From the NCBI RefSeq assembly GCF_005116675.2, contig NZ_CP050699.1:4583001-4647000 (forward strand): DNA of 64,000 nt, in the 5' to 3' direction. Made by a program: the position numbers and the translations under genes. This document shows positions 1-64,000 of the stretch, piece by piece. Within the stretch, counting starts at the first letter, position 1; the number at the start of each line of letters is the position of its first letter. Below the pieces are notes generated by a model. It was given only the letters and a program-made list of their open reading frames with translations. It did no database searches and was not told where the DNA came from. Source of the DNA: Desulfosediminicola ganghwensis. GTDB taxonomy: Bacteria > Desulfobacterota > Desulfobulbia > Desulfobulbales > Desulfocapsaceae.

Positions 1-64
1 GTGGATCAGGGGTTGGCATGGTTCATGTACCGATATATTCGAAATCGCCTGAAAAGGGAATATT

Positions 65-475
65 GAACTGCAACTGCAACTGCAGGTTGGACGTGGGATG
101 TTGGACGTTGGACGTAACTGCAACGGCAACGGCGAAAGAAACAGTGAGGGGTAAGGTGCTAGGTGGGAGGAGGGACGGCAACTGCAACAGCGAAAAAACG
201 GGTTGGACGGGGGATGTAACTGCAAATGCGACTGCCAAGACAGGTAGGAGGGAGGTGAGAGGGGTTAGGAGGGACGGCAACTGCTGAACTGCAACTGCAT
301 GTTGGACGATAGACGTAGGACGGGGGGACTGCGTTAACGACGACGGAAAAGGCGGGTGGCAAATAACGGCAGGTTGGACGTAGGACGTGGGACGTGGGAC
401 GAAAAAGCCACAGCAACGGTAACTGCGGCAATAGATAGGTGGGAAGGGGAATGGGACTGCTACTGCAGTTACTGG
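65..475. repeat. Mosaic of degenerate heptamers and hexamers (copy R1)
   Basis: This 400-base noncoding stretch is built from short degenerate words. Heptamers GTTGGAC, GTGGGAT, GTAGGAC and GTGGGAC run head to tail (for example four in a row at 373-400), alternating with AACTGC/AACGGC hexamer runs and the phrase ggaggGACGGCAACTGC. Apparent ORFs on both strands are low-complexity (Asn-Cys-Asn-Cys, or Pro/Thr/Val runs), lack ribosome binding sites and are not credible genes. The same mosaic recurs at four other places in the window. Its origin and function are unknown. It forms the left border of the lasso locus. Confidence 0.85.
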
Positions 476-547
476 GGCTTGAAACATAGTAAAAAATTAT
501 GGAAGATCAGTATCGTTCACTTATTGGTGGCTATATAAACACTTCAA

Positions 548-576
548 TTGACTGTTTTCAGTCGATTCGTTATCCT
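548..576 (+). promoter_or_regulatory. Sigma70-type promoter of the lasso operon with an operator-like dyad
   Basis: TTGACT (548-553), a 17-base spacer and TATCCT (571-576) match a housekeeping promoter at 5/6 and 4/6 positions. A perfect dyad GACTG-tttt-CAGTC (550-563) covers the -35 element and part of the spacer, where a repressor could bind. An AAGGAG at about 587 has no start codon at a usable distance. The first gene begins at 653. This is a prediction from sequence alone. Confidence 0.5.
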
Positions 577-652
577 CTTTTCGGTAAAGGAGTAATACTA
601 TCTCTTTTGGCCAACATTTTTTGTTAAAATTTAGTTTTTTGAATTGGATAAA

Positions 653-943
653 ATGATTTCTTTTGACCAACATGTTGAGATATCTCAAGAAGTACTGTCG
701 CAGGAGGTTGATGGCGAAACCGTTATTCTCGATATGCGCAGTGAAAATTACTTTGGTCTCGATGAAATAGGTACCGATATTTGGCGTCTGCTGAAAGAGC
801 AGAAAACGCTGCAGGAAGTCTTCGATATTCTCTTAGACGAGTATGAGGTAGAAGAACAGGTGCTACGCCAGCATTTGGAGGATCATATTTCAGAACTCTG
901 TAAAGCTGAACTCATATCCCTGAAACCTGTGGATCAGCGTTGA
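653..943 (+). CDS. PqqD-like RiPP recognition element protein (lasso B1)
   Basis: Small acidic protein of 96 residues of the PqqD family, the free-standing RiPP recognition element that binds the leader of a precursor and presents it to the maturation enzymes. The family pattern is visible: an N-terminal beta region with VILDMRSENYFGLDEIGTDI, then a helical region ending in a Leu/Glu-rich helix. It opens a tightly packed operon with the McjB-like protease, kinase and cyclase. ATG at 653 is preferred over an in-frame TTG at 644; neither has a strong ribosome binding site. In lasso systems this protein (B1) recognises a Y/W-x2-P-x-L leader motif, which is present in the convergent precursor at 4210-4407. 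Confidence 0.85.
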   Translation: MISFDQHVEISQEVLSQEVDGETVILDMRSENYFGLDEIGTDIWRLLKEQKTLQEVFDILLDEYEVEEQVLRQHLEDHISELCKAELISLKPVDQR

Positions 944-968
944 CCTGGGTTGTGGTTAAGGGTTTGTG

Positions 969-1427
969 ATGTTTGGCCGAATCAAAAGATTTGCAGAACT
1001 CGACAGAGGAGACAGGAAACTCTTTCTGGAAGCATACCTTATACTCGGGATCATGCGCACAGCGATTCTGATCCTGCCATTCAAACGAATTACCCGTTCC
1101 CTTATCCATAGAAAAAACCTGATGAATGTCTCTTGCCTAGCTGCAGGAGACAGCCCACAGGCTCTTTCCGTCGGCATGGCTGTCAGAAGAGCGGCAAATT
1201 ACACTCCCTGGCAGAGTGCCTGCCTGGCCCAGTCATTAACGGTCTGGCGGATGCTTCAAAGGCGAAATATTCCCGGTATCTTTTTCCTCGGTGTAGCAAG
1301 GGATACGGTAAACAAGGGACAGCTGCGAGCCCACTCCTGGTCACGACATGGAGATGCTATTCTTACTGGCAAGACAGGTCATGAAGATTTCACGGTTGTC
1401 TCCGCCTATTCATGGGGAGATATATGA
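969..1427 (+). CDS. Lasso peptide leader protease (B2, McjB C-terminal type)
   Basis: Transglutaminase-like cysteine protease of 152 residues, matching the stand-alone McjB C-terminal domain that cuts the lasso leader before cyclisation. Cys in WQSACLAQSL (about residue 85) and His in the LRAHSWSRHGD stretch (about residue 122) fit the Cys-His part of the triad, with a nearby Asp as likely third member. ATG at 969 is chosen because AAGGG lies six bases upstream; a GTG at 966 is also in frame. The last four bases overlap the start of the kinase gene (ATGA), indicating translational coupling. The split B1/B2 arrangement, rather than a fused McjB, is common outside the enterobacterial microcin J25 type. 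Confidence 0.85.
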   Translation: MFGRIKRFAELDRGDRKLFLEAYLILGIMRTAILILPFKRITRSLIHRKNLMNVSCLAAGDSPQALSVGMAVRRAANYTPWQSACLAQSLTVWRMLQRRNIPGIFFLGVARDTVNKGQLRAHSWSRHGDAILTGKTGHEDFTVVSAYSWGDI

Positions 1428-2308
1428 TTGTTTACGGCACGAAGGTGGAATGCGACCTCCCCTTCCCTCTGCAACTTCCCCAGGAGTCCTTTCACCGCTA
1501 TTCATGTAACCTCCTGGCAGGCCCTCCCGACCATCTCAAGAAGCTGATCACCTGCGGTTTCCCCTTCTACCAGGCACATGGGCGTCATGTCTATCTTTAT
1601 TCCGATCGGATCTTCGACAGGAGCGAAGGCGGTCAACCCTGGTGCTATGAGGTGAAAGATGTGGTGCGCTTTTACTGGCTCGGAGGAGAGAGGACTATTT
1701 ACTACCGGCTGGATAAAGCAGGCGATGCCCGGCTGCTCAGCTTCTGGTTTATCCATCTCGTCCTCCCCCTCTATTTCACCCTGGAGGGTATGTACGACTT
1801 TCTCCATGCCGGAGCGGTGGAGGTGGAGGGCAGGCCCCTTCTTTTTATCGCTCCCTCCATGGGGGGCAAGTCAACAATGACCGATAACTTTATCCGCCAG
1901 GGGCACTCCCTTATTACCGATGACAAGCTGGCCACATATATCGACAATAACAGGTTTATGGCGGTTACCTCACACCCCTACCATCGCCCCTACCGAAAGT
2001 TTGAGGAGTTGGGCTACAGAGTCGAGAACTTCAGCACGGAAAGTAAACCCATTCAGGGTATTTATATCCTGGCCGGGTGCGGCCCTGACGAGGACATTTT
2101 GATTGAGGAGGTTAAAGGATATAAGAAGTTCGACACCCTGCTGCCCAATTATCTTTATATGTTTTCTTACCTCAGGGCAAAGCGGCTCGCCTATCTAACC
2201 TCTATGCTGAACTCAATCAGGGTCTTTCGGGTGCGGGTGCCGTGGGATAAAGACAGGCTGGCTGAGGTACACGCCGCAATCACTGAGCACAGTAAGGTTA
2301 CGCAATGA
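1424..2308 (+). CDS. HprK-like kinase of the lasso locus
   Basis: Protein of 294 residues resembling the C-terminal kinase domain of HPr kinase/phosphorylase. The conserved His region (LHAGAVEV, about residues 127-134), P-loop APSMGGKST (143-151) and a following DD pair (166-167) are in the usual order. HprK homologues in paeninodin-type lasso clusters phosphorylate the C-terminal Ser of the precursor, and the precursor here ends in Ser. GGGGAG just upstream supports ATG 1424 over ATG 1412, and this start overlaps the protease stop as ATGA. The gene in turn overlaps the cyclase by four bases. Kinase identity is well supported; the substrate is inferred from context. Confidence 0.8.
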   Translation: MIVYGTKVECDLPFPLQLPQESFHRYSCNLLAGPPDHLKKLITCGFPFYQAHGRHVYLYSDRIFDRSEGGQPWCYEVKDVVRFYWLGGERTIYYRLDKAGDARLLSFWFIHLVLPLYFTLEGMYDFLHAGAVEVEGRPLLFIAPSMGGKSTMTDNFIRQGHSLITDDKLATYIDNNRFMAVTSHPYHRPYRKFEELGYRVENFSTESKPIQGIYILAGCGPDEDILIEEVKGYKKFDTLLPNYLYMFSYLRAKRLAYLTSMLNSIRVFRVRVPWDKDRLAEVHAAITEHSKVTQ

Positions 2309-4194
2309 GCGGAATCTTTGCCACCTGCAACCGGAACGGTCAACCGATAATTGAAGCGAAACTTGATGGTGTGCTTAGCGAATTATCCCGCTGGCAGCCG
2401 GACGACAAAGGTGTATGGTGCAACGGATCTGCAGCCCTGGCCCATGCAATGCTCTGGAACACTCCCGAATCAAAACTTGAGCGACTGCCCGATACACTGG
2501 GGCAACTTGTCATCACCATGGATGCACGGTTGGATAACCGGCAGGAGCTGGCCGACCTGCTCAACATAAAGGCTCACCCGCTGTCCCAGGTAACTGATTC
2601 CAGCCTTATTCTTGTTGCGTATGAGAGGTGGGGGGAGGATTGCCCGAAATATCTGCTGGGCGATTTTGCTTTTGTTATCTGGGACAGGAGCAAAGAGAAA
2701 ATCTTCTGCGCCAGAGACCATCTTGGTATGAAGCAAATTTATTACCACCTTACCGACAAGCTGTTCGTCTGCTCTAATGACCTTAAAACACTGGAACAAC
2801 ACCCTGACATACCAGGGGATATCTGTGATGAAGCCGTAGCCAATTATTTTGTACATTCGGAGTTGCGCCATCCGACACTGACCTTTTTCAAAAGAATAAC
2901 GAAACTGGAACCAGCCCATTTTCTCAGCGTAACCGCTGGCGAGATACGAACAAAACGTTACTGGCGTCCGGAAGACGCTCCGAGGGTGAAATTTGAGGAT
3001 GCTGAGACCTACGCCGGGAAGCTCCGGGAGTTGTTGCAACTTGCGGTGGAAGCGAGGCTGCGCAGCGACTACCCCATTACCTCCCATCTCAGCGGTGGTC
3101 TTGATTCCTCAACCATTGCTGTTATTGCCGCCCGCAAGCTGGGTGAAAGGGGTGAAAAACTGCTCGCCTTCAACTGGTTGCATGAACCAACCGAGGCAGA
3201 TGATCCGGACCATTACGAGTGGGCCAACAGCAGAACCATCGCTGAACAGGAGGGGATCATGCACTCTTATGTCTCTTTGAGTGCTGAAGATATTTTTCGC
3301 TTTTTGCGTACGGATTCAATCGCCGACGGCGACTCCGCCAGATTCTGGTACGAGTATCAAATACATACAGCTGCACAGGAAATTGGATCCCGCACTCTCC
3401 TTTCCGGCTGGGGGGGAGACGAGCTTGCCACCTATTACGGGGAAGCCTACTATTCAGACCTCCTTTGCCAGGGTAGAATTTTCACTCTCCTGAAAGAGGT
3501 GGGCCAGATAGCCGCCAAGCAGAAAGGGAACAGTGCTAGAAGATTGGCTGGCAACCTATATCATCTGGTCCTTTTACCTCTTACTCCGCGGAGCCTGTAC
3601 CGATTTATGCCTAGAAATCAATGTCCAGGAAAGCCTTCCTTTCCCTTTGTAAACAAGGATTTTCTACCACTGGTCATAAGGGAAGCAAAGAAAGAAGCCG
3701 TACTGACCATGCAGCCGCAACCAACAATCCGAAGGCACATGCTGGCCAACCTCAAGAACGGCCACATCCAGAGCCGGGTCGAGTCGTGGCATGCCGCTGC
3801 CTTAAAGAATCGGCTAGAGTATAGTTATCCCCTATTGGACAAGAGGATTGTCGAATTCATCCTCGGCGTTCCGGGCCAATATTTTGTCGATGACTATCGC
3901 ACAAGGTATCTCTTTCGCCAGGCCGCCAAAGGGTTGATGCCCGACTCCATTTTATGGAATAATTCAAAACGAGAGAAAAACAGAGTCGATCGGCTACTGA
4001 CCCTTATGTACAACGCCTGTCAAATGGAGGCGTATACCGAAAAACTTAATAACCGCGCTTCCAGATATGTGAACAAGAAAAAACTGCTGGAGATCTTGGA
4101 GAATGAAAAGGCCCATTCTTCAAAAAAAGAAATCATAGAGAATAGCATCGCCATGGCGACAGCATTCTCAGTGATGTCCTCTTTTGATAATTGA
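2305..4194 (+). CDS. Asparagine synthetase-like lasso cyclase (C protein)
   Basis: 629-residue asparagine synthetase B homologue. An N-terminal glutaminase-like domain (1 to about 190) begins MSGIF, so the catalytic Cys2 of true glutamine-using enzymes is Ser. The C-terminal synthetase domain has the ATP PP-loop SGGLDSS (263-269). Loss of Cys2 fits lasso cyclases, which activate an Asp/Glu side chain with ATP and let the peptide N-terminus attack it to form the macrolactam. The gene overlaps the kinase gene by four bases and closes the operon. Its stop lies 15 bases from the stop of the convergent precursor gene. A free-standing amino-acid amidotransferase is possible but less likely given B1, B2 and precursor alongside. 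Confidence 0.85.
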   Translation: MSGIFATCNRNGQPIIEAKLDGVLSELSRWQPDDKGVWCNGSAALAHAMLWNTPESKLERLPDTLGQLVITMDARLDNRQELADLLNIKAHPLSQVTDSSLILVAYERWGEDCPKYLLGDFAFVIWDRSKEKIFCARDHLGMKQIYYHLTDKLFVCSNDLKTLEQHPDIPGDICDEAVANYFVHSELRHPTLTFFKRITKLEPAHFLSVTAGEIRTKRYWRPEDAPRVKFEDAETYAGKLRELLQLAVEARLRSDYPITSHLSGGLDSSTIAVIAARKLGERGEKLLAFNWLHEPTEADDPDHYEWANSRTIAEQEGIMHSYVSLSAEDIFRFLRTDSIADGDSARFWYEYQIHTAAQEIGSRTLLSGWGGDELATYYGEAYYSDLLCQGRIFTLLKEVGQIAAKQKGNSARRLAGNLYHLVLLPLTPRSLYRFMPRNQCPGKPSFPFVNKDFLPLVIREAKKEAVLTMQPQPTIRRHMLANLKNGHIQSRVESWHAAALKNRLEYSYPLLDKRIVEFILGVPGQYFVDDYRTRYLFRQAAKGLMPDSILWNNSKREKNRVDRLLTLMYNACQMEAYTEKLNNRASRYVNKKKLLEILENEKAHSSKKEIIENSIAMATAFSVMSSFDN

Positions 4195-4209
4195 AAAGTT
4201 CAGAAGTGA

Positions 4210-4407
4210 CTAACTGGCGAGACCATTTGGTATTTTACCGTCTTTATTTCTGTCCATGCCTTCAGAGGGGCTATCATAATTTCCGCTCATTGTTTCCCGC
4301 AAGTTGAGCCGGGTTAGTTCAGGCCGTTTCCACTCTTTTTTTTCGCCTTCTCGGCGGGATAAAACAGCCGATGACCTTGCCGCACTGGTAGTATGAGAAT
4401 TTTTCAT
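4210..4407 (-). CDS. Lasso peptide precursor with C-terminal serine
   Basis: 65-residue peptide read against the maturation operon. ATG at 4407 is preceded by AAGAGGTGG, a strong ribosome binding site. The leader has W26-x2-P29-x-L31 and Thr39, matching the Y-x2-P-x-L...T-x signature recognised by lasso B1/B2 proteins. With Thr at -2, the core starts at Ser41 (SGNYDSPSEG...), giving a nine-residue ring closed on Glu49; alternatively Gly42 pairs with the same Glu in an eight-residue ring. The tail contains DRNKDGKI (52-59), an EF-hand-like DxNxDGxI pattern, and ends in Ser65, a plausible target of the kinase. No second precursor was found nearby. No transporter gene is in the locus, so export is unexplained. 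Confidence 0.72.
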   Translation of the reverse strand: MKNSHTTSAARSSAVLSRREGEKKEWKRPELTRLNLRETMSGNYDSPSEGMDRNKDGKIPNGLAS

Positions 4408-4508
4408 TTTCCACCTCTTATACCGACCTGACGAATATTTGATCAGATTGCTTCTGATATTTTTATTGTTTCAATTTTGGCAGGGCAACATTACGATTTC
4501 AAGCATAC

Positions 4509-4523
4509 GCAAGCATAACGCCA
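4509..4523 (-). promoter_or_regulatory. Candidate sigma54 promoter of the lasso precursor
   Basis: Read on the minus strand, TGGC at 4523-4520 and TTGC at 4512-4509 have the exact -24/-12 spacing (ten bases between GG and GC) of the sigma54 consensus. Transcription would start near 4497, leaving a leader of about 90 bases before the precursor start. The rest of 4408-4770 is AT-rich and shows no gene. The match is short, so it could occur by chance. Confidence 0.35.
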
Positions 4524-4770
4524 ATTTACCCTATTCATATCATATAATTACCCGATATACCGACAAACCATATCATGGCAGATACTGGATGTGAATAGGT
4601 ATAAATACTGAATAATGAGATTAATTCTCATATTCTGCCGGAAAACCAACAATAATTATCATTTTTTTTAATGCAACATAACCTCCTTTCCGGATGGGTT
4701 GCAGCAGTGAAGTTAGAGCTAAACACTCTTTACGAGCCAGCGAGGAACTTGGTAAAGATTTAGTTGGAAA

Positions 4771-4922
4771 AAACTGCAACTGAAACTGAAACTGCAACTG
4801 CAGGTTGGACGTTGGAAGTTGGACGTGGGACGTGGGACGTGGGACGTGGGACGGGAAAGCAACTGCGGAACTGCAACGGCAACTACGGGTGGGACGAGGG
4901 GGGTGGGACAGGACTGCTGGTT
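4771..4922. repeat. Mosaic repeat copy R2 between the two RiPP loci
   Basis: AACTGC/AAACTG hexamers are followed by seven consecutive heptamers (4804-4852): GTTGGAC, GTTGGAA, GTTGGAC, then GTGGGAC four times. More AACTGC/AACGGC words and G-rich variants follow. Orientation matches R1. It separates the lasso precursor from the last gene of the radical SAM locus. ORFs across it are low-complexity and rejected. Confidence 0.85.
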
Positions 4923-4937
4923 GATTTGTGTGGCACG

Positions 4938-5372
4938 TCAAGCGTTCATAAACCCTGTTTTCAACTTCAAACGTACTATTACGTAGCGTAGCATAACCGA
5001 TAACTGGGCTAAGGATGATACTGGTGGCAGCTGCACCCACTCGCCATCTGCATTATAGGCTTCTACCCTGGCCTTTACTGAGCGAGTCGGCACAGGAGCA
5101 TCCGGCACAGCTACATTATCTCCCCAGGTCTGTACAAAGCCGGTGCCTTTCCGCCTGAATTTCCGGAAAACGCGGTGCATCACTGTTCTTGTGCTGTCGG
5201 CCTCATACACCACGATATCGCCCACCCGTATCTGCTGGATATCTATCGGCTCGAGCTTCACCACCGCATCGCGGGGAATGGTCGGTTGCATACTGCCGCC
5301 ATTGCTCTTGACAATAATGGCGGTACGCAATGAAAAGATATCCTCTATGAGGTGAACAAATTCCTTACTCAT
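4938..5372 (-). CDS. S26-family (SipW-like) signal peptidase in the radical SAM RiPP locus
   Basis: 144-residue serine peptidase of the signal peptidase I superfamily. SNGGSMQPTI places the nucleophile at Ser27. VMHRVFR places a His (66) where bacterial leader peptidases have Lys, as in SipW/eukaryotic-type enzymes. TWGDN (83-86) matches the conserved Gly-Asp-Asn box. The start ATG at 5372 overlaps the kinase stop by eight bases, so the two are coupled. No clear N-terminal membrane anchor is visible; a hydrophobic stretch lies near the C-terminus. In this context it may remove the leader of the precursor at 6485-6652, but that is inference. Confidence 0.75.
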   Translation of the reverse strand: MSKEFVHLIEDIFSLRTAIIVKSNGGSMQPTIPRDAVVKLEPIDIQQIRVGDIVVYEADSTRTVMHRVFRKFRRKGTGFVQTWGDNVAVPDAPVPTRSVKARVEAYNADGEWVQLPPVSSLAQLSVMLRYVIVRLKLKTGFMNA

Positions 5373-6252
5373 GTGCGTTGAATATATTGCGTTGTAAATG
5401 GTGAATGGCTGAAATATCCGGTAGGAAACCATACGAATATACCGGGGTAGCCTGCACAGCATCCTCAACATGGCCCATTGCCTTATATATCGTGCCTGGC
5501 AGCCAATTGAACGTTCTGGTATTTTGCAATACTGCAAAGACCGCTGTCTGAATCGACAGTCGGTCCAGTGTATTTTGCGGTGCATGGTGTAACAGCAATA
5601 TTGCATCTAACAGGCGCGGGCCAGTCGCTGTGGTGACGGGCTTATCTGGTAAAAGCGATCTATCGCTATACCAGGGGCCACCATATACCCTGGGTTTACC
5701 GGGTCCACCACTCAAAAAAGGGTTCTCGTCAGTGAGGCAGGTGCCCCCTGCGGCGACAGCCATGCGACTCAGGGTCGTTTTGCCCACACCAGAATCCCCC
5801 AGCAGCAGGAGGTGTTTGCCGTCCAGCTCAATTAAAGCGCCATGGAGCAGCACGCCTTTGCCGTGAACCGAGAAATACCCCCATAGTGCCAGCAAGGGCC
5901 AACCGCAATTTTTGAGATATGGAACCTTCGGGTTCAAATAGTCTGGTGATAAACACCAGATGCGACAGTTCGTGAACTGTTTTCTGCCGATAAAGACCTC
6001 TCTTTTCCTTCGAAATATCGACGTTTTTTCTCGTAAAAAGAATGAGGTCTGTACAGTTTCCCCGGATCGGAACAGGATAGTATCAGAGTCAAAAGGCGTC
6101 TTTCCATGAGAACATCTCAAACGGATATCGACTTCAGCATCCCCAGGACGGGATTGAAAGTCACGATAATCCCGCCCCAGCCCATAGCCTTCCTCCAGCT
6201 CAACCCGTATTACAGTGTCAGCTACCTGAATCGTTTTCTGATATGTCCCCAT
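5365..6252 (-). CDS. HprK-like kinase of the radical SAM RiPP locus
   Basis: 295-residue protein with the HprK kinase core: VLLHGALIELDG (135-146, conserved His), P-loop GDSGVGKTT (152-160) and TDEN (174-177). The first 130 residues form a domain of unknown role without the HPr-kinase N-terminal signature. It overlaps the S26 peptidase gene and lies 232 bases downstream of the precursor, with a strong dyad between them. It is similar in plan, though not closely in sequence, to the kinase in the lasso locus. HprK-like proteins with PqqD and SPASM enzymes are known from SynChlorMet-type cassettes. The substrate is unknown; no clear ribosome binding site precedes ATG 6252. Confidence 0.75.
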   Translation of the reverse strand: MGTYQKTIQVADTVIRVELEEGYGLGRDYRDFQSRPGDAEVDIRLRCSHGKTPFDSDTILFRSGETVQTSFFLREKTSIFRRKREVFIGRKQFTNCRIWCLSPDYLNPKVPYLKNCGWPLLALWGYFSVHGKGVLLHGALIELDGKHLLLLGDSGVGKTTLSRMAVAAGGTCLTDENPFLSGGPGKPRVYGGPWYSDRSLLPDKPVTTATGPRLLDAILLLHHAPQNTLDRLSIQTAVFAVLQNTRTFNWLPGTIYKAMGHVEDAVQATPVYSYGFLPDISAIHHLQRNIFNAHE

Positions 6253-6378
6253 AGGTTTTTGATAGCGCTCTGATGCAATGAGTTTGAAATCATATTGAAG
6301 AAAAGGATGTTACTCACTTCCCTCTAGATCTTGTTTATGAGAGCAACAGATACATGAGTTATACTGGCTAACCAGAAT

Positions 6379-6475
6379 GCCTCATGAACACCGTCTAATA
6401 TTAACGACACTCCCCATTGAACATCCCAGGGATTCAATGGGGAACCAGGAGAGATCCGCAGTGGTCCCATGAGGC
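6379..6475 (-). promoter_or_regulatory. Nested dyad between RiPP precursor and downstream kinase
   Basis: An outer stem GCCTCATG (6379-6386) / CATGAGGC (6468-6475) encloses a perfect ten-base stem CCCCATTGAA (6412-6421) / TTCAATGGGG (6433-6442) with an eleven-base loop. No T-tract follows on the minus strand, so it is not a standard terminator. A structure here could stabilise the short precursor transcript or reduce read-through into the kinase gene, a common arrangement in peptide operons. The stems are seen directly; the role is inferred. Confidence 0.55.
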
Positions 6476-6484
6476 AGGGCCGGG

Positions 6485-6652
6485 CTAATTACATTTCTGA
6501 TTCTGCCCATCCAGGCAACCGGTCTCAAATGCAGCTTTACCGCCTGAAGCTGTATGGCATGAAGCCACCACGTCTTTATCAAATTCAAGACGCACGTCTT
6601 TTACTACCGGCTTTTCCCACTGTTTCTTCTCGTCATTTCTCTTTTCTTTCAT
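6485..6652 (-). CDS. Three-cysteine RiPP precursor peptide
   Basis: 55-residue peptide with a good ribosome binding site (GGGGAAG, then ATC before ATG 6652). The leader contains EKKQWEKPVV (8-17), nearly the same motif as EKKEWKRPEL in the lasso precursor, and is rich in charged residues. The likely core follows DVVASC and carries Cys32, Cys46 and Cys54, a Gly-Gly pair and a polar C-terminus ending QKCN. It sits 29 bases after the radical SAM gene and in the same direction. Small size, leader/core layout and neighbours mark it as the substrate of the radical SAM/SPASM enzyme. The type of bond (thioether, C-C link or epimer) cannot be told from sequence. Confidence 0.75.
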   Translation of the reverse strand: MKEKRNDEKKQWEKPVVKDVRLEFDKDVVASCHTASGGKAAFETGCLDGQNQKCN

Positions 6653-6681
6653 GATACTTCCCCTGTTCGTGTTGTTTTTGC

Positions 6682-7752
6682 TCAGTTCCGCTCTAAGCAG
6701 TAACGATATCGCTTAAATCGCTCCTCCCCCAACGTACAATGATATTCCGTAGGTCCTTCCTGCCCCCCCCCTTCCCGCAAGGCAAAGGCCGGGCAAATCC
6801 TACAGAATATTCGAAGATCACATGTTGTGCATTTGCTGTCACCCGGCTTGAGGTTGCTCAGCTGTTCCGGCACCACCTCCCGCCAGCCATCTCGAACAGA
6901 ACCTGACCTGAGATTATATTTCAGAGGTTCCAGCACCTGGCACGCCCGCATATTCCCATACGGGTCGATGGCAAAGCCCCGTTCTCCCAAGGCACACCGG
7001 TATGACTTTCCAGTGTCGTATTTCTTCCCGAAAGAACGGCTGTAGAGTTTTTCAAGCTCCTTAACACGCTGTGAATCCTGGGCTTCAAGCGCCACGACCT
7101 GCCCTGGCGCAATTCTTTCCTCAAACGGTTTCCCTTGGCTGCCCTCTGTTGCCCCGAACAGCTCTGCATCCCAGGTAAAGTTCTTTGAAAATTTCAGGTT
7201 GAGTTCTTTCAGTTGTGCAAATTCATCTATGTTGCGCCGGGTGATTATTGAACGTGTAAGCAGGGGCAGTTCTGCAGCCCGCATTATCTCAAGGTTGTTC
7301 ATCACTACTTCAAACATGCTTGCGGAGCCCGCAACCTGCTCATAACTGTCTGGCGACGCACCGTATATGGAAACTGCCACCTCATTGGGAGACCATTTCC
7401 TGAAAAAATCGATCCAGTCAGGTGAAAGAAGACTGCCATTGGTGAAAAGACTCACCAGAAAGCCTTTTTCCTTGGCACAGATCCATAGTTCTTTAAAGTC
7501 TGGCCGCAACAAGGGTTCACCACCGGTAAACGTTAAAAAAAGAGCCCCCTCGGCAGCACTTTCTTCCAGGATTCTTTCCCATTCATCAAGCGGCAATTCC
7601 TTGCTGAGCGAAGGACCATTTGCAGGAACCCGGCAATAGCAATGTTTGCAACGAAAATTACACCTATAGGTAAGTTCACACTTTATCGACAGAGGAACCC
7701 GTGGATCCTTGACCACCATTGAGTCAAGCACTGTGTTGAAATTACAGAGCAT
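6682..7752 (-). CDS. Radical SAM/SPASM peptide maturase
   Basis: 356-residue enzyme. The radical SAM cluster motif is CNFRCKHCYC (Cys31, 35, 38), followed by the GGEPLLRPDF stretch that binds SAM. A C-terminal SPASM domain holds auxiliary-cluster cysteines: YRCALGERGFAIDPYGNMRAC, CTTC, CRIC and a final CTLGE. This is the architecture of PqqE-like and sactipeptide/ranthipeptide maturases. A PqqD-like protein is encoded 14 bases upstream and the three-Cys precursor 29 bases downstream, so it very probably modifies that peptide. It is the only radical SAM gene in the window. The modification chemistry is unknown. Confidence 0.9.
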   Translation of the reverse strand: MLCNFNTVLDSMVVKDPRVPLSIKCELTYRCNFRCKHCYCRVPANGPSLSKELPLDEWERILEESAAEGALFLTFTGGEPLLRPDFKELWICAKEKGFLVSLFTNGSLLSPDWIDFFRKWSPNEVAVSIYGASPDSYEQVAGSASMFEVVMNNLEIMRAAELPLLTRSIITRRNIDEFAQLKELNLKFSKNFTWDAELFGATEGSQGKPFEERIAPGQVVALEAQDSQRVKELEKLYSRSFGKKYDTGKSYRCALGERGFAIDPYGNMRACQVLEPLKYNLRSGSVRDGWREVVPEQLSNLKPGDSKCTTCDLRIFCRICPAFALREGGGQEGPTEYHCTLGEERFKRYRYCLERN

Positions 7753-7766
7753 TACAACAGACCTCT

Positions 7767-8045
7767 TTATTCATTGACAATACAGATTCCCGATTTCACA
7801 AAGCTGTCAAAAGTAGCCCGGACATCTCGCTTGAGAAGGGTATCTTCAACGTTATAAATACCGCTAAGTCGCTCTAGTACCTCCTTCTGTGACTTTTCAG
7901 TATCCAGACAATCCCAGATTGCTGCTGCGGTCCCGTTTAAATGCTTAATTTTCTGTAAATCTGCACCAACTGTTGTTATCGGGATCAGTAAAAATTCACC
8001 TGCCACTTCTCTACCCACGTAATTATCGCTTCGCCTGATTTTCAT
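7767..8045 (-). CDS. PqqD-like RiPP recognition protein of the radical SAM locus
   Basis: 92-residue PqqD-family protein starting MKIRRSDNYVGREVAGEF and containing the typical helix around LNGTAAAIWDCLDTEKSQKEVLERL. It is the first gene of the minus-strand operon and is followed after 14 bases by the SPASM enzyme. PqqD-like proteins bind the leader of the precursor and dock on the radical SAM enzyme. It differs clearly in sequence from the RRE protein at 653-943, so the two loci are not a simple duplication. No strong ribosome binding site is seen. Confidence 0.85.
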   Translation of the reverse strand: MKIRRSDNYVGREVAGEFLLIPITTVGADLQKIKHLNGTAAAIWDCLDTEKSQKEVLERLSGIYNVEDTLLKRDVRATFDSFVKSGICIVNE

Positions 8046-8337
8046 TTCTTTGTGTACCTGGTTAAATATTCAATGCTCAGCTATAAGCCCGTACCATCGA
8101 CATAAAATCAATTAATTTGACAAACAATTGCAGCTATTTGCCAGATATACGCTTCTTAACATAGCTAGGCACAATTGCAATAGGCAATTATACGCATTTG
8201 CAGTCACTTAACTGCATACCAACACTTCCCAGGGCTTTATTTATAAGGCATAAATCGACTAATTTAATATTTGTAACGTTAATTGAATAACTTGCAGAGC
8301 AAGTTAAACAAAAATGCGGCCGAGAAGGGAAAGTGGC
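8046..8337 (-). promoter_or_regulatory. AT-rich upstream region of the radical SAM operon with repeated ACAATTGCA
   Basis: No gene is visible. The words ACAATTGCA occur at about 8124 and 8170, and related ATTTGC/GCAATT words lie around them. A short hairpin AACTTGC-aga-GCAAGTT occupies 8289-8305. These are candidate regulator sites in front of the operon. No convincing -35/-10 pair was identified. Confidence 0.3.
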
Positions 8338-8605
8338 GGAACTGCGAAACTACAAGTTGGATGTTGGACGTTGGATGGGGGACGGGAAATCAACTGCAAC
8401 TGAAACTGCACGTTGGAAGGGGGACGGAACTACGAGTTGGATGTTGGAGGTAACTACAAAAACGGGGAGGAGGAAAATCAGATTGTAAGGAGGGAGGGGT
8501 GAGGGGTTAGGAGGAACGGCAACTGCTGGAACTGCTGAACTGCAGGTTGGACGGGACTGCGAGTTGGACGTTGGAGGTGGGACGTAACTACAACAACAAC
8601 TGCTT
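8338..8605. repeat. Mosaic repeat copy R3
   Basis: Same word family and orientation as R1: GTTGGAT/GTTGGAC heptamers (8355-8375 and later), AACTGC hexamers, and the phrase GAGGGGTTAGGAGGaACGGCAACTGCTG, which is almost identical to a stretch of R1 near 255-290. It is noncoding. It forms the outer border of the radical SAM locus and abuts the leuA terminator. Confidence 0.85.
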
Positions 8606-8613
8606 AAGGGCAA

Positions 8614-8638
8614 AGGGCCCGGCATGGAACCGGGCCCT
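8614..8638 (-). terminator. GC-rich hairpin after leuA
   Basis: AGGGCCCGG (8614-8622) and CCGGGCCCT (8630-8638) form a perfect nine-base stem with a seven-base loop, eight bases beyond the leuA stop. The T-tract on the minus strand is weak (TTTGCCCTT), so termination strength is uncertain. Confidence 0.55.
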
Positions 8639-8645
8639 GGGAAGA

Positions 8646-10325
8646 TTAGGATATCTGTTTTCTGTTTAAAGCGCTGAGGACCGCCTTGATAGAGGCGATG
8701 ATGATGTCGGTATCTACGCCCACACCCCAGGTTTTGGTGCCATGAGGTTTTTCGATTTCGATATAGGCTGCGGCGCGGGCGGAAGAGCCGCCGTTTAAGG
8801 CGTGTTCGTGGTAGCTGCAGAGTTTGAAATCACCGGTAATATCCGCTTTCAGGGCAGAACAGAAGGCATCGAGCGGGCCGTTACCGATTGCGTGGATGGT
8901 TTTCACCTCGTCGCCCATGCGTACATCCGCCTCTACTTCGGCTGAAGAGTCTGCATCGTCGATGTGGCGTTTTATCACATGGAAGCCTTTCAGGGAATAT
9001 GGCTCACTTGCCGAAAGGTAAACCTGATCAAAAGCCTGGTAAATTTCTTTGGTCTGAAGCTCCCTGCCCTCTTTATCCGTTACTGCCTGTACGATCTTGC
9101 CGAACTCAGGATGCATCTTTTTAGGCATCTTGAAGCCAAACTCTTTATCCATGATATAGGCGACACCGCCTTTGCCGGACTGGCTGTTAATACGGATAAT
9201 CGACTCGTAGGTGCGGCCGACATCGGTCGGGTCGATGGGCAGATACGGCACCTCCCAGAGGCCTGAATCTGCGATATCGTAGGCGGTCATTCCTTTATTG
9301 ATCGCATCCTGATGGGAACCGGAGAAAGCGGTATAGACCAGCTCGCCGGCATACGGGTGCCGCTGGTGAACCGGCAGACGGCAGATACGTTCATACACCT
9401 CGACCAGATGGTTCATGTCAGAGATATCAAGCTCAGGGTTCACGCCCTGGGTAAACATATTGAGAGCGAGGGTAATGAGGTCGACATTACCGGTTCGCTC
9501 ACCATTGCCGAACAGGGTGCCCTCTACCCTGTCGCCGCCCGCCATAAGGGCAAGCTCGGTTGCAGCAACCGCACAGCCACGATCGTTGTGGGCGTGGAGG
9601 CTGATGATGGCTGATTCACGGTTCTTCATATTGGTGCAAAACCACTCGATCTGGTCTGCATAAATATTCGGGGCCGAAAGCTCGACGGTTGCAGGCAGAT
9701 TGATGATAAGTCTGTTATTCGGGGTCGGCTCCAGCTCAGCCATCACCGCCTCGCAGATCTCAAGGGCAAAATCCATCTCGGTGCCGGTGAAACTCTCAGG
9801 CGAATATTCGTAGCGGAACCTTGTCTCCGGGTACTTCTGTTCTTCTTCTTTAAGCAGCTTCACACCCTCGATGGCGATGTCGATGATCTCCTGACGGCCC
9901 ATATTGAAGACCGTGCGTCGCTGCAGGGTTGAAGTGGAGTTGTAGATATGAACGATAACTTCCTTGGCACCCTTGATCGACTCGAACGTTCTTTTGATGA
10001 GATGCTCCCGCGCCTGGGTGAGTACCTGGATCACCACACCATCCGGGATCAGGTCGTCTTCAATCAGCTTGCGGGTGAACTCGAACTCGACCTCGGAAGC
10101 GGATGGGAAGCCTACTTCGATCTCTTTAAAACCAATCTCACAAAGCAGCTTGAACATTTCCAGCTTCTTCTGCAGACTCATGGGCTGGATAAGGGCCTGA
10201 TTGCCGTCGCGAAGATCGACACTGCACCAGGTTGGTGCCTTGGTAATCGCATTGTTCGGCCAGGTGCGCCCAGGCAGATCAATCTTTGGAAATGGGCGAT
10301 ATTTGCTCACTGCTTCGGGGTTCAT
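8646..10325 (-). CDS. leuA: 2-isopropylmalate synthase
   Basis: 559-residue enzyme that condenses acetyl-CoA with 2-oxoisovalerate in the first committed step of leucine synthesis. The HMGL-like TIM barrel has the VDLRDGNQALIQPM signature near the N-terminus and SLHAHNDRGCA with metal-binding His residues. The C-terminal part is the leucine-binding LeuA regulatory domain. Its length and opening KYRPFPKIDLPGRTWP fit the longer LeuA subfamily. ATG at 10325 is chosen because TAGGAG precedes it; an upstream in-frame extension runs through repeat R4 and is rejected. Expression is probably controlled by the leucine leader and attenuator at 10418-10550, and also by feedback inhibition as is usual for the family. 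Confidence 0.95.
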   Translation of the reverse strand: MNPEAVSKYRPFPKIDLPGRTWPNNAITKAPTWCSVDLRDGNQALIQPMSLQKKLEMFKLLCEIGFKEIEVGFPSASEVEFEFTRKLIEDDLIPDGVVIQVLTQAREHLIKRTFESIKGAKEVIVHIYNSTSTLQRRTVFNMGRQEIIDIAIEGVKLLKEEEQKYPETRFRYEYSPESFTGTEMDFALEICEAVMAELEPTPNNRLIINLPATVELSAPNIYADQIEWFCTNMKNRESAIISLHAHNDRGCAVAATELALMAGGDRVEGTLFGNGERTGNVDLITLALNMFTQGVNPELDISDMNHLVEVYERICRLPVHQRHPYAGELVYTAFSGSHQDAINKGMTAYDIADSGLWEVPYLPIDPTDVGRTYESIIRINSQSGKGGVAYIMDKEFGFKMPKKMHPEFGKIVQAVTDKEGRELQTKEIYQAFDQVYLSASEPYSLKGFHVIKRHIDDADSSAEVEADVRMGDEVKTIHAIGNGPLDAFCSALKADITGDFKLCSYHEHALNGGSSARAAAYIEIEKPHGTKTWGVGVDTDIIIASIKAVLSALNRKQIS

Positions 10326-10343
10326 TGATTTTCTCCTAAAACG

Positions 10344-10396
10344 ACAAGTTGGATGTTGGACGTTGGGTGTTGGACGTAACTGCAACGACAACTGCT
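10344..10396. repeat. Mosaic repeat copy R4 inside the leuA 5-prime leader
   Basis: GTTGGAT, GTTGGAC, GTTGGGT and GTTGGAC heptamers are followed by GTAACTGCAACGACAACTGC. It lies between the attenuator T-run and the leuA ribosome binding site, so it is transcribed as part of the leuA mRNA leader. Confidence 0.8.
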
Positions 10397-10417
10397 CACG
10401 CCCCACTGGCTTTTTAC

Positions 10418-10454
10418 AAAAAAAAAAGGCCACGGTTTTGCAACCGCGGCCTTT
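10418..10454 (-). terminator. Attenuator terminator upstream of leuA
   Basis: On the minus strand a 13-base stem (arms 10442-10454 and 10425-10437, one G-U wobble, four-base loop) is followed by ten T residues (10427-10418). It lies 24 bases after the stop of the leucine-rich leader peptide and about 90 bases before leuA. This is the classic layout of a leucine attenuator. Confidence 0.85.
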
Positions 10455-10478
10455 AAGGGATATATGTGTAGAATCTGC

Positions 10479-10550
10479 CTACAACTCCCCCACGCTGGCC
10501 GCGGTGCTTGCCAGTAGACTAAGTAGTAGGGAAAGAAGCAGGATTCTCAT
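10479..10550 (-). CDS. leuL: Leucine leader peptide (attenuation of leuA)
   Basis: 23-codon ORF opening MRILLLSLLLSLL, with eight Leu among residues 4-13 and one more at the end. GAAGG lies eleven bases upstream of ATG 10550. A strong intrinsic terminator follows and leuA comes next in the same direction. The Leu codons are CTG, CTT and CTA. When leucyl-tRNA is scarce the ribosome would stall here and favour an antiterminator. The sequence also resembles a signal peptide start, but the ORF stops at once and is followed by the terminator, so a leader peptide is the better reading. Confidence 0.8.
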   Translation of the reverse strand: MRILLLSLLLSLLASTAASVGEL

Positions 10551-11075
10551 AATCTATTATGCCTTCGAAGAATTCTTTTATTCAAAAAATAGTGATTAGT
10601 ATGAAATTATATTATAGGATTCAAACTAAACGCTAAATCTTATGGATGTCAAGCGGCTTTTTCAGTTAAGACTCGATTCCCGTCCCAGGGGATGAGGACA
10701 ATACAGCAGGCTTTTCATGTCTCGACAGTATGTTAAAAGGCATATGCCGGAAAGAGGCTCATCACTGTTTGATGGTCCAACTCATCGTAATTCCTGCAAC
10801 AGTCTTGATGGTTGACATCTGTCGTATGGGCATATATATTTCGCATTCTCAACCTAATTCCACTGCTTTTTCAGCATCCTCTGCCCATGATATTGCATGA
10901 AAAAAGCAGCCAATCAGCCTATTATTAAATAAATAACAATACATTGGGGGACATTCCACCGTCCATCCCAAAGGGTATTATTTATAACAAGCTACTCAAA
11001 AAAACCAGATTACAATCTTCGAGAAATATCCAGGCTAACTATCGCCCTAGAAATCTATACAAGAGGAAGAATTTA
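10551..11075. other. Divergent intergenic region between leu leader and ilvB
   Basis: No gene is seen in these 525 bases, which should hold the divergent leu and ilv promoters. A TATAAT (10611-10616, minus) and a TTGACA (10647-10652, minus) are 30 bases apart and so do not form a standard pair. An inverted repeat CTGCTTTTTCA (10863-10873) / TGAAAAAAGCAG (10898-10909) lies on the ilvB side. An upstream in-frame extension of ilvB from 10944 is not supported. Confidence 0.5.
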
Positions 11076-12776
11076 ATGGGAAAAATCACCGGCGCCCAAG
11101 CTATTATCAAGTGCCTCCAGGAGGAGGGAGTTAAAACACTATTCGGTTATCCCGGCGGCGCTGTCATCGACCTGTACGATGCGCTGATGGATTCCGACAT
11201 AGATAACGTACTGGTACGACATGAGCAGGGAGCTGTTCATGCAGCCGACGCCTTCAGCCGGGTAACCGGTGAAGTCGGAGTGGCACTGCTCACTTCCGGC
11301 CCCGGTGCGACTAACGGTGTGACTGGTATCGCCACCGCCTATATGGACTCCATCCCCATGGTTGTCCTTACCGGGCAGGTACCCCGCCACCTGATTGGCA
11401 ACGATGCTTTTCAGGAAGTTGATATCGTCGGAATTACCAGACCTTGCACCAAGCACAACTACCTGGTATCCAACAAAGAAGATATCGTTCCGGTATTGCG
11501 TGAAGCGTTTTACATTGCCCGCACCGGTCGGCCCGGCCCGGTATTGGTCGATCTTCCCAAGGATCTTGTGGCCAGCCTGGTTAGCTATCCTGAGAAGAAG
11601 CCGATCCGCATGCAGAATTATCAACCCACCTATGAGCCGCATATCGGCCAGATTACCAAAGCCTGCAAGCTGATCATGAAAGCGCGCAAGCCGGTGCTCT
11701 ATGTGGGTGGCGGAGTGATTCTCTCAGATGCCAGCCATGAGTTGACCAAGCTTGCAACCCGACTGAACATCCCGGTCACCATGACCCTGATGGGCCTGGG
11801 AGGTTTCCCCGGCACCCATGAGCTGTCGCTCGGTATGCTTGGCATGCACGGTTCTTACACTGCTAATATGGCGGTTGCCCAGTCTGACCTGCTGATCGCG
11901 GTAGGTGCCCGTTTTGACGACCGTGTTACAGGTAAGCTCGAGGAATTTGCATCGAACGCCAAAATCGTTCACATAGATATCGACCCGACTTCGATCAGTA
12001 AAAATGTCAGCGTCGATGTTCCCATCGTTGCCGATTGCAAATACGCCCTGCAGGCGATGAACAAGTATTTTGACGCTGAAACCAACTTCGACATCAAGGA
12101 AGAAGCTGCCCGGCACCAGCCGTGGTTTGATACCATTAAGGAATGGCGGCAAGAGCATCCGATGCGGTTCCACGACGATGATATCATCATCAAGCCGCAA
12201 TACGTGATCCAGAAGCTTGAGGAGTTGACCGGCGGCGATGCAATTATCACCACCGAGGTTGGCCAGAACCAGATGTGGGCGGCCCAATATTACCGTTTTG
12301 ATAAACCCCGCCATTTCGTCACCTCCGGTGGCCTCGGCACCATGGGTTTCGGTTTACCTGCGGCGATTGGTGCGCAGATGGCGTTTCCGAACAAGACGGT
12401 TATCGATGTGGCCGGTGACGGCTCTATCCAGATGAACATTCAGGAACTTGCCACAGCCAAGCAGCAGGGGTTGCCGGTAAAGGTGGCCATTCTCAATAAC
12501 AATTATCTCGGCATGGTTCGTCAATGGCAGGAGCTCTTCTACAATAAGCGCTATGCCTCGACTGTTATGGAGGTCGCACCCGACTTCGTTGAACTCGCCA
12601 AGGCGTTTGGCGCAGTCGGCCTGAGGGCTACCAAGAAGAGCGAGGTCGAAGGGGTAATCAAGGAGGCACTGGCCACCGATAATATCGTTGTCATGGACTT
12701 CAATATTAATCGGGAGGAGGGAGTTTATCCGATGGTGCCGGCGGGGAAGGCGAATACCGAAATGCTTCTGGTGTAG
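11076..12776 (+). CDS. ilvB: Acetolactate synthase large subunit
   Basis: 566-residue thiamine-diphosphate enzyme that makes acetolactate or acetohydroxybutyrate for valine, leucine and isoleucine synthesis. It starts MGKITGAQAIIKCLQEEG with LFGYPGGAVIDLYDAL, and has the TPP/Mg motif VAGDGSIQMN...NNNYLGMVRQW near the C-terminus. ATG at 11076 is preceded by AAGAGGAAG; the ORF is open further upstream but without family similarity. The small regulatory subunit gene ilvN follows after about 220 bases that contain a long hairpin. Confidence 0.95.
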   Translation: MGKITGAQAIIKCLQEEGVKTLFGYPGGAVIDLYDALMDSDIDNVLVRHEQGAVHAADAFSRVTGEVGVALLTSGPGATNGVTGIATAYMDSIPMVVLTGQVPRHLIGNDAFQEVDIVGITRPCTKHNYLVSNKEDIVPVLREAFYIARTGRPGPVLVDLPKDLVASLVSYPEKKPIRMQNYQPTYEPHIGQITKACKLIMKARKPVLYVGGGVILSDASHELTKLATRLNIPVTMTLMGLGGFPGTHELSLGMLGMHGSYTANMAVAQSDLLIAVGARFDDRVTGKLEEFASNAKIVHIDIDPTSISKNVSVDVPIVADCKYALQAMNKYFDAETNFDIKEEAARHQPWFDTIKEWRQEHPMRFHDDDIIIKPQYVIQKLEELTGGDAIITTEVGQNQMWAAQYYRFDKPRHFVTSGGLGTMGFGLPAAIGAQMAFPNKTVIDVAGDGSIQMNIQELATAKQQGLPVKVAILNNNYLGMVRQWQELFYNKRYASTVMEVAPDFVELAKAFGAVGLRATKKSEVEGVIKEALATDNIVVMDFNINREEGVYPMVPAGKANTEMLLV

Positions 12777-12809
12777 GGCACTGCCAATATGCACCCATCT
12801 TTTGCCGAT

Positions 12810-12851
12810 CACTTCTTGTCCGCATAGATACGACTATAGCGGACAGAAGTG
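12810..12851 (+). other. Long hairpin between ilvB and ilvN
   Basis: CACTTCTTGTCCGC (12810-12823) pairs with GCGGACAGAAGTG (12839-12851) with one bulged base, and the loop can extend the stem through ATAG/CTAT. No T-tract follows. It may stabilise the ilvB mRNA, mark a processing site, or lower ilvN expression. Confidence 0.5.
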
Positions 12852-12995
12852 CTTGCTAAAATATCGGCGCATCTTGACAGTACTGGCGGATTGATTGGTA
12901 AATGCAAAAACCAGCACAACTTCGTCATACAGATTTTGAGAGATTTGAGAGATAAATTTCGTGTTTAGTTGGCGCGAATGATACAGGATAACTAT

Positions 12996-13484
12996 ATGAA
13001 AAGTCATACAATATCGGTTCTGCTGCAGAATAAGCCGGGTGTATTGTCGCGGGTGACTGGTCTGTTCAGCGGTCGTGGCTATAATATTGAAAGTCTTTGT
13101 GTGGCAGAGACCCTTGAGCCCGGAATTTCTTGCCTTACCCTGGTTTCCAGGGGTGATGATTCCATTATTGAGCAGATCACCAAACAGCTGCATAAGCTTA
13201 TTGATGTCATCAAGGTGACTGACATCAGTGAAAAAGAATATGTAGAACGTGAGATGGTGCTCATTCGCGTCAAGGCGGAATCAACAACACGTGCTGAAGT
13301 TCTGCGTGTTATTGATATTTTTCGCGGCAAGGTGGTGGATGTCAGCGCCAAGAGTTACGCGGTGGAGGTAACAGGCCCTGCTTCAAAAATACAGGCTGTT
13401 ATCGATATATTGCGCCCAATCGGTATCAAAGAAATTATTCGTACCGGTACCATTGCCATGGCCAGGGCAGACAAAAAGAAATAA
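12996..13484 (+). CDS. ilvN: Acetolactate synthase small (regulatory) subunit
   Basis: 162-residue regulatory subunit that binds valine and activates IlvB. The N-terminal ACT domain is clear (SHTISVLLQNKPGVLSRVTG, then GYNIESLCVAETLEPGISC) and is followed by the usual C-terminal ALS_ss domain. ATG 12996 with an upstream AGGA is preferred over the in-frame TTG at 12969. It is co-directional with ilvB but separated by about 220 bases. Confidence 0.93.
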   Translation: MKSHTISVLLQNKPGVLSRVTGLFSGRGYNIESLCVAETLEPGISCLTLVSRGDDSIIEQITKQLHKLIDVIKVTDISEKEYVEREMVLIRVKAESTTRAEVLRVIDIFRGKVVDVSAKSYAVEVTGPASKIQAVIDILRPIGIKEIIRTGTIAMARADKKK

Positions 13485-13607
13485 GTAATTTTGTTCTTTC
13501 TTGCTATTTGCCAAAACTACCGCTTAGTAAGCCTGACGCAGTGTGTTATATATCGTGATTCGCAATGAGTCTCACTTTGGGATTGTCAGGAGTGAGTAAC
13601 GAGGAGT

Positions 13608-13641
13608 GAGACGTTTACATTCATCTGGAAGTAAACGTCTC
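13608..13641. other. Inverted repeat between ilvN and psd
   Basis: GAGACGTTTAC (13608-13618) and GTAAACGTCTC (13631-13641) form a perfect eleven-base dyad with a twelve-base loop. The surrounding 13485-13770 region has no gene. It carries AGGAGTGAG words at about 13588 and 13601 and their inverse at about 13706, a word family also seen beside the IS110 element. The role is unknown. Confidence 0.5.
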
Positions 13642-13770
13642 GCAAATGCGATGTGTTAGCGATAGTCTTCATAGAACACATTATTCAGGCATTTCCCCTC
13701 TCGCTTCACTCCTCACGCAACCAGCTGAGTTTACAAGTAATCAGACTTTACACATATTCGAGGAATATCC

Positions 13771-14433
13771 ATGTTAAAACCTAAAGTCCCCGTTGCCCTT
13801 GAGGGTTATCCCTTTATCGGCTTTATGGCTTTTGTCACCATTGTGCTTGCTTTGCTCGGGTACACCCTGCTGGCGTTGGTCGGCCTGCTGCTCACAGCTT
13901 TTGTGCTCAGCTTTTTTAGAGATCCGGAACGGTTCGTGCCCGAAGATGAGGATGCACTTATCTCACCTGCAGACGGGAAGATTATCGTTGCCAGAAAGGT
14001 TCAGGACGACACCTTCACCGGTGGCGAGGCGTTCAAGCTCTCTATCTTCATGAATGTTTTCAATGTTCATGTGAACCGCAATCCAATGAGCGGCACAGTG
14101 GAGCGCATTGTCTATCAACCCGGCAAATTCTACGCCGCAGATACTGAAAAAGGTGAGTTGCAAAACGAATATTGTGGCACGGTTATGAAAACCAGCGCCG
14201 GCCATAAAGTGGCCTTCGTGCAGATCGCCGGGCTTATTGCCCGCCGCATTATCTGCTGGCTCGAAAATGGTGACACGATTAAAAAAGGTGAACGCATGGG
14301 CTTGATTCGATTTGGCTCCCGTGTTGACCTTTACTTTCCTGCCGATTCTGAAATCCATGTCCAGATGGGGCAGAAGGTACGTGCCGGCGAGACTATCCTG
14401 GCTCGTTTAAAAACGCCTGAAACGACAAAATAA
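13771..14433 (+). CDS. psd: Phosphatidylserine decarboxylase proenzyme (short form)
   Basis: 220-residue proenzyme that makes phosphatidylethanolamine from phosphatidylserine at the inner membrane. Two N-terminal hydrophobic segments (about 12-47) anchor it. SPADGKI and the NVHVNRNPMSG stretch are typical of the family. FGSR (Gly182-Ser183) is the self-cleavage site that yields the pyruvoyl cofactor. The length fits the short Psd type. The next enzyme-partner gene, pssA, is usually adjacent, but here the IS110 element and a repeat mosaic lie between them. Confidence 0.93.
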   Translation: MLKPKVPVALEGYPFIGFMAFVTIVLALLGYTLLALVGLLLTAFVLSFFRDPERFVPEDEDALISPADGKIIVARKVQDDTFTGGEAFKLSIFMNVFNVHVNRNPMSGTVERIVYQPGKFYAADTEKGELQNEYCGTVMKTSAGHKVAFVQIAGLIARRIICWLENGDTIKKGERMGLIRFGSRVDLYFPADSEIHVQMGQKVRAGETILARLKTPETTK

Positions 14434-14530
14434 TTGTAAGGAGTGAGGTGTGAGCAACTGTGTTCAAAGTCAAACCTAATCGTACAGATGAAATCTGCAA
14501 CTGACTCAGAGGTAAGGGTTTTAAATTTCA

Positions 14531-15478
14531 TCATCTTTGTTCAGCATAAGTAGGCGACCAAGTGGTTTGATTTCTCACCATGACATTTAGGATGGTTAAG
14601 AGTTTCCGCATGCATGCCGTCAGAGCAACCTTAGGCTTTTTTCCACGAGCAATTAATTGCTCGTGGAAAGTCCTGATGACAGGGTTGCAGCGTGCGGCTG
14701 TCAAAGCCCCCATATACAAGACAGATCTTATCTGGGCTCTCCCTCCCCATATTCTTCGGGAACCGCGAAAAAAGCCGCTATCTCGATTGAGTGGAGCTAC
14801 TCCGGCCAGTGCTGCCACCTCTTTTCTGTTGAGTTGGCCCAACTCAGGCAAGCCTGCTAGGAGTGCAAGCGACAATACTGGTCCTACACCTGGCACGCTT
14901 TGTAATATTTTATCGTTTACTCGCCAGACATCTGATTGCTGGATGAGCTTTTGGAGATCCCCATCAACGTTTTGCAAACGTTTTTCCAGCCATTTGATAT
15001 GTGCTTCAAGATCTTTGCGAACATGTTTTGTAGAGCATCTAAGGCGATTTTTTTCCATAGTTAACATGTCCACAATTTGCCTGCGGCGCACTAGAACAGC
15101 ATCCAATTCTCGAGCTTGCTCGTCTTTGATCGGTCGAGGTTCTGGTCGAATAGCTTCACCAAATCGAGCGATTATTTCAGAATCGATAGAATCTGTTTTT
15201 GCCAACTTGCCAGTAGCTTTAGCAAAGTCCCTCACCTGTCTGGGGTTTACTACGACAATGGGTAGGAATTTCTTGGCAAGTTCACTTACGAGGGGAATCT
15301 CAAGGCCGCCCGTTGATTCAAGAACAATCAATGTAGGCTGTAATTCCTCAAAGCGTTTTACCAGAGCGGAAATTTCCGTTGGAGCATTGGCTGTACTCCA
15401 TTTTTCCTTGGTTGGCCGAACGGCGATGTCCAGCTTAGTTTTTGATACATCAATTCCAATAAATATCTGTTGATCCAT
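14531..15478 (-). CDS. IS110-family transposase (DEDD recombinase)
   Basis: 315-residue transposase. The N-terminal DEDD domain has FIGIDVSKTKLD (Asp10), LIVLESTGG (Glu54) and KTDSIDSEII (Asp96/99). The C-terminal transposase_20 domain has VPGVGPV, a LAGVAPLNRDSG stretch and the SGFFRGSRRIWGG region that supplies the conserved Ser. The frame is intact, so the element may be active. IS110 enzymes work with a structured bridge RNA encoded in the element ends. It is transcribed against psd and pssA. A long antisense ORF on the plus strand is a shadow. Confidence 0.92.
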   Translation of the reverse strand: MDQQIFIGIDVSKTKLDIAVRPTKEKWSTANAPTEISALVKRFEELQPTLIVLESTGGLEIPLVSELAKKFLPIVVVNPRQVRDFAKATGKLAKTDSIDSEIIARFGEAIRPEPRPIKDEQARELDAVLVRRRQIVDMLTMEKNRLRCSTKHVRKDLEAHIKWLEKRLQNVDGDLQKLIQQSDVWRVNDKILQSVPGVGPVLSLALLAGLPELGQLNRKEVAALAGVAPLNRDSGFFRGSRRIWGGRAQIRSVLYMGALTAARCNPVIRTFHEQLIARGKKPKVALTACMRKLLTILNVMVRNQTTWSPTYAEQR

Positions 15479-15650
15479 GTTAGATTTCCGTTTCCCAGCC
15501 TTGTGAAATGCGGGCTCTTAGTAAGGCCCCGGCAACTGTTCGGGTTAAGCAGAAAGGACCATAACGACCAGCGCTCACACACGGGCTCGTAGTTTAATTG
15601 TCCCAAGGAGTGGTCGATCTGTTACGGTCATGTAGCGAAATATGTTACTT
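15479..15650 (-). ncRNA. Candidate bridge RNA region of the IS110 element
   Basis: In IS110 elements of the IS621 type a bridge RNA of about 180 bases lies upstream of the transposase gene. This 170-base noncoding segment has the right place and size and contains possible stem-loops, such as a GGGC...GCCC pair around 15511-15527. It also has two similar words, CGAGCCCGTGTGTGA and AGAGCCCGCATTTCA, that could sit in paired loops. The assignment is by position only; no fold was computed. Confidence 0.3.
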
Positions 15651-15704
15651 AGTAAACTATGTAGGAGTATGGGCGCAACATACAAGGGGTTAGGTGAAAA
15701 AACA

Positions 15705-15990
15705 CTTCCTCCTCACTCCTCTCACCTCCCACGCCTTTTCTGCAGTCGCAGTTCGCTGTTCGCTGTTGCAGTCTCTCCTCCCCCTTCACACCTACCACCT
15801 CACACGCCTTTCCCTGCAGTTCCAGTTCGCTGTTCGCTGTTGCAGTCTCTCCTCTCCCTTCACACCTACCACCTCACACGCCTTTCCCTGCAGTTGCAGT
15901 TCCGTCCAACGTCCAACGTCCCACGTCCAACCTGCCGTTATGTCCAACATCCAACGCCTTCCCTGCAGTTCGCAGTTCTGCAGTTCCACC
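15705..15990. repeat. Mosaic repeat copy R5, inverted, with a 74-base tandem duplication
   Basis: Reverse-complement words of the mosaic: GTCCAAC/GTCCCAC heptamers at about 15903-15955 and GCAGTT words throughout. Inside it a unit of about 74 bases is duplicated nearly exactly (15749-15822 and 15823-15896), each with CAGTTCGCTGTTCGCTGTTG and a CACACCTACCACCTCACACG phrase. Together with 15990-16103 the stretch holds no credible gene. It separates the IS110 element from pssA. Confidence 0.8.
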
Positions 15991-16103
15991 AATAATCCGA
16001 TTACTTTGCCTTTTACCAATCCATCCTTTATACTCTCGGTAATTTCAACTGGTCGGGCACCGACCGTAATATTACTCACCGCTAAATACCTAAGAGATGA
16101 AAT

Positions 16104-16868
16104 ATGAGCCAACCTGAGCAGGAGATGAGTTCCAAGTTTTATCCGCTGCCGTGTATGTTCACCATAGCCAGCCTGTTCTGTGGTTTTTATTCCATCCTCA
16201 GCGCCGTAAAAGGCGAATACACCGTGGCTGCCGTAGCCATCATCGTTGCTGCGGTCTTCGACGGGATCGATGGCCGTGTAGCCAGGATGACAGGAACAAC
16301 CAGTACCTTCGGCAAGGAACTGGACTCACTCTGTGATGCTGTCTCTTTTGGTGTTGCCCCCGGCCTGCTTGCCTACTTCTGGGCGCTTCAGCCATATGGC
16401 AGGTACGGTTGGCTGGCCGCTTTTTTATACGTTGCCACCACCACTCTTCGCCTCGCCAGGTTTAACTCCCAACCCGGCACATCGAAGAACTTTATCGGCC
16501 TGCCCTGTCCTGCCGCTGCCGGTGCAATCTCTTCTTCTGTACTTTTCTGCAATTTCCTCGGTATTCCCGGAGCAGTAACCCATATTTCCCTGCTCATTTT
16601 AGTGTACTCTCTCTCGTACCTGATGGTCTCAAACCACATGTATCTGAGCTTCAAGCAACCACCCCAGATGAGCAAGAGGCGAAATTTTCAGTTGCTGGTA
16701 TTTTGTCTTCTTGTCTTTATTCTTATTGCTGCCGAACCTCAGGTTATGCTATTTGTGCTCGCGGCGCTTTATATACCCTCCGGTCCGATTTATGGTATAT
16801 ATCGTCAGTCCAAACGGTTGGCGGTGCAGGGTACCGACGGGAAAGCGGACCATAAGCAAGCCCCGTAA
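16104..16868 (+). CDS. pssA: CDP-diacylglycerol-serine O-phosphatidyltransferase
   Basis: 254-residue integral membrane enzyme making phosphatidylserine from CDP-diacylglycerol and serine. The complete CDP-alcohol phosphatidyltransferase motif is present: DG-x2-AR-x8-G-x3-D-x3-D at Asp56, Gly57, Ala60, Arg61, Gly70, Asp74 and Asp78. Six to eight hydrophobic segments follow. An alternative start is Met8. Its product is the substrate of Psd (13771-14433), so the two are functionally linked although an IS element lies between them; a separate promoter must now serve pssA. Confidence 0.93.
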   Translation: MSQPEQEMSSKFYPLPCMFTIASLFCGFYSILSAVKGEYTVAAVAIIVAAVFDGIDGRVARMTGTTSTFGKELDSLCDAVSFGVAPGLLAYFWALQPYGRYGWLAAFLYVATTTLRLARFNSQPGTSKNFIGLPCPAAAGAISSSVLFCNFLGIPGAVTHISLLILVYSLSYLMVSNHMYLSFKQPPQMSKRRNFQLLVFCLLVFILIAAEPQVMLFVLAALYIPSGPIYGIYRQSKRLAVQGTDGKADHKQAP

Positions 16869-17056
16869 AATCGAAAAATACCAAGAAGGGAGTCAGGGGA
16901 AAGAAGTATAACCGCGAGTCCATCAACATACCTTGAGTCTGATGTTCTTTAGCCCGTGTTCCTTACTCACATCGCCATTTTAACTTAGAAAAGAATCTTC
17001 TTTTCATTAAGCTGAAACACCAGGCTTTTACTCTTATATATACCTGACAGAAGACA

Positions 17057-17668
17057 TTGAGAATTATCAGCGGATGGGCCAAAGGGCGCAAACTTGTCGC
17101 CCCGCCCGGCCAGACACAAAATATCAGGCCGACTTCAGATCGGGCCAGAGAATCTCTTTTTAATATCCTGAGAGGTAAAGTTGACACCTTCGATGGACTT
17201 CGGGTACTCGACCTTTTTGCAGGTACAGGCGCACTCGGCCTCGAAGCTCTCAGCAGGGGAGCGACTGAAGTTATTCTTGTCGAACAGAACAAGCAGGCCC
17301 TTGATATAATCCATCGCAATATAGCTGCCTGCAGACCGGAACAGCACGACTGCAAAGTAGCTGCTATCCGCTATGATCTTCGCAAAGGGATTCCGCCGCA
17401 GGTCACAGAGTTCGGCAAAAGCCAGCCATTCAACCTTATTTTCCTTGACCCACCCTATTCCAAAGGGTTATCACTTAAAGTTCTGGAATATCTGGGTAAT
17501 GGTGAGATTCTATCCGGGTCATGCCTGGTAGTTGCCGAAGAGCGTTCTTCTGAATCATTGCCCGAATGTTGTGGTGTACTGAACCTGACTGATCAAAGAA
17601 TCTATGGTGAAACTGGATTCTGGCTCTACTCTCCGCGTCACCTAACCGAAACTGAGGTTCGTTCATGA
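17057..17668 (+). CDS. rsmD: 16S rRNA (guanine966-N2)-methyltransferase
   Basis: 203-residue Rossmann-fold methyltransferase. It begins with RIISGWAKGRKL, has LDLFAGTGALGLEALSRGA as SAM site, and NLIFLDPPYSKG as the DPPY catalytic motif of N2-guanine methylases. The best start is TTG at 17057, since homology begins there and no ATG is available. It overlaps coaD by four bases, a common pairing. 16S G966 is the expected target. Confidence 0.92.
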   Translation: MRIISGWAKGRKLVAPPGQTQNIRPTSDRARESLFNILRGKVDTFDGLRVLDLFAGTGALGLEALSRGATEVILVEQNKQALDIIHRNIAACRPEQHDCKVAAIRYDLRKGIPPQVTEFGKSQPFNLIFLDPPYSKGLSLKVLEYLGNGEILSGSCLVVAEERSSESLPECCGVLNLTDQRIYGETGFWLYSPRHLTETEVRS

Positions 17669-18168
17669 GCACTCCTGTACCTACACGCCCCACAATTGCC
17701 ATTTATCCCGGCACATTCGACCCCATTACTTTTGGCCATATCGATATCATTAAAAGAGGGCTCAACCTCTTTGACAAGGTCATAGTCACCATCGCACTCA
17801 ACCCTTCCAAGAGCCCCTTATTTACCCTCGAAGAACGGATGGAGATGATACGTGAATCATTTTCCGATGAAGGCGATCGTATCGAGGTTGACTCTGCTTC
17901 AGGACTTCTTGTTGAATACGCTGCAAACCGCAAAGCCACTGCTATCATTCGCGGTCTCCGTGCTGTTTCCGATTTTGACTACGAGTTCCAGCTCGCACTG
18001 ATGAACAGGAAGCTCGAGCGCGAAGTCGACTCCATCTTCCTGATGCCTGGATTGCGCTGGATTTTTATCAGTTCCTCAATTATTCGAGATGCAGCCCGCC
18101 ACGGCGGCAATGTGGATAGCATGGTGCCACCTCATGTTTCCCGGATGTTGAAGGAAAAATTTGCTTAA
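17665..18168 (+). CDS. coaD: Phosphopantetheine adenylyltransferase
   Basis: 167-residue nucleotidyltransferase of coenzyme A synthesis, forming dephospho-CoA from phosphopantetheine and ATP. IAIYPGTFDPITFGHIDII carries the TxGH nucleotide motif, and SSSIIRDAARHGG fits the ISSTxxR-like C-terminal motif. Start ATG overlaps the rsmD stop (ATGA). The length is normal for the family. Confidence 0.95.
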   Translation: MSTPVPTRPTIAIYPGTFDPITFGHIDIIKRGLNLFDKVIVTIALNPSKSPLFTLEERMEMIRESFSDEGDRIEVDSASGLLVEYAANRKATAIIRGLRAVSDFDYEFQLALMNRKLEREVDSIFLMPGLRWIFISSSIIRDAARHGGNVDSMVPPHVSRMLKEKFA

Positions 18169-18209
18169 TCACAGATTAACCCGGATAGAGTAATTAGCTG
18201 AATAGCAGT

Positions 18210-18632
18210 ATGGTCGATCAGTCAGGTTCAAAAACAGAATTGCGAAAAAAGAAATTGCAGACACGCAGGACAGTTCTTGCTACAGGACTGCTTGCCCTGC
18301 TCTACCCATTGCTGAAATTTATCGGATATGAAGTCCCCAGGCGACCGAAGCTGGTGGAAATCCACAGCAGTAAACCAACCAACGGCGTGCTGAGTCATAA
18401 CGATTTCATCCTTTTTGACCAGAAAGATGGTTGCTGGGCGGTATCACGAAAATGCACTCATCTCGGGTGTAAGATTAATTATCACGAAAAAGACGGCGTA
18501 CTTGAGTGCCCCTGCCACCAGTCACGTTTTTCACCAGGTGGTACTGTTCTTCACGGCCCGGCCAAGGAGCACTTAACCGTCTATTCCGTGGAAAAACGTG
18601 ATACCGCACCCTATTACGTGGTGACCACCTGA
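18210..18632 (+). CDS. Rieske iron-sulfur protein of a cytochrome bc-type complex
   Basis: 140-residue Rieske protein. The [2Fe-2S] ligands are in CTHLGC (Cys82, His84) and CPCHQS (Cys100, His103), with Cys87 and Cys102 as the stabilising disulfide pair. The N-terminus has QTRRTVLATGLLALLYPLL, a twin-arginine followed by a hydrophobic segment that probably anchors the protein at the periplasmic face of the membrane. The stop overlaps the start of the cytochrome b gene by one base. The complex would oxidise quinol; the cytochrome c partner is not encoded nearby. Confidence 0.92.
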   Translation: MVDQSGSKTELRKKKLQTRRTVLATGLLALLYPLLKFIGYEVPRRPKLVEIHSSKPTNGVLSHNDFILFDQKDGCWAVSRKCTHLGCKINYHEKDGVLECPCHQSRFSPGGTVLHGPAKEHLTVYSVEKRDTAPYYVVTT

Positions 18633-19501
18633 TGGACTCCTCCATGCCTCCTCAAACGGCTGCGGCGCAAATGATGTGGTTAAATTTCAAGTCCCTCAAA
18701 TGGGGGGCCTGGTGCCTTGTCAGCCTCTATTTGTCTCTTCTCTCAGGAGTTGTAGTCGGTCTGCAATATGATGTGGCCGATCCCTATTATTCTGTAAGCT
18801 CTATAGACCTGCTCATACCCTTTGGTGAGTTTTTTCGTTCACTCCATTTTTATTCAAGCCAGGCATTCTTCCTACTTGGCTGCGTTCACCTTATTGCCGT
18901 TTATGGAGAGGCACAAAAATATTCATTCCGCGACTGGGTCCTGCTCATTTTCTCGATGACTGTCGGCCTCTTCCTGCTGTTTACCGGCTACGTGCTACGC
19001 GCTGACAGTACCGGTTTCTCAGCGGGCATGATCGCCGAGGCAATCCTGAAAACCATCCCTTTCATGGGTGATACCCTGAACTCCCTGCTCTTCGATATTT
19101 CGAATCGGGGAATGCAGAGAGTCTACGTTCACCATATGATAAGCCTTGATATACTCTGGCTGATACTTGCCTGGGACCATCTGCGGCGCTACAGGGTACA
19201 AGTGGCAGATCATACAGTGGCTATCTGCCTTATCGCAGTATTCTGCTTTTTCACGGCCGCACCCATAGAACCTGAAAAGCTTGGCGTAACCTACATCTCC
19301 GGTCCTTGGTTTTTTCTAGGCCTGCAGGAATTGCTGCGCTATTTTCACCCGCTCTTTGCAGGTGTAGTCTACCCACTGCTTTTTGTCGTTGCCCTGCTCT
19401 ATGCCCGAAATCAAAACAGATACTACAGGGCATTGCTCTGGTTTCTTTATGTCTGGCTCATCGTGTACGCTATTCTCACTTTCGTGGCCTGGATCAGATA
19501 A
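18632..19501 (+). CDS. Cytochrome b subunit of a bc-type quinol oxidase complex
   Basis: 289-residue membrane protein with about seven or eight hydrophobic helices. The four haem-ligand His are at 72 and 86 (14 apart) and 168 and 183 (15 apart), the latter spacing being like cytochrome b6. Residues 190-289 form three or four further helices in place of a long C-terminal domain. It is coupled to the Rieske gene and is followed by a strong bidirectional terminator at 19727, so the module has just two genes. A c-type cytochrome must be encoded elsewhere. Confidence 0.9.
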   Translation: MDSSMPPQTAAAQMMWLNFKSLKWGAWCLVSLYLSLLSGVVVGLQYDVADPYYSVSSIDLLIPFGEFFRSLHFYSSQAFFLLGCVHLIAVYGEAQKYSFRDWVLLIFSMTVGLFLLFTGYVLRADSTGFSAGMIAEAILKTIPFMGDTLNSLLFDISNRGMQRVYVHHMISLDILWLILAWDHLRRYRVQVADHTVAICLIAVFCFFTAAPIEPEKLGVTYISGPWFFLGLQELLRYFHPLFAGVVYPLLFVVALLYARNQNRYYRALLWFLYVWLIVYAILTFVAWIR

Positions 19502-19726
19502 ATCCAGCCCCAGGCATTTCTAAAGGCCAGCCAACCTGCACTTATAATTCTTCCGTATTACGATTAATTACCGCTGATTTTCATCTTCAGAAAGTGAGGA
19601 GAAATGGGTCAGGAGGGCGGGAAGTAGCTTAAGGCTCAAGTCTGCCTGGCTAGCGAACCTTTCAAATTCCGGGCTATTTACCGGTAGCCGAATGAGCCTG
19701 AGACACTGGTTATATCCTCAATAAAA

Positions 19727-19761
19727 AAGAGGGCTTGATCTTTTTCAGATCAAGCCCTCTT
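19727..19761. terminator. Bidirectional terminator between cytochrome b and the 940-residue protein gene
   Basis: AAGAGGGCTTGATC (19727-19740) and GATCAAGCCCTCTT (19748-19761) form a perfect 14-base stem with a seven-base loop. A-rich DNA lies on the left and a T-rich stretch on the right, so it can stop both convergent genes. The rest of 19502-19811 shows no gene. Confidence 0.85.
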
Positions 19762-19811
19762 CTCTTTTCAACCTCATTACCCAGCCTGCTGCACTGGCGC
19801 ATTGAAAGCGA

Positions 19812-22634
19812 TTACTGGTTATTCATTGCCTTACGGAGTTCGTTTATCTCTCGTTTCAAGGTATCCCTGAGCATATCGATCTCACGACGGACCACATCGG
19901 CCAACTGCTGGTCAGAAAGTAGCTGCTGCGGGGTTGCTGCAGTTTCTTCAGTCTGATAGCTCTCTGCAACAGGTTGCTCTTGCTCATGAGATACTTTACG
20001 CTCGGCTCTGGCCTCTGCCGCCTCAGAAAGCATCTCATGCTGCCATTGCAAGACATTACCGGTGTGGGTCAGCAATGTTTCCTGCGCCGCGGCAGGCTCA
20101 ACAACAGATGATTTTCGCAGATCACTCAGTATAGCCTGCAGTAAACCGTTTGATCTGTCATCTGAATCGTACCTGAACTTATCTATGTGCTGACACACGG
20201 TAGAAATAAGCTGCAGATAACTTTTCTCAAGAGAAGTGTTTGCCTCACTCTCCCGCAGTTTCTTCAGTTCTGAATAAAGGCCGGTAATAATGCTATCGTC
20301 GAGCTGCAATTCAAGCGACTGGATGCAGCCCTGAAGTTCTGCGAATCTCCCGGTCTGCTGTCGAATAACAGGTTCCTCGACCTGTTCGGCGACAGCCTCT
20401 TCAGCAGCTGCGGTGGGTACGTTGATCTCTTCTGCCTCTGGTTCGAACTCGACAGAAAGGTCTTCAACCACAAATTCAGCTTCTTCAGCCAGATCAAAGA
20501 CAATTTCGTCCTCTTGAGGTTCGGCTGCAAAAGGCTCATCCGGTGGTAATGCCTCCATGATATCTGCTTCAACTACCTCAGGAGCAACAACCGGTTCTAC
20601 TTCCTCGTTCGCAGACTCGACAACTACCTGCTCCTCCTCGGGCGGCAGTTCAGCCTGGACAGGCGCTTCGAAATTAAAGAACTGGTCGAGCTGACTCTCT
20701 ACCTCACTGACAACTTCGGACTCAATATCACTTTCAGGCTGGTCGCTTTCAGGACTTTCCTCTTCGATATTTTCGAGGTCGGCAAAAGCGGGAGCAGGCT
20801 TAAAAGGTGCCGGCTCCGGCTGAGCAACAGGTTCCTCAAAAATTTCTTCGAGTGCTGGTTCAATTACCTGAGGGGCAGGCGCTGATTCAAAAGCAGGTGA
20901 AGGCCCCCGCTCAGGCTCAGGCTCAAATCCGCCAAGTGCCGGTCCGGTAATAGGTTCCAACTCAATGTCATTATCCTCGTCTCCATCAGTCTCGACATCG
21001 ACACCCTGCAAAGCAAGTTCAGCAGGTGTACTGGAAAAAGATGGGGCTGACCGAGCAGCGATACCACCGTCGTCTTTGTCAAAAAATGATGCCAGCCGAC
21101 CATCGATCTCATCTTCTGCCGAATCAACAATCGAGGCAGATGGTTCCACCACCGGCTCAGTAGCAGGCTCAGAGAATGGTTCAACAATTTCTTTTTTTGC
21201 CACCACAGGCGTAGCTGGAACCTCAGCTCTGAGTTCCGCCGCAGGTTCTGCAGGCGCAGCAACAGAAGCTTCTGACAATTCCTGCTCACTGAAAGAGCTG
21301 ATTTCATCAGAATCGGCCAATGCCGGAGCAATGTCACCACCAAATGCGGGCAATCGCTCCTCGTCCGAATCGTCATCAGCATCCGTCTCCACCTCAACAC
21401 CCTTGAGTGCGGCCTCACGATCTATTGTGAGGCAAGGCTCATCAGTTCCCGTATCCGCGCCGAAGAAAGCAGCACTGAATTTTTCCGCTTCTTGTTCTTC
21501 GGTACTCCGCTTTGCCTGAACCGGCTTTTTACCTGCAGCCTTTTGTCCATCGCCAAAAAAGCTGCTTAATCGTGCATCTACATTTGCGGAGTTATCGGCA
21601 CCAAGTGCAGCAGCCTCTTCCTCTTCCTGAAAACCTCGAACACCATCATCAGGCAGATCAGAAAAAGCAGGCGCAATTGCAGGTGTTACTGATGCCACAG
21701 CCTCTATTGGGCCTGGCGCTGAAGGTGCGAATTCCTTTTTGGGGGCGGATTTTTCTGTTTCAATTATCTTCTTGAAGGCTTCGAACCTCCTCACCTCGGG
21801 GATCAGGACTTTCTTCTCCTCATCAAGGGTTATCCCCGGAGTCTGAACAATTTTCTCCAGTCCATCAAAAAAAGATCTGAGAATCTTAAAAGCATCGGGA
21901 TGGGAATCTACTTTACGCTTTCGTATATAGGTGCCGATCGTGCCGATTCCCTGAAGAAATACCAGCCTCGGCCTGCTATCTGCGTATACCTGCTGCAGGT
22001 TCTTCACTTCATTACGTAATTCAAGGAGTTGCTGCTCCGTAATTTCCCAGTCAATCCCAAAAACCAGAGCTTTCAGTTCAAAAAGCTCTGGAGCTGTCTG
22101 CTGCTCAACCACCACTTCAGCTACATCTGGTTCCATAACACCACCACGCTCATCTACCGGCACCTCTTCATCCAGCGCCGGGCCAGAGATGAGTTTCTTG
22201 AGTTTTTCAAAGCGGCGAACATCCTGAATCAAGATCTGCTTCTTCTCGGCGGCATCCAACTCATCAGAGAGAACAATACGTTCGAGATTGTAGTACATAT
22301 TGAGAAGCAGCCTGATGGATTTAGGATGAGCATCCGCCTTTTCTCGATAGATATATTTCCCTATCTTTTCAAGTGCTTGCAGATAGACCATGTTGATTTT
22401 GTCATCTGCCCATACATCTTTGAGGTCAACTATTTCGTCGTTGAATTGCTGTAGAACGGTATCAGTAATTTCCCAATCCAGGGATAGTACCAGAGTTTTT
22501 AAACGAGATATTGGAGAGTCGTCTTCGCCGGCAAACGCAAATAGATCAAAATCGCTTGTTTCAAAAGAATCATCGTACTCTTCATTATCTATTGTCAGGT
22601 CATCGTCGTACTGACTCTCTGTATACTGTTCCAC
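19812..22634 (-). CDS. Large acidic repeat protein, possible scaffold partner of the MglA-like GTPase
   Basis: 940 residues, no recognised enzyme domain. A module of about 110 residues is repeated at 41-149 and 184-291. Each copy has LK-[TA]-LV-x-DWEIT near its start, a middle YLQALEKIG / FLQGIGTIG helix, HP-x5-LL, and a VRRFExxKK end. A third, diverged copy lies at about 763-842 (RFAELQGCIQSLELQLDDSII...). Between them is a Glu/Pro/Ala-rich acidic linker with repeated L-x-x-FF motifs and two copies of AL-x-GV-x-VETD. The C-terminal 35 residues look like a coiled coil. No signal peptide or membrane segment is seen. It is 12 bases downstream of the MglA-like gene. Function unknown; a scaffold or effector role is inferred. 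Confidence 0.75.
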   Translation of the reverse strand: MEQYTESQYDDDLTIDNEEYDDSFETSDFDLFAFAGEDDSPISRLKTLVLSLDWEITDTVLQQFNDEIVDLKDVWADDKINMVYLQALEKIGKYIYREKADAHPKSIRLLLNMYYNLERIVLSDELDAAEKKQILIQDVRRFEKLKKLISGPALDEEVPVDERGGVMEPDVAEVVVEQQTAPELFELKALVFGIDWEITEQQLLELRNEVKNLQQVYADSRPRLVFLQGIGTIGTYIRKRKVDSHPDAFKILRSFFDGLEKIVQTPGITLDEEKKVLIPEVRRFEAFKKIIETEKSAPKKEFAPSAPGPIEAVASVTPAIAPAFSDLPDDGVRGFQEEEEAAALGADNSANVDARLSSFFGDGQKAAGKKPVQAKRSTEEQEAEKFSAAFFGADTGTDEPCLTIDREAALKGVEVETDADDDSDEERLPAFGGDIAPALADSDEISSFSEQELSEASVAAPAEPAAELRAEVPATPVVAKKEIVEPFSEPATEPVVEPSASIVDSAEDEIDGRLASFFDKDDGGIAARSAPSFSSTPAELALQGVDVETDGDEDNDIELEPITGPALGGFEPEPERGPSPAFESAPAPQVIEPALEEIFEEPVAQPEPAPFKPAPAFADLENIEEESPESDQPESDIESEVVSEVESQLDQFFNFEAPVQAELPPEEEQVVVESANEEVEPVVAPEVVEADIMEALPPDEPFAAEPQEDEIVFDLAEEAEFVVEDLSVEFEPEAEEINVPTAAAEEAVAEQVEEPVIRQQTGRFAELQGCIQSLELQLDDSIITGLYSELKKLRESEANTSLEKSYLQLISTVCQHIDKFRYDSDDRSNGLLQAILSDLRKSSVVEPAAAQETLLTHTGNVLQWQHEMLSEAAEARAERKVSHEQEQPVAESYQTEETAATPQQLLSDQQLADVVRREIDMLRDTLKREINELRKAMNNQ

Positions 22635-22646
22635 CGCCTATTCCCT

Positions 22647-23252
22647 CTAGAGTAATTTTTTCTGAATCGAAACAACAGTGGAAGAAATTATTTTCTTCAA
22701 TGTCTCGGCAACATTATACCCGGTGATGGCACTCGCTTCATAATATGGAACTTTCAGCCTGCTGTTCAAATCATTCTGCAGGACCTCAGTTGGCAGGATC
22801 TCTATGCCATGCTCCTTCAAATCGACTTTATTATATTGCATAACAAGCGGAATATTGAAAATCGACTCTTTATATGACTGGAGATTTTCATGCAGCTGGT
22901 TCAGGGAGCGGATATTCTTCTCTCTCTGTTTTGCCATTGCATCAGCGACAAAAACAATACCGTCCACGCCGCGCAAAACCAGTTTACGTGTGGCGTTGTA
23001 TTTCACCTGACCTGGTACGGTATAAAGCTGTATTTTTATGTCATATCCCTTGATCTGCCCCATATCAAACGGCAGAAAATCGAAAAACAATGTTCTGTCT
23101 CCATGGGTCTTTAAACTCACCATCTCTGAGACAATCTGTTTTCTGTAAGCAGTGTTTATGTATTCAAGGTTGGTTGTTTTACCACACCTGCCAGGACCGT
23201 AGTAAACGATCTTTACCTGAACGACTTTGTCTTTTAGATTAATAAAGCTCAA
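22647..23252 (-). CDS. MglA-like small Ras-type GTPase
   Basis: About 201-residue GTPase of the MglA group. The P-loop is GPGRCGKTT, the switch II motif is TVPGQVKYNATRK (MglA-type TVPGQ in place of DTAGQ), and the base-recognition motif is NKVD in MQYNKVDLKE. TTG at 23252 is taken as start because family similarity begins at LSFINLKDK and GGAGGTGG lies just upstream; the longer GTG frame overlaps that binding site. MglA switches control polarity, motility or complex placement, with a roadblock protein as GAP. The roadblock gene lies 83 bases upstream. Confidence 0.88.
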   Translation of the reverse strand: MSFINLKDKVVQVKIVYYGPGRCGKTTNLEYINTAYRKQIVSEMVSLKTHGDRTLFFDFLPFDMGQIKGYDIKIQLYTVPGQVKYNATRKLVLRGVDGIVFVADAMAKQREKNIRSLNQLHENLQSYKESIFNIPLVMQYNKVDLKEHGIEILPTEVLQNDLNSRLKVPYYEASAITGYNVAETLKKIISSTVVSIQKKLL

Positions 23253-23335
23253 CGCTCCACCTCCCACATTCTACTTTGAAACTTCTGCTGCCGGCAAAGC
23301 GCCTGCCTGCGACATGAACAACCTCTGTGGAGTGA

Positions 23336-23734
23336 CTATTGCTTTTCCCAAATCTTGCGAATCTTTTCTATTACATCGACCACATTCAGGCGTAAAAATC
23401 CTAGCGATATTTCTTTACCGAACATTGAAATCAGTAATAACTCATCGTCGATCTTGCTAAAATGGATATTGGAATCCTGACCTTTATGGAAAAGTAATGA
23501 AAACTCCTGTTCACCAACAAGTTTGGCCATTGCATCTACAGTGGCAAAATTTCCGGCAGCCAGTGCCGCAAAGGAGTAAACGTCATACTTGTTTTCACCG
23601 TTATCTTTCGCAGTGATGATGTTTCCTGCCATGTCAATTATGATCACACAATCGACACCAAGACTGATCAGCTTATCTGCTAATAGAGTATCTATCTGTT
23701 CTAATTGTTCCTGACTGACAATCCCATAATTCAT
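23336..23734 (-). CDS. Roadblock/LC7 domain protein (MglB-like)
   Basis: 132-residue roadblock-fold protein: a long first helix (SQEQLEQIDTLLADKLISLG), then CVIIIDMAGNIITA, a helix FAALAAGNFATVDAMAKLVG and a final sheet and helix. MglB proteins of this fold dimerise and stimulate MglA GTPase activity. It precedes the MglA-like gene on the same strand, so the two probably act together, with the 940-residue protein as a third member. Confidence 0.85.
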   Translation of the reverse strand: MNYGIVSQEQLEQIDTLLADKLISLGVDCVIIIDMAGNIITAKDNGENKYDVYSFAALAAGNFATVDAMAKLVGEQEFSLLFHKGQDSNIHFSKIDDELLLISMFGKEISLGFLRLNVVDVIEKIRKIWEKQ

Positions 23735-24287
23735 GCTGCTTACCTCTTCGTGGTTGGGGGCATATGGTACGGTTTGCTGTTATTTCCTTGGTGTCTGTAA
23801 TACCGTGTAATACACGGAAATGGTGACAGGATATGCAATGAAAATTCTCATTCGGGTTATAACCTCTAACTTAAGCCGAACATCACCCGGTCTACATGAA
23901 CTCACCTCCCCTCACTTCTGCAAATTTCACTAACAGTATGAAGCCCGCCAGGGCCGGAAGGTAGTTAAAACTTGCTGAAAGGACTATACGATAGTTTTTT
24001 TGGTATATGAAGATATTTTTTTCTTTTCTTTCAAATTCATACGCCGGTTATCAGTGGTCCCTGCCCCTCGCCCATCGCGTTTCCTATCTGATTTTTTTCA
24101 TATCGACCCATAAAGGCAAAATGGTTCTCTCTTCTCGATCGACTTATATTAAATTCGTGTTGAGTTTCCTACTGGCCACTTTCAATTCGCGGAATATGCG
24201 CTTATAGTAGCGGCGATCTTTTATTAATAAACCAACACGCCGTACAACATTATCAGGCGCTGTTACCTTATAAATGGAGTAAACGTA
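23735..24287. other. Divergent intergenic region between the roadblock gene and tatD
   Basis: About 550 bases with no credible gene; a 66-residue ORF at 24007 lacks a ribosome binding site and coding character. A perfect dyad CCGTGT-aat-ACACGG sits at 23803-23817, about 70 bases upstream of the roadblock start, and is a candidate operator. Confidence 0.45.
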
Positions 24288-25130
24288 GTGTCTAAACGAA
24301 AAATTATTTTCCCTGAACTTTCCAGTGGGGTTAAACTTATAGATACCCATTGTCACCTCGACATGGATGCATACCAGGAAGATTTTGATGAGGTGCTGGC
24401 CCGTGCTGAACAACACGGAATAGGTCATATCATAACTATAGGTATCGACCTGCAAAGCTCGATAAGAGCCACAGAACTTGCTGCCGCCCATCAGAACATC
24501 TCCGCCACCATCGGCATACACCCCCATGATGTCGACAACGTTACCGATAAAACCTACCTGGCACTTGGAGACCTGGTGGAAAAACAGAGAGAACACATAG
24601 TCGGCTATGGAGAAATCGGCCTTGATTATGTAAAAGAGTATTCAGCGGCAGACAATCAACGTCGTCACTTTGCCAGACAGCTCTCTTTTGCCAGAGAACT
24701 CGGACTGCCGATCGTGATTCACGACAGGGAAGCACACCAGGATACCCTCAAGCTCCTCAAAGAATCCGGCGCGACAGAAAACGGCGGTATTATGCACTGT
24801 TTTTCAGGTGACATCGGTCTTGCCCGGGAGGTTATTGACCTTGGTCTTCATATTTCACTCCCCGGCGTAGTCACTTTTAAAAATGCTACTGAACTTCAGC
24901 ACGTCGCCAGGGAAATACCGCTTGAGTCGCTGCTGGTTGAAACGGACGGCCCCTTCCTGTCTCCTCACCCCCTGCGAGGTAAACGAAATGAGCCGGGCAA
25001 TGTCATTTTCACCGCAGCCTGTATTGCAGAACTGCGTGGCATGGATTTAGACGACATCGCCAGGCAGACGACCCGTAACGCCATCAGGGTGTTTCAACTC
25101 AATCTGCCAACAACAGGAAAATCACAATGA
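24288..25130 (+). CDS. tatD: TatD-family metal-dependent hydrolase (DNase)
   Basis: 280-residue TIM-barrel hydrolase. IDTHCHLD carries the HxH metal motif (His21, His23), GYGEIGLDY supplies the Glu ligand, and VIHDREAHQD and HCFSGD the later His residues. LVETDGPFLSPHP is the family signature. TatD/YcfH proteins are metal-dependent nucleases linked to DNA repair or RNA quality control. The start is GTG 24288 with an upstream GGAG. It overlaps yggS by four bases. Confidence 0.9.
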   Translation: MSKRKIIFPELSSGVKLIDTHCHLDMDAYQEDFDEVLARAEQHGIGHIITIGIDLQSSIRATELAAAHQNISATIGIHPHDVDNVTDKTYLALGDLVEKQREHIVGYGEIGLDYVKEYSAADNQRRHFARQLSFARELGLPIVIHDREAHQDTLKLLKESGATENGGIMHCFSGDIGLAREVIDLGLHISLPGVVTFKNATELQHVAREIPLESLLVETDGPFLSPHPLRGKRNEPGNVIFTAACIAELRGMDLDDIARQTTRNAIRVFQLNLPTTGKSQ

Positions 25131-25816
25131 GCATAGATACAAATCTGAAGGCAATATACGATAAAATTAATACAGTCGCGTTATCTTGCGGGCGTGAACC
25201 TGATGAGGTTCAACTGGTGGCTGTTTCCAAACGCTTCCCCGTAACTGCTATCGAAGAGGCATATGCAGCTGGTCACACCGTTTTTGGTGAGAATTACATT
25301 CAGGAAGCTGAAGAAAAAGCCGCCCAACTCGGCGGCAAATGCACTTTGCACTTCATTGGCCACCTGCAGCGGAATAAAGCAAAAATCGCCGCACGGATCT
25401 TCGATGTCATCGAAACTATCGATAGTTTTAAACTTGCCAATACCCTCAATCGTCATCTTGAAGACCTGGGTCGCTCAATGAAGATCCTGCTGCAGGTCAA
25501 TATAGGGGAAGATGAAAAAAAATCCGGCATGGCAGCACAACAGACGGAGCAGCTCCTTCGCGAGATAGGTCAACTGCCACACCTTGAAGTAATCGGACTG
25601 ATGACCATGCCACCCTTTACCGACGACCCTGAAGATGCACGACCATACTTCAGGCAACTCAAACAACTCGCTGACTCCCTGGCCGGCAAAGGGCTGTTCG
25701 CCAATGAACGCCGGGTTGAACTCTCCATGGGGATGTCGAACGACTATCACGTGGCAATTGAAGAAGGTGCCACTATAATCAGGGTCGGAACCGCAATTTT
25801 TGGCCAGAGAAAGTAG
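25127..25816 (+). CDS. yggS: PLP-binding protein of the YggS/PLPBP family
   Basis: 229-residue pyridoxal-phosphate homeostasis protein. LVAVSKRFP contains the Schiff-base Lys (35). VFGENYIQEAEEK, HFIGHLQRNKAK, and ELSMGMSNDYHVAIEEGATIIRVGTAIFG are family signatures. It has no catalytic activity in known members but balances PLP and affects amino-acid metabolism. Its start overlaps the tatD stop. Confidence 0.93.
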   Translation: MSIDTNLKAIYDKINTVALSCGREPDEVQLVAVSKRFPVTAIEEAYAAGHTVFGENYIQEAEEKAAQLGGKCTLHFIGHLQRNKAKIAARIFDVIETIDSFKLANTLNRHLEDLGRSMKILLQVNIGEDEKKSGMAAQQTEQLLREIGQLPHLEVIGLMTMPPFTDDPEDARPYFRQLKQLADSLAGKGLFANERRVELSMGMSNDYHVAIEEGATIIRVGTAIFGQRK

Positions 25817-25932
25817 AATATTCTTAAACTGCTTTTTTTTAAGCTCATTGTCCGAAATCAAAAGTAAACAGAGTTGACTCAGTTTAATTATTTCATATTT
25901 AACAAAGAACATCAGAATACACGGGAGAAACG

Positions 25933-27243
25933 ATGAGAATCACGATGATCGGCACAGGATATGTCGGCCTTGTAACTGGAACCTGCTTCGCCGAGTTCGG
26001 CCATCACGTCACCTGCGTCGACAAGGACGAGATCAAGATCAAAAAGCTGTTAAACGGTGAGATACCGATATATGAACCGGGCCTTGATCAACTGGTCGAA
26101 AAGAACTTCCAGGAAGGCCGACTCAAATTCACTACCTCCCTCGAGGAGGCAATCCCCCAGGCTGAAGCGATTTTTCTCGCTGTGGGCACCCCAACCAGCC
26201 GCCGTGGCGATGGGTATGCTGATCTCACGTACATCTTTGAGGCTACCCGGGAAATAGCCCCGTTGATTCGGAACTATACAGTAATTGTCGATAAATCCAC
26301 GGTACCAGTTGGTACCGCGGATCAGGTGGCCCGTATTATTCGCGAGGTAAACCCCGAGGCTCAGTTCGACGTTGCCTCCAACCCGGAGTTCTTGCGTGAG
26401 GGAGCCGCAATCAACGACTTTATGCGCCCCGATCGGGTAGTGATAGGCGTTGAAACAGAGGATGCCGAACAGATCCTGAGAGAAGTCTACAAACCTCTCT
26501 ACATCCGTGAGACCCCAATCGTTAAAACCGATATCAGAACCGCCGAGCTGACGAAATACGCAGCAAACGCCTTTCTTGCCACCAAGATCAGCTTCATCAA
26601 CGAGATTGCTCTGCTCTGCGACTCCATCGGAGCAGACGTCACCTCCCTTGCCAAAGGTATCGGCATGGACGGCAGAATCGGCTCAAAGTTCCTCCATCCC
26701 GGTCCCGGTTACGGCGGCAGTTGCTTCCCAAAGGATACCCTGGCACTGATGAGAATCGCCCAGGAACATGGCCAGAGCCTCAGGGTTGTCGAGGCGACCG
26801 TGGAAGTGAACGCCGCCCAAAAAGCCAAGATGGTCAAAAAAATACGCGACGCCCTGGGTGGGAGCGAGGCAGGTAAGACCATCGCCGTGCTTGGGCTTAC
26901 CTTTAAACCTGAAACAGATGATATGCGGGACGCACCCTCTATAACGATATTGCCTGCCCTCATTGAAAAAGGTGCCAAAATCAAAGCCCACGACCCACAG
27001 GGTATGGACGAGGCCAGGCATCTGCTGCCTGCTGCAATCAACTATACCGAAGATGCGTATGATGCCTGCAGAGACGCTGATGCGGTGATCCTCCTGACTG
27101 AATGGAACCAGTACCGGGCCCTTGACCTCGATCAGCTTAAATCAATCATGCGTGGGGACGTCTTCATCGACCTGCGCAATGTCTACCTGCCGGAGCAGGT
27201 TATACGCAAAGGGTTTACCTATACAGGTGTAGGCAGAAGATAA
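25933..27243 (+). CDS. ugd: UDP-glucose 6-dehydrogenase
   Basis: 436-residue enzyme that oxidises UDP-glucose to UDP-glucuronate for surface polysaccharides. It has an N-terminal NAD Rossmann motif (MIGTGYVGLVTGTCFAEFGH), catalytic Cys264 in GYGGSCFPKDT, and a C-terminal UDP-sugar domain with LTFKPETDDMRDAPS. It stands alone, with a bidirectional terminator downstream. No glycosyltransferase genes are in the window. Confidence 0.95.
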   Translation: MRITMIGTGYVGLVTGTCFAEFGHHVTCVDKDEIKIKKLLNGEIPIYEPGLDQLVEKNFQEGRLKFTTSLEEAIPQAEAIFLAVGTPTSRRGDGYADLTYIFEATREIAPLIRNYTVIVDKSTVPVGTADQVARIIREVNPEAQFDVASNPEFLREGAAINDFMRPDRVVIGVETEDAEQILREVYKPLYIRETPIVKTDIRTAELTKYAANAFLATKISFINEIALLCDSIGADVTSLAKGIGMDGRIGSKFLHPGPGYGGSCFPKDTLALMRIAQEHGQSLRVVEATVEVNAAQKAKMVKKIRDALGGSEAGKTIAVLGLTFKPETDDMRDAPSITILPALIEKGAKIKAHDPQGMDEARHLLPAAINYTEDAYDACRDADAVILLTEWNQYRALDLDQLKSIMRGDVFIDLRNVYLPEQVIRKGFTYTGVGRR

Positions 27244-27308
27244 GCTTCAACAGAGTTGCGGCGAAGTTCAGCAGGGTTCCGCCGCAACCTGTTTTAGGGA
27301 AACAAAAA

Positions 27309-27344
27309 AAAATGGCCATATCGCATGTGCGATACGGCCATTTT
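27309..27344. terminator. Bidirectional terminator after ugd
   Basis: AAAATGGCC-(g/t)ATATCGCA and its complement form a long stem around a GTG-like loop (27309-27344), with an A-run before and a T-rich run after. It lies between the convergent ugd and PxxKW genes and can serve both. Confidence 0.85.
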
Positions 27345-27373
27345 CTTTTCCAGAAAACCCTGTGAAAAAGCGA

Positions 27374-27619
27374 TTACTTGCCCTTAGAGGCTCTCTTCGC
27401 TGCCTTCAGTGGGTTAACCCTGACTTTGGTGACAGTGATTTCAGGCTTGGCATGGGTTGCAAAGTTGCAAATCCCCAAACGCCATTTTGCATCAGGGTTC
27501 AGGTAACTCTGACAGAATTTGGAACCTTCTTCTTCAACCATCCTTTCGCAACCGTCGCATTTTTCTACAACAGGTTTGAAATTTCTTTCTTTATAGCTCG
27601 CTGCAGTTTCTTTCTGCAT
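27374..27619 (-). CDS. PxxKW family cysteine-rich protein
   Basis: 81-residue soluble protein with four Cys plus the name-giving motif: KCDGCERM (Cys21, Cys24), KFCQSY, NPDAKW (the PxxKW motif), then GICNFATH. The C-terminus is basic (KAAKRASKGK). Cys spacing suggests a metal or Fe-S site. The family is known mainly from Desulfobacterota and has no assigned function. The start is ATG 27619 with GGAGG upstream. It is a single-gene unit. Confidence 0.8.
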   Translation of the reverse strand: MQKETAASYKERNFKPVVEKCDGCERMVEEEGSKFCQSYLNPDAKWRLGICNFATHAKPEITVTKVRVNPLKAAKRASKGK

Positions 27620-27934
27620 GATAAAAATCCTCCGATTCGATATACAAACCTACACCCATCTGCTAACGAAAAGCAAAAGGACGCGGTCAGCGAACTCGCC
27701 GACCATGGTACAGTTCAGCCGCTCAATTTCAGAACACAACAAATTAACAGATAATCATTTTTCAAACAACACAAAACAGTTTATTTGCAAATTTTCCTCA
27801 ACTCCACCTATAAATTCACTGCACGCTGTCCGTCTTCATGCCCAATCAACACACTACAGAATGTATAATCACAATGCTTACTGCAACGATACAATAATTT
27901 CAACAGGATAAGCAGGCCAAAGATGCTAGTTTTC
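27620..27934. other. Intergenic region between the PxxKW gene and pilC
   Basis: About 310 bases upstream of the pilC promoter candidate. No gene or repeat is recognised; a 97-residue ORF at 27618 has no coding character. It should contain the promoter of the minus-strand PxxKW gene. Confidence 0.4.
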
Positions 27935-27963
27935 TTGTATTCTTTAAAATCTTGTAATATAGT
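27935..27963 (+). promoter_or_regulatory. Candidate promoter of pilC
   Basis: TTGTAT (27935-27940), a 17-base spacer and TATAGT (27958-27963) give a good -10 (5/6) but a poor -35 (3/6). It lies about 90 bases before pilC, which has GGGAGAG as ribosome binding site. Confidence 0.35.
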
Positions 27964-28051
27964 GCCTTGCAAATTCTATCGTTTAGATGTGTTCGATTTC
28001 CATGAGAATTCGTTAGCGACTTTAGTTTAACATATCCACCGGGAGAGAAGC

Positions 28052-29257
28052 ATGCCTGTCTATATTTGGAAAGGAAAAAATTCCTTTGGAGAAAAAAGGA
28101 AAGGAGAAATTGAAGCCCCTGATCAAGCGGCTGCTCTCGCCCAGGTAAAAAGACTGCGTATTACCAACCCAGTCGTCAAGGAAAAGCCTAAAGACCTGTT
28201 TGAAAATGTTGAACTTTTCCAACCTAAGGTTACCGGTAAGGACATTGTTGTCTTTACCCGCCAGATGTCCACCATGATCGATGCTGGTCTGCCTCTCGTG
28301 CAATGCCTGGAAATTCTTGAAAAGCAGCAGAGTAATGCCACTTTCAAAAACGTTCTCAAAGATATCAGGGTCGATGTCGAGTCCGGCTCTACGCTTGCTG
28401 ATTCCATGCGTAAACATCCCAAGGTTTTCGATAAACTATTCACTAATATGATCGAGGCCGGCGAAACCGGTGGTATCCTCGATACGATTCTTTCCCGCCT
28501 GGCCGTTTTCATGGAAAAAGCCATGGCTCTCAAGAAGCGTATCAAAGGCGCCATGACCTATCCGACCATCTGCCTGGCCATCTCCATTCTCATCCTGTCA
28601 GTTATCCTGGTCTTTGTTGTCCCGGTATTTAAATCGATGTTCGCCGACTTTGGGTCCAGCCTGCCGGTTCCAACCCAGATTGTTGTAGATATGAGTGATT
28701 TTTTTAAAAAAAATATCGTCTACATGATAATAGGCCTGGTGCTCAGTGGTGTAATATTCAAAAAAATCTACTCCACCGACAAAGGTTCCTTGTTTTTCGA
28801 TAAGATGTTCCTGCAGATGCCGGTGGTCGGTGTTCTTCTTCGCAAAGTTGCTGTAGCCAAGTTTACCCGCACCCTGAGCACCATGCTCCAATCGGGTGTT
28901 CCGATTCTTGAAGCGCTGCAGGTTGTGGCCAGGACCGCAGGAAATAGAATTATTGAAAGAGCTGTTTTTCGTGTAGGTGACTCCATTGCTGAAGGTCGTC
29001 CTATCGCAGAACCACTTGAGGAAAGTGGTGTCTTTCCCAATATGGTCGTGCAAATGATCAATGTCGGCGAGTCAGTCGGTGCTCTTGACACAATGCTAGA
29101 AAAGATTGCCGACTTCTATGACGAGGAGGTTGATCAAGCCGTTGACAATCTCACCGCAATGATCGAGCCTTTCATGATGGTCTTTCTCGGTGGTATGATC
29201 GGTGGACTGGTTGTCGCCATGTATCTGCCGATCTTTAAGATGGCCAGCGTTGTCTAG
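28052..29257 (+). CDS. pilC: Type IV pilus assembly inner-membrane protein
   Basis: 401-residue platform protein of the type II secretion F family. Two T2SF domains (about 65-190 and 270-392) each carry the DAGLPLVQCLEIL / QSGVPILEALQVV helix. Membrane segments are at TICLAISILILSVILVFVV, around MIIGLVLSGVIF, and at the C-terminus (MVFLGGMIGGLVVAMYLPIF). The N-terminal MPVYIWKGKNSFGEKRKGEIEA strand is typical. PilC passes force from the assembly ATPase to the growing pilus. No pilB, pilT, pilD or pilin gene is adjacent, so it is detached from the usual cluster. Confidence 0.93.
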   Translation: MPVYIWKGKNSFGEKRKGEIEAPDQAAALAQVKRLRITNPVVKEKPKDLFENVELFQPKVTGKDIVVFTRQMSTMIDAGLPLVQCLEILEKQQSNATFKNVLKDIRVDVESGSTLADSMRKHPKVFDKLFTNMIEAGETGGILDTILSRLAVFMEKAMALKKRIKGAMTYPTICLAISILILSVILVFVVPVFKSMFADFGSSLPVPTQIVVDMSDFFKKNIVYMIIGLVLSGVIFKKIYSTDKGSLFFDKMFLQMPVVGVLLRKVAVAKFTRTLSTMLQSGVPILEALQVVARTAGNRIIERAVFRVGDSIAEGRPIAEPLEESGVFPNMVVQMINVGESVGALDTMLEKIADFYDEEVDQAVDNLTAMIEPFMMVFLGGMIGGLVVAMYLPIFKMASVV

Positions 29258-29293
29258 AGCCAACAATAACACATCATCTTTTCTTCGTGTGCC

Positions 29294-29340
29294 ACCACTG
29301 GAGCATCTCTGCTCATCCGATATTCGCTCCAGTGGTTTTG
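29294..29340 (+). terminator. Terminator after pilC
   Basis: ACCACTGGAGC (29294-29304) pairs with GCTCCAGTGGT (29326-29336), a perfect eleven-base stem with a 21-base loop and a short TTTT. The remainder of 29258-29709 is AT-rich and shows no gene. Confidence 0.6.
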
Positions 29341-29709
29341 AACCTGACCAACTCTTTTTTCATTTCAATGAATAAAAATAATTATTTTTTTTTGTATCTA
29401 CCTCCCGGCTAATTTCCAGACACTTCCACACTCTACCTGAGAGGTATCATTTCTCCCCCAGACCCTCAAAACCCTCTCATTTTTGGCCGCTTGCTTACCA
29501 TCTGTATTATCGTCCTAACTACTATTTTCCATAGCGTTTTCCGATTCAGGCGTTAAAAGTTCATCTTTCCAGCCATGGCACTTTGTGGTACAATGTCTAT
29601 ATGTTACTGGGAAGGAATAGATAGTACAATCTCTACGGTAATCCTTCTCATCCGCATTTAAGTCTGCGGTAATTCCGTGAAAATTTTTTAATTTATTTGC
29701 TAGGCAACA

Positions 29710-29737
29710 TTGACTTTATGAATCGAACGGATATCAT
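29710..29737 (+). promoter_or_regulatory. Sigma70-type promoter of the IHF/HU gene
   Basis: TTGACT (29710-29715), a 16-base spacer and TATCAT (29732-29737), five of six matches in each box, 45 bases before the start codon. Confidence 0.55.
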
Positions 29738-29781
29738 AATTACAGGTTGCAGAACTATTACAGCATATTAAGGAGGAAGAT

Positions 29782-30072
29782 ATGACTCTCACTAAAGCTG
29801 ATATCGTACAACAGGTTTACAAAAATCACGAGGGGCTGACCAAGGCTCAAGCGACTGAATCTGTTGAAGCATTCTTGAGGATCTCAAAACACGCGTTAAT
29901 CGATGGTTCAGACCTTTTACTCAGCGGGTTTGGCAAGTTTAACGTAAAAGATAAAAGCTCCAGAAGAGGTCGTAATCCACAAACCGGAGATGAACTCACT
30001 CTTGATGCACGGCGAGTAGTTACCTTTAAGCCGTCCGGAATCTTACGTGACAAGATTAATTCAACCAATTAA
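29782..30072 (+). CDS. ihfA: IHF alpha-like nucleoid DNA-bending protein
   Basis: 96-residue HU/IHF family protein: TLTKADIVQQVYKNHEGLTKAQA helix pair, GSDLLLSGFGKFNVKDK, then RRGRNPQTGDELTLDARRVVTFKPS, which contains the RNPxTG DNA-intercalating arm. Sequence details are closer to IHF alpha than to HU, but this distinction is uncertain. A strong AGGAGGA precedes ATG 29782. It is monocistronic with a good promoter. Confidence 0.85.
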   Translation: MTLTKADIVQQVYKNHEGLTKAQATESVEAFLRISKHALIDGSDLLLSGFGKFNVKDKSSRRGRNPQTGDELTLDARRVVTFKPSGILRDKINSTN

Positions 30073-30250
30073 ACAGTCGCCTGCAACCTAATCAGATAAT
30101 ATCTCCCCTTGCTATTTTGATGTTCCTGTCTAGGCCTGTTGTGATATAACAGGCCCAGCCAGGAATTATCATTTTCAGCCTTTGTAAATCTGAATTATCC
30201 CAGCGATTATTTGCTCATGCTCAATTAACTCTCCGACCATTACCATAATT

Positions 30251-31210
30251 ATGCACGTGCAATTCAGCTGTCAGCCCCTTCCAATTGGCGCCCTTAGTCT
30301 CTCCTCGACCTAGGACATTCATCCATTTCTCGATACCAATGCCCCTATTCTACAGGCCGCTTCGTCCATCAAAAGGCTGGGCCAGGTATATCTGCCTTTT
30401 GTACACCAGCAAGAGAATGGCGGCTATGAACCAGTGACAGGTACACGGGAAATATCTGCGCTGAGGGACTTGGGTACCATTGATACCGTACAATGCAGGG
30501 TATTACCGACTCATATCGAAAATGAGAATCTTCTTAATTGTATTTATGAAGAATACTCCAGTAGGATTGGTCAACTCTCTCCTATTGAAATGGCACACTT
30601 CCACGCACTGTGCGAACGCGATTTGGATGAGGAACAACATGAGCTATATTAGGCGGCCAATGACATTCCAGGAAAGCCGCATCTCGTCAGACGTGCGCTT
30701 GATCTTCTCAAGCTTTCACCTGCCATGCAGGCGGGATTACATACAGGTGCCCTGGCAGAAAACAGCGCCCGGGAACTGCTTCGCCTGAAACCTGCAGACA
30801 GGGATGCCTGCTTCCAGCTCTTTCAAACATTACAGCTTGGAGGCGGAAAACAGCACAGAATGCTTATGCTGTTACGTGATCTTGCGGGCCGCAACGGATG
30901 CACCATTTCTGATTTTATTGACAGCCCGGTTATAAAGGAAGTCCTGGAACATCACGAGATGAGTACCCCGCAAAAAGCGCACTCTTTATTGCAGCAACTT
31001 CAAATACTTCAATCCCCGACACTCTCGGAGGCAGAAGAGCAGTTTGAACTGTGGCGAGCACAACTACCGCTATCCCGGAATTGCACAATCGAACACAGCA
31101 CATCTTTTGAACAGGACCAGGTCACTCTGCGCGTGACCTTTGAAAATAGAAGTGGACTTGAGAGGGCTCTCCCCACTATAAATTCGGTTCTGCAGGACCC
31201 GGAGGATTAG
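30251..31210 (+). pseudogene. ParB-like partition/nuclease family gene with two in-frame amber codons
   Basis: A single reading frame runs from about ATG 30251 to TAG 31208-31210, broken only by TAG at 30311-30313 and TAG at 30650-30652; no frameshift is needed. The frame between them reads as a ParB N-terminal domain (APILQAASSIKRLGQVYLPF, then GGYEPVTGTREISALRDLG). The part after the second amber reads as the helix-turn-helix region (LSPAMQAGLHTGALAENSAR) and a C-terminal domain with no recognised fold. No ribosome binding site precedes ATG 30251. The simplest reading is a pseudogene with two nonsense mutations; suppression is a remote alternative, since TAG also ends normal genes here. Confidence 0.7.
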
Positions 31211-31292
31211 TTCAGAGGTATTATCAGGGGGAACTGGTTAGAGGTATTCATTCAAGCAAACAGAGGAAAGAGCCGACTGCCAATAAACCACT

Positions 31293-32405
31293 CTATCCGG
31301 GGTAATGCATCTCACCCGCAATCAGGACGTCATCCCCCAGGGTGGTATGGCGCACATTCTGTAAAGATACTGAGCTATTGCGGTCTGCGGCCTCATAGCC
31401 GGTTACGAGGGAAACCCCTTTGTCACCGGCAAATCTTGGGGCAACAAAAAGATAGGCATAATCATATAATTTCTGCCTGAGCATTGCACCATGAATCGCT
31501 GCGCCGCCTTCAACAAACACAGAATTCACCCCATTCCTGCCAAGCACCGCCACAACTTCAGGCAAGGCAAGTCCTGTTTCATTACCTTGAACCGAAAATA
31601 CCCGCACACCTTTTGACTCCAATTGCGCCCGTTTACCGCTATCGGCGTCATGACTGCAAAAAACCCATGCCTGGGCCTGAGACTCTATACTAAACGATTT
31701 TGCTTCAATTGGCAGACGCAGTGTTCTATCGAGGATCACCCTGATGGGATCTTTACCATCCCCCTGCTTCAGTCTGGTGGTCAGAGACGGGTTATCAATT
31801 GCCACGGTTTCGCTGCCGACCAAAATTGCATCGTGGATATTACGCAATTCATGAACCTTCTCACCAGATAAAGCACCTGTAATCCAGCCGCTATTTCCCT
31901 GTTGATAGTTGAGCCTCCCATCGAGGGATACTCCGGCTTTCATTACCATCCATGGCAGACCAGTGGTGACGTGCTTGATAAATGGTCTGTTGATTTCCTG
32001 GCATTCCTCTTCCAGAATCCCGCTCACAACCGTGATGTCGTGATCTCGAAGATAGTCTATACCGGTACCGTCAACTAAGGGGTTCGGATCTGTCATGCCT
32101 ACAACCACCCTTGAAATACCTGCCCTGGCAACTGCATGACTGCACGGCGGAGTTTTTCCGGTATGGTTACATGGTTCAAGGGTGACGTACATCGTAGCGC
32201 CACGAGCTGCGTCTCCTGCTGCCCGAAGCGCGTGGATTTCTGCATGCGGTGTCCCTGCCTTTTTGTGATACCCGGTTGCTATAATTTTACCATCAGCAAC
32301 AATAACAGCACCAACACAGGGATTTGGGGAAGTTCTGCCAAGACCTTTGCGAGCCTCGCCTATGGCAAGTCGCATAAACTGCTTGTCGTTATTTTCAGTG
32401 TTCAT
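31293..32405 (-). CDS. ribD: Bifunctional riboflavin deaminase/reductase
   Basis: 370-residue enzyme of riboflavin synthesis with an N-terminal deaminase and C-terminal reductase. Zinc ligands are His54 in HAEIHAL (with catalytic Glu56), Cys79 and Cys88 in PCNHTGKTPPC. The reductase part starts near GLPWMVMKAGVSLDGRL. ATG at 32405 lies inside the end of nrdR, overlapping by eleven bases, so the two are translationally coupled. Other rib genes are not in the window. Confidence 0.93.
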   Translation of the reverse strand: MNTENNDKQFMRLAIGEARKGLGRTSPNPCVGAVIVADGKIIATGYHKKAGTPHAEIHALRAAGDAARGATMYVTLEPCNHTGKTPPCSHAVARAGISRVVVGMTDPNPLVDGTGIDYLRDHDITVVSGILEEECQEINRPFIKHVTTGLPWMVMKAGVSLDGRLNYQQGNSGWITGALSGEKVHELRNIHDAILVGSETVAIDNPSLTTRLKQGDGKDPIRVILDRTLRLPIEAKSFSIESQAQAWVFCSHDADSGKRAQLESKGVRVFSVQGNETGLALPEVVAVLGRNGVNSVFVEGGAAIHGAMLRQKLYDYAYLFVAPRFAGDKGVSLVTGYEAADRNSSVSLQNVRHTTLGDDVLIAGEMHYPG

Positions 32406-32865
32406 CTTCACGTCTGGAATCAAGCAATGTCTTCAGCTCTTCCATAAATTCGCTGACATCCTTGAATTGTCTGTATACTGAAGCAAAACGGACATAGGCA
32501 ACCTCATCAAGCTTGGAAAGTTCCTCCATAGCCCATTCTCCGAGGATTTTGGAAGAAACCTCCTTGGCACCAATATCCTGAAGACGATGTTCAATATCAT
32601 CAACAAATTCATCTATCCTGTCACGACTGATAGGTCGCTTTTCACAAGCTTTCTCAAGTCCGACAGCCATTTTATGCCTGTCCCAGGATTCACGCCTGCC
32701 ATCCTTTTTCACCAGAACTGGCATCATAACTTCAAGCCGTTCATAGGTGGTAAAACGTTGATCGCAGTCGAGACATGAACGTCTTCTACGCGTTATAGTA
32801 CAATCTTTATTCAGCCTTGAATCGATAACTTTGTTATCCAGATGTCCACAATACGGGCATTTCAT
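32395..32865 (-). CDS. nrdR: Transcriptional repressor NrdR
   Basis: 156-residue regulator of ribonucleotide reductase genes. An N-terminal zinc ribbon (Cys3, Cys6, Cys31, Cys34 in MKCPYCG...CLDCDQRF) is followed by an ATP-cone domain beginning VMMPVLVKKDGRRE. Length and layout are those of the family. It is coupled to ribD, a pairing seen in many bacteria. Target nrd genes are outside the window. Confidence 0.95.
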   Translation of the reverse strand: MKCPYCGHLDNKVIDSRLNKDCTITRRRRSCLDCDQRFTTYERLEVMMPVLVKKDGRRESWDRHKMAVGLEKACEKRPISRDRIDEFVDDIEHRLQDIGAKEVSSKILGEWAMEELSKLDEVAYVRFASVYRQFKDVSEFMEELKTLLDSRREDEH

Positions 32866-33024
32866 AATGTGACCTCCTCAGGTCTTCACCGGGCCTCAAT
32901 CCCCAATGAAATCTTAAAAGCTTCACTGCACTCACATTCCTTAAAGATATAAGAACAATTTCAAGCCCGTCCCCCCGTTTCATCCGCATAAACGGTCATA
33001 TACCAGATTGGCTATGCAAACCAT

Positions 33025-33066
33025 ACAAAAAACCGCCTGCAGGTGCAATTGCACACACAGGCGGTT
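33025..33066 (-). terminator. Terminator of the fatty-acid/rpiB operon
   Basis: On the minus strand AACCGCCTG (33066-33058) pairs with CAGGCGGTT (33039-33031). An inner palindrome GTGCAATTGCAC lies in the loop, and six T residues follow (33030-33025). It lies 43 bases after the rpiB stop. Confidence 0.85.
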
Positions 33067-33108
33067 CGTACATCATCAATACTCTATAATTACTATCTTT
33101 CGATACGA

Positions 33109-33540
33109 TTACAAAGTGCTGAATTTCTCGATCCTGCGCTGGTGCCTGCCTCCAGCAAATTCTGTGCTTAACCAGGCACGCACAATTGCATCTGCTACAC
33201 CAAGTCCGCTTACACGGGCTCCAAGGCAGAGTACATTTGCATCGTTGTGTTCCCTGCTCATACGAGCGGTGTATTCATCATGGCACAGGGCAGCACGAAT
33301 TCGCTCATCCCTGTTCACAGCAATCGACATGCCGATACCGGTGCCGCAAATGAGAATACCACATTTGCTGCTCTTATCCACGACTCGTGCAGATAGCTCC
33401 TGAGCAATATCAGGATAATCTACAGATTCAGGGCTGTGACAACCGACATCGGTAATTTCATGACCAAGCTCCGCAAGGAGATCTTTCACCTGCTCCTTAA
33501 GCTCGTAACCACCGTGATCTGAACCAATTACAATATTCAC
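33109..33540 (-). CDS. rpiB: Ribose-5-phosphate isomerase B
   Basis: 143-residue RpiB/LacAB isomerase that interconverts ribose 5-phosphate and ribulose 5-phosphate. NIVIGSDHGGYELKEQV, YPDIA and CGTGIGMSIAVNR (catalytic Cys) are the family motifs. The start is GTG 33540 with GAGGGG seven bases upstream; the longer frame into fabF is not supported. It is the last gene of the operon before a strong terminator. Confidence 0.92.
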   Translation of the reverse strand: MNIVIGSDHGGYELKEQVKDLLAELGHEITDVGCHSPESVDYPDIAQELSARVVDKSSKCGILICGTGIGMSIAVNRDERIRAALCHDEYTARMSREHNDANVLCLGARVSGLGVADAIVRAWLSTEFAGGRHQRRIEKFSTL

Positions 33541-33560
33541 AACATCCCCTCGAGCTCTAA

Positions 33561-34802
33561 TCAATCAGTGAACTTCTTCATGGCAACTACCGCATTAGTG
33601 CCACCGAAACCAAAAGAGTTGGAAATCGCTGCATTGATTTCCATCTCACGCGCCGTATTCGGCACGTAATCGAGATCACATTCCGGGCTGGGCTCAGCAT
33701 GGTTAATGGTAGGCGGAGCGACCTGGTTATAAATCGATAAAGCCAGAAATGCAGACTCGATTCCACCTGCAGCACCAAGCATATGACCGGTCATGGACTT
33801 GGTGGAACTAATGGCAAGCTTATAAGCATGTTCGCCGAAAACCGACTTAATCGCGGTTGTTTCACAACGATCGTTGAGCGGTGTCGAGGTTCCATGTGCA
33901 TTGACGTAATCGATATCTTCAGGGGCAAGTCCAGCATCTCTCAGGGCCATTTTCATTGCCCTTTGACCGCCCTCACCATCTTCAGGTGGAGCGGCGATGT
34001 GATATGCATCACTGCTTAAGCCGTAACCAACAACCTCTGCATAGATCTTGGCACCACGAGCGCGGGCATGCTCAAGGTCTTCCAGAATGAGAATACCGGA
34101 GCCTTCAGACATGATAAAGCCATCACGATCCTTATCAAACGGACGTGAAGCGGCTTTGGGGTCATCATTTCTGGTGGAAAGGGCTTTCATGGCAGAGAAT
34201 CCGCCAATGCCAAGCTCACAGATAACTCCTTCCATACCGCCGGTGACGATAACATCACTCATACCATACTTGATATGCCGATATGCCTCACCCACTGCGT
34301 GGGTTCCGGCTGCACATGCTGTGGTGAGAGTGAGGTTCGGTCCCTTAGAGCCAATCTCCATGGAGATGTGTCCGGACGGCATATTCGGAATAGCCATGGG
34401 GATGAAAAACGGGCTAATACGTTTGGCTCCCCGCTCGAGCATCACCTGATGATACTTGGTGATTGTCGGCAGTCCGCCCATCCCACAGCCTGTGATAACA
34501 CCAACTCGCTCACAGTTCTCATCGGAGACTTCAAAACCACTGTCCTCGACAGCCATTTTTGCTGCAGCCAGACCATACTGAACAAACAGGTCCAGATGTT
34601 TGGCTTTTTTGGGCTCTATAAACTCTTTTGAGTCGAAGTCTGTAACTTCTGCGGCTATCTGAACCTGAAATTCACTGGCATCAAAGCGGGTGATGCGATC
34701 TACGCCACTCTCGCCGGCTATCAGATTTTTCCAAGCCTTATCGACTCCAGTTCCAATTGGAGTTACGAGGCCAATACCTGTAACGACAACTCTACGATTC
34801 AC
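33561..34802 (-). CDS. fabF: 3-oxoacyl-ACP synthase II
   Basis: 413-residue condensing enzyme of fatty-acid elongation. The nucleophile is Cys163 in TTACAAGTHAVG; the two His are in NAHGTSTPLND and KSMTGHMLGAAG. It starts MNRRVVVTGIGLVTPIG. It follows acpP by about 80 bases, a standard order. It accepts acyl-ACP and malonyl-ACP from the other genes in this operon. Confidence 0.96.
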   Translation of the reverse strand: MNRRVVVTGIGLVTPIGTGVDKAWKNLIAGESGVDRITRFDASEFQVQIAAEVTDFDSKEFIEPKKAKHLDLFVQYGLAAAKMAVEDSGFEVSDENCERVGVITGCGMGGLPTITKYHQVMLERGAKRISPFFIPMAIPNMPSGHISMEIGSKGPNLTLTTACAAGTHAVGEAYRHIKYGMSDVIVTGGMEGVICELGIGGFSAMKALSTRNDDPKAASRPFDKDRDGFIMSEGSGILILEDLEHARARGAKIYAEVVGYGLSSDAYHIAAPPEDGEGGQRAMKMALRDAGLAPEDIDYVNAHGTSTPLNDRCETTAIKSVFGEHAYKLAISSTKSMTGHMLGAAGGIESAFLALSIYNQVAPPTINHAEPSPECDLDYVPNTAREMEINAAISNSFGFGGTNAVVAMKKFTD

Positions 34803-34880
34803 AATGAAACTCCTAAGTGTTATCTACACCATCAGTCTCAATATCTGATTGCAGATATCGAGACTGGCGACATATCCTGC

Positions 34881-35111
34881 TTACTTCAGTTTCTGAACGT
34901 AATCAATTGCATCCTGAACGCAGGTGATCTTCTCAGCATCCTCATCAGGAATCTCGATATCAAAACCCTCTTCCATAGCCATGATCAGCTCAACGAGATC
35001 CAGAGAATCTGCACCGAGATCATCTACGAAAGAAGCATTAGGAACAACCTTGTCTTTCTCAACACTCAGCTGTTCTACGATGATATCAATCATTTCTTGT
35101 TCTATAGCCAT
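34881..35111 (-). CDS. acpP: Acyl carrier protein
   Basis: 76-residue acidic four-helix protein. Ser36 in [13 protein letters not shown] carries the phosphopantetheine arm. It is encoded between fabG and fabF as in most bacteria, about 120 bases after fabG, with AGGGAGAT as ribosome binding site. Confidence 0.97.
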
Positions 35112-35235
35112 TACTTATCTCCCTATATGGTTTTGTTCTTCAGTTGCAGTTTCTCTTGTTAACTGTGCAACCTGCAGTGGTTTTTACCCGCAGCATGCGA
35201 TATTTACCACATTTTTTTTCTTATTGAGGGGAAAA

Positions 35236-35979
35236 CTACATATACATGCCACCGTTGACATGCAAGGTCTGCCCGGTCACATAGCGCCCATCTTCAGATA
35301 CCAGATAGGCGACTGCACCGGCAATATCCTCAGGCGAGCCAAGGCCTGCCATCGGTATTTCACTTTTAATCTTAGCCTGAGCAGCTTCGGTCATAGTCTC
35401 TGTCATTTCAGTTACAATATATCCAGGAGCAACCGAGTTAACAGTGATATTTCTCGAAGCAAATTCTCTGGCAATAGATTTGGTCAACCCACCCAAACCG
35501 GCTTTAGCCGCAGAGTAGTTGACCTGGCCTGCGTTGCCTGATGATCCAACAACGGAGGAAATGTTGACGATACGTCCCCATTTCTTTTTCATCATTGGCT
35601 TGGCGGCCGCTTTAGCGCAGAGGAAAGCACCTTTCAGGTTTGTGGTGAGCACATCGTCCCAATCACTCTCCTTCATGCGTGCCATCAATCCGTCACGGGT
35701 AATACCGGCGTTATTCACAAGGATATCAATTGAACCGGCATCAGCGACGATTGTCTTGAACGCCGCCTGAACCTGTTCACCGTCAGAAACGTTGAACTGA
35801 ACAGCCTCAGCCTTACCACCAGCATCAGTGATCATCCTGCAGGTCTCTTCGGCTGCATCAGGTCTGCTGACGTAATTGATATACACTAAAGCGCCCATGG
35901 CGGCAAGACGCTGGCTGATTGCCCTGCCGATACCACGGCTGCCACCGGTTACTACGGCTACTTTTCCTTCAAGCATCAT
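35236..35979 (-). CDS. fabG: 3-oxoacyl-ACP reductase
   Basis: 247-residue short-chain dehydrogenase. TGGSRGIGRAI is the NADPH site, NNAGITRDGLMARMKESDWDDV the family-specific region, and the Ser-Tyr-Lys triad is in ISSVVGSSGNAGQVNYSAAKAG. Two ATG codons stand at the start (35979 and 35976); the first overlaps the etfA stop (ATGA), so reductase and electron-transfer genes are coupled in translation. Confidence 0.95.
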   Translation of the reverse strand: MMLEGKVAVVTGGSRGIGRAISQRLAAMGALVYINYVSRPDAAEETCRMITDAGGKAEAVQFNVSDGEQVQAAFKTIVADAGSIDILVNNAGITRDGLMARMKESDWDDVLTTNLKGAFLCAKAAAKPMMKKKWGRIVNISSVVGSSGNAGQVNYSAAKAGLGGLTKSIAREFASRNITVNSVAPGYIVTEMTETMTEAAQAKIKSEIPMAGLGSPEDIAGAVAYLVSEDGRYVTGQTLHVNGGMYM

Positions 35980-37169
35980 GCACCTCGCTTTTCTTCAATC
36001 TTGCGTATAAGTTTCGGTATAATCTCTTGAATATCTCCAACCAGACCGAAATCGGCAACATCAAAAATCGGAGCGTTCTCATCCCGGTTTATAGCCACAA
36101 TGGTCTCGGAAGACTGCATTCCGGCTACATGCTGTACGGCGCCAGATATACCACAGGCAATGTACAGCTTTGGAGCTACGGTCTTACCGGTTTGCCCTAC
36201 CTGATGCGGATATGGAATCCAACCGGCATCAACCACTGCCCTTGAAGCAGAGACGTTGGCATCCATCGAATCGGCAAGTGTCTTGAGAAGGGCAAAACCT
36301 TTTTCACTCTCGAGACCTCTACCACCTGAAACCAGGATTTCAGCCTCTTGAATATTGACATTGCTCTCCTCGGAAACAACCGACTCGAGTACTTTTATTC
36401 GAGATTCACCGAGTGCTGCCGGGATTTCGACATCTATTATTTCACCTGTTCGCGCAGAATCAAATTCTAGGGCTTTCATGACCTTTGGACGAACAGTAGA
36501 CATCTGCGGCCTATGGGCAGGACAGACTATGGTAGCCATAATGTTGCCACCGAAAGCGGGTCTGGTCTGCAATAACGCACCATCTTCTTCACGAATCTCC
36601 AGTTTCGTGCAGTCAGCTGTAAGCCCGGCGTTCAACGTCGTGGCAACTGCAGGAATAAACGATCGTCCTATGGCAGTTGCCCCGGCAAGTACGATCTCCG
36701 GCTTATTGTCCAGGATCAGCCTGGTAAGAACCTTGGTGTAGCTGTCTTCAGAAAAACCGGCAAGTTCAGGTGTATCAACCCGGTAAACAACATCGGCGCC
36801 ATGTCCAATCAGGGTATCAGCTACATCTCCGGTTTCTGAGCCGATCAACACTGCAGAAAGTTTAACACCACGAATATCAGCAAGTGTTCTGCCTATTCCA
36901 AGAAGTTCCAGCGATACGGTTGCTAAAACACCGCCGCGGAATTCACAGTAAACAAAAATATCCTTCCACTCACTGATATCGGCAACACCGGATGATTCAG
37001 CAGTTTCTATGGACAGTGCCTCGACATCACAGCTGTCAACACACGCGCCGCAAAGAGTACAGGAATCCCCTATAACCGGCAAATCGGCTACCATCTCAAT
37101 GGCAGCAAACGGGCAGCTCGATTCACAAATACCGCAGCCGATACAGACTTCTTCGTTAAGTTTTAACAT
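35976..37169 (-). CDS. etfA: Electron transfer flavoprotein alpha subunit fused to a two-cluster ferredoxin domain
   Basis: 397-residue EtfA. The N-terminal 50 residues carry two [4Fe-4S] motifs: Cys9, 12, 15, 19 ([12 protein letters not shown]) and Cys37, 40, 43, 47 ([11 protein letters not shown]). The rest is a normal EtfA with the C-terminal FAD-binding domain ([21 protein letters not shown], then [23 protein letters not shown]). Ferredoxin-fused EtfA is known from the caffeyl-CoA reductase ETF (CarE). ATG 37169 has AGGAGG at eight bases. It is paired with etfB and lies in the fab operon, so it probably passes electrons to or from the acyl-CoA dehydrogenase. Confidence 0.92.
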
Positions 37170-37188
37170 TGTCAATTCCTCCTGCAGC

Positions 37189-37968
37189 CTAGAGATACGG
37201 GGTTAATTTATCGACAAGCTGATCTATCTGCTCATCAAGTGTTCCGGTGAGAATGGAACGTTCACCCCGAGCCTGGGGAGGAAATACATTGGCAACCTGG
37301 GTTGGCGAACCCGGCAAACCAATACATGCAGGATCGGCATTGATATCGCTTGCAGTGAGGGTCTGTATCTCGGCCTTTTTAGACCTCATCTTTCCTTTCA
37401 ATGAAGGAACACGAGGGTCATTGATATCTTTTACCACCGTAAGTAATGCAGGCAACGGAGCCTCGACTACATCATAGCCATCATCCATCATGCGCTCAAC
37501 TACAATACGGGTATCATCCGCCTCGCGCACTTTCTGAACACAGGTAACGAAAGGAAAATCCAACCGCATGGCAAGGCCAGGGCCTACCTGGGCGGTATCT
37601 CCGTCTATTGCCTGTTTGCCACAGAGGATAAGATCGGCACCGCCGAGGGTTTCAACCGCTTTTTCAAGGGTATACGCAGTTGCCCAGGTATCAGCACCTG
37701 CAAAAGCACGGTCTGAGACCAAAACACCACGGTCCGCCCCACATGAGATTGCGAGCCTCAGAATCTCTTCTGCCTGGGGAGGTCCCATGGTCAGCACGAT
37801 AACCTCGCCACCATGTGCTTCCTTGAGACAAACAGCCTCTTCAAGGGCATGTTGGTCGTAAGGATTCATGATAGACTCGACCCCTTCACGGGCCAGCGTA
37901 TTCGTTACCGGATCAAGCCGTACATCCTTGGCATCCGGTACCTGTTTAACACAAACAATAATTTTCAT
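37189..37968 (-). CDS. etfB: Electron transfer flavoprotein beta subunit
   Basis: 259-residue EtfB: MKIIVCVKQVPDAKDVRLDP at the N-terminus, DLILCGKQAIDGDTAQVGPGLA as the nucleotide-binding region, and LPALLTVVKDINDPRVPSLKGKMRSKKAE near the C-terminus. It precedes the ferredoxin-fused etfA by 19 bases. Whether the ETF is of the bifurcating type cannot be told from sequence by eye. Confidence 0.94.
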   Translation of the reverse strand: MKIIVCVKQVPDAKDVRLDPVTNTLAREGVESIMNPYDQHALEEAVCLKEAHGGEVIVLTMGPPQAEEILRLAISCGADRGVLVSDRAFAGADTWATAYTLEKAVETLGGADLILCGKQAIDGDTAQVGPGLAMRLDFPFVTCVQKVREADDTRIVVERMMDDGYDVVEAPLPALLTVVKDINDPRVPSLKGKMRSKKAEIQTLTASDINADPACIGLPGSPTQVANVFPPQARGERSILTGTLDEQIDQLVDKLTPYL

Positions 37969-38085
37969 GGAATAACCTGCCTGGTGAATATGAGAGTAAC
38001 ACGCTTAACGGAATCACCTGCAACCCGCTGTATCAGCGAATTGCAGATGTTCATTCAGAAAACGTTTTTTGCCCTGAACAGTATG

Positions 38086-39237
38086 TTACTTTGCGTATTC
38101 CTTGTTCAGTTCCTGACCCACGACATTGCGCTGGATCTGGTTGGTTCCCTCATAAATCTGCAGGATTTTTGCGTCACGCATCATCTTTTCGACCGGGTAC
38201 TCAGACATGAAACCGTAACCACCAAGTACCTGAACGGCATCGGTAGCCACTTTCATTGCCACATCGGTCGCATAGATCTTGCACATGGATGATGCCTTTG
38301 ACATATCCTTCGGGTGGGCAACAATATGCTTTGCAGACTGGTAGACCAGAGCACGAGCGGACTCGACACCGATGGCCATATCCGCGAGCATGTGCTGTAC
38401 TGCCTGGAAGGCTATGATTGGCTTGCCGAACTGTACACGCTGCTTGGCATAGCTCGCCGCCTCATCAAGCGCTCCCTGTGCCAGACCGACACCAAGTGCC
38501 GCGATTCCCGGACGGGACGAATCGAGGGTCTTCATCACAGTGATAAAACCGGTACCCTGACGACCAATGATGCGGTCCTTGGGAATACGACAGTCCTTGA
38601 AGATAAGCTCGGTGGTTGAAGATGCACGGATACCCATCTTCTTCTCTTTCGGCCCGCAGGAAAAACCGGGGTCACCTTCTTCCACGACAAACATGGAAGC
38701 ACCGCGAGCACCCTTGCTGCGGTCGGTGATGGCAACAACAGTATAGACCTGCGCTTCACCACCATTGGTAATCCACTGCTTGGTACCATTCAGTACCCAC
38801 TCGTCCCCGTCAAGCACTGCAGTGGTCTGGATGCCCGAGGCATCAGAACCTGCATTGGCTTCGGTAAGACCAAAAGCCGCAAACTTCTCACCTGTAGCAA
38901 CGGGTGGAAGATACTTTTTCTTGAGCTCTTCCGAACCTGAGATCAGGATCGGGTAGATTCCAAGTGAACTTGCTGCAAATGCTGTACCTACACCGATACA
39001 ACCACGACCGAGCTGCTCAAGCGCGAGTACGCTATCGAAACAGTTCCCGCCGAAACCACCATATTCTTCCGGAATTAACAGGCCGAACAGGTCCGCTCTG
39101 GCCATATCGTTTAAGATTTCCCGCGGGAACTGGTGTTTCTCGTCAAGTTCAGCGCGATTTGGAATAATCTTCTCATCAGTGATCTGCCGAGTGATATCGA
39201 CGATCATCTGCTGCTCTTCCGTCAAAAAATAATCCAT
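38086..39237 (-). CDS. Acyl-CoA dehydrogenase in the fatty-acid synthesis operon
   Basis: 383-residue flavoenzyme. FGLTEANAGSDASGI and QWITNGGEAQVY are the family signatures. Catalytic Glu363 lies in IYEGTNQIQRN, the position used by short-chain and butyryl-CoA dehydrogenases. It sits between fabH and etfB, and its ETF genes follow. It may reduce or oxidise a short acyl-CoA that serves as FabH primer, or act as enoyl reductase; no fabI, fabK or fabV is in the operon. The direction and substrate are inferred. Confidence 0.92.
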   Translation of the reverse strand: MDYFLTEEQQMIVDITRQITDEKIIPNRAELDEKHQFPREILNDMARADLFGLLIPEEYGGFGGNCFDSVLALEQLGRGCIGVGTAFAASSLGIYPILISGSEELKKKYLPPVATGEKFAAFGLTEANAGSDASGIQTTAVLDGDEWVLNGTKQWITNGGEAQVYTVVAITDRSKGARGASMFVVEEGDPGFSCGPKEKKMGIRASSTTELIFKDCRIPKDRIIGRQGTGFITVMKTLDSSRPGIAALGVGLAQGALDEAASYAKQRVQFGKPIIAFQAVQHMLADMAIGVESARALVYQSAKHIVAHPKDMSKASSMCKIYATDVAMKVATDAVQVLGGYGFMSEYPVEKMMRDAKILQIYEGTNQIQRNVVGQELNKEYAK

Positions 39238-39260
39238 CTCAAACTCCTCTCTCTTCTACA

Positions 39261-40235
39261 CTACCACTTAATCAGCCCTGCCCCCCACGTAAAACCACCA
39301 CCGAAGGAACAGAACAGTACGGTATCTCCTGTTGAAAAGCGCTTCGCCCTATGCGCTTCATCCAGCGCTATTGGTATAGACGCAGCCGATGTATTACCAT
39401 AGGCTGAAACGTTTATAAACACTTTATCTTCGGGCAATTGGAGACGTTCTGTCAATTTGTTAAGAATTCGGATATTTGCCTGATGTGGTATAACCAGCTG
39501 AATATCATCGAGATCCACCTTCTCCCTAAGAAGTAGACCCTGCACCGCATCTTCCATCGCTTTTACAGCGTATTTAAAGACTTCGCGGCCTTCCATGACG
39601 ATATGAGCACCAGTGTTATCCGGCACCTGCAAATCCTTGTTGGTACTTTCCGGGGCGTGCATGTAGAGTAGCTTCCACAGCGAACCGTCCGAAAAGAGGT
39701 TTGAGCCGATGAATCCGCGGTCGCTGTCATCCCAACCGACAACTGCCGCCCCCGCTCCATCGCCAAAAATGATACAGGTATTGCGATCCTCCCAGTTAAC
39801 CCGGGTTGACAAGGTCTCAGCGCCGATTATCAAAATTTTCTTCGAATGGTCAGCCTGGACATATTTATCTGCAAGATCCAGTGCATACAGAAAACCGGAA
39901 CATGCCGCATTAAGGTCATATGCAAAAGCATTTGTTGCACCAATCTCGGTCTGCACAAAGCAGGCACAAGAAGGCATCATCATGTGTGAACTGATGGTGC
40001 CAACAACAATCAGGTCAATTTCGGAGGCATCTACCCCAGCCATCTCCATGGCCTTCTTCGCGGCCCTGGCTGAAAGCTTATAGGTGTATTCATCACCTGA
40101 AGCGATGTGACGGGCTTCAATACCGGTACGGGTACGGATCCACTCGTCTGAAGTTTCGACAACTTTTTCAAGATCACTGTTTGTTACCACCTTTTCAGGC
40201 AGACATGATCCTGTTCCAAGAATAACAGACCCCAT
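39261..40235 (-). CDS. fabH: 3-oxoacyl-ACP synthase III
   Basis: 324-residue condensing enzyme that starts fatty acids from an acyl-CoA and malonyl-ACP. The nucleophile is Cys112 in NAACSGFLYAL; His and Asn are in VIPHQANIRI and NVSAYGNTSAASI. Its last residues GGGFTWGAGLIKW are typical. Its start overlaps the plsX stop. The neighbouring acyl-CoA dehydrogenase may supply its primer. Confidence 0.96.
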   Translation of the reverse strand: MGSVILGTGSCLPEKVVTNSDLEKVVETSDEWIRTRTGIEARHIASGDEYTYKLSARAAKKAMEMAGVDASEIDLIVVGTISSHMMMPSCACFVQTEIGATNAFAYDLNAACSGFLYALDLADKYVQADHSKKILIIGAETLSTRVNWEDRNTCIIFGDGAGAAVVGWDDSDRGFIGSNLFSDGSLWKLLYMHAPESTNKDLQVPDNTGAHIVMEGREVFKYAVKAMEDAVQGLLLREKVDLDDIQLVIPHQANIRILNKLTERLQLPEDKVFINVSAYGNTSAASIPIALDEAHRAKRFSTGDTVLFCSFGGGFTWGAGLIKW

Positions 40236-41254
40236 TATTCCTCCGATTGTGCTGTAGCAGATTCCACAGCGATTCCACGCGATATTTCCTGATTCACGTT
40301 ATTATTTACCATCTTCGCTGCTTCACAGATAGCGTTTCTGATAGTCTTTCTGTCCGATTTACCGTGGCAAATCATACCAATACCATTTACGCCAAGCAAG
40401 GGAGCACCACCATAAGTGGAATAATCAACCCTCTTCTTGAAAGCACGAAAGGCTGGTCTTGCTAACAGATAGCCGATTTTTGCCGGAATGGATTTGACGA
40501 TTTCATCACGGAGCATTTTCATGGCAACTTCAACAAGACCCTCACTGATCTTTAAGCAGATGTTACCAACAAAGCCGTCACAGACAATAACGTCAACTTC
40601 GCCCTTATATACATCGCGTCCTTCGACATTGCCGATGAAATTAAGCGAACTGTTTTCGAGCAGGTCGTAGGTTTCTTTGACAAGGGTGTTCCCTTTGCCG
40701 GATTCTTCTCCAATGGTCAGAATCCCTACCCTCGGGCTGCTGTTATTATGAATTTTAGAAAAGGCAGAAGCCATTATGGCGAACTGAAAGAGATGCTGCG
40801 GGCGACACTCTACGTTGGCGCCAATATCCATCATCACTACAGGCTTCTTCAAGGTGGGAAAAAATGAGGCGATGCCGGGCCGGGATACTCCTTTAAGGCG
40901 TCCAAGCTTGCGTACTGCCGCTGCCATGGTAGCACCGGAATTTCCGGCACTGACAACAGCATCTGCTTTCCCCTGACCAACAAGGTCAAAGGCTACCATA
41001 ATAGAGGAGTCCTTCTTCTTACGCATTGCGTCGACAGGATTGTCCTTCATCTCAACAACTTGAGATGAATGGACAATCTCGATCCTCGACGCTATCGAAG
41101 AATCAGGAGCTACTTTAGCGAGGTGTGATTGCAGGAGGACTTCGTCCCCCACCAGACTAATATGAATATCAGACTGTTCGGCGGCTAATAATGCCCCGGC
41201 AATCAACTCCTCCGGCCCATGGTCTCCGCCCATGGCGTCCAGGGCAATGTGCAC
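40235..41254 (-). CDS. plsX: Phosphate acyltransferase
   Basis: 339-residue enzyme that makes acyl-phosphate from acyl-ACP for phospholipid synthesis. It starts MHIALDAMGGDHGPEELIAGA, with SAGNSGATMAAA and VVMMDIGANVECRPQHL as family motifs. The standard neighbours rpmF (upstream) and fabH (downstream) are present. Confidence 0.96.
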   Translation of the reverse strand: MHIALDAMGGDHGPEELIAGALLAAEQSDIHISLVGDEVLLQSHLAKVAPDSSIASRIEIVHSSQVVEMKDNPVDAMRKKKDSSIMVAFDLVGQGKADAVVSAGNSGATMAAAVRKLGRLKGVSRPGIASFFPTLKKPVVMMDIGANVECRPQHLFQFAIMASAFSKIHNNSSPRVGILTIGEESGKGNTLVKETYDLLENSSLNFIGNVEGRDVYKGEVDVIVCDGFVGNICLKISEGLVEVAMKMLRDEIVKSIPAKIGYLLARPAFRAFKKRVDYSTYGGAPLLGVNGIGMICHGKSDRKTIRNAICEAAKMVNNNVNQEISRGIAVESATAQSEE

Positions 41255-41264
41255 GGCGTATCTC

Positions 41265-41453
41265 CTACTCTACTTCAGTATCAAGGGCAAATACAGTTCT
41301 ACCTTTGTATGTACCGCATGCTGCACAGAGACGATGTGGTTCTTTAGGCTCACCACAGTTTGCACACAGAGAAACGCCAGGCGCTTTCAGTGCATCGTGG
41401 GAACGGCGTTTACGAGTTCTTGAACGGGAATGTCTTCTTTTCGGCAGAGCCAT
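41265..41453 (-). CDS. rpmF: 50S ribosomal protein L32
   Basis: 62 residues beginning MALPKRRHSRSRTRKRRSH, with a zinc-binding pattern CANCGEPKEPHRLCAACGTY of four Cys. ATG 41453 has GGAGGATATT directly upstream; the longer frame is rejected. It lies 44 bases after yceD and 10 before plsX. Confidence 0.96.
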   Translation of the reverse strand: MALPKRRHSRSRTRKRRSHDALKAPGVSLCANCGEPKEPHRLCAACGTYKGRTVFALDTEVE

Positions 41454-41497
41454 AATATCCTCCAATTGGCATATAAGTTCCAATCATTGAGTGCTAC

Positions 41498-42013
41498 TTA
41501 ATCCTTCTTCAACTTCTTCAGTACCGCAAACGGTGAATCCTGCGGAAATTCCGAACAGCTGCACTTATCACTGCCCAGAAACGCACCACATACAGGACAC
41601 AGTCCACGACATGTATCTTTACAGAGAGCCTTACCCGGAACAGCAAGATACATCTGTTCCCTAAGGATCTCGGCAACATCGATGACCGGATCTTTCAGGT
41701 AAAGTGTATCACACTCTTCTTCGCTGCATTCTTTATCCGGCAGCTCTGATACTTCTTCCTCTCGCGTGGTTATCAGATAGAGGAAATCTTCATTGAGTTC
41801 AAAAGCCACAGGCTCGCCGCACCGCGAACACGCCAACTCGACGGTTACAGCAAGATTACCTTCCAGTACAACAGTGTCATCATCTTTTGATTGTATGACA
41901 ACCTCCGCAACAGGTGGTGTCAAAACCACTACCTCGTCAATCGGCTGCCAACTGTTTTCCGGAATTATGTATCGGGACTTCGCCCTTCCTATCTCACCAA
42001 ACGCAATTCTCAT
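41498..42013 (-). CDS. yceD: YceD/DUF177 family protein
   Basis: 171-residue protein encoded upstream of rpmF as in most bacteria, linked to 23S rRNA accumulation in plants and bacteria. It has a CSRCGEPVAFEL segment and a C-terminal Cys-rich tail CKDTCRGLCPVCG...CSC. ATG 42013 is preceded by GAGGG; the extension to 42064 is not supported. It is likely the first gene of the operon. Confidence 0.88.
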   Translation of the reverse strand: MRIAFGEIGRAKSRYIIPENSWQPIDEVVVLTPPVAEVVIQSKDDDTVVLEGNLAVTVELACSRCGEPVAFELNEDFLYLITTREEEVSELPDKECSEEECDTLYLKDPVIDVAEILREQMYLAVPGKALCKDTCRGLCPVCGAFLGSDKCSCSEFPQDSPFAVLKKLKKD

Positions 42014-42196
42014 ATTTCCCTCTGACACCCCTTTAGAAATTATGAGGGGACACAAAGGAAGCAAAAATAATCAATTTAAGCGATATTGGCCACAAAAAAA
42101 AGTACAGGTATTCGCAAATTTCTCGCAGGCACTGTAGTAAAGGTTACTGATCACATTACTAGGTAGCCGATAATAAGTGAATAATCGCAGGAAATA

Positions 42197-42661
42197 CTAC
42201 AGGATGAGAGCCAGACGCTCTGAACTTTTTTGTAATCTTTGTGATACGACCCTGAGTGTCTTCTTCAGCAGAGCTACATATAACTGCGGATTGACCTGCT
42301 CCAGTTCTTCAAGCAGGTGTCTTGGGAACCCTAACACCTGCGAATCTTCGACGGCAATCATGGTGGACCCGTGCCTGCTTGCAGCAAATAATGCTGCCTC
42401 TCCGGCCAAAGCCCCAGTGGAGAGTAGCGCTACCGCCTGGGTCCGCTTACCGATCCCCACCGGCTTGTGCACAGCAAAACACCCCTTAGCTACTATATAG
42501 AGGGATTTTGCCTCTTCACCGGCTGTAAACAGGTGTTCACCTCGTACTTTATCAGTGCTGGTAAGGTTTGAAAACACTTCTCCGGTGTCCAGGGCAATGA
42601 GATCGGCAAAGTGCTCATTCAACACCGCACGACCGGTATCTCGATCATTTTCAAAGCTCAT
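42197..42661 (-). CDS. Cyclic nucleotide-binding domain protein at the end of the Mla operon
   Basis: About 154 residues forming a single CNB domain of the CAP/PKA type: DKVRGEHLFTAGEEAKSLYIVAKGCFAVHK, then LSTGALAGEAALFAASRHGSTMIAVEDS with the phosphate-binding cassette (GEAALF in place of GELALM-RAAT). No DNA-binding domain follows. It overlaps the mlaC stop region, so it is coupled to the lipid transporter genes. The cassette lacks the usual Arg, so nucleotide binding is uncertain; a regulatory role is inferred from context. Confidence 0.75.
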   Translation of the reverse strand: MSFENDRDTGRAVLNEHFADLIALDTGEVFSNLTSTDKVRGEHLFTAGEEAKSLYIVAKGCFAVHKPVGIGKRTQAVALLSTGALAGEAALFAASRHGSTMIAVEDSQVLGFPRHLLEELEQVNPQLYVALLKKTLRVVSQRLQKSSERLALIL

Positions 42662-42663
42662 GC

Positions 42664-43302
42664 TCAACTCTGCCCTTGTCCATTGAGAAAAGAGTCGTTC
42701 TTTTCACGGAGTACCTTCATCAACCCACCGAAGTCCTCGGTTCGCAAAATAGACCTGAACTGTTGGTTGTAGTTTCTTACCAGACTGACACCTTCAATAT
42801 TGATATCATATACCATCCACTTCGCACCATTGCGCGTCATTATATAATGAACCGGAATTTTTAAGCCTTCGTCCTCTATCAGCGTAGAGACCTGAGCCCT
42901 GTCACCTTTAACGCGTTCACTCACATAGCCTATAGTCTGCCCGGAATATGTTTCGAGCTTACCTATGTATGCGTTTTCTAAAAGCTTGGTCATTTGCGTG
43001 ATAAACTCCTCGCGCTCGGCCTCGGAAATGTCTCTCCAGGTGCTGCCGAGAATCCGCTTGCTCATTTCACGGAAGTCAAAACCAACCTTGATGGAATTCA
43101 TGATTTTAGCCCGACGCTCAATCTTATGGGAATCGCCCTTGAGCCCCGGGTCACTCAGTACACTGGTCAGTTTTGACAACGTTGGCCGAAGTTGGGCCAT
43201 GGGACCATCATCAGCAAGCACAAGATTTGCGGATAAGAAGAATACGACCAGTACAATAAGCCGGACACGACGTGGTAATTTTTCAGATACATTGAACATC
43301 AC
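42664..43302 (-). CDS. mlaC: Phospholipid-binding periplasmic protein MlaC
   Basis: 212-residue MlaC/Ttg2D family protein. A signal peptide is clear (RRVRLIVLVVFFLSANLVLADDG). Family features are VGFDFREMSKRILGSTWRDIS, EREEFITQMTKLLENAYIGKLETYSGQ and YIMTRNGAKWMVYDINIEGVSLVRNYN. It shuttles phospholipid between outer-membrane MlaA and inner-membrane MlaFED, whose genes lie upstream in the same operon. Confidence 0.92.
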   Translation of the reverse strand: MMFNVSEKLPRRVRLIVLVVFFLSANLVLADDGPMAQLRPTLSKLTSVLSDPGLKGDSHKIERRAKIMNSIKVGFDFREMSKRILGSTWRDISEAEREEFITQMTKLLENAYIGKLETYSGQTIGYVSERVKGDRAQVSTLIEDEGLKIPVHYIMTRNGAKWMVYDINIEGVSLVRNYNQQFRSILRTEDFGGLMKVLREKNDSFLNGQGQS

Positions 43303-43348
43303 AGCAAAACCTCTGGTTTCTTATGGAAACCATCCCCTAAGAATTACT

Positions 43349-44152
43349 TTATTTTTTATTGGATTCTATAAGCTTACGCCGATAATCGGCATATGCTTCA
43401 CGTGTTGCGACATATGGATCAAGTGAGATCTCGACAATCTCTTCATAAACAGGTGGAGTAATTGACAGCCTGTTAATAAACTCGGTAGCCCTGCCCGCAA
43501 TCTCAACTCCGGAATCCAGATCGACCCACTTGTTTGGGTGCAGGTACATATCACCCACTATGCCCACGGTATCGCGCACATTGGAAGGACCGAAAACCGG
43601 CCAGCAGATATAGAAACCTTCTCCAATATTATATGTTCCCAGGGTCTCGCCAAAATCGCCACGGGCCGGCTGCAGGTCAAAATGTTCCGCCGCCACATCC
43701 CCAAACCCGTACACACCCACTGTGGTATTGATCAGAAAACGCTTTAAAACAACACCCGAATCCCGGAACCTTCCCTGTAACAATGTGTTCACAAAGTTTA
43801 TTGGAGCGGCCAGATTATAGAAAAAATTTCCGATCGACAGCCGGACGTCTTCTGGTAAAACCGCTGAGTAACCTGTTTTTACAGGCTTTAACACCCAGAA
43901 ATACAGCCTGTCATTGAAGGTGAAAAAGACCCGGTTCAACGGCTCGAAAGGATCAAATATTTCGAACTCAATCTGCTCATCAAGCCATTCTTCATCTTCT
44001 CCAAGCAGGTCCGGATCGGGCACCCCTTCCTCAAGAATATAATGATGCCCACCGATCCCGTAGGTATCTTCTGCTGACACCCCGGTCAGCAGAACAGTAA
44101 CCAGTAGAGGAACCGATATTACAAATGCTGTAAGTAGACGCCAGAGCTTCAC
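43349..44152 (-). CDS. mlaA: MlaA/VacJ outer-membrane lipid asymmetry protein without a lipobox
   Basis: 267-residue VacJ family protein: DPFEPLNRVFFTFNDRLYFWVLKPV, SIGNFFYNLAAPINFVNTLLQG and LGTYNIGEGFYICWPVFGPSNVRDTVG are the hallmarks. The N-terminus is a signal peptide (LLTAFVISVPLLVTVLLTGVSA) but lacks the lipobox Cys of the E. coli protein, so it is probably not lipidated. It extracts phospholipid from the outer leaflet and hands it to MlaC. It lies between mlaD and mlaC. Confidence 0.92.
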   Translation of the reverse strand: MKLWRLLTAFVISVPLLVTVLLTGVSAEDTYGIGGHHYILEEGVPDPDLLGEDEEWLDEQIEFEIFDPFEPLNRVFFTFNDRLYFWVLKPVKTGYSAVLPEDVRLSIGNFFYNLAAPINFVNTLLQGRFRDSGVVLKRFLINTTVGVYGFGDVAAEHFDLQPARGDFGETLGTYNIGEGFYICWPVFGPSNVRDTVGIVGDMYLHPNKWVDLDSGVEIAGRATEFINRLSITPPVYEEIVEISLDPYVATREAYADYRRKLIESNKK

Positions 44153-44165
44153 GGTTCATTTCTCC

Positions 44166-44615
44166 TCATTTTGCGCTGCCGAAAGCAAATTTGCTGATAA
44201 GAGATTCGATGTCGACAGCTGACTCGGTTTCTGTGATTATATCACCTTCACCAAGAACCTCCTCATCCCCTCCCAAACTAATAGCAATAAATTTGTCGCC
44301 GATGATTCCCTGGGATTTGACCGAAGCCATTGAATCGACCGGGACCTGCAACTCGTTCTTCAAGCGCATACTTATTACGGCATAACTATCTTCATTCAGC
44401 CGTATCCCCTCGACGTTGCCTACAACCACGCCTGCAACCTGCACAGAGGCCCCCTGCTTAATCCCGGAGACATTGTTGAACTCCGCGTCAATTGAGTAGG
44501 TAGTTCCTCTGCTTAACAAAGAAATTTCTCCCAACTGCAACGCCAGGTAAACCAATGCTCCAAAGCCTGCTACCATGAACAGGCCGACTATAGTATCAGT
44601 TGTTCTGCTCTTCAT
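44166..44615 (-). CDS. mlaD: MCE-domain lipid transport protein MlaD
   Basis: 149-residue protein with one N-terminal membrane segment (TIVGLFMVAGFGALVYLALQL) and one MCE domain (FNNVSGIKQGASVQVAGVVVGNVEGIRL, then VKSQGIIGDKFIAISLGG). MlaD forms the hexameric ring on the MlaFE transporter. The length is typical. Its start overlaps the mlaF stop by one base. Confidence 0.93.
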   Translation of the reverse strand: MKSRTTDTIVGLFMVAGFGALVYLALQLGEISLLSRGTTYSIDAEFNNVSGIKQGASVQVAGVVVGNVEGIRLNEDSYAVISMRLKNELQVPVDSMASVKSQGIIGDKFIAISLGGDEEVLGEGDIITETESAVDIESLISKFAFGSAK

Positions 44616-45394
44616 TATTCCACCAGTTGACTCTGATATATTTCACCCATCGTAGTACTCACAAAATCCTGAATATGTTGTTTTCCAGACCACTGAATTT
44701 CTTCAGGGCTGGCAAAAACATCAGTCTTGCCGTCATTGAGAATTATCACCTGATCGGCGAGATTGAAAACTTTTGGTATATCGTGACTGACAATGATCGA
44801 AGTAAATCCCACCTGGGCCTGGACGTGATCAAAAAGCTTATAAATATCCTGCGTCATCACAGGATCCAGCCCTGTTGTGGGCTCATCAAACAACATGATT
44901 TCCGGCTTAAGCTGCAAAGCTCTTGCCAGACCGACCCTCTTACGCATGCCGCCACTCAGCTGCGCCGGATATTTCCCTTCATGTCCTGTGAGTTCCAGCT
45001 GCCCCAGGGTTTCCGCAACCATTTGCCGTATCTCATCTTCGCTTATTTTCGTTCTCTCACGTAGCGGTAAAGCAACATTTTCATACACAGTGAGGGAATC
45101 AAACAGTGCTGCCCCCTGAAAGAGGACACCAAATTTCATGCGCAGCTGCTCAAGCTGCTTACCCGAAATATCGGTTACATCCTCTCCATCAACCTTGACC
45201 ATGCCGCTATCAGCCCGCATTAAGCCAAGGATAAGCTTTAACGTTACACTTTTACCCTGCCCGGAACGTCCGGCAATAACGGTGGTCTTCCCTTGAGGAA
45301 TTGAAAAACTCACCCTGTCCAGAACAGTCTGCCGGGTACCGTCTTTTCTGGGAAATGACTTCCCGACTTCTATGAATTCTATTGCAGTTGTCAT
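44615..45394 (-). CDS. mlaF: ABC transporter ATPase MlaF
   Basis: 259-residue ABC ATPase: Walker A GRSGQGKS (42-49), signature LSGGMRKRVGLARAL, Walker B EIMLFDEPTTGLDP, and switch His in VSHDI. It powers lipid transport through MlaE. It overlaps both neighbours by one base, so mlaE, mlaF and mlaD are one translation unit. Confidence 0.95.
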   Translation of the reverse strand: MTTAIEFIEVGKSFPRKDGTRQTVLDRVSFSIPQGKTTVIAGRSGQGKSVTLKLILGLMRADSGMVKVDGEDVTDISGKQLEQLRMKFGVLFQGAALFDSLTVYENVALPLRERTKISEDEIRQMVAETLGQLELTGHEGKYPAQLSGGMRKRVGLARALQLKPEIMLFDEPTTGLDPVMTQDIYKLFDHVQAQVGFTSIIVSHDIPKVFNLADQVIILNDGKTDVFASPEEIQWSGKQHIQDFVSTTMGEIYQSQLVE

Positions 45395-46185
45395 CAGAGC
45401 AGTATCGCTGTCAGTAAATAGTCAAAAACAAGCACTGAAATGGAAGAGAGCACTACAGCCTGGGTGGTAACCCGGCTGACACTTTCGGCACCGAAACCAG
45501 CCCCTCGAATTTCACGTACAAAATATCCCCTTCCGGTACAAATCCAGACAACCAGCAGCCCAAACACAAATGACTTAATCACGCCTAGGCGAATATCATG
45601 ATTAGTCACGCTGGTTATCATGCCATCAAAATAACTACCAGGATTCACCCCCATCAAAGTCACACCCGCCACATAGCCACCGGCGATACCGACAACGTCG
45701 AAAATAGCAGTGAGCAAGGGGACAGAGAGCAGGGTCGCGAGAAATTTTGGTGTGATCAGGTAACGAAACGGATCGATCGCCATACAGTCCAGCGCATCTA
45801 CCTGATCAGAAATCTGCATTATTCCAAGTTCGGCACACATGGCAGAACCCGCTCGCCCTGCAACCATAAGAGCTGTCAGCACGGGTCCTAACTCCATGAT
45901 AAGGGTAAGGGAAACTGCAGACCCCAACATTCCTTCAGCACCAAATTTATGTAAAGAATAGTAGCCTTGCAGGCCTAAAACCATACCGGTTGAAGCTGCT
46001 GTGAAGAATATCACGACAAGAGATCCGGCACCAATGAAGTGCACCTGGCGCACAAACTCGCGGAACCTGAATGGACGACGAAATACACCGACCACAGCCC
46101 GGTAAAGAAAAATGGCCATACGGCCAAGATCACTGAGCGTGTACCGGCCCGTGTTTCCAATTTTTGCGACTGAGTTTAATATCAT
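45394..46185 (-). CDS. mlaE: ABC transporter permease MlaE
   Basis: 263-residue MlaE family permease if started at ATG 46185 (MILNSVAKIGNTGRY), which fits family length; the frame stays open to 46272 with no supporting similarity. Five to six hydrophobic segments, with ELGPVLTALMVAGRAGSAMCAELG as the family signature and DALDCMAIDPFRYLITPKFLA following. First gene of the minus-strand Mla operon. Confidence 0.92.
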   Translation of the reverse strand: MILNSVAKIGNTGRYTLSDLGRMAIFLYRAVVGVFRRPFRFREFVRQVHFIGAGSLVVIFFTAASTGMVLGLQGYYSLHKFGAEGMLGSAVSLTLIMELGPVLTALMVAGRAGSAMCAELGIMQISDQVDALDCMAIDPFRYLITPKFLATLLSVPLLTAIFDVVGIAGGYVAGVTLMGVNPGSYFDGMITSVTNHDIRLGVIKSFVFGLLVVWICTGRGYFVREIRGAGFGAESVSRVTTQAVVLSSISVLVFDYLLTAILL

Positions 46186-46425
46186 AAAACTTTCACATCT
46201 AAAAACGACTCTGACTTCTTCATTCAATAGGCGCCGTAATGGAACAGCCTTCTTCCAGACAATCCGGACCACCGTATATAAATAGCATGGCGTTTGCTAT
46301 GCGGTCAAAGAGCAAACAGTAACCGGCTTTAAGGCCAAAACCACACAAAAGCCAGCAACAAACTACTATTACGGCGAAAATCTCACATAATTCTTAACAG
46401 ATACTGACCTCTACAAACCGCTTGG

Positions 46426-47529
46426 CTAAATTTTGCGTGGATCAAACGCTTCCCGCAGTGCCTCGCCTATAAAAATGAGCAACACCAATGTACCTACAAG
46501 CACAATAAATGTTGATAGAGACAACCACCAGGCATCAATATTCGCCTTCCCCTGGGCAAGTAACTCCCCAAGACTCGGTGTTGAGGCCGGTACCCCAAGC
46601 CCGAGAAAATCCAGACTGGTCAATGCAAGAATGGCGGCAGAGATGCGAAAAGGCAGAAATGTTATAACCGGTGTCATTCCATTGGGGAGAAGATGGCGAT
46701 ACATAATCGTGATATTGCTTACCCCCAGAGCTTTTGCAGCTTTCACGTACTCCATATTTCTTCCTTTCAAAAATTCCGCCCTGACGTAATCCGAAAGACC
46801 CATCCAGCTGAAAAGAGAAAGTAATATCAAAAGCAGTAGTATACTTGGCTGAAAAATGGAAGAGAAAATGATCAGCAGATACAATTCAGGCATCGAGCCC
46901 CAGACCTCAATAAATCTCTGAAAAAACAGATCTGTTTTCCCACCGAAATAGCCCTGCACCGAACCAGCCAGAATACCTATCAGGGTCCCGACAGTTGTCA
47001 GCACCAAGCCGAAGACCACGCTGATTCGAAACCCATAAATAAGACGAGCCAGCACATCCCTGCCCCGATCATCCGTACCCAGCCAATTGACTGAAGACGG
47101 TGGTGAAGGCACCGGCTGGTTAATGTTCAGATTTATGGAGTCATAGCTGTGACCATTAATCGGGAAAAAGGCTACTCCTCCCTGCCGCTCCATGAGTTCC
47201 TTAAAATACGGGTCCGAGTAATCGGTCTCTGTCTCGAAATAGCCACCAAATGCTGTCTCCGGGTAGGCAATAAAAAGCGGGAAATGGGGCCTGCCTTCGT
47301 AGACCACCAGCAGAGGCTTATCATTACTGATGACTTCCGCAAAGAGACTCGTCAGAAAAAGGATTGAAAAAATAACAAGACTCCAATATCCCCGCCGGCT
47401 TCGCTTAAACTGTTGCCACCGCCTATTAGCCAGGCTCTGTTGAGCAGGTCTGAATAATTTTACCTTCGTCTCTTTCATCGGCCATCCAACAATACCGGCT
47501 GTTTCTGCCGCTTTCCCCGGCCTACTCAT
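46426..47529 (-). CDS. yejE: Oligopeptide/microcin C-type ABC permease (YejE-like)
   Basis: 367-residue binding-protein-dependent permease with an N-terminal membrane segment (YWSLVIFSILFLTSLFAEVI), a periplasmic insert and a C-terminal five-helix core. The EAA loop is around EYVKAAKALGVSNITIMYRHLLPNG. ATG 47529 overlaps the yejB stop by eight bases and has GAGGA upstream. No yejA-type binding protein or yejF ATPase gene is adjacent in the window. The substrate may be peptides; this is by family only. Confidence 0.85.
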   Translation of the reverse strand: MSRPGKAAETAGIVGWPMKETKVKLFRPAQQSLANRRWQQFKRSRRGYWSLVIFSILFLTSLFAEVISNDKPLLVVYEGRPHFPLFIAYPETAFGGYFETETDYSDPYFKELMERQGGVAFFPINGHSYDSINLNINQPVPSPPSSVNWLGTDDRGRDVLARLIYGFRISVVFGLVLTTVGTLIGILAGSVQGYFGGKTDLFFQRFIEVWGSMPELYLLIIFSSIFQPSILLLLILLSLFSWMGLSDYVRAEFLKGRNMEYVKAAKALGVSNITIMYRHLLPNGMTPVITFLPFRISAAILALTSLDFLGLGVPASTPSLGELLAQGKANIDAWWLSLSTFIVLVGTLVLLIFIGEALREAFDPRKI

Positions 47530-48574
47530 CGATATCCTCAAAACTTATCCTCGGATCGACAAAGACATAGCTGAGATCAGACAACAGCCGCGAAACAAGC
47601 CCCAGCAGTGTAAAGAAATAGAGCGTACCCAAAACAACAGGATAATCCCGGTTAAGCACGGACTGATAGCCGAGCAGCCCCATACCATCCAGCGAAAAAA
47701 TTGTTTCAATAAGGAGGCTTCCGGTAAAAAATGATGCCAGGAAGTAGCCGGGAAAACCGGTGATAATAGGAATAATGGCATTGCGGAAAACGTGCTTATA
47801 GAGAACCTGCCCCTCGCTCATTCCCTTGGCTCTGGCAGTGAGCACATACTGTTTGCGAATTTCTTCCAGAAACGAATTTTTGGTAAGCATAGTCATGACT
47901 GCCAGACTGCCCACAGCGCTGGCGGTGATCGGCAACACCATATGCCACAGATAATCCAGCACTTTCATAACCAGGCTGAGGTCAGACCAGTTATCGGAAA
48001 CAATGCCCCGCAAAGGGAATATGTTCCAGAAGCTGCCACCACCAAAAAAAACGATGAGCGCAATACCAAGTACAAATCCAGGAATAGCATAACCAACCAG
48101 GATAACGGTAGAACTGACCACATCGAAACGGCTTCCGTCGCTGACAGCTTTTTTTATCCCAAGAGGAATGCAGACCCCATATACAATTAGAAAGCTCCAG
48201 AGGCCCAGGGACATCGACACCGGCAGTTTGGAGATAACCAATTCAACGACACTGGTCCGGTAGTAGTAGGAGTCACCGAAATCAAAAACCAGATAGTTGC
48301 CCATCATAGTAAAAAATCTTTGCATCGGTGGTTTATCGAAACCGTACAGTTTTTTTAGTGATTCCAGCTGCTCGGTATCAAGCCCGGAATCACCGCGATA
48401 CAGTGAACCACCCGAGACAACTTCCCCTCCGCCGGCACCATAGCCTTCAACTTCAGCCACCAGTTTTTCGACCGGTCCTCCCGGGACAAACTGGGTGACA
48501 ATGAAGGTTATCAGCATGATTCCGATCAAGGTCGGGACCATCAGTAATATTCGTTTCAGGATATATATCAGCAT
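47522..48574 (-). CDS. yejB: Oligopeptide/microcin C-type ABC permease (YejB-like)
   Basis: 350-residue inner-membrane permease of the DppB/YejB type: MLIYILKRILLMVPTLIGIM at the N-terminus, then a periplasmic segment and five more membrane helices. KQYVLTARAKGMSEGQVLYKHVFRNAIIP is the EAA loop. The large loop with a Gly-rich GYGAGGGEVVSGGSLYRG run is typical of YejB. It pairs with YejE. Confidence 0.87.
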   Translation of the reverse strand: MLIYILKRILLMVPTLIGIMLITFIVTQFVPGGPVEKLVAEVEGYGAGGGEVVSGGSLYRGDSGLDTEQLESLKKLYGFDKPPMQRFFTMMGNYLVFDFGDSYYYRTSVVELVISKLPVSMSLGLWSFLIVYGVCIPLGIKKAVSDGSRFDVVSSTVILVGYAIPGFVLGIALIVFFGGGSFWNIFPLRGIVSDNWSDLSLVMKVLDYLWHMVLPITASAVGSLAVMTMLTKNSFLEEIRKQYVLTARAKGMSEGQVLYKHVFRNAIIPIITGFPGYFLASFFTGSLLIETIFSLDGMGLLGYQSVLNRDYPVVLGTLYFFTLLGLVSRLLSDLSYVFVDPRISFEDIDE

Positions 48575-48780
48575 CGAAGACGGTGTATTTTAAGAAAAGA
48601 AGATGTTATCTCCTGTAATAATACGTAAATTACACCAATCTACCACCCCAAAGTTATCAGGCTCATCTTTTTCTGCTCTTTAGCATTCGAATGGTGCTGC
48701 TTAAAATGATTTGACGCCTGTGGGCGGATTGACTAAAGAGAAAGGTGTCTACTCACCTTATTATCAGGAAAATATACCAA

Positions 48781-49896
48781 ATGATGATCACAACCAGCGC
48801 AGACCTGAGCGAACTTGTAGCCAGGGCATGTAAAACTGATGCCGTAGCGCTCGACACCGAGTTCGTCTGGGAACGTACCTACTATCCGCAACTGGGCCTC
48901 ATACAGATGGCTCTCTCAGACGAAGACTGCATCCTTATCGACCCCATCGCGATTGAAGACCTCAGCCCACTCGGAGAGTTGCTCTCTGACCGGAGTGTGG
49001 TCAAGGTTCTTCACGATGCTCCACAAGACCTGGCGATTCTCAGCAGGGTAACCGGCGCTGTACCACAGAATATATTCGACACTAAAATTGCTGCCGGTTT
49101 TGCCAATCTGCCCTCTACAATGTCACTGTGTAAGCTTATAAAAGAGCTGCTTGATATAGAACTACCGAAGACAGAAACCAGAACAAACTGGCTTAAACGG
49201 CCACTTGATGAAAAGCAGGTACTCTACGCTCTGGACGATGTGCGCTACCTGAGGGCGGTTCGGGTTCTTCTGCTTAATCGGGTAATAGGCCCCCAGATTA
49301 AATCCTGGCTGCAGGAAGAATTGAACATTCTGAACAACCCGAAGCATTACCAGGAAAACTGCAACGGCGATCGTTTTCGCAAAATTCGCGGTTGCGGGTC
49401 GTTGAAGAGAGAATCGCTCGCTATATTAAAAGAGCTCGTAATCTGGCGCGAGGGTGAAGCAAAAAAGCAAGACAAGCCTCGAGGCCATATCATCAAGGAC
49501 AACATCCTGCTGAACATCGCCAACGAAAAGACTTTGCAGCTCGAGAATCTGCAACAAAAAACCAGCATTTCACCAAAGGCATTCAAAAAATACGGTACTG
49601 CAATTATCGAGTTGACCCAGCAGGTGCTCAATACACCCGAAGAAAATTATCCCACCGTGAAGCGTGTTACCAGGTTATCCCAAAAGGACAAGCTGACACT
49701 GGACAAACTGCACGGCCTCATTAAACTCAAATGCGAACTCCTTGGCATAGACCCGGCCCTGGTCGGCAACAGCAGTGAACTTAAAAGCCTCGCCAAGGTA
49801 TTGACCAGCTCCAGAAGCCAGCAGCTTCCGGACCTCAGACAAACAGAAGGCTGGCGCAGAAGTTTACTTCAGGATTTTTTTCATCAGCACCATTGA
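48781..49896 (+). CDS. rnd: Ribonuclease D
   Basis: 371-residue DEDD exonuclease that trims tRNA 3-prime ends. Exonuclease motifs are VALDTEFVWERTYYPQLGLIQ (Asp, Glu), LHDAPQDLAIL and YALDDVRYL. An HRDC domain is at about 205-280 (LKELVIWREGEAKKQDKPRGHIIKDN). ATG 48781 has AGGA upstream; the frame is open to 48745 without support. Confidence 0.93.
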   Translation: MMITTSADLSELVARACKTDAVALDTEFVWERTYYPQLGLIQMALSDEDCILIDPIAIEDLSPLGELLSDRSVVKVLHDAPQDLAILSRVTGAVPQNIFDTKIAAGFANLPSTMSLCKLIKELLDIELPKTETRTNWLKRPLDEKQVLYALDDVRYLRAVRVLLLNRVIGPQIKSWLQEELNILNNPKHYQENCNGDRFRKIRGCGSLKRESLAILKELVIWREGEAKKQDKPRGHIIKDNILLNIANEKTLQLENLQQKTSISPKAFKKYGTAIIELTQQVLNTPEENYPTVKRVTRLSQKDKLTLDKLHGLIKLKCELLGIDPALVGNSSELKSLAKVLTSSRSQQLPDLRQTEGWRRSLLQDFFHQHH

Positions 49897-50077
49897 TTAT
49901 CCAATTTCTGATCCACCCACCAAAGGCGCATATGGCAAAATATGGTGTGAAGACTTATATATTTGATTGTTGAGAATTTCAGATCTGCTCTGCTGTGAAA
50001 ATATTCCTTCACTCAGATTCAGCAATTCCGGGCTGATGAATTGCGCCCCATGCTACAAAATGTAAAAGGTTATAATT

Positions 50078-50584
50078 ATGAAACCAATTCACGACAGAAT
50101 GCCAAGATCGTTTACCTGGGTTGTCTTTATCACACTTTCACTGGTGTTCTCTGCCACTACCCTGCCTGCCTTTGCTCAAGAGCAAGGCTTTAGAGGGTGG
50201 GAAGCCGACTCAGACTACAACAAGCTCTACAACCCCAAAGAGCTTGACAGAATTAAAGGCGAAGTAATCAAATTCGAGGAGATTACTCCACTGAAAGGGA
50301 TGGCTCCGGGTACTGCACTTTACCTGGATGAGGGTGATGGAGAACCCATCCTGGTACATCTCTGTCCGGTTGCCTACGCAAACATCAAAGAGACCGGCAT
50401 CAAGCGGCGTATGAAAGCAAAAATCCGTGGCAGCTGGGCTGTAATCGATGGCGAAGATGTATTTCTTGCTTCTAAAGTAAAACAGGGCGACCATTTCGAT
50501 TTCAAAGTTCGACTCACCAGCGACGGCACTCCATTCTGGACCATGAGTCCGGAACAACTGGCCAAAGAACTTGCATCAGAATAA
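50078..50584 (+). CDS. Secreted protein of unknown function
   Basis: 168 residues. A signal peptide (FTWVVFITLSLVFSATTLPAFAQ) predicts a periplasmic mature protein of about 135 residues. The mature part, ELDRIKGEVIKFEEITPLKGM then ALYLDEGDGEPILVHLCPVAYAN, followed by KAKIRGSWAVIDGEDVFLASKV, looks like an all-beta OB-type fold, but this is inference from pattern. It lies 27 bases before the HdrD-like gene on the same strand, so the two may be transcribed together. No homologue with known function is recognised. Confidence 0.8.
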   Translation: MKPIHDRMPRSFTWVVFITLSLVFSATTLPAFAQEQGFRGWEADSDYNKLYNPKELDRIKGEVIKFEEITPLKGMAPGTALYLDEGDGEPILVHLCPVAYANIKETGIKRRMKAKIRGSWAVIDGEDVFLASKVKQGDHFDFKVRLTSDGTPFWTMSPEQLAKELASE

Positions 50585-50611
50585 GCTCTGCACCCGGCAT
50601 ACCAGAATTTC

Positions 50612-51817
50612 ATGCCAGATCTGAACAACCCGGAAGCTCACAACAAAGGGCAGGAACCAGGCGATAATAAACTGGCTCCTGCCCTTCAGGTTATAGCCGA
50701 GAATTGCACGCACTGTCGGAAATGTCAGCGTGAATGTGTCTTTCTTAAAAGCACGAGCACTCCCGGCGAACTGGCCCGCACCATCCTTGGCCATCACCCT
50801 GGATCAGCTGATACCACTTCGCCAACCGCAGCAACCTTGGCACATCTTTCATACCAGTGCAGTTTATGCGGTCTTTGCACTTCCGTATGCCCTGTCGATC
50901 TCGAACCTGACATGATGTTTTTACAGCTCCGCAGACAGGCAGTGGAAAACGATCATTTCCAAGCCGGTAAATACCGGCGTCTGTTGAGCTACGAAAGACT
51001 TGGCAGCAGTACGTTTTTTCGCTTTCACTACATTCCTGAAAACTGCGACACTGTCTTCTTTCCCGGTTGCGCCCTGCCGGGAATACGGCCTGATCACACC
51101 CTAAGACTTTATGAACTCCTTCTTCAGAACAACCCGACGGTCGGCATCATTGTAGACTGCTGCCTGAAACCATCCCACGATCTCGGCAGGCAGCAATTTT
51201 TCGAGAAGGGGTTCGGGCAACTGATACAAAAACTGACTGCCAACGGGGTTCAGAGGGTTATTACCGGCTGCCCCAACTGCCACCTGACTTTCCGGCAATA
51301 CGGTGCACCTCTTGACATCACGACTATATATGATGAACTGGAGAAACTCTGCCAGCAAAACTCTTTCAGGCCAGCATGCACAGCCAAGAGGGCTTTTACA
51401 ATACATGATCCCTGCACTACTCGATTTCATCAGGAAGTTCACCAGGCAGTTCGAAAGCTGAGCAAGAGAGCTGGCGGTGCTATAAAAGAAATGGAACATA
51501 ACCGTGAGAGAACCTACTGCTGCGGAGAGGGTGGAGCTGTCGGTTGTGTGGGAACGGACTTCGCTGCAGGCTGGAGTAAACGCAGGCACGATGAAACCAG
51601 GGATCTGCCGATGATAACCTACTGCGCAGGATGTACAGTACGATTAGCCGGCAAAGGGCAGGTTCTTCATCTCACCGATCTACTTTTCCCAGGCCTTCGG
51701 CCAGGCCTGCCCAGGCGTCTGCCTGCACACCCACCTCTAACCTACCTGAACAGATTACTGCTCAAGTTTAGACTGTATCGCCTAAGTCGAAAGGCAGCTG
51801 GCATCAGCTCGTCATGA
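50612..51817 (+). CDS. HdrD/GlpC-like 4Fe-4S oxidoreductase
   Basis: 401-residue Fe-S protein. Two [4Fe-4S] sites are at Cys32, 35, 38, 42 (CTHCRKCQREC) and Cys83, 86, 89, 93 (CSLCGLCTSVCP). Two CCG domains follow, with DCCLKPSHD, TGCPNCHLTFRQYG and RTYCCGEGGAVGC, as in heterodisulfide reductase subunit D and GlpC. It is soluble. It may pass electrons to a thiol/disulfide or flavin partner that is not encoded nearby. Its 3-prime end overlaps the convergent NorD-like gene by 14 bases. Confidence 0.87.
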   Translation: MPDLNNPEAHNKGQEPGDNKLAPALQVIAENCTHCRKCQRECVFLKSTSTPGELARTILGHHPGSADTTSPTAATLAHLSYQCSLCGLCTSVCPVDLEPDMMFLQLRRQAVENDHFQAGKYRRLLSYERLGSSTFFRFHYIPENCDTVFFPGCALPGIRPDHTLRLYELLLQNNPTVGIIVDCCLKPSHDLGRQQFFEKGFGQLIQKLTANGVQRVITGCPNCHLTFRQYGAPLDITTIYDELEKLCQQNSFRPACTAKRAFTIHDPCTTRFHQEVHQAVRKLSKRAGGAIKEMEHNRERTYCCGEGGAVGCVGTDFAAGWSKRRHDETRDLPMITYCAGCTVRLAGKGQVLHLTDLLFPGLRPGLPRRLPAHPPLTYLNRLLLKFRLYRLSRKAAGISSS

Positions 51818-54080
51818 GCCGATAGATTTCAGGCAGTCTGGCCGGCAACTGCTCTACCTTCTCGACAAAGATGGAGTTATGTCTGCCACACATATGACTC
51901 AGATAAGAATGTGCGGTACGATCAACTGTAATCGAGAAAGTGTGCACTCCCTTCCCCCTGGCCTCGTTAAGGGCCTGGCGGGTATCTTCAATGGCGTACT
52001 CACCACGATAACCATCATAATCTTCCGGCTTGCCGTCTGTAAGTGTTATCAGCAGACGAACCCTGGCATCCGTATCTGCGAGAAGATTTGTCAGATGCCG
52101 TATCGCCGGTGCCATCCGGGTATATTCCCGAGGCGAAACTCCACATATCCTCTGCTCGACATCTGCACCATATGTCTCATCCATCTCTTTGATACGAAAC
52201 AGCTCACAACGAGAACGACGCATTCCGGAAAATCCATAGATAGCATACCTGTCACCAACAACCTCCAGCACATCACTGAGCAGCACCAGCGATTCTTTTA
52301 TGGCATTGCCCACCCAGCCCTCAGTGGAGTTGGACATATCCACCAGAAACATTACCGCAATATCCCTGTCGTCGCGTAACAGTCGAATAAAAAGGCGCTC
52401 CGATGGGGCAATCCCGGCTCGCTGGTCTCCTCTCGCCTCCACCAATGCGTCAAAATCGATATCATCGCCGTAACGCCTTCGCCGAACGAATCTATGCTCA
52501 GCCCGAAGCATCTCGAACTGTCTTCGCAGCTGCAGCATCAAGCCGCGGTATCGCTCCTTTGTGTTCCGGATAAACTTCGACGTAACCGGCTGAATCTCTT
52601 TTTCGACAAGAGAACACCAGTTTTTCCGATACCCCTGCCTGCGAAAATCCCACTCATCATACAGGTGGACAGTGCCTGTGTTATCGGTCAGCGACTCCCC
52701 GAGCTGTTCGCCTCCCCGAGTAAAAACCGCCCTTCCGGCAATCCCCGCAGCTGCCTGAACATAACCTTCCGGAACATGGCCGATATCATTTGAGATGCTG
52801 GCCATAATTTCGAGAATTTCCGCTGAAAGCTCCATCGACTCATTGTTGATACTGAGAACCTGACCGGTGTTGTTATCATCCGTCGATTGAGCCACGCTCA
52901 CTGCCAATCGGCCACTATCAGCAGCATCGGTGCTGGAGCCGCCGGCCATATCACTCTCTGCCGAATTCTGCTCTTTCTCCAACAGATGTTTTCTGATAAC
53001 AGCCGCTAACTGATCTACAAATACCTGCTTCTGCTCTGAGCGTCTGCGCAGAACGTAATCCTGAACCTTATCGAACTTGAGCACCCCTGTAAAATCGGCA
53101 AACATCTGCCAATCATCAACACTACCTGCTCTCACCTCTTCCTGTATTTTTTCATAATACGCAGGGAGTTGCTCGATAGTCTCCTGGTGGCTCCCAGGGT
53201 AACCCGCAGTGCCACCACCTACAACCACATCAGTCCTGTCGCTGACCAACGCCAATAGTCTACTGTAATAAATGCCCCTGGCTACCAGGGCAGAGTGATA
53301 TTGAGAAGAGTGTACAAGGTACTGCAGCAAGGGACGAACCAATCGGCACAGACCAGGCAGATCTCTTGCCAGCATTGCAAGAACCCGTGTGAATTCCAGG
53401 AATTGATAGATATTCCCGGCTACTTCCGGTTGATCATAATCGTCAAGGAGATTTTCCAGCTGATCGGCTGTCACGCTGGTGGAGTTACAATAGCTCTTTC
53501 CCAGCTCACTCCCCAGCACCCCCAGTCGTACATATCCCCATTGGCAACAAACCAGAAAGTTATAAAACCGGTTATTATCGCTTTGTTCAGGAAAGTAACT
53601 GATTTTTCTCGGTAAATATATGGTTTCTCCATCAGTCCAGGCCCTACCGCCGACCGGTAGGGGTTCAAGCTGAAAGTCAACCCCGGATACTCCGCGGATA
53701 AAATGTTGCAGCCGCCCCCTTATCTGCTCAAAATATGCACCATCCAGACCTGTCAGTCTGGCATAAAAATTTTCCTCTATCTCCGACATGAAGAGCCTTG
53801 AACCCCTGAGTCCATCCTCTTCATATCGACCGAGGCATTGCCTCACCCATTCTGAGAGATTTGTTCCCAGCCTGTCAATATGCTGAACACCGTACTGGAT
53901 ATACGAGACACAGAGACTCTGACTCACCGGCCAGACCGCATGAACATGGGACAACAGTGCCTGCTGCTGAAAAGCATCAAGCTCCAGCATTGGTTCAAGC
54001 GCCTCTTCAACCTCCCATTCCTGAGGCTGGGATGGAGAAACTTCCCTGTAAAATTGGTCTTTTAATTGTTGAAGATACAT
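51804..54080 (-). CDS. NorD/CbbO-like von Willebrand factor A protein
   Basis: 758 residues. The C-terminal third is a VWA domain with MIDAS motif DMSNST (in MFLVDMSNSTEGWVG) and TLTDGKPEDYDGYRG. The N-terminal part is helical with no other known domain. This is the NorD/CbbO type that works with a MoxR ATPase to activate or insert metal into a target enzyme (nitric oxide reductase or Rubisco in the known cases). The ATPase gene lies 24 bases upstream. Neither nor nor cbb structural genes are in the window, so the target is unknown. Confidence 0.88.
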   Translation of the reverse strand: MYLQQLKDQFYREVSPSQPQEWEVEEALEPMLELDAFQQQALLSHVHAVWPVSQSLCVSYIQYGVQHIDRLGTNLSEWVRQCLGRYEEDGLRGSRLFMSEIEENFYARLTGLDGAYFEQIRGRLQHFIRGVSGVDFQLEPLPVGGRAWTDGETIYLPRKISYFPEQSDNNRFYNFLVCCQWGYVRLGVLGSELGKSYCNSTSVTADQLENLLDDYDQPEVAGNIYQFLEFTRVLAMLARDLPGLCRLVRPLLQYLVHSSQYHSALVARGIYYSRLLALVSDRTDVVVGGGTAGYPGSHQETIEQLPAYYEKIQEEVRAGSVDDWQMFADFTGVLKFDKVQDYVLRRRSEQKQVFVDQLAAVIRKHLLEKEQNSAESDMAGGSSTDAADSGRLAVSVAQSTDDNNTGQVLSINNESMELSAEILEIMASISNDIGHVPEGYVQAAAGIAGRAVFTRGGEQLGESLTDNTGTVHLYDEWDFRRQGYRKNWCSLVEKEIQPVTSKFIRNTKERYRGLMLQLRRQFEMLRAEHRFVRRRRYGDDIDFDALVEARGDQRAGIAPSERLFIRLLRDDRDIAVMFLVDMSNSTEGWVGNAIKESLVLLSDVLEVVGDRYAIYGFSGMRRSRCELFRIKEMDETYGADVEQRICGVSPREYTRMAPAIRHLTNLLADTDARVRLLITLTDGKPEDYDGYRGEYAIEDTRQALNEARGKGVHTFSITVDRTAHSYLSHMCGRHNSIFVEKVEQLPARLPEIYRLMTS

Positions 54081-54104
54081 TATCAGATGCGATAAAAACT
54101 GCGG

Positions 54105-54920
54105 CTAAAAGAGTGACTCCAGCATTTCATCCATAGCGGCAAGCATATCCGGGTCATCAGTGAGACTCCTGGTGATACCTGCCCTGCACGACTCAATGAT
54201 GGAGATGCCGCTTACGTGCAGCTTGCCGGCCTGTATCAGCAGCCTGCTTGATGCCCCTTCCGGCAGACCGAAATCTTTAAGACTCCTGGTCATGCCGGCG
54301 AGTTTCACCAGTTGAGCTGCGACGTTCTGGCCTACGCCGCTCTCACTCGCTACAATGCGGCACTCCAATTCAGGCTCAGGATGGTCAAAAGAGAGTGAAA
54401 CAAATCGTTGGCGGGTGGATGGCTTAAGATCTTTCAAAACACTCTGGTAGCCGGGGTTATACGACACAGCCAGCATAAACTCGGGGCTGGCCGTAAAGAG
54501 CCTGCCGAGTTTTTCCACAGGCAACTCCCGCCTATCGTCTGCCAGGGGATGAATCACCACAGTGGTATCTTTTCTGGCCTCAACCACCTCATCCAGGTAG
54601 CAGATTGCACCTGCCTTCACCGCAAGCGCCAGTGGACCATCGACCCACACCGCTTCGCCGCCGCGAATTATATACCTGCCCACCAGATCCGAGGTTGACA
54701 GATCGTCATGGCAGGACACTGTGATCAGAGGTCGCTGCAATTTCCAGGCGAGAAATTGCATAAAGCGGGTTTTTCCACATCCAGTTGGTCCTTTGATGAG
54801 TAAGGGCAACCTGTTTTCATAGGCCGCCAGGGCAAGCTGTAACTCATTGCCCTGCTGCAGGTAAAACGGCTGCTCTGTCAGAAAGTGCTCTTCTATCCTC
54901 GACTCGGTCGCCTTTTCCAT
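54105..54920 (-). CDS. MoxR-type AAA+ ATPase (CbbQ/NirQ/NorQ)
   Basis: 271-residue AAA+ protein: Walker A GPTGCGKT (44-51), Walker B region AICYLDEVVEARKDT, sensor LAVSYNPGYQSVLKDLK and the C-terminal CbbQ domain. It pairs with the VWA protein encoded immediately downstream. Such pairs remodel a client metalloenzyme. The intact P-loop suggests activity; the client is unknown. Confidence 0.9.
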   Translation of the reverse strand: MEKATESRIEEHFLTEQPFYLQQGNELQLALAAYENRLPLLIKGPTGCGKTRFMQFLAWKLQRPLITVSCHDDLSTSDLVGRYIIRGGEAVWVDGPLALAVKAGAICYLDEVVEARKDTTVVIHPLADDRRELPVEKLGRLFTASPEFMLAVSYNPGYQSVLKDLKPSTRQRFVSLSFDHPEPELECRIVASESGVGQNVAAQLVKLAGMTRSLKDFGLPEGASSRLLIQAGKLHVSGISIIESCRAGITRSLTDDPDMLAAMDEMLESLF

Positions 54921-55267
54921 TTCTCATTCTCTTGCTAGATCATTTGCAGGCAAAATCAGACTTTCCAATAATTATACCCAGTTCACATTATATGCATTCA
55001 TAAAGAACTCGCAACCTTCGGTGCTTTAGGGAGCTGATCGAATCGCCTGGGGTAGCGACAAGCCTTTGTTGACCAGCCTCTGCAAATACGCTATGTTCGA
55101 TTTCGCAATTTGAGATTATCCGGCTGGGTGCGCTCGATTTTCTTATGAGCATTGTGCTCGTCCCTTGATTATACGGGTCGGCTGGACGAATCAGATAACG
55201 AACCAGGGTGAGAAATTCGATCCAGACTTTCCAGCGCTGATTTGCAATTTTTCGAATATTACGGATT

Positions 55268-55558
55268 ATGAACACATTTGAAAAAGCCTATTCCATTTTC
55301 GCTATCCTCTTCGGTGCAATCTTTATCTGGTTGCTGTTGACTCTCCCAGACATGAGGCAGCTCAGCATCCTCATTCCGGTTACCACCGTTGGCCTGATGA
55401 TAAATGTGATTATGATGTTCTTTGTCTTTCGGGATATTTTTTTCAGGCCGGCTCTTTCTAAAAACGCTAAACTGCTCTGGACAGTAACAGTACTTCTCTG
55501 CTGGCCTGCGATTCTCGTCTACCTGCCCCTGCACGGCTTCAGAACTCGTATCGCCTGA
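55268..55558 (+). CDS. Small three-helix membrane protein of unknown function
   Basis: 96 residues with three hydrophobic segments (YSIFAILFGAIFIWLLLTL; ILIPVTTVGLMINVIMMFFVF; LLWTVTVLLCWPAILVYLPL). No family recognised. It is divergent from the MoxR gene and has no close partner. Only a weak ribosome binding site (ACGGA) is seen. Coding character and the regular hydrophobic pattern favour a true gene. Confidence 0.6.
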   Translation: MNTFEKAYSIFAILFGAIFIWLLLTLPDMRQLSILIPVTTVGLMINVIMMFFVFRDIFFRPALSKNAKLLWTVTVLLCWPAILVYLPLHGFRTRIA

Positions 55559-55753
55559 GCAGCAAAAAATATCCAGTATCTTCCATCACCATTATTAATA
55601 TGGAACATGGTGATGGGTTACCGGTCATACTCCGTTTCTGCAGGTAGTCATTTTTTAAAAAGCCTACCCCTGAACAAGTAGCGCGCTACCTGGAGATTTT
55701 TAGCTTAGAGCAAAGCTGTATTATCACTTTTTTCTGGCTATTTTGTTCCCTGC
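55559..55753. other. Noncoding region upstream of the ffh promoter
   Basis: About 195 bases to the promoter and 410 to the ffh start. No gene, repeat or RNA is recognised. Confidence 0.4.
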
Positions 55754-55782
55754 TTGACATACCTTTCTATACAAAGTATCTT
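55754..55782 (+). promoter_or_regulatory. Sigma70-type promoter of the ffh operon
   Basis: TTGACA (55754-55759, perfect), a 17-base spacer and TATCTT (55777-55782, 4/6). It leaves a leader of about 180 bases before ffh. No other good promoter is seen between it and the gene. Confidence 0.6.
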
Positions 55783-55968
55783 GCTCTCTTTTGGGCTGAC
55801 CGGGCTGCGCTGTTCCCGCAACAAGCAGGAACCAACTACTACCATGCCAACCCGGACTATCGGTTTTAATGAATTTATACGGTTACGATCACCTCGTTTT
55901 TCGCTGGCTCTGAGCCAGACTACCTACGGGGTTTAATTGTGATAAAGTTTATACAATAACGGCTGACT

Positions 55969-57324
55969 ATGTTTGAAAACCTGACAGACCGGCTGGAAGG
56001 AGTTTTCAAGAAACTCCGTGGCCACGGCATACTGACTGAAGAAAATATCAAGGAGGCAATGCGTGAAGTGCGTATTGCCCTGCTCGATGCTGATGTCAAC
56101 TTCAAGGTCGCCAAGGAATTCGTTGCCAAGGTAACGGAACAAGCGATTGGCCGTGAAGTATCCAAGAGTCTCTCTCCAGGTCAGCAGGTTATCAAGATCG
56201 TCCATGAAGAGTTGGTTGCTCTTCTTGGCGGCGAAGCAGAACAGATCAGACTTGATGGCCGTCAACCAGTAATCATCATGATGGCTGGTCTGCAGGGTTC
56301 CGGTAAGACCACTACCTCTGGTAAGTTGGCCCGGATGCTTAAGGGCAAAGGCAGAAAACCTTATCTGGTTCCTGCTGATATTTACCGCCCGGCAGCAATC
56401 GAGCAGCTGCAAGTACTTGGAGATCGCCTCGACGTTCCGGTACATCCTTCCACCACCGCGATGAATCCGGTGGACATCGCCCGTGAAGCGGTCGATGCTG
56501 CGAATAAGGAAGGATATGATACACTGATCATTGATACCGCAGGCCGCCTGCATATCGATGAGAACCTCATGGGTGAACTGCAGGAGATCGAGAAAGCTGT
56601 ACAGCCTTCAGAGATTCTGTTTGTTGCCGACTCCATGACCGGTCAGGACGCGGTTACTGTCGCTGATAAGTTTAATGAGACCCTGGAAATTTCCGGTGTT
56701 GTTCTCACCAAGATGGAAGGTGACGCCCGTGGTGGTGCCGCTCTCTCCATCAAGAATGTTACCGGCAAGCCGATTAAGTTCGTCGGCGTCGGTGAGGCAC
56801 TCGATGCGCTTGAGGTCTTCCACCCTGATCGTGTCGCTTCCAGAATTCTCGGCATGGGCGATGTTCTTACCCTCATTGAGAAGGCCGAAGCGGTAGTCGA
56901 TAAAAAACAGGCCGACAAGCTCGCACAAAAGCTGAAAAAGAGCCAGTTTACCCTTGAAGATTTTCTCGACCAGATCCAGCAGATCAAGAAAATGGGCTCT
57001 CTTGACCAGATTCTCGGCATGGTACCGGGCATCAACAAGCTTAAGCAGATGAAAGACGCTCCCAAACCAGACGAGCGTGAACTTGGCAAGACCGAAGCGA
57101 TTATTCGCTCCATGACCCGTAAAGAGCGGAAAAATCACAAGATCATCAACTCCAGCCGTCGCCAGAGAATTGCAGCTGGCTCCGGAACCAGCGTGGCAGA
57201 TGTAAATCGTGTCTTGAAAAGTTATTCAACAATGCTGAAAATGATGAAGAAAATGAGTGGAAAGCCGGGAGCTATTACCGGCCAGAAACGCAGAAAGTTA
57301 CCAAAAGGTCTTCGTAGAAGATAA
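55969..57324 (+). CDS. ffh: Signal recognition particle protein
   Basis: 451-residue SRP54 GTPase that targets nascent membrane proteins. The N domain is at 1-90, then the P-loop GLQGSGKTTTSGKLA, DTAGRLHIDENLM, TKMEGDARGG, and a Met-rich M domain at the C-terminus (MLKMMKKMSGKPGAITG). It heads the translation operon; rpsP follows after about 80 bases. Confidence 0.97.
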   Translation: MFENLTDRLEGVFKKLRGHGILTEENIKEAMREVRIALLDADVNFKVAKEFVAKVTEQAIGREVSKSLSPGQQVIKIVHEELVALLGGEAEQIRLDGRQPVIIMMAGLQGSGKTTTSGKLARMLKGKGRKPYLVPADIYRPAAIEQLQVLGDRLDVPVHPSTTAMNPVDIAREAVDAANKEGYDTLIIDTAGRLHIDENLMGELQEIEKAVQPSEILFVADSMTGQDAVTVADKFNETLEISGVVLTKMEGDARGGAALSIKNVTGKPIKFVGVGEALDALEVFHPDRVASRILGMGDVLTLIEKAEAVVDKKQADKLAQKLKKSQFTLEDFLDQIQQIKKMGSLDQILGMVPGINKLKQMKDAPKPDERELGKTEAIIRSMTRKERKNHKIINSSRRQRIAAGSGTSVADVNRVLKSYSTMLKMMKKMSGKPGAITGQKRRKLPKGLRRR

Positions 57325-57407
57325 TTTTATACCGGATAAACAGTATATATCCGGTTTACGCAGGGTCGAAACAGACCCATATAACCACATCGGAGGATTA
57401 ACCCGGA

Positions 57408-57653
57408 ATGGCAGTTCGTATTCGTTTAACCAGACTTGGCAGAAAGAAAAAACCTTTCTATCGTATTGTTGTTGCCGACAGCGAGAGTCCGCGTGACGGT
57501 AAATTCCTGGATATCGTTGGCACCTACGACCCACTTCAGGATCCTGCTTCAATCGTTATCAACAACGACAAACTTCAGGATTGGATGGGTAGAGGCGCTA
57601 TGCCGACAACCACAGTTGAAAGCCTGATCAAGAAAGCAGCGGCCACCGAATAA
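57408..57653 (+). CDS. rpsP: 30S ribosomal protein S16
   Basis: 81 residues starting MAVRIRLTRLGRKKKPFYRIVVADSESPRDGKFLDIVGTYDP, the S16 signature. The ribosome binding site is CGGAGGA. khpA starts five bases after its stop. Confidence 0.97.
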   Translation: MAVRIRLTRLGRKKKPFYRIVVADSESPRDGKFLDIVGTYDPLQDPASIVINNDKLQDWMGRGAMPTTTVESLIKKAAATE

Positions 57654-57658
57654 GCGGT

Positions 57659-57889
57659 ATGGAAGAGCTTATTGCCTTTATCGCCAGATCGCTGGTAGAT
57701 CAACCGGATGAAGTCCGAGTTACTGTGAGCGAAGATGATGACAGCATCACAGTCGAGTTGACAGTTGGTCCGGAAGATCTGGGCAAGGTTATCGGCAAGC
57801 AGGGAAGGACCGCCAGAGCTATGCGCTCAATTCTTGCTGCCGCAGCCGCTAAAGAAAACAAACGGTCAAGGCTTGAGATAGTCGAGTAA
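57659..57889 (+). CDS. khpA: KH-domain RNA-binding protein KhpA
   Basis: 76-residue single KH domain with the GKVIGKQGRTARAMRSIL GxxG loop. KhpA binds RNA, often with KhpB, and is usually encoded between rpsP and rimM, as here. Confidence 0.93.
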   Translation: MEELIAFIARSLVDQPDEVRVTVSEDDDSITVELTVGPEDLGKVIGKQGRTARAMRSILAAAAAKENKRSRLEIVE

Positions 57890-57904
57890 CCGACTTCAGG
57901 AACT

Positions 57905-58474
57905 ATGCAGCATCATTTCTCATTCCCTGAAGATAGGTTCTTACTTATCGGCACTGTGATTAAAGCACAGGGGCTAAAGGGTGAGGTTTGTATTCACTCG
58001 TTCTCAGGCCAACCGGAAAACCTCAACACGTATCACACGCTTTTCCTGGTAGACAAGGGTGGCAAAATTTCACCCCAATTGTCCATCAAGCGCTTCAGGG
58101 CGCAAAAGGGAAAGGCGATAGTCCTGTTTGACCGTGTTCGTGACAGATCCCATGCTGAGCAACTTGTCGGTATGGGCGTACTTCTTGCCAGGGAAGATCT
58201 ACCGGAACTGGCAGAAGACGAATTTTACTGGCACCAGCTTATCGGCCTCGCAGTCTCCACAGTAGCAGGAGAAGCGGTCGGAACACTGATGCATGTGTTC
58301 TCCAATGGTGCTCAGGATGTCATGGTAATACAGGATGGTGATCAGGAGCATCTCGTTCCGCTGAGTGATGGTGTTGTTATCAGCCATGACGATGAGCAAC
58401 TGATTATTGACCCGCCACAAGGATTGCTTGAAATCAATAGTGGTGAAGATGAAGGGGCCGGTCATCCCAAATGA
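57905..58474 (+). CDS. rimM: Ribosome maturation factor RimM
   Basis: 189-residue 16S maturation factor. RimM N domain: LLIGTVIKAQGLKGEVCIHSF; PRC-barrel domain: EFYWHQLIGLAVSTVAGEAVGTLMHVFSNGAQDVMVI. The 3-prime end overlaps trmD by four bases. Confidence 0.93.
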   Translation: MQHHFSFPEDRFLLIGTVIKAQGLKGEVCIHSFSGQPENLNTYHTLFLVDKGGKISPQLSIKRFRAQKGKAIVLFDRVRDRSHAEQLVGMGVLLAREDLPELAEDEFYWHQLIGLAVSTVAGEAVGTLMHVFSNGAQDVMVIQDGDQEHLVPLSDGVVISHDDEQLIIDPPQGLLEINSGEDEGAGHPK

Positions 58475-59253
58475 TTTTTGACATACTGACGATTTTTCCC
58501 GAGTTACTGAATTCTCCTTTTGAAGAGGGAATTATCCGCAGGGCCCGGCAGGACAACAAAATCGAGATTCATACCAGAAATATTCGAGATTTTGCCCTGG
58601 ACAAACATTCCATGACTGATGATCGGCCTTTCGGGGGCGGTGAAGGTATGGTGATGAAACCGGAGCCTCTGGCTGCTGCAGTCGAGTCAGCCAAAGCGGC
58701 ACACGGCAACGGGAAAGTCATCCTCATGAGCCCGCAGGGAAAAGCCTTTAACCAGGCCACTGCGGAAAGGCTGTCCCGGGAAGAACACCTCATCCTGGTA
58801 TGCGGCCGTTACGAAGGTGTCGATGAGCGCTTTCGTGCAGCGTATGTGGATGAGGAAATATCCATTGGCGACTTTATCCTCACAGGAGGAGAACTTGCCG
58901 CCATGGTTATCGTCGACGCAGTCACCAGGCTGTTGCCCGGTGTGCTGGGCTGTTCGGATTCGGCGGACAAAGATACTTTCAGCAGAAACCTGCTGAAGCA
59001 TCCGCAATATACCCGTCCCCGGGTTTGGAACGACATGGAAGTGCCTGCAGAGTTACTCTCCGGCAACCATGAGGAAATTGAAAAATTACGATTTATCGAC
59101 TCAGTCAAGCGAACACTGGAGCGACGCCCTGAAATGCTCAAAGGCGAACTCTTCAGTAAGAGCGAGAAGAGAACTCTACAGCAATATAAGCTGTATGATA
59201 GAGTAAAACAGATACAGGCAGATCTTGCCGGCAGTGAGCGAACCGCATCATGA
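58471..59253 (+). CDS. trmD: tRNA (guanine37-N1)-methyltransferase
   Basis: 260-residue SPOUT methyltransferase with trefoil-knot motifs: FDILTIFPELL, DDRPFGGGEGMVMKPEPL, LVCGRYEGVDERF and EISIGDFILTGGELAAMV. It methylates G37 of tRNAs and prevents frameshifting. It overlaps rimM and the following SPOUT gene by four bases each. Confidence 0.96.
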   Translation: MIFDILTIFPELLNSPFEEGIIRRARQDNKIEIHTRNIRDFALDKHSMTDDRPFGGGEGMVMKPEPLAAAVESAKAAHGNGKVILMSPQGKAFNQATAERLSREEHLILVCGRYEGVDERFRAAYVDEEISIGDFILTGGELAAMVIVDAVTRLLPGVLGCSDSADKDTFSRNLLKHPQYTRPRVWNDMEVPAELLSGNHEEIEKLRFIDSVKRTLERRPEMLKGELFSKSEKRTLQQYKLYDRVKQIQADLAGSERTAS

Positions 59254-59804
59254 CAGCAGTAAATATAGCCCTCGTTCACCACCCGGTGGTTAATAAAAAT
59301 GGAGATGTTATCGGCTCAGCCGTGACAAATCTTGATCTGCATGATATAGCAAGGGCTGCGAAAACTTTTGGCGTGGATAACTATTATGTTACCACCCCAT
59401 ACGAGGATCAGCAGCAGCTCGTGCAGGAAATAGTCGGTCACTGGCAATCCGGCTATGGAGCAGAATATAACCCGGCCAGAAAGCAGGCGTTATCAATAGT
59501 GCAACTCGCCCCAACATTGGATGAGGCGATAGAAGAGTTGACCAAAAGGTATTCAGAGCGCCCGCTCATTATCACGACCAGCGCCAGAGTTCATCACAAC
59601 ACCGTGAGCTATGATGCACTTCGTGAGAGAATAACTTCCGGCAGTCCGGTGCTTCTAATTTTCGGCACCGCCCATGGACTCAGCCAGGAAGTAATGGAAG
59701 CAGCTGATGCCGTGTTACCGCCAATTCAGGGTGGCACGGAATACAATCACCTTTCGGTTCGCTCGGCAGTTGCCATCATACTTGATCGATTGCTCGGCAC
59801 TTAA
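59250..59804 (+). CDS. SPOUT-family RNA methyltransferase (TrmD-adjacent)
   Basis: 184 residues of the SAM-dependent RNA methylase type often found after trmD in deltaproteobacteria. It opens VNIALVHHPVVNKNGDVIGSAVTNLDLHDIARAAKTFG and has a knot-like LLIFGTAHGLSQEVMEAADAVLPPIQGGTEYNHLSVRSAVAIILDRL. The target RNA is unknown. Overlap with trmD suggests coordinated synthesis. Confidence 0.85.
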   Translation: MTAVNIALVHHPVVNKNGDVIGSAVTNLDLHDIARAAKTFGVDNYYVTTPYEDQQQLVQEIVGHWQSGYGAEYNPARKQALSIVQLAPTLDEAIEELTKRYSERPLIITTSARVHHNTVSYDALRERITSGSPVLLIFGTAHGLSQEVMEAADAVLPPIQGGTEYNHLSVRSAVAIILDRLLGT

Positions 59805-59868
59805 GGGATAGAAAACAGAGACATTTGAAAGGGAATTCATTCCTATACTTCAACCTATACAAGACGTT

Positions 59869-60222
59869 ATGAGCACAATCATCGAAAGAATCAATGCAGA
59901 GCAGATGCGCCAGGATCATCCGGATTTTCGCCCAGGTGACTCCGTAAAAGTACATATCCGTATTATTGAGGGTACCAAAGAGCGTGTCCAGATTTTTCAG
60001 GGCGTGGTTATCAAGCGAAAGCGCGCAACTATGGGCGCTACCTACACTGTTCGTAAAATTTCCCACGGTGTCGGTGTTGAGAAGACCTTCTCCATGCACA
60101 ACCCTCGTATCGAGAAAATAGAGGTAGTCACCCGCGGTCGCGTTCGTCGTTCCCGCCTCTACTACCTGCGTAACCTTCGCGGTAAAGCTGCTCGTATCCG
60201 CGAACGCGGCATTACACGCTAA
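59869..60222 (+). CDS. rplS: 50S ribosomal protein L19
   Basis: 117 residues with [33 protein letters not shown] and the C-terminal [15 protein letters not shown] signature. A terminator-like hairpin follows at 60250. Confidence 0.97.
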
Positions 60223-60249
60223 TCCTCTTTTCAGTAAGAGCGATTATTA

Positions 60250-60283
60250 CCCGGGCCGCTGCTTTGCAGCAGTCCGGGATTTT
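60250..60283 (+). terminator. Terminator after rplS
   Basis: CCCGG-gc-CGCTGC and GCAGCAG-t-CCGGG form an interrupted stem around a TTT loop, followed by ATTTTG. It may only partly stop transcription, since rnhB follows 45 bases later. Confidence 0.7.
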
Positions 60284-60327
60284 GTGTTTGAGCACTATTC
60301 AAAATTACTACCCTCCTTCCATTTCCA

Positions 60328-60975
60328 ATGGACCGTTCCCTTTTCGATACTTTGCCCGATACAAGCGGAGCAGCAAACTTTTCTATAGAGAAAATTCTTT
60401 ATAGCCAAGGGCTTATGGCAGTCGCAGGTTGCGACGAAGTTGGCCGTGGCCCGCTGGCAGGCCCTGTGGTTGCCGCAAGTGTCATCTTGCCTCAAGATTG
60501 TAATCCAGCCATTTTTCTCGATTCCAAAAAGATCAGTCATAAGCGCCGTACTGAACTCTTTGCGCTGCTTCACGAGCTCAATGCAGTAATCGGCGTAGGC
60601 ATCGTGGATGAAAAAAAGATCGACCAGATAAACATCCTGCAGGCTTCACTGCTGGCGATGAAAATCGCGGTTGAAGAACTTGCCACCAAAGGCACGGCCC
60701 CGGATTACCTCCTGGTGGACGGCAAATTCGAAATTCCGCACCCCGTCTCCCAGCAAGCGTTGATAAAAGGTGAAAGCAAAAGCGCCTCTATCGCCGCCGC
60801 CTCTATTATCGCCAAAATTACCCGGGACCGGATAATGGATGACTTCCATAAAAAGTACCCGGTATACCAATTTCACAAACATAAAGGTTATCCGACCAAG
60901 GCCCACCGGGAGGCTATTGCCGAACACGGCCCCTGCCCTATACACCGCAGGTCATTTAAAGGGGTTAAAAAGTGA
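60328..60975 (+). CDS. rnhB: Ribonuclease HII
   Basis: 215 residues. AGCDEVGRGPLAGPVVAA carries catalytic Asp-Glu and the DEVGRGPLAG signature; SKSASIAAASIIAKITRDRIM is the second motif. ATG 60328 has no clear binding site; the preceding residues EKILYSQGL fit the family, so the long start is kept over ATG 60415. It removes ribonucleotides from DNA. yraN overlaps by four bases. Confidence 0.93.
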   Translation: MDRSLFDTLPDTSGAANFSIEKILYSQGLMAVAGCDEVGRGPLAGPVVAASVILPQDCNPAIFLDSKKISHKRRTELFALLHELNAVIGVGIVDEKKIDQINILQASLLAMKIAVEELATKGTAPDYLLVDGKFEIPHPVSQQALIKGESKSASIAAASIIAKITRDRIMDDFHKKYPVYQFHKHKGYPTKAHREAIAEHGPCPIHRRSFKGVKK

Positions 60976-61364
60976 GGCAGACCGGCAAACTTTTATCCTT
61001 TTTCTCGGGGACATCCCTGGGTGACGAAGGCGAAAAGATTGCCTGCCAGCACCTGAAAAAGAGTGGCTACTCAATTATTCTTCGTAATTTTCGCTGCCGA
61101 TCCGGAGAGGTGGATATAATCGCCCGCCACAAGGGAGTACTGGTTTTTATAGAGGTAAAAACCCGTAGATCCGAATCATTCGGCTCCCCTGCCGCAGCCG
61201 TCACTCCACGTAAACAACGGCAGATAGCCAAAGCAGCACTTGAGTACCTGGCCCGTGAAAATCTGTTTGATACAGAAGCCCGCTTCGATGTTGTGTCAAT
61301 CCTGGTTTCTGCCACTGGCGAACCACAGATTGAGATCATCACGAGCGCCTTCGAGCTCGGCTGA
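60972..61364 (+). CDS. yraN: UPF0102 endonuclease-like protein YraN
   Basis: 130-residue YraN/UPF0102 protein with a restriction endonuclease-like core: GDEGEKIACQHLKKSGYSIILRNFR, GEVDIIARHKGVLVFIEVKTRRSESFG. Asp, Glu and Lys of the catalytic PD-(D/E)xK pattern are in place. It follows rnhB with a four-base overlap, a frequent pairing. Confidence 0.92.
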   Translation: MRQTGKLLSFFSGTSLGDEGEKIACQHLKKSGYSIILRNFRCRSGEVDIIARHKGVLVFIEVKTRRSESFGSPAAAVTPRKQRQIAKAALEYLARENLFDTEARFDVVSILVSATGEPQIEIITSAFELG

Positions 61365-61448
61365 AAATTGATGAGCCATCTGATAATCAGACTATTTTTC
61401 ACACAACTGATACTTTGACTAATTCCTTTTAGACGTTACACTGAAATT

Positions 61449-62462
61449 ATGACGATGATTGGTATAACCATGGGGTGCCCGGCCGGAATCGGCCCCGAAA
61501 TCCTGTTGCGTTATTTTACAGAACATAAAGTACCTGCAGGCATCAGACCTGTAGTACTTGGCGATAAGGCAATTCTCAATAAATGTGCAGCTGACCTTGG
61601 ACTGAATGTAAAGATAGTCTCCTGGCAACCCGGGGATCAACCTGCCACCAATGGTATCCCCGTATTCAACCTCTCGGATATACCGGAGGAAGAGCATAGC
61701 TGGGGAAACCCGACGCTGACCACTGCCCGGGCGATGGCGGGTTATATTGAAAAGGCTGTTGAACTCACCTTGAGCGGAGTGCTTGACGGCATCACCACCT
61801 GCCCGATCTCCAAGAGTGCTCTGCATGCGGCCGGGTTCAAGTATCCCGGTCACACCGAGATGCTCGTCGATATGACCGGCGCCGATGAATACACCATGAT
61901 GATGGCCGGCAAAACCTTAAAGGTTACCCTGGCCACCATCCACTGTTCTCTTGCATCTGTACCGGAATTGTTATCCGAAGAAGGAATTTACAGGCTCATC
62001 CACATCACCCATAGAGGGCTTGGGATCGACTTCGGACTGAATAGACCTCGAATCGCAGTAGCCGGGCTGAATCCGCACAGCAGTGAAGAAGGTCTGTTTG
62101 GAAATGAGGAAGAGAGAGTAATCATTCCCGCAATAGAGAGAGCTCGTAGAGACGGCATCGATGTCGATGGCCCTTTTCCTCCTGATACTGTCTTTTTCAA
62201 GGCGGCCTCGGGTCAGTTTGACGGAGTCGTCTGCATGTATCACGATCAGGGTTTGATTCCATTCAAACTTCTGCATTTTGAAGACGGAGTCAACGTGACG
62301 CTTGGACTGCCCATTGTTCGCACCTCGGTCGACCATGGCACCGCCTACGACATTGCCGGCAAGGGAGTTGCGGCAGCAACCAGCCTCGCTGCAGCGATAC
62401 AAATGGCAGGAGACATCAGTAATAACCGTAAACAGCACTATCAATCCCAGAAAATTACATGA
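61449..62462 (+). CDS. pdxA: 4-hydroxythreonine-4-phosphate dehydrogenase
   Basis: 337-residue PdxA family enzyme of pyridoxal-phosphate synthesis. GITMGCPAGIGPEI starts it. Metal-binding His residues lie in PGHTEML and in the C-terminal CMYHDQGLIPFKLLHFEDGVNVTLGLP region. PdxA-like dehydrogenases acting on other substrates exist (PdxA2), so the exact substrate is a little uncertain. It overlaps tmk by four bases. Confidence 0.9.
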   Translation: MTMIGITMGCPAGIGPEILLRYFTEHKVPAGIRPVVLGDKAILNKCAADLGLNVKIVSWQPGDQPATNGIPVFNLSDIPEEEHSWGNPTLTTARAMAGYIEKAVELTLSGVLDGITTCPISKSALHAAGFKYPGHTEMLVDMTGADEYTMMMAGKTLKVTLATIHCSLASVPELLSEEGIYRLIHITHRGLGIDFGLNRPRIAVAGLNPHSSEEGLFGNEEERVIIPAIERARRDGIDVDGPFPPDTVFFKAASGQFDGVVCMYHDQGLIPFKLLHFEDGVNVTLGLPIVRTSVDHGTAYDIAGKGVAAATSLAAAIQMAGDISNNRKQHYQSQKIT

Positions 62463-63064
62463 AACACGAACTTCCAGGTCGACTTATAGTATTTGAAGGC
62501 ATTGACGGAACCGGCAAGACAACCCAGATTCCGCTGCTGGCTGATTATCTCACCAACCTGGGTCATAAGGTCCAGGTAACCCGTGAGCCGACTACAGGGC
62601 AATACGGACAAAAAATACGTGAACTGTACGTTCAAAGAACCTCAGTCAGCCGCGAAGAGGAGTTACAGCTCTTTATTGCTGACCGCAGAGAACATATAGA
62701 GCAACTGGTTATGCCGGCTCTCGAAAAAGGTGAGATAGTTCTCTGCGACCGATATTACCTCTCCACAGCCGCCTATCAGGGAGCCAACGGTTTTGACCCG
62801 ATGGAGATCATCAAGCTGAATCAGTTTGCCCCGGAACCTGATATAGCCCTGATCTTCGAAGTCTCTGTCGATACCAGCCTTGAGCGGATAACCAACGGTC
62901 GGGGAGAACAATTAAACGATTTTGAGCAGGAAGAATCCCTGACCAGAGTCAGTCGGATTTTCAGCGAACTCGATCTGCCTTTTATACGACGCATTAATGC
63001 CGAGAAGCCCATTGAAGAGGTACACAGATCCGTTGTTGAAGCCGTAAAACCAGTACTATTCTGA
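62459..63064 (+). CDS. tmk: Thymidylate kinase
   Basis: 201-residue dTMP kinase. P-loop EGIDGTGKTTQ, REPTTGQYG, and DRYYLSTAAYQG with the DR(Y/F) substrate motif are clear. It phosphorylates dTMP to dTDP. It overlaps pdxA, and the TPR lipoprotein gene follows. Confidence 0.95.
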   Translation: MKHELPGRLIVFEGIDGTGKTTQIPLLADYLTNLGHKVQVTREPTTGQYGQKIRELYVQRTSVSREEELQLFIADRREHIEQLVMPALEKGEIVLCDRYYLSTAAYQGANGFDPMEIIKLNQFAPEPDIALIFEVSVDTSLERITNGRGEQLNDFEQEESLTRVSRIFSELDLPFIRRINAEKPIEEVHRSVVEAVKPVLF

Positions 63065-63115
63065 AAAGATTATGCAGTACGCACTTAGATGACCTGAATC
63101 CCAGGCAGAGAGGAT

Positions 63116-64000
63116 ATGAAAAGATACCTGCGCCTCCTCACAATATGTTTTCTGCTTCCGGTCCTTACCGGATGTGCCACAGGTACGCGAGCTGCACCGA
63201 CCAGTGGTAACGCGGAGGAGTTGCGTGCCGATCGCTCCTGCGCATATTTCTACTTTCTTTGGGGGAGTCACGCCGAATATGCTTCCAGATTCGATGAAGC
63301 TTTCGAGGCCTATCAGAAGGCGCTCATCTGTGATCCCCAGGCTATTCATATAGAAAAAAAGATCCCGGTCCTGTACTACCGCCTTGGCATGATGGACAAA
63401 GCCGCCGAGACCCTTGAGCTGGTAATCGCGCGAGACCCGGGCGACATTTCCCAGCATCTGCTTCTGGCACACATCAGGATTCAGTTGAATCAGCGCCAGG
63501 AGGCGATCAGGATTTACCGTAGCGTCCTGAAACAGGACCCCGAGAATGAAGGTGTCCAGTTGAGACTGGGAATTCTGCTCGTCCAGCAGGATGACTACCA
63601 TCAAGCTGAGGATATTTTTCAAGACCTCGTCAAGAAAAATCCCGAATTGCAATTCGCCCAGATATATCTCGCACGGCTCCTGCACCTGGAAAACAAGTAT
63701 GAGGCTGCAGCAAAAGTCTACGAAAAAGCGCTGCAATTAAGCTGGTCCCCGGAACTCAGCTACGAGCTAATCGATTTTTACGAATCCCAGGAACTTTATG
63801 GTGATGTCCTCAGGCTATACGACACTATAATAGCCAATGACAACAACGATGAGCGGGCAATTCTCGGAAAGATTCAAACCCTGCTCAGCATGCAAAAAGA
63901 TAGTGAGGCGCTCTCCGAATTGCGCACATATCGCGAGGAAGCTGTTGGCACTGAACGGCTTGACATGGCCATCGCCAAGATCCTTCTCAGGCTCGATCAG
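63116..64000 (+). CDS. TPR-repeat lipoprotein (truncated by window end)
   Basis: At least 295 residues; the frame is still open at the window edge. A lipoprotein signal (FLLPVLTGC, lipobox Cys20) is followed by repeated 34-residue TPR units, for example EYASRFDEAFEAYQKALICDP, KAAETLELVIARDP, EAIRIYRSVLKQDP, and EAAAKVYEKALQL. At least six units are present. AGAGAGGAT provides the ribosome binding site before ATG 63116. Such proteins act as periplasmic or outer-membrane scaffolds in assembly or secretion; the partner is not visible here. Confidence 0.85.
   Translation, partial: MKRYLRLLTICFLLPVLTGCATGTRAAPTSGNAEELRADRSCAYFYFLWGSHAEYASRFDEAFEAYQKALICDPQAIHIEKKIPVLYYRLGMMDKAAETLELVIARDPGDISQHLLLAHIRIQLNQRQEAIRIYRSVLKQDPENEGVQLRLGILLVQQDDYHQAEDIFQDLVKKNPELQFAQIYLARLLHLENKYEAAAKVYEKALQLSWSPELSYELIDFYESQELYGDVLRLYDTIIANDNNDERAILGKIQTLLSMQKDSEALSELRTYREEAVGTERLDMAIAKILLRLDQ

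Follow-up and report, generated by a model that had tools for sequence, protein, structure and literature searches.

The locus described here occupies positions 8045-4938 of a 64,000-nucleotide stretch of the Desulfosediminicola ganghwensis chromosome (the window), and consists of five genes on the - strand. Reading along that strand, the first encodes a discrete RRE or PqqD-like peptide chaperone of 92 amino acids (7767..8045; Pfam PqqD 40.9 bits, cutoff 23.4) and the second a SPASM radical SAM maturase of 356 amino acids (6682..7752; Pfam Radical_SAM 86.2 bits, cutoff 29.5). They are followed by a 55-residue precursor peptide with a WEKP leader motif, the string VVASC, three Cys and a C-terminal Asn (6485..6652), an HprK-like kinase of 295 amino acids (5365..6252) and a SipW/SEC11-type S26 peptidase of 144 amino acids (4938..5372; TIGR02228 61.9 bits, cutoff 51.85). 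Every member of the one-direction set that an earlier note had read from the DNA was thus recovered in its place and orientation. The same gene order recurs in seven other loci (L123, L124, L220, L221, L228, L233 and L238), in two of which, L123 and L124, the equivalent position of the PqqD-like gene was specifically confirmed, and the grouping is therefore beyond chance. Regulatory features were unremarkable: a hairpin in the stretch separating the precursor from the kinase (within 6395-6484, - strand) was no more stable than shuffled sequences (z -0.63), promoter-like sites numbered 7 against 5.9 expected, and terminator-like sites 2 against 4.4 expected.

The precursor matches nothing in Pfam or NCBIfam at E values up to 1, but it is taken to be real because other genomes carry its relatives close to the same genes; 35 related precursors were counted in 25 loci, the window's included. 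All 35 belong to the larger of two maturase groups, to which L244 is added with a precursor read without a clear start codon, while the counting pattern dropped two precursors found by profile, those of L021 (ending in Thr) and L022 (ending in Ser). Most of the counted precursors carry three Cys, although the number varies and was under-counted in L128, where precursors with two Cys each were scored as having one. A C-terminal Ser or Thr is present in 32 of the 35, compared with 15.6% among 2575 control ORFs. In the smaller group, which stands outside that count and was inspected by eye, precursors end in Ser in L247, L249, L251 and L252 and in Gly in L210. The residues preceding the proposed cut are not constant among relatives and fit no clean A-x-A rule. 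A lipobox reading of the 'VLAxC' string was rejected, as charged residues rather than a hydrophobic signal come before it. Together, [W/Y]xxP, VLxxC, three Cys and a terminal Ser provide a usable rule for finding further precursors.

The S26 peptidase belongs to the archaeal-type signal peptidase I family (TIGR02228), with SEC11C/A as its best PDB matches. Its longest ORF (4938-5606) begins at 5606, but homology extends only from the ATG at 5372, which overlaps the kinase stop and gives the 144-residue product with S27, H66 and D91. The pairing of Ser with His in place of Ser with Lys, singled out in the earlier note, proved to be the rule in this branch and no oddity: among 50 aligned peptidases the His is present in 50 and the Ser in 47, with Cys in two (L222 and L225), and in the L123 peptidase, truncated in the alignment, the Ser lies in frame. 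The position of D91 is less constant, being Asp in only 39 of the 50. The spacing of S27/H66/D91 (39 and 25 residues) equals that of S29/H68/D93 in LppS, a comparison of residues from which cleavage is predicted. Hydropathy of the window peptidase reaches a maximum of 1.33 over 19 residues; a membrane helix is possible in some of its relatives (2.34 in L124). An AlphaFold2 model built from a two-row alignment (window and L021) was unusable, with a mean pLDDT of 44.2.

The genomic company of the peptidase was surveyed in 62 loci, representing 62 of 63 matches at E<=3.7e-11 with G168 omitted. Within 8 kb of the peptidase, a radical SAM gene occurs in 42 loci (in 20 of them one of the window's maturase family), a kinase in 49 and a PqqD gene in 46; no radical SAM gene was found within that distance in 20, seven of which lie on contigs shorter than 10 kb. 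The earlier note had named, as the outcome that would speak against it, a kinase and peptidase occurring mostly without the maturase. That outcome was not observed: where both are present (49 loci), some radical SAM gene stands within 8 kb of the peptidase in 40 and one of the window's own maturase family in only 19, counts that lean towards co-occurrence because radical-SAM-adjacent genes served as seeds for the peptidase profile. The data support the reading of the locus as one for a radical SAM RiPP whose leader would be removed by a dedicated protease of signal-peptidase type.

The kinase matches HprK-type models weakly (Pfam Hpr_kinase_C 17.8 bits, cutoff 33.3; ScmC 22.3 bits, cutoff 125). 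Its assignment draws on alignment, a motif table and PDB matches, in which HprK structures appear among other P-loop proteins. H137, the Walker A Lys (K158) and the first Asp are intact, but the Asp-Asp motif is changed to Asp-Glu. When the window kinase was searched against 93 genomes of the family, matches at E<=1e-6 came only from its own genome, G004 and G043. The sister kinase in G004 has Glu-Glu in place of Asp-Asp, and neither its precursor nor the window's, which ends in Asn, has a terminal Ser. A terminal Ser or Thr is present in 21 of 21 comparable loci with Asp-Asp and in none of three with an altered motif, a count made by hand and restricted to loci with both a precursor and a readable kinase, which excludes L022, L222, L224, L225, L230, L237, L243, L245 and L253. 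An altered motif was not equated with a dead kinase: in the other clade, L251 and L252 combine Asp-Glu kinases with precursors ending in Ser, so Asp-Glu alone does not imply loss. An AlphaFold2 model of the kinase from the same two-row alignment was unusable (mean pLDDT 29.2).

Since the precursor ends in Asn and the kinase carries Asp-Glu, phosphorylation of the window's own peptide appears doubtful on sequence grounds. Of the earlier suggestion that the peptide is perhaps phosphorylated, the presence of an HprK-like kinase gene stands and the modification itself is in question here. With the terminal Ser gone and Asp-Asp changed in both the window and G004, the kinase would be either retargeted or fading. 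Retargeting would mean a functional kinase that phosphorylates an internal Ser or Thr of the core, such as Ser31, which lies near the cut as does Ser3 of LPP, to give a phosphorylated cross-linked peptide. Retention of the gene with its His, Walker A Lys and first Asp is in keeping with this, Glu might replace Asp functionally, and LppK targets Ser3 beside the cut in a reaction that promotes leader cleavage (PMC13381572). Against it, the G004 precursor has Leu at the position of Ser31 beside a Glu-Glu kinase, and loss of the terminal Ser follows the altered motif in the counts above; internal phosphorylation is accordingly possible but rather unlikely.

The maturase belongs to a family of 65 genes in 44 fetched loci, the window included, with several loci coming from the same genome as separate contigs or sites (for example G117, G154, G418 and G476). 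The family is set apart by a gap in score, its last members lying at about 9e-55 and the next radical SAM enzymes starting at 2.5e-50. Seven SPASM-type cysteines (C253, C271, C308, C311, C317, C320 and C339) occur without exception in all 10 relatives aligned, and the CxxxCxxC motif, these cysteines and the adjoining RRE and small precursor place the enzyme among radical SAM SPASM RiPP maturases in the broad sense. No NCBIfam model was matched above its cutoff among the best 25 of 82 matches, where the sactipeptide and ranthipeptide models PapB, SkfB and StsB scored 64.8 of 340, 67.8 of 300 and 56.4 of 625 bits, respectively. The nearest solved structures are SkfB, a sactisynthase and the best match, and PqqE, then 5v1q and 5wgg.

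SPASM enzymes also make other links, of which PqqE chemistry is an example. Given PqqE among the structural matches and the varying number of Cys, the conserved cysteines might instead bind metal or form disulfides while the radical SAM enzyme introduces a carbon-carbon or other non-sulfur modification. This is unlikely, as the cysteines are the shared core residues and SkfB is the best match, and sulfur cross-linking is preferred.

The earlier note had likened the gene set to a SynChlorMet cassette with a single maturase and an added peptidase. The first point holds, as the window has one maturase gene and SynChlorMet two SPASM enzymes (ScmE and ScmF). The second does not, because S26 peptidases also occur in two clusters recognised as SynChlorMet: L273 (ScmE 559.7 bits, cutoff 400), which carries one, and L260 (ScmC 157 bits, cutoff 125), where it is fused to the kinase. 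That the locus is a slimmed-down cassette, with one SPASM enzyme lost and the same Gly/Cys-type product, would agree with the common PqqD, HprK-like kinase and S26 module, with the S26 genes of L260 and L273 and with ScmC as the best, though sub-cutoff, NCBIfam match of the kinase. It is nevertheless improbable: the maturase scores 83.7 bits against ScmE and 56.5 against ScmF (cutoffs 400 and 400), the kinase score against ScmC is likewise far below its cutoff, the precursor has no ScmA match in NCBIfam up to E 1, and SynChlorMet-like precursors have, by eye, repeated Gly/Cys cores where the window has a three-Cys core.

A paeninodin-like lasso cluster (644-4407), outside the range of the earlier note, adjoins the radical SAM locus. 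On the + strand it encodes a PqqD/B1-like RRE (644..943; Pfam PqqD 57.8 bits, cutoff 23.4; lasso_PqqD_Bac 61.8 bits, cutoff 80), a B2 leader peptidase (966..1427; NCBIfam NF033537 lasso_biosyn_B2 87 bits, cutoff 33), an HprK-like kinase with Asp-Asp by eye (1412..2308; weak HprK matches below cutoff, kinase profile 1e-8) and an asparagine synthase-like macrolactam synthetase (2305..4194; Pfam Asn_synthase 128.4 bits, cutoff 21; NF033535 407.4 bits, cutoff 525). A candidate 65-residue lasso precursor with a WKRP leader motif and a C-terminal Ser lies on the - strand (4210..4407; NF033524 paeninodin family 22.7 bits, just under the cutoff of 27). It is very improbable that the kinase and S26 peptidase serve this pathway rather than the radical SAM peptide, for although the cluster adjoins, its precursor lies downstream of the peptidase on the same strand and the Bacillota peptidase is often near paeninodin-like clusters, the lasso cluster brings a kinase and a B2 peptidase of its own, and relatives pair kinase and S26 with radical SAM without lasso enzymes, lasso genes being found in 1 of the 62 peptidase loci, the window itself. 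As both leaders carry WxxP, the two pathways cannot be separated by the discrimination between Tyr and Trp that is described for Bacillota, and two neighbours of this kind in one genome offer a natural test of pathway separation. The five-gene locus and the lasso cluster lie beside leuA, at what looks like the border of a surface-polysaccharide locus. Judging by these neighbours, the peptide product is probably associated with the surface or with polysaccharide.

Taken together, the five-gene set appears to make a small cross-linked three-Cys peptide that is freed by a protease resembling the secretion signal peptidase, and we consider it likely that the locus produces a radical SAM RiPP as follows. 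The PqqD-like RRE would bind the WEKP leader motif and pass the precursor to the SPASM enzyme, which would cross-link the core cysteines, most likely as thioethers, as we infer the chemistry of the window peptide. The SipW-type peptidase, acting as in its homologous system on a substrate presented by the RRE, would then remove the leader just before or around DVVASC. In the family at large the HprK-like kinase would phosphorylate the terminal Ser of the core, with extension by a nucleotidyltransferase in many relatives, a step that is doubtful here. The set is part of a wider family of such gene sets that apparently has no name. More tentatively, and at less than even confidence, the window may represent one line within a large and apparently unnamed class of RiPPs linked to surface polysaccharides. 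In that class a three-Cys core would be cross-linked by a radical SAM enzyme, its C-terminal Ser would receive a phosphate or phospho-sugar cap from an HprK-like kinase, often together with a nucleotidyltransferase, and the core would be released by a SipW-type peptidase. Its members would be cross-linked equivalents of the phosphorylated lasso peptides and of LPP, and the window branch would have dropped the cap, with the use of its kinase changing.

Searches of the open-licence literature found neither 'SynChlorMet' nor the precursor strings, and no paper combining four of the five terms radical SAM, HPr kinase, signal peptidase, RiPP and PqqD; a term search of a review on the leader proteases of RiPPs (PMC10885120) gave no mention of signal peptidase, S26 or SipW. 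In May 2026 a leader protease of signal-peptidase type was described in a RiPP pathway (PMC13381572), and the present analysis extends it to radical SAM peptides and SynChlorMet cassettes. LPPs are linear polyphosphorylated peptide RiPPs of Bacillota, with an lpp cluster from Paenibacillus alginolyticus. Their leader peptidase LppS is of SipW type, cuts only with its RRE, and does not cut when S29, H68 or D93 is mutated; their kinase targets core Ser3 and not the last residue (PMC13381572). The window locus shares with this system a discrete RRE, an HprK-like kinase (weak matches here), a leader peptidase of SipW type whose triad is equally spaced, and a [Y/W]xxP motif in the leader; in both, a paeninodin-like lasso cluster lies close by and the surroundings are of polysaccharide type. 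The window locus differs in that 'radical SAM' has no occurrence in the main text of PMC13381572 and that a nucleotidyltransferase and a transporter are core genes in LPP, whereas single-sequence profiles of an NTP transferase and an MsbA-like transporter had no match in positions 1-30000 of the window and the 12.6 kb before it. The window precursor, with WEKPVVKDVRLEFDKDVVAS, also departs from the LPP motif YxxPxVLxHQxIxFETxxS as given there.

In paeninodin the C-terminal Ser is the kinase target (PMC9266682), and most relatives of the window precursor share with such lasso peptides a terminal Ser alongside an HprK-like kinase, but the radical SAM locus has neither macrolactam synthetase nor B2. 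Sactipeptides and ranthipeptides are likewise made with a SPASM radical SAM enzyme on a Cys-bearing core, and SkfB is the closest solved match, but in the window locus a kinase and an S26 peptidase are added. SynChlorMet (NCBIfam TIGR04248-TIGR04252) shares the PqqD protein, SPASM radical SAM enzyme and HprK-like kinase, and the S26 peptidase in the two clusters above, but has another type of precursor, and the window proteins score far below all its cutoffs. This suggests that a common module of RRE, HprK-like kinase and S26 peptidase, often with a nucleotidyltransferase, serves otherwise different peptide scaffolds. The locus is neither SynChlorMet nor LPP, but has the kinase and peptidase module that is common to them.

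The five-gene locus of the window (8045-4938, reverse strand), placed correctly by the earlier note, encodes a PqqD-like leader-binding protein (RRE), a SPASM radical SAM enzyme (the maturase), a 55-residue precursor, an HprK-like kinase and an S26 signal-peptidase-like protein. It is a real, conserved locus that belongs to a radical SAM RiPP family, and its gene set, conservation and motifs were observed directly. The same gene order recurs in seven other loci, L123, L124, L220, L221, L228, L233 and L238 (genomes G004, G011, G201, G134, G366, G169 and G372, respectively), and in L220, L221, L233 and L238 a nucleotidyltransferase-like gene comes next; a nucleotidyltransferase homologue is tied to the hexoses added to pseudomycoidin (PMC9266682). 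Among the best 25 of 82 NCBIfam matches of the window maturase no curated model passed its cutoff, and no prior description of the family was found in the open-licence papers searched. When 395 genomes from the phylum were scanned with a profile of the maturase, a gap separated the last listed family member (9.2e-55) from the remaining radical SAM enzymes (2.5e-50 onward). The fetched loci contain 65 family genes, one, two or three per locus, in 44 loci including the window and two Omnitrophota contigs. The family divides into two groups, of 32 and 12; in the maturase tree the window and G004 enzymes group together (100/98), and the two Omnitrophota enzymes attach to this pair (95/88). A kinase is fused to a family maturase in L125, L129, L222, L226, L229 and L232.

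A single-sequence search of 97 related genomes found the peptidase in five, own genome counted, and profile searches added copies in G011 and G024; in all seven genomes the locus also carries relatives of the maturase and the kinase. Among the 62 loci behind the best peptidase matches, a kinase lies within 8 kb in 49, a PqqD gene in 46 and a radical SAM gene in 42 (20 from this maturase family), although the profile was made from peptidases adjoining radical SAM genes and the co-occurrence count leans that way. Where peptidase and kinase occur together, 40 of 49 loci have a radical SAM gene, so that the pair is not usually found without such an enzyme; it is not, however, tied to this maturase family alone (19 of 49).

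The peptidase probably starts at ATG 5372, overlapping the kinase stop, while the longest ORF begins at 5606. It matches the archaeal-type signal peptidase I model TIGR02228 (61.9 bits, cutoff 51.85). Its closest solved structure is SEC11, and its top 19-residue hydropathy mean of 1.33 (1.26 to 2.34 in eight relatives measured) indicates no clear membrane helix. Linear polyphosphorylated peptides (LPP) of Bacillota are encoded with a discrete RRE, an HprK-like kinase, an NTP transferase, a transporter and the SipW homologue LppS (Popov et al., May 2026, PMC13381572). There, the phosphorylated precursor remains uncut without lppS, LppS cleaves in vitro only with the RRE present, and cleavage is lost in S29A, H68A and D93A (PMC13381572); a term search of the main text of that paper found no use of 'radical SAM'. 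The window residues S27, H66 and D91 are spaced as LppS S29, H68 and D93. Among 50 aligned relatives the catalytic His and the GD Asp are invariant and the catalytic Ser is present in 47, with Cys in two and one sequence cut short in the alignment that does have Ser. Because Asp occupies the D91 position in only 39 of the 50, the best explanation, a radical SAM RiPP with an S26 leader protease, is held slightly less firmly, and is considered likely. Cys replaces the catalytic Ser in the family peptidases at L222 10561-11562 and L225 7192-8418, and S26 is fused to a nucleotidyltransferase-like domain at L021 9118-10839, L256 8196-9743 and L292 from 441.

The radical SAM enzyme would cross-link the core. 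Thioethers are the most likely kind of link, as the core residues shared among precursors are Cys and the nearest solved structure to the maturase is SkfB. From the motif Cys onward, a script counted three Cys in 24 of 35 precursors and four in eight. Leader cleavage by an S26 peptidase with an RRE, demonstrated in the homologous LPP system, is predicted here by analogy, and a cut as far from the leader proline as in LPP would fall near DVVASC. The kinase presumably acts in the same pathway. In paeninodin-type lasso peptides, a C-terminal Ser is the target of an HprK-like kinase that needs a His-Lys-Asp-Asp set (PMC9266682). In the larger maturase group, 35 precursors were counted in 25 loci; they end in Ser (30/35) or Thr (2/35), compared with 15.6% of 2575 control ORFs and 11% of 146 enzyme genes from the same loci. 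The other three precursors end in Asn (window), Lys (G004) and Cys (G003). Terminal Ser or Thr is present in all 21 loci of this group that have a precursor and whose kinase motif could be read as Asp-Asp, whereas none of the three with another motif does (window Asp-Glu, G004 Glu-Glu, G003 Glu-Asp; Fisher p 0.0005), although the window and G004 are sisters and there are at most two independent cases of co-change. As a counter-case from the smaller group, L251 and L252 combine Asp-Glu kinases with terminal Ser. The pattern supports, by sequence and analogy, C-terminal phosphorylation in the family, but the suggestion that the window peptide itself is phosphorylated there is doubtful, given its terminal Asn and Asp-Glu kinase.

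The locus adjoins a paeninodin-like lasso cluster (644-4407) that has a separate kinase and a B2 peptidase: RRE, B2, HprK-like kinase and macrolactam synthetase genes lie at 644-4194 (forward), and a precursor candidate with terminal Ser, just under the paeninodin-family cutoff, at 4407-4210 (reverse). The window is the only one of the 62 peptidase loci with lasso enzymes within 8 kb. LPP clusters are frequently found beside capsular polysaccharide loci and paeninodin-like lasso clusters, and both LPP and paeninodins are stated to be limited to Bacillota (PMC13381572); if of the paeninodin kind, this cluster would widen that range. In Bacillota, LPP and lasso precursors are told apart by a Tyr/Trp rule; it cannot separate the two window precursors, since both leaders have WxxP (WEKP and WKRP).

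Both clusters lie between leuA and genes resembling sugar-nucleotide or polysaccharide genes, and the relatives L021, L126, L221, L233 and L238 have Wza- and Wzc-like genes next to them. A search of window 1-30000 and of the preceding 12.6 kb gave no gene resembling a nucleotidyltransferase, MsbA, Wza or Wzc. With genes named by eye and by BLAST to the window, the congener G001 has sugar-nucleotide-type genes after leuA and its fetched stretch matched no profile used, leuA is at a contig end in G002, and the congener G003 (L125) has, some 5 kb from leuA, a cluster with three maturases surrounded by sugar-nucleotide genes. Since the cluster in G003 is a different one, the polysaccharide locus seems to be variable on its leuA flank. 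Tandem GGACGTG heptamers occur at 374-397 and 4819-4849 (29 near-matches in the genome; reversed control 0), and comparable spacers of low complexity were noted by eye at roughly 1-490, 8283-8620 and 15650-15990. An ORF resembling, by eye, an IS110-type transposase (14531-15478) lies between psd-like and pssA-like genes, and no matching ORF of at least 90 aa occurs at the equivalent position in the sequence fetched from G001-G003. The genome has two further PqqD genes (G000:C1:5164187 and 5195552). In 16 kb stretches around them, relatives of the maturase, kinase and S26 peptidase were absent by the profiles used, and only an ABC-type gene was seen, near the first.

The locus had been likened to a SynChlorMet cassette with an added peptidase, but the window proteins score far under every cutoff of the SynChlorMet models. 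Two NCBIfam-tested loci have at least one such model over cutoff: L273 (ScmE 559.7 bits, cutoff 400) and L260 (ScmC 157 bits, cutoff 125; ScmE 366.4 and ScmF 323.1, both below 400). Both carry an S26 peptidase, fused to the kinase in L260 (TIGR02228 51.8 bits, just under the cutoff of 51.85), and the peptidase is therefore not a feature that distinguishes the window locus from SynChlorMet. Kinase and S26 form one ORF in the SynChlorMet-like clusters L259, L260, L261 and L262, of which L260 is the one with SynChlorMet model scores. The kinase and peptidase module is common to the window locus, LPP and SynChlorMet.
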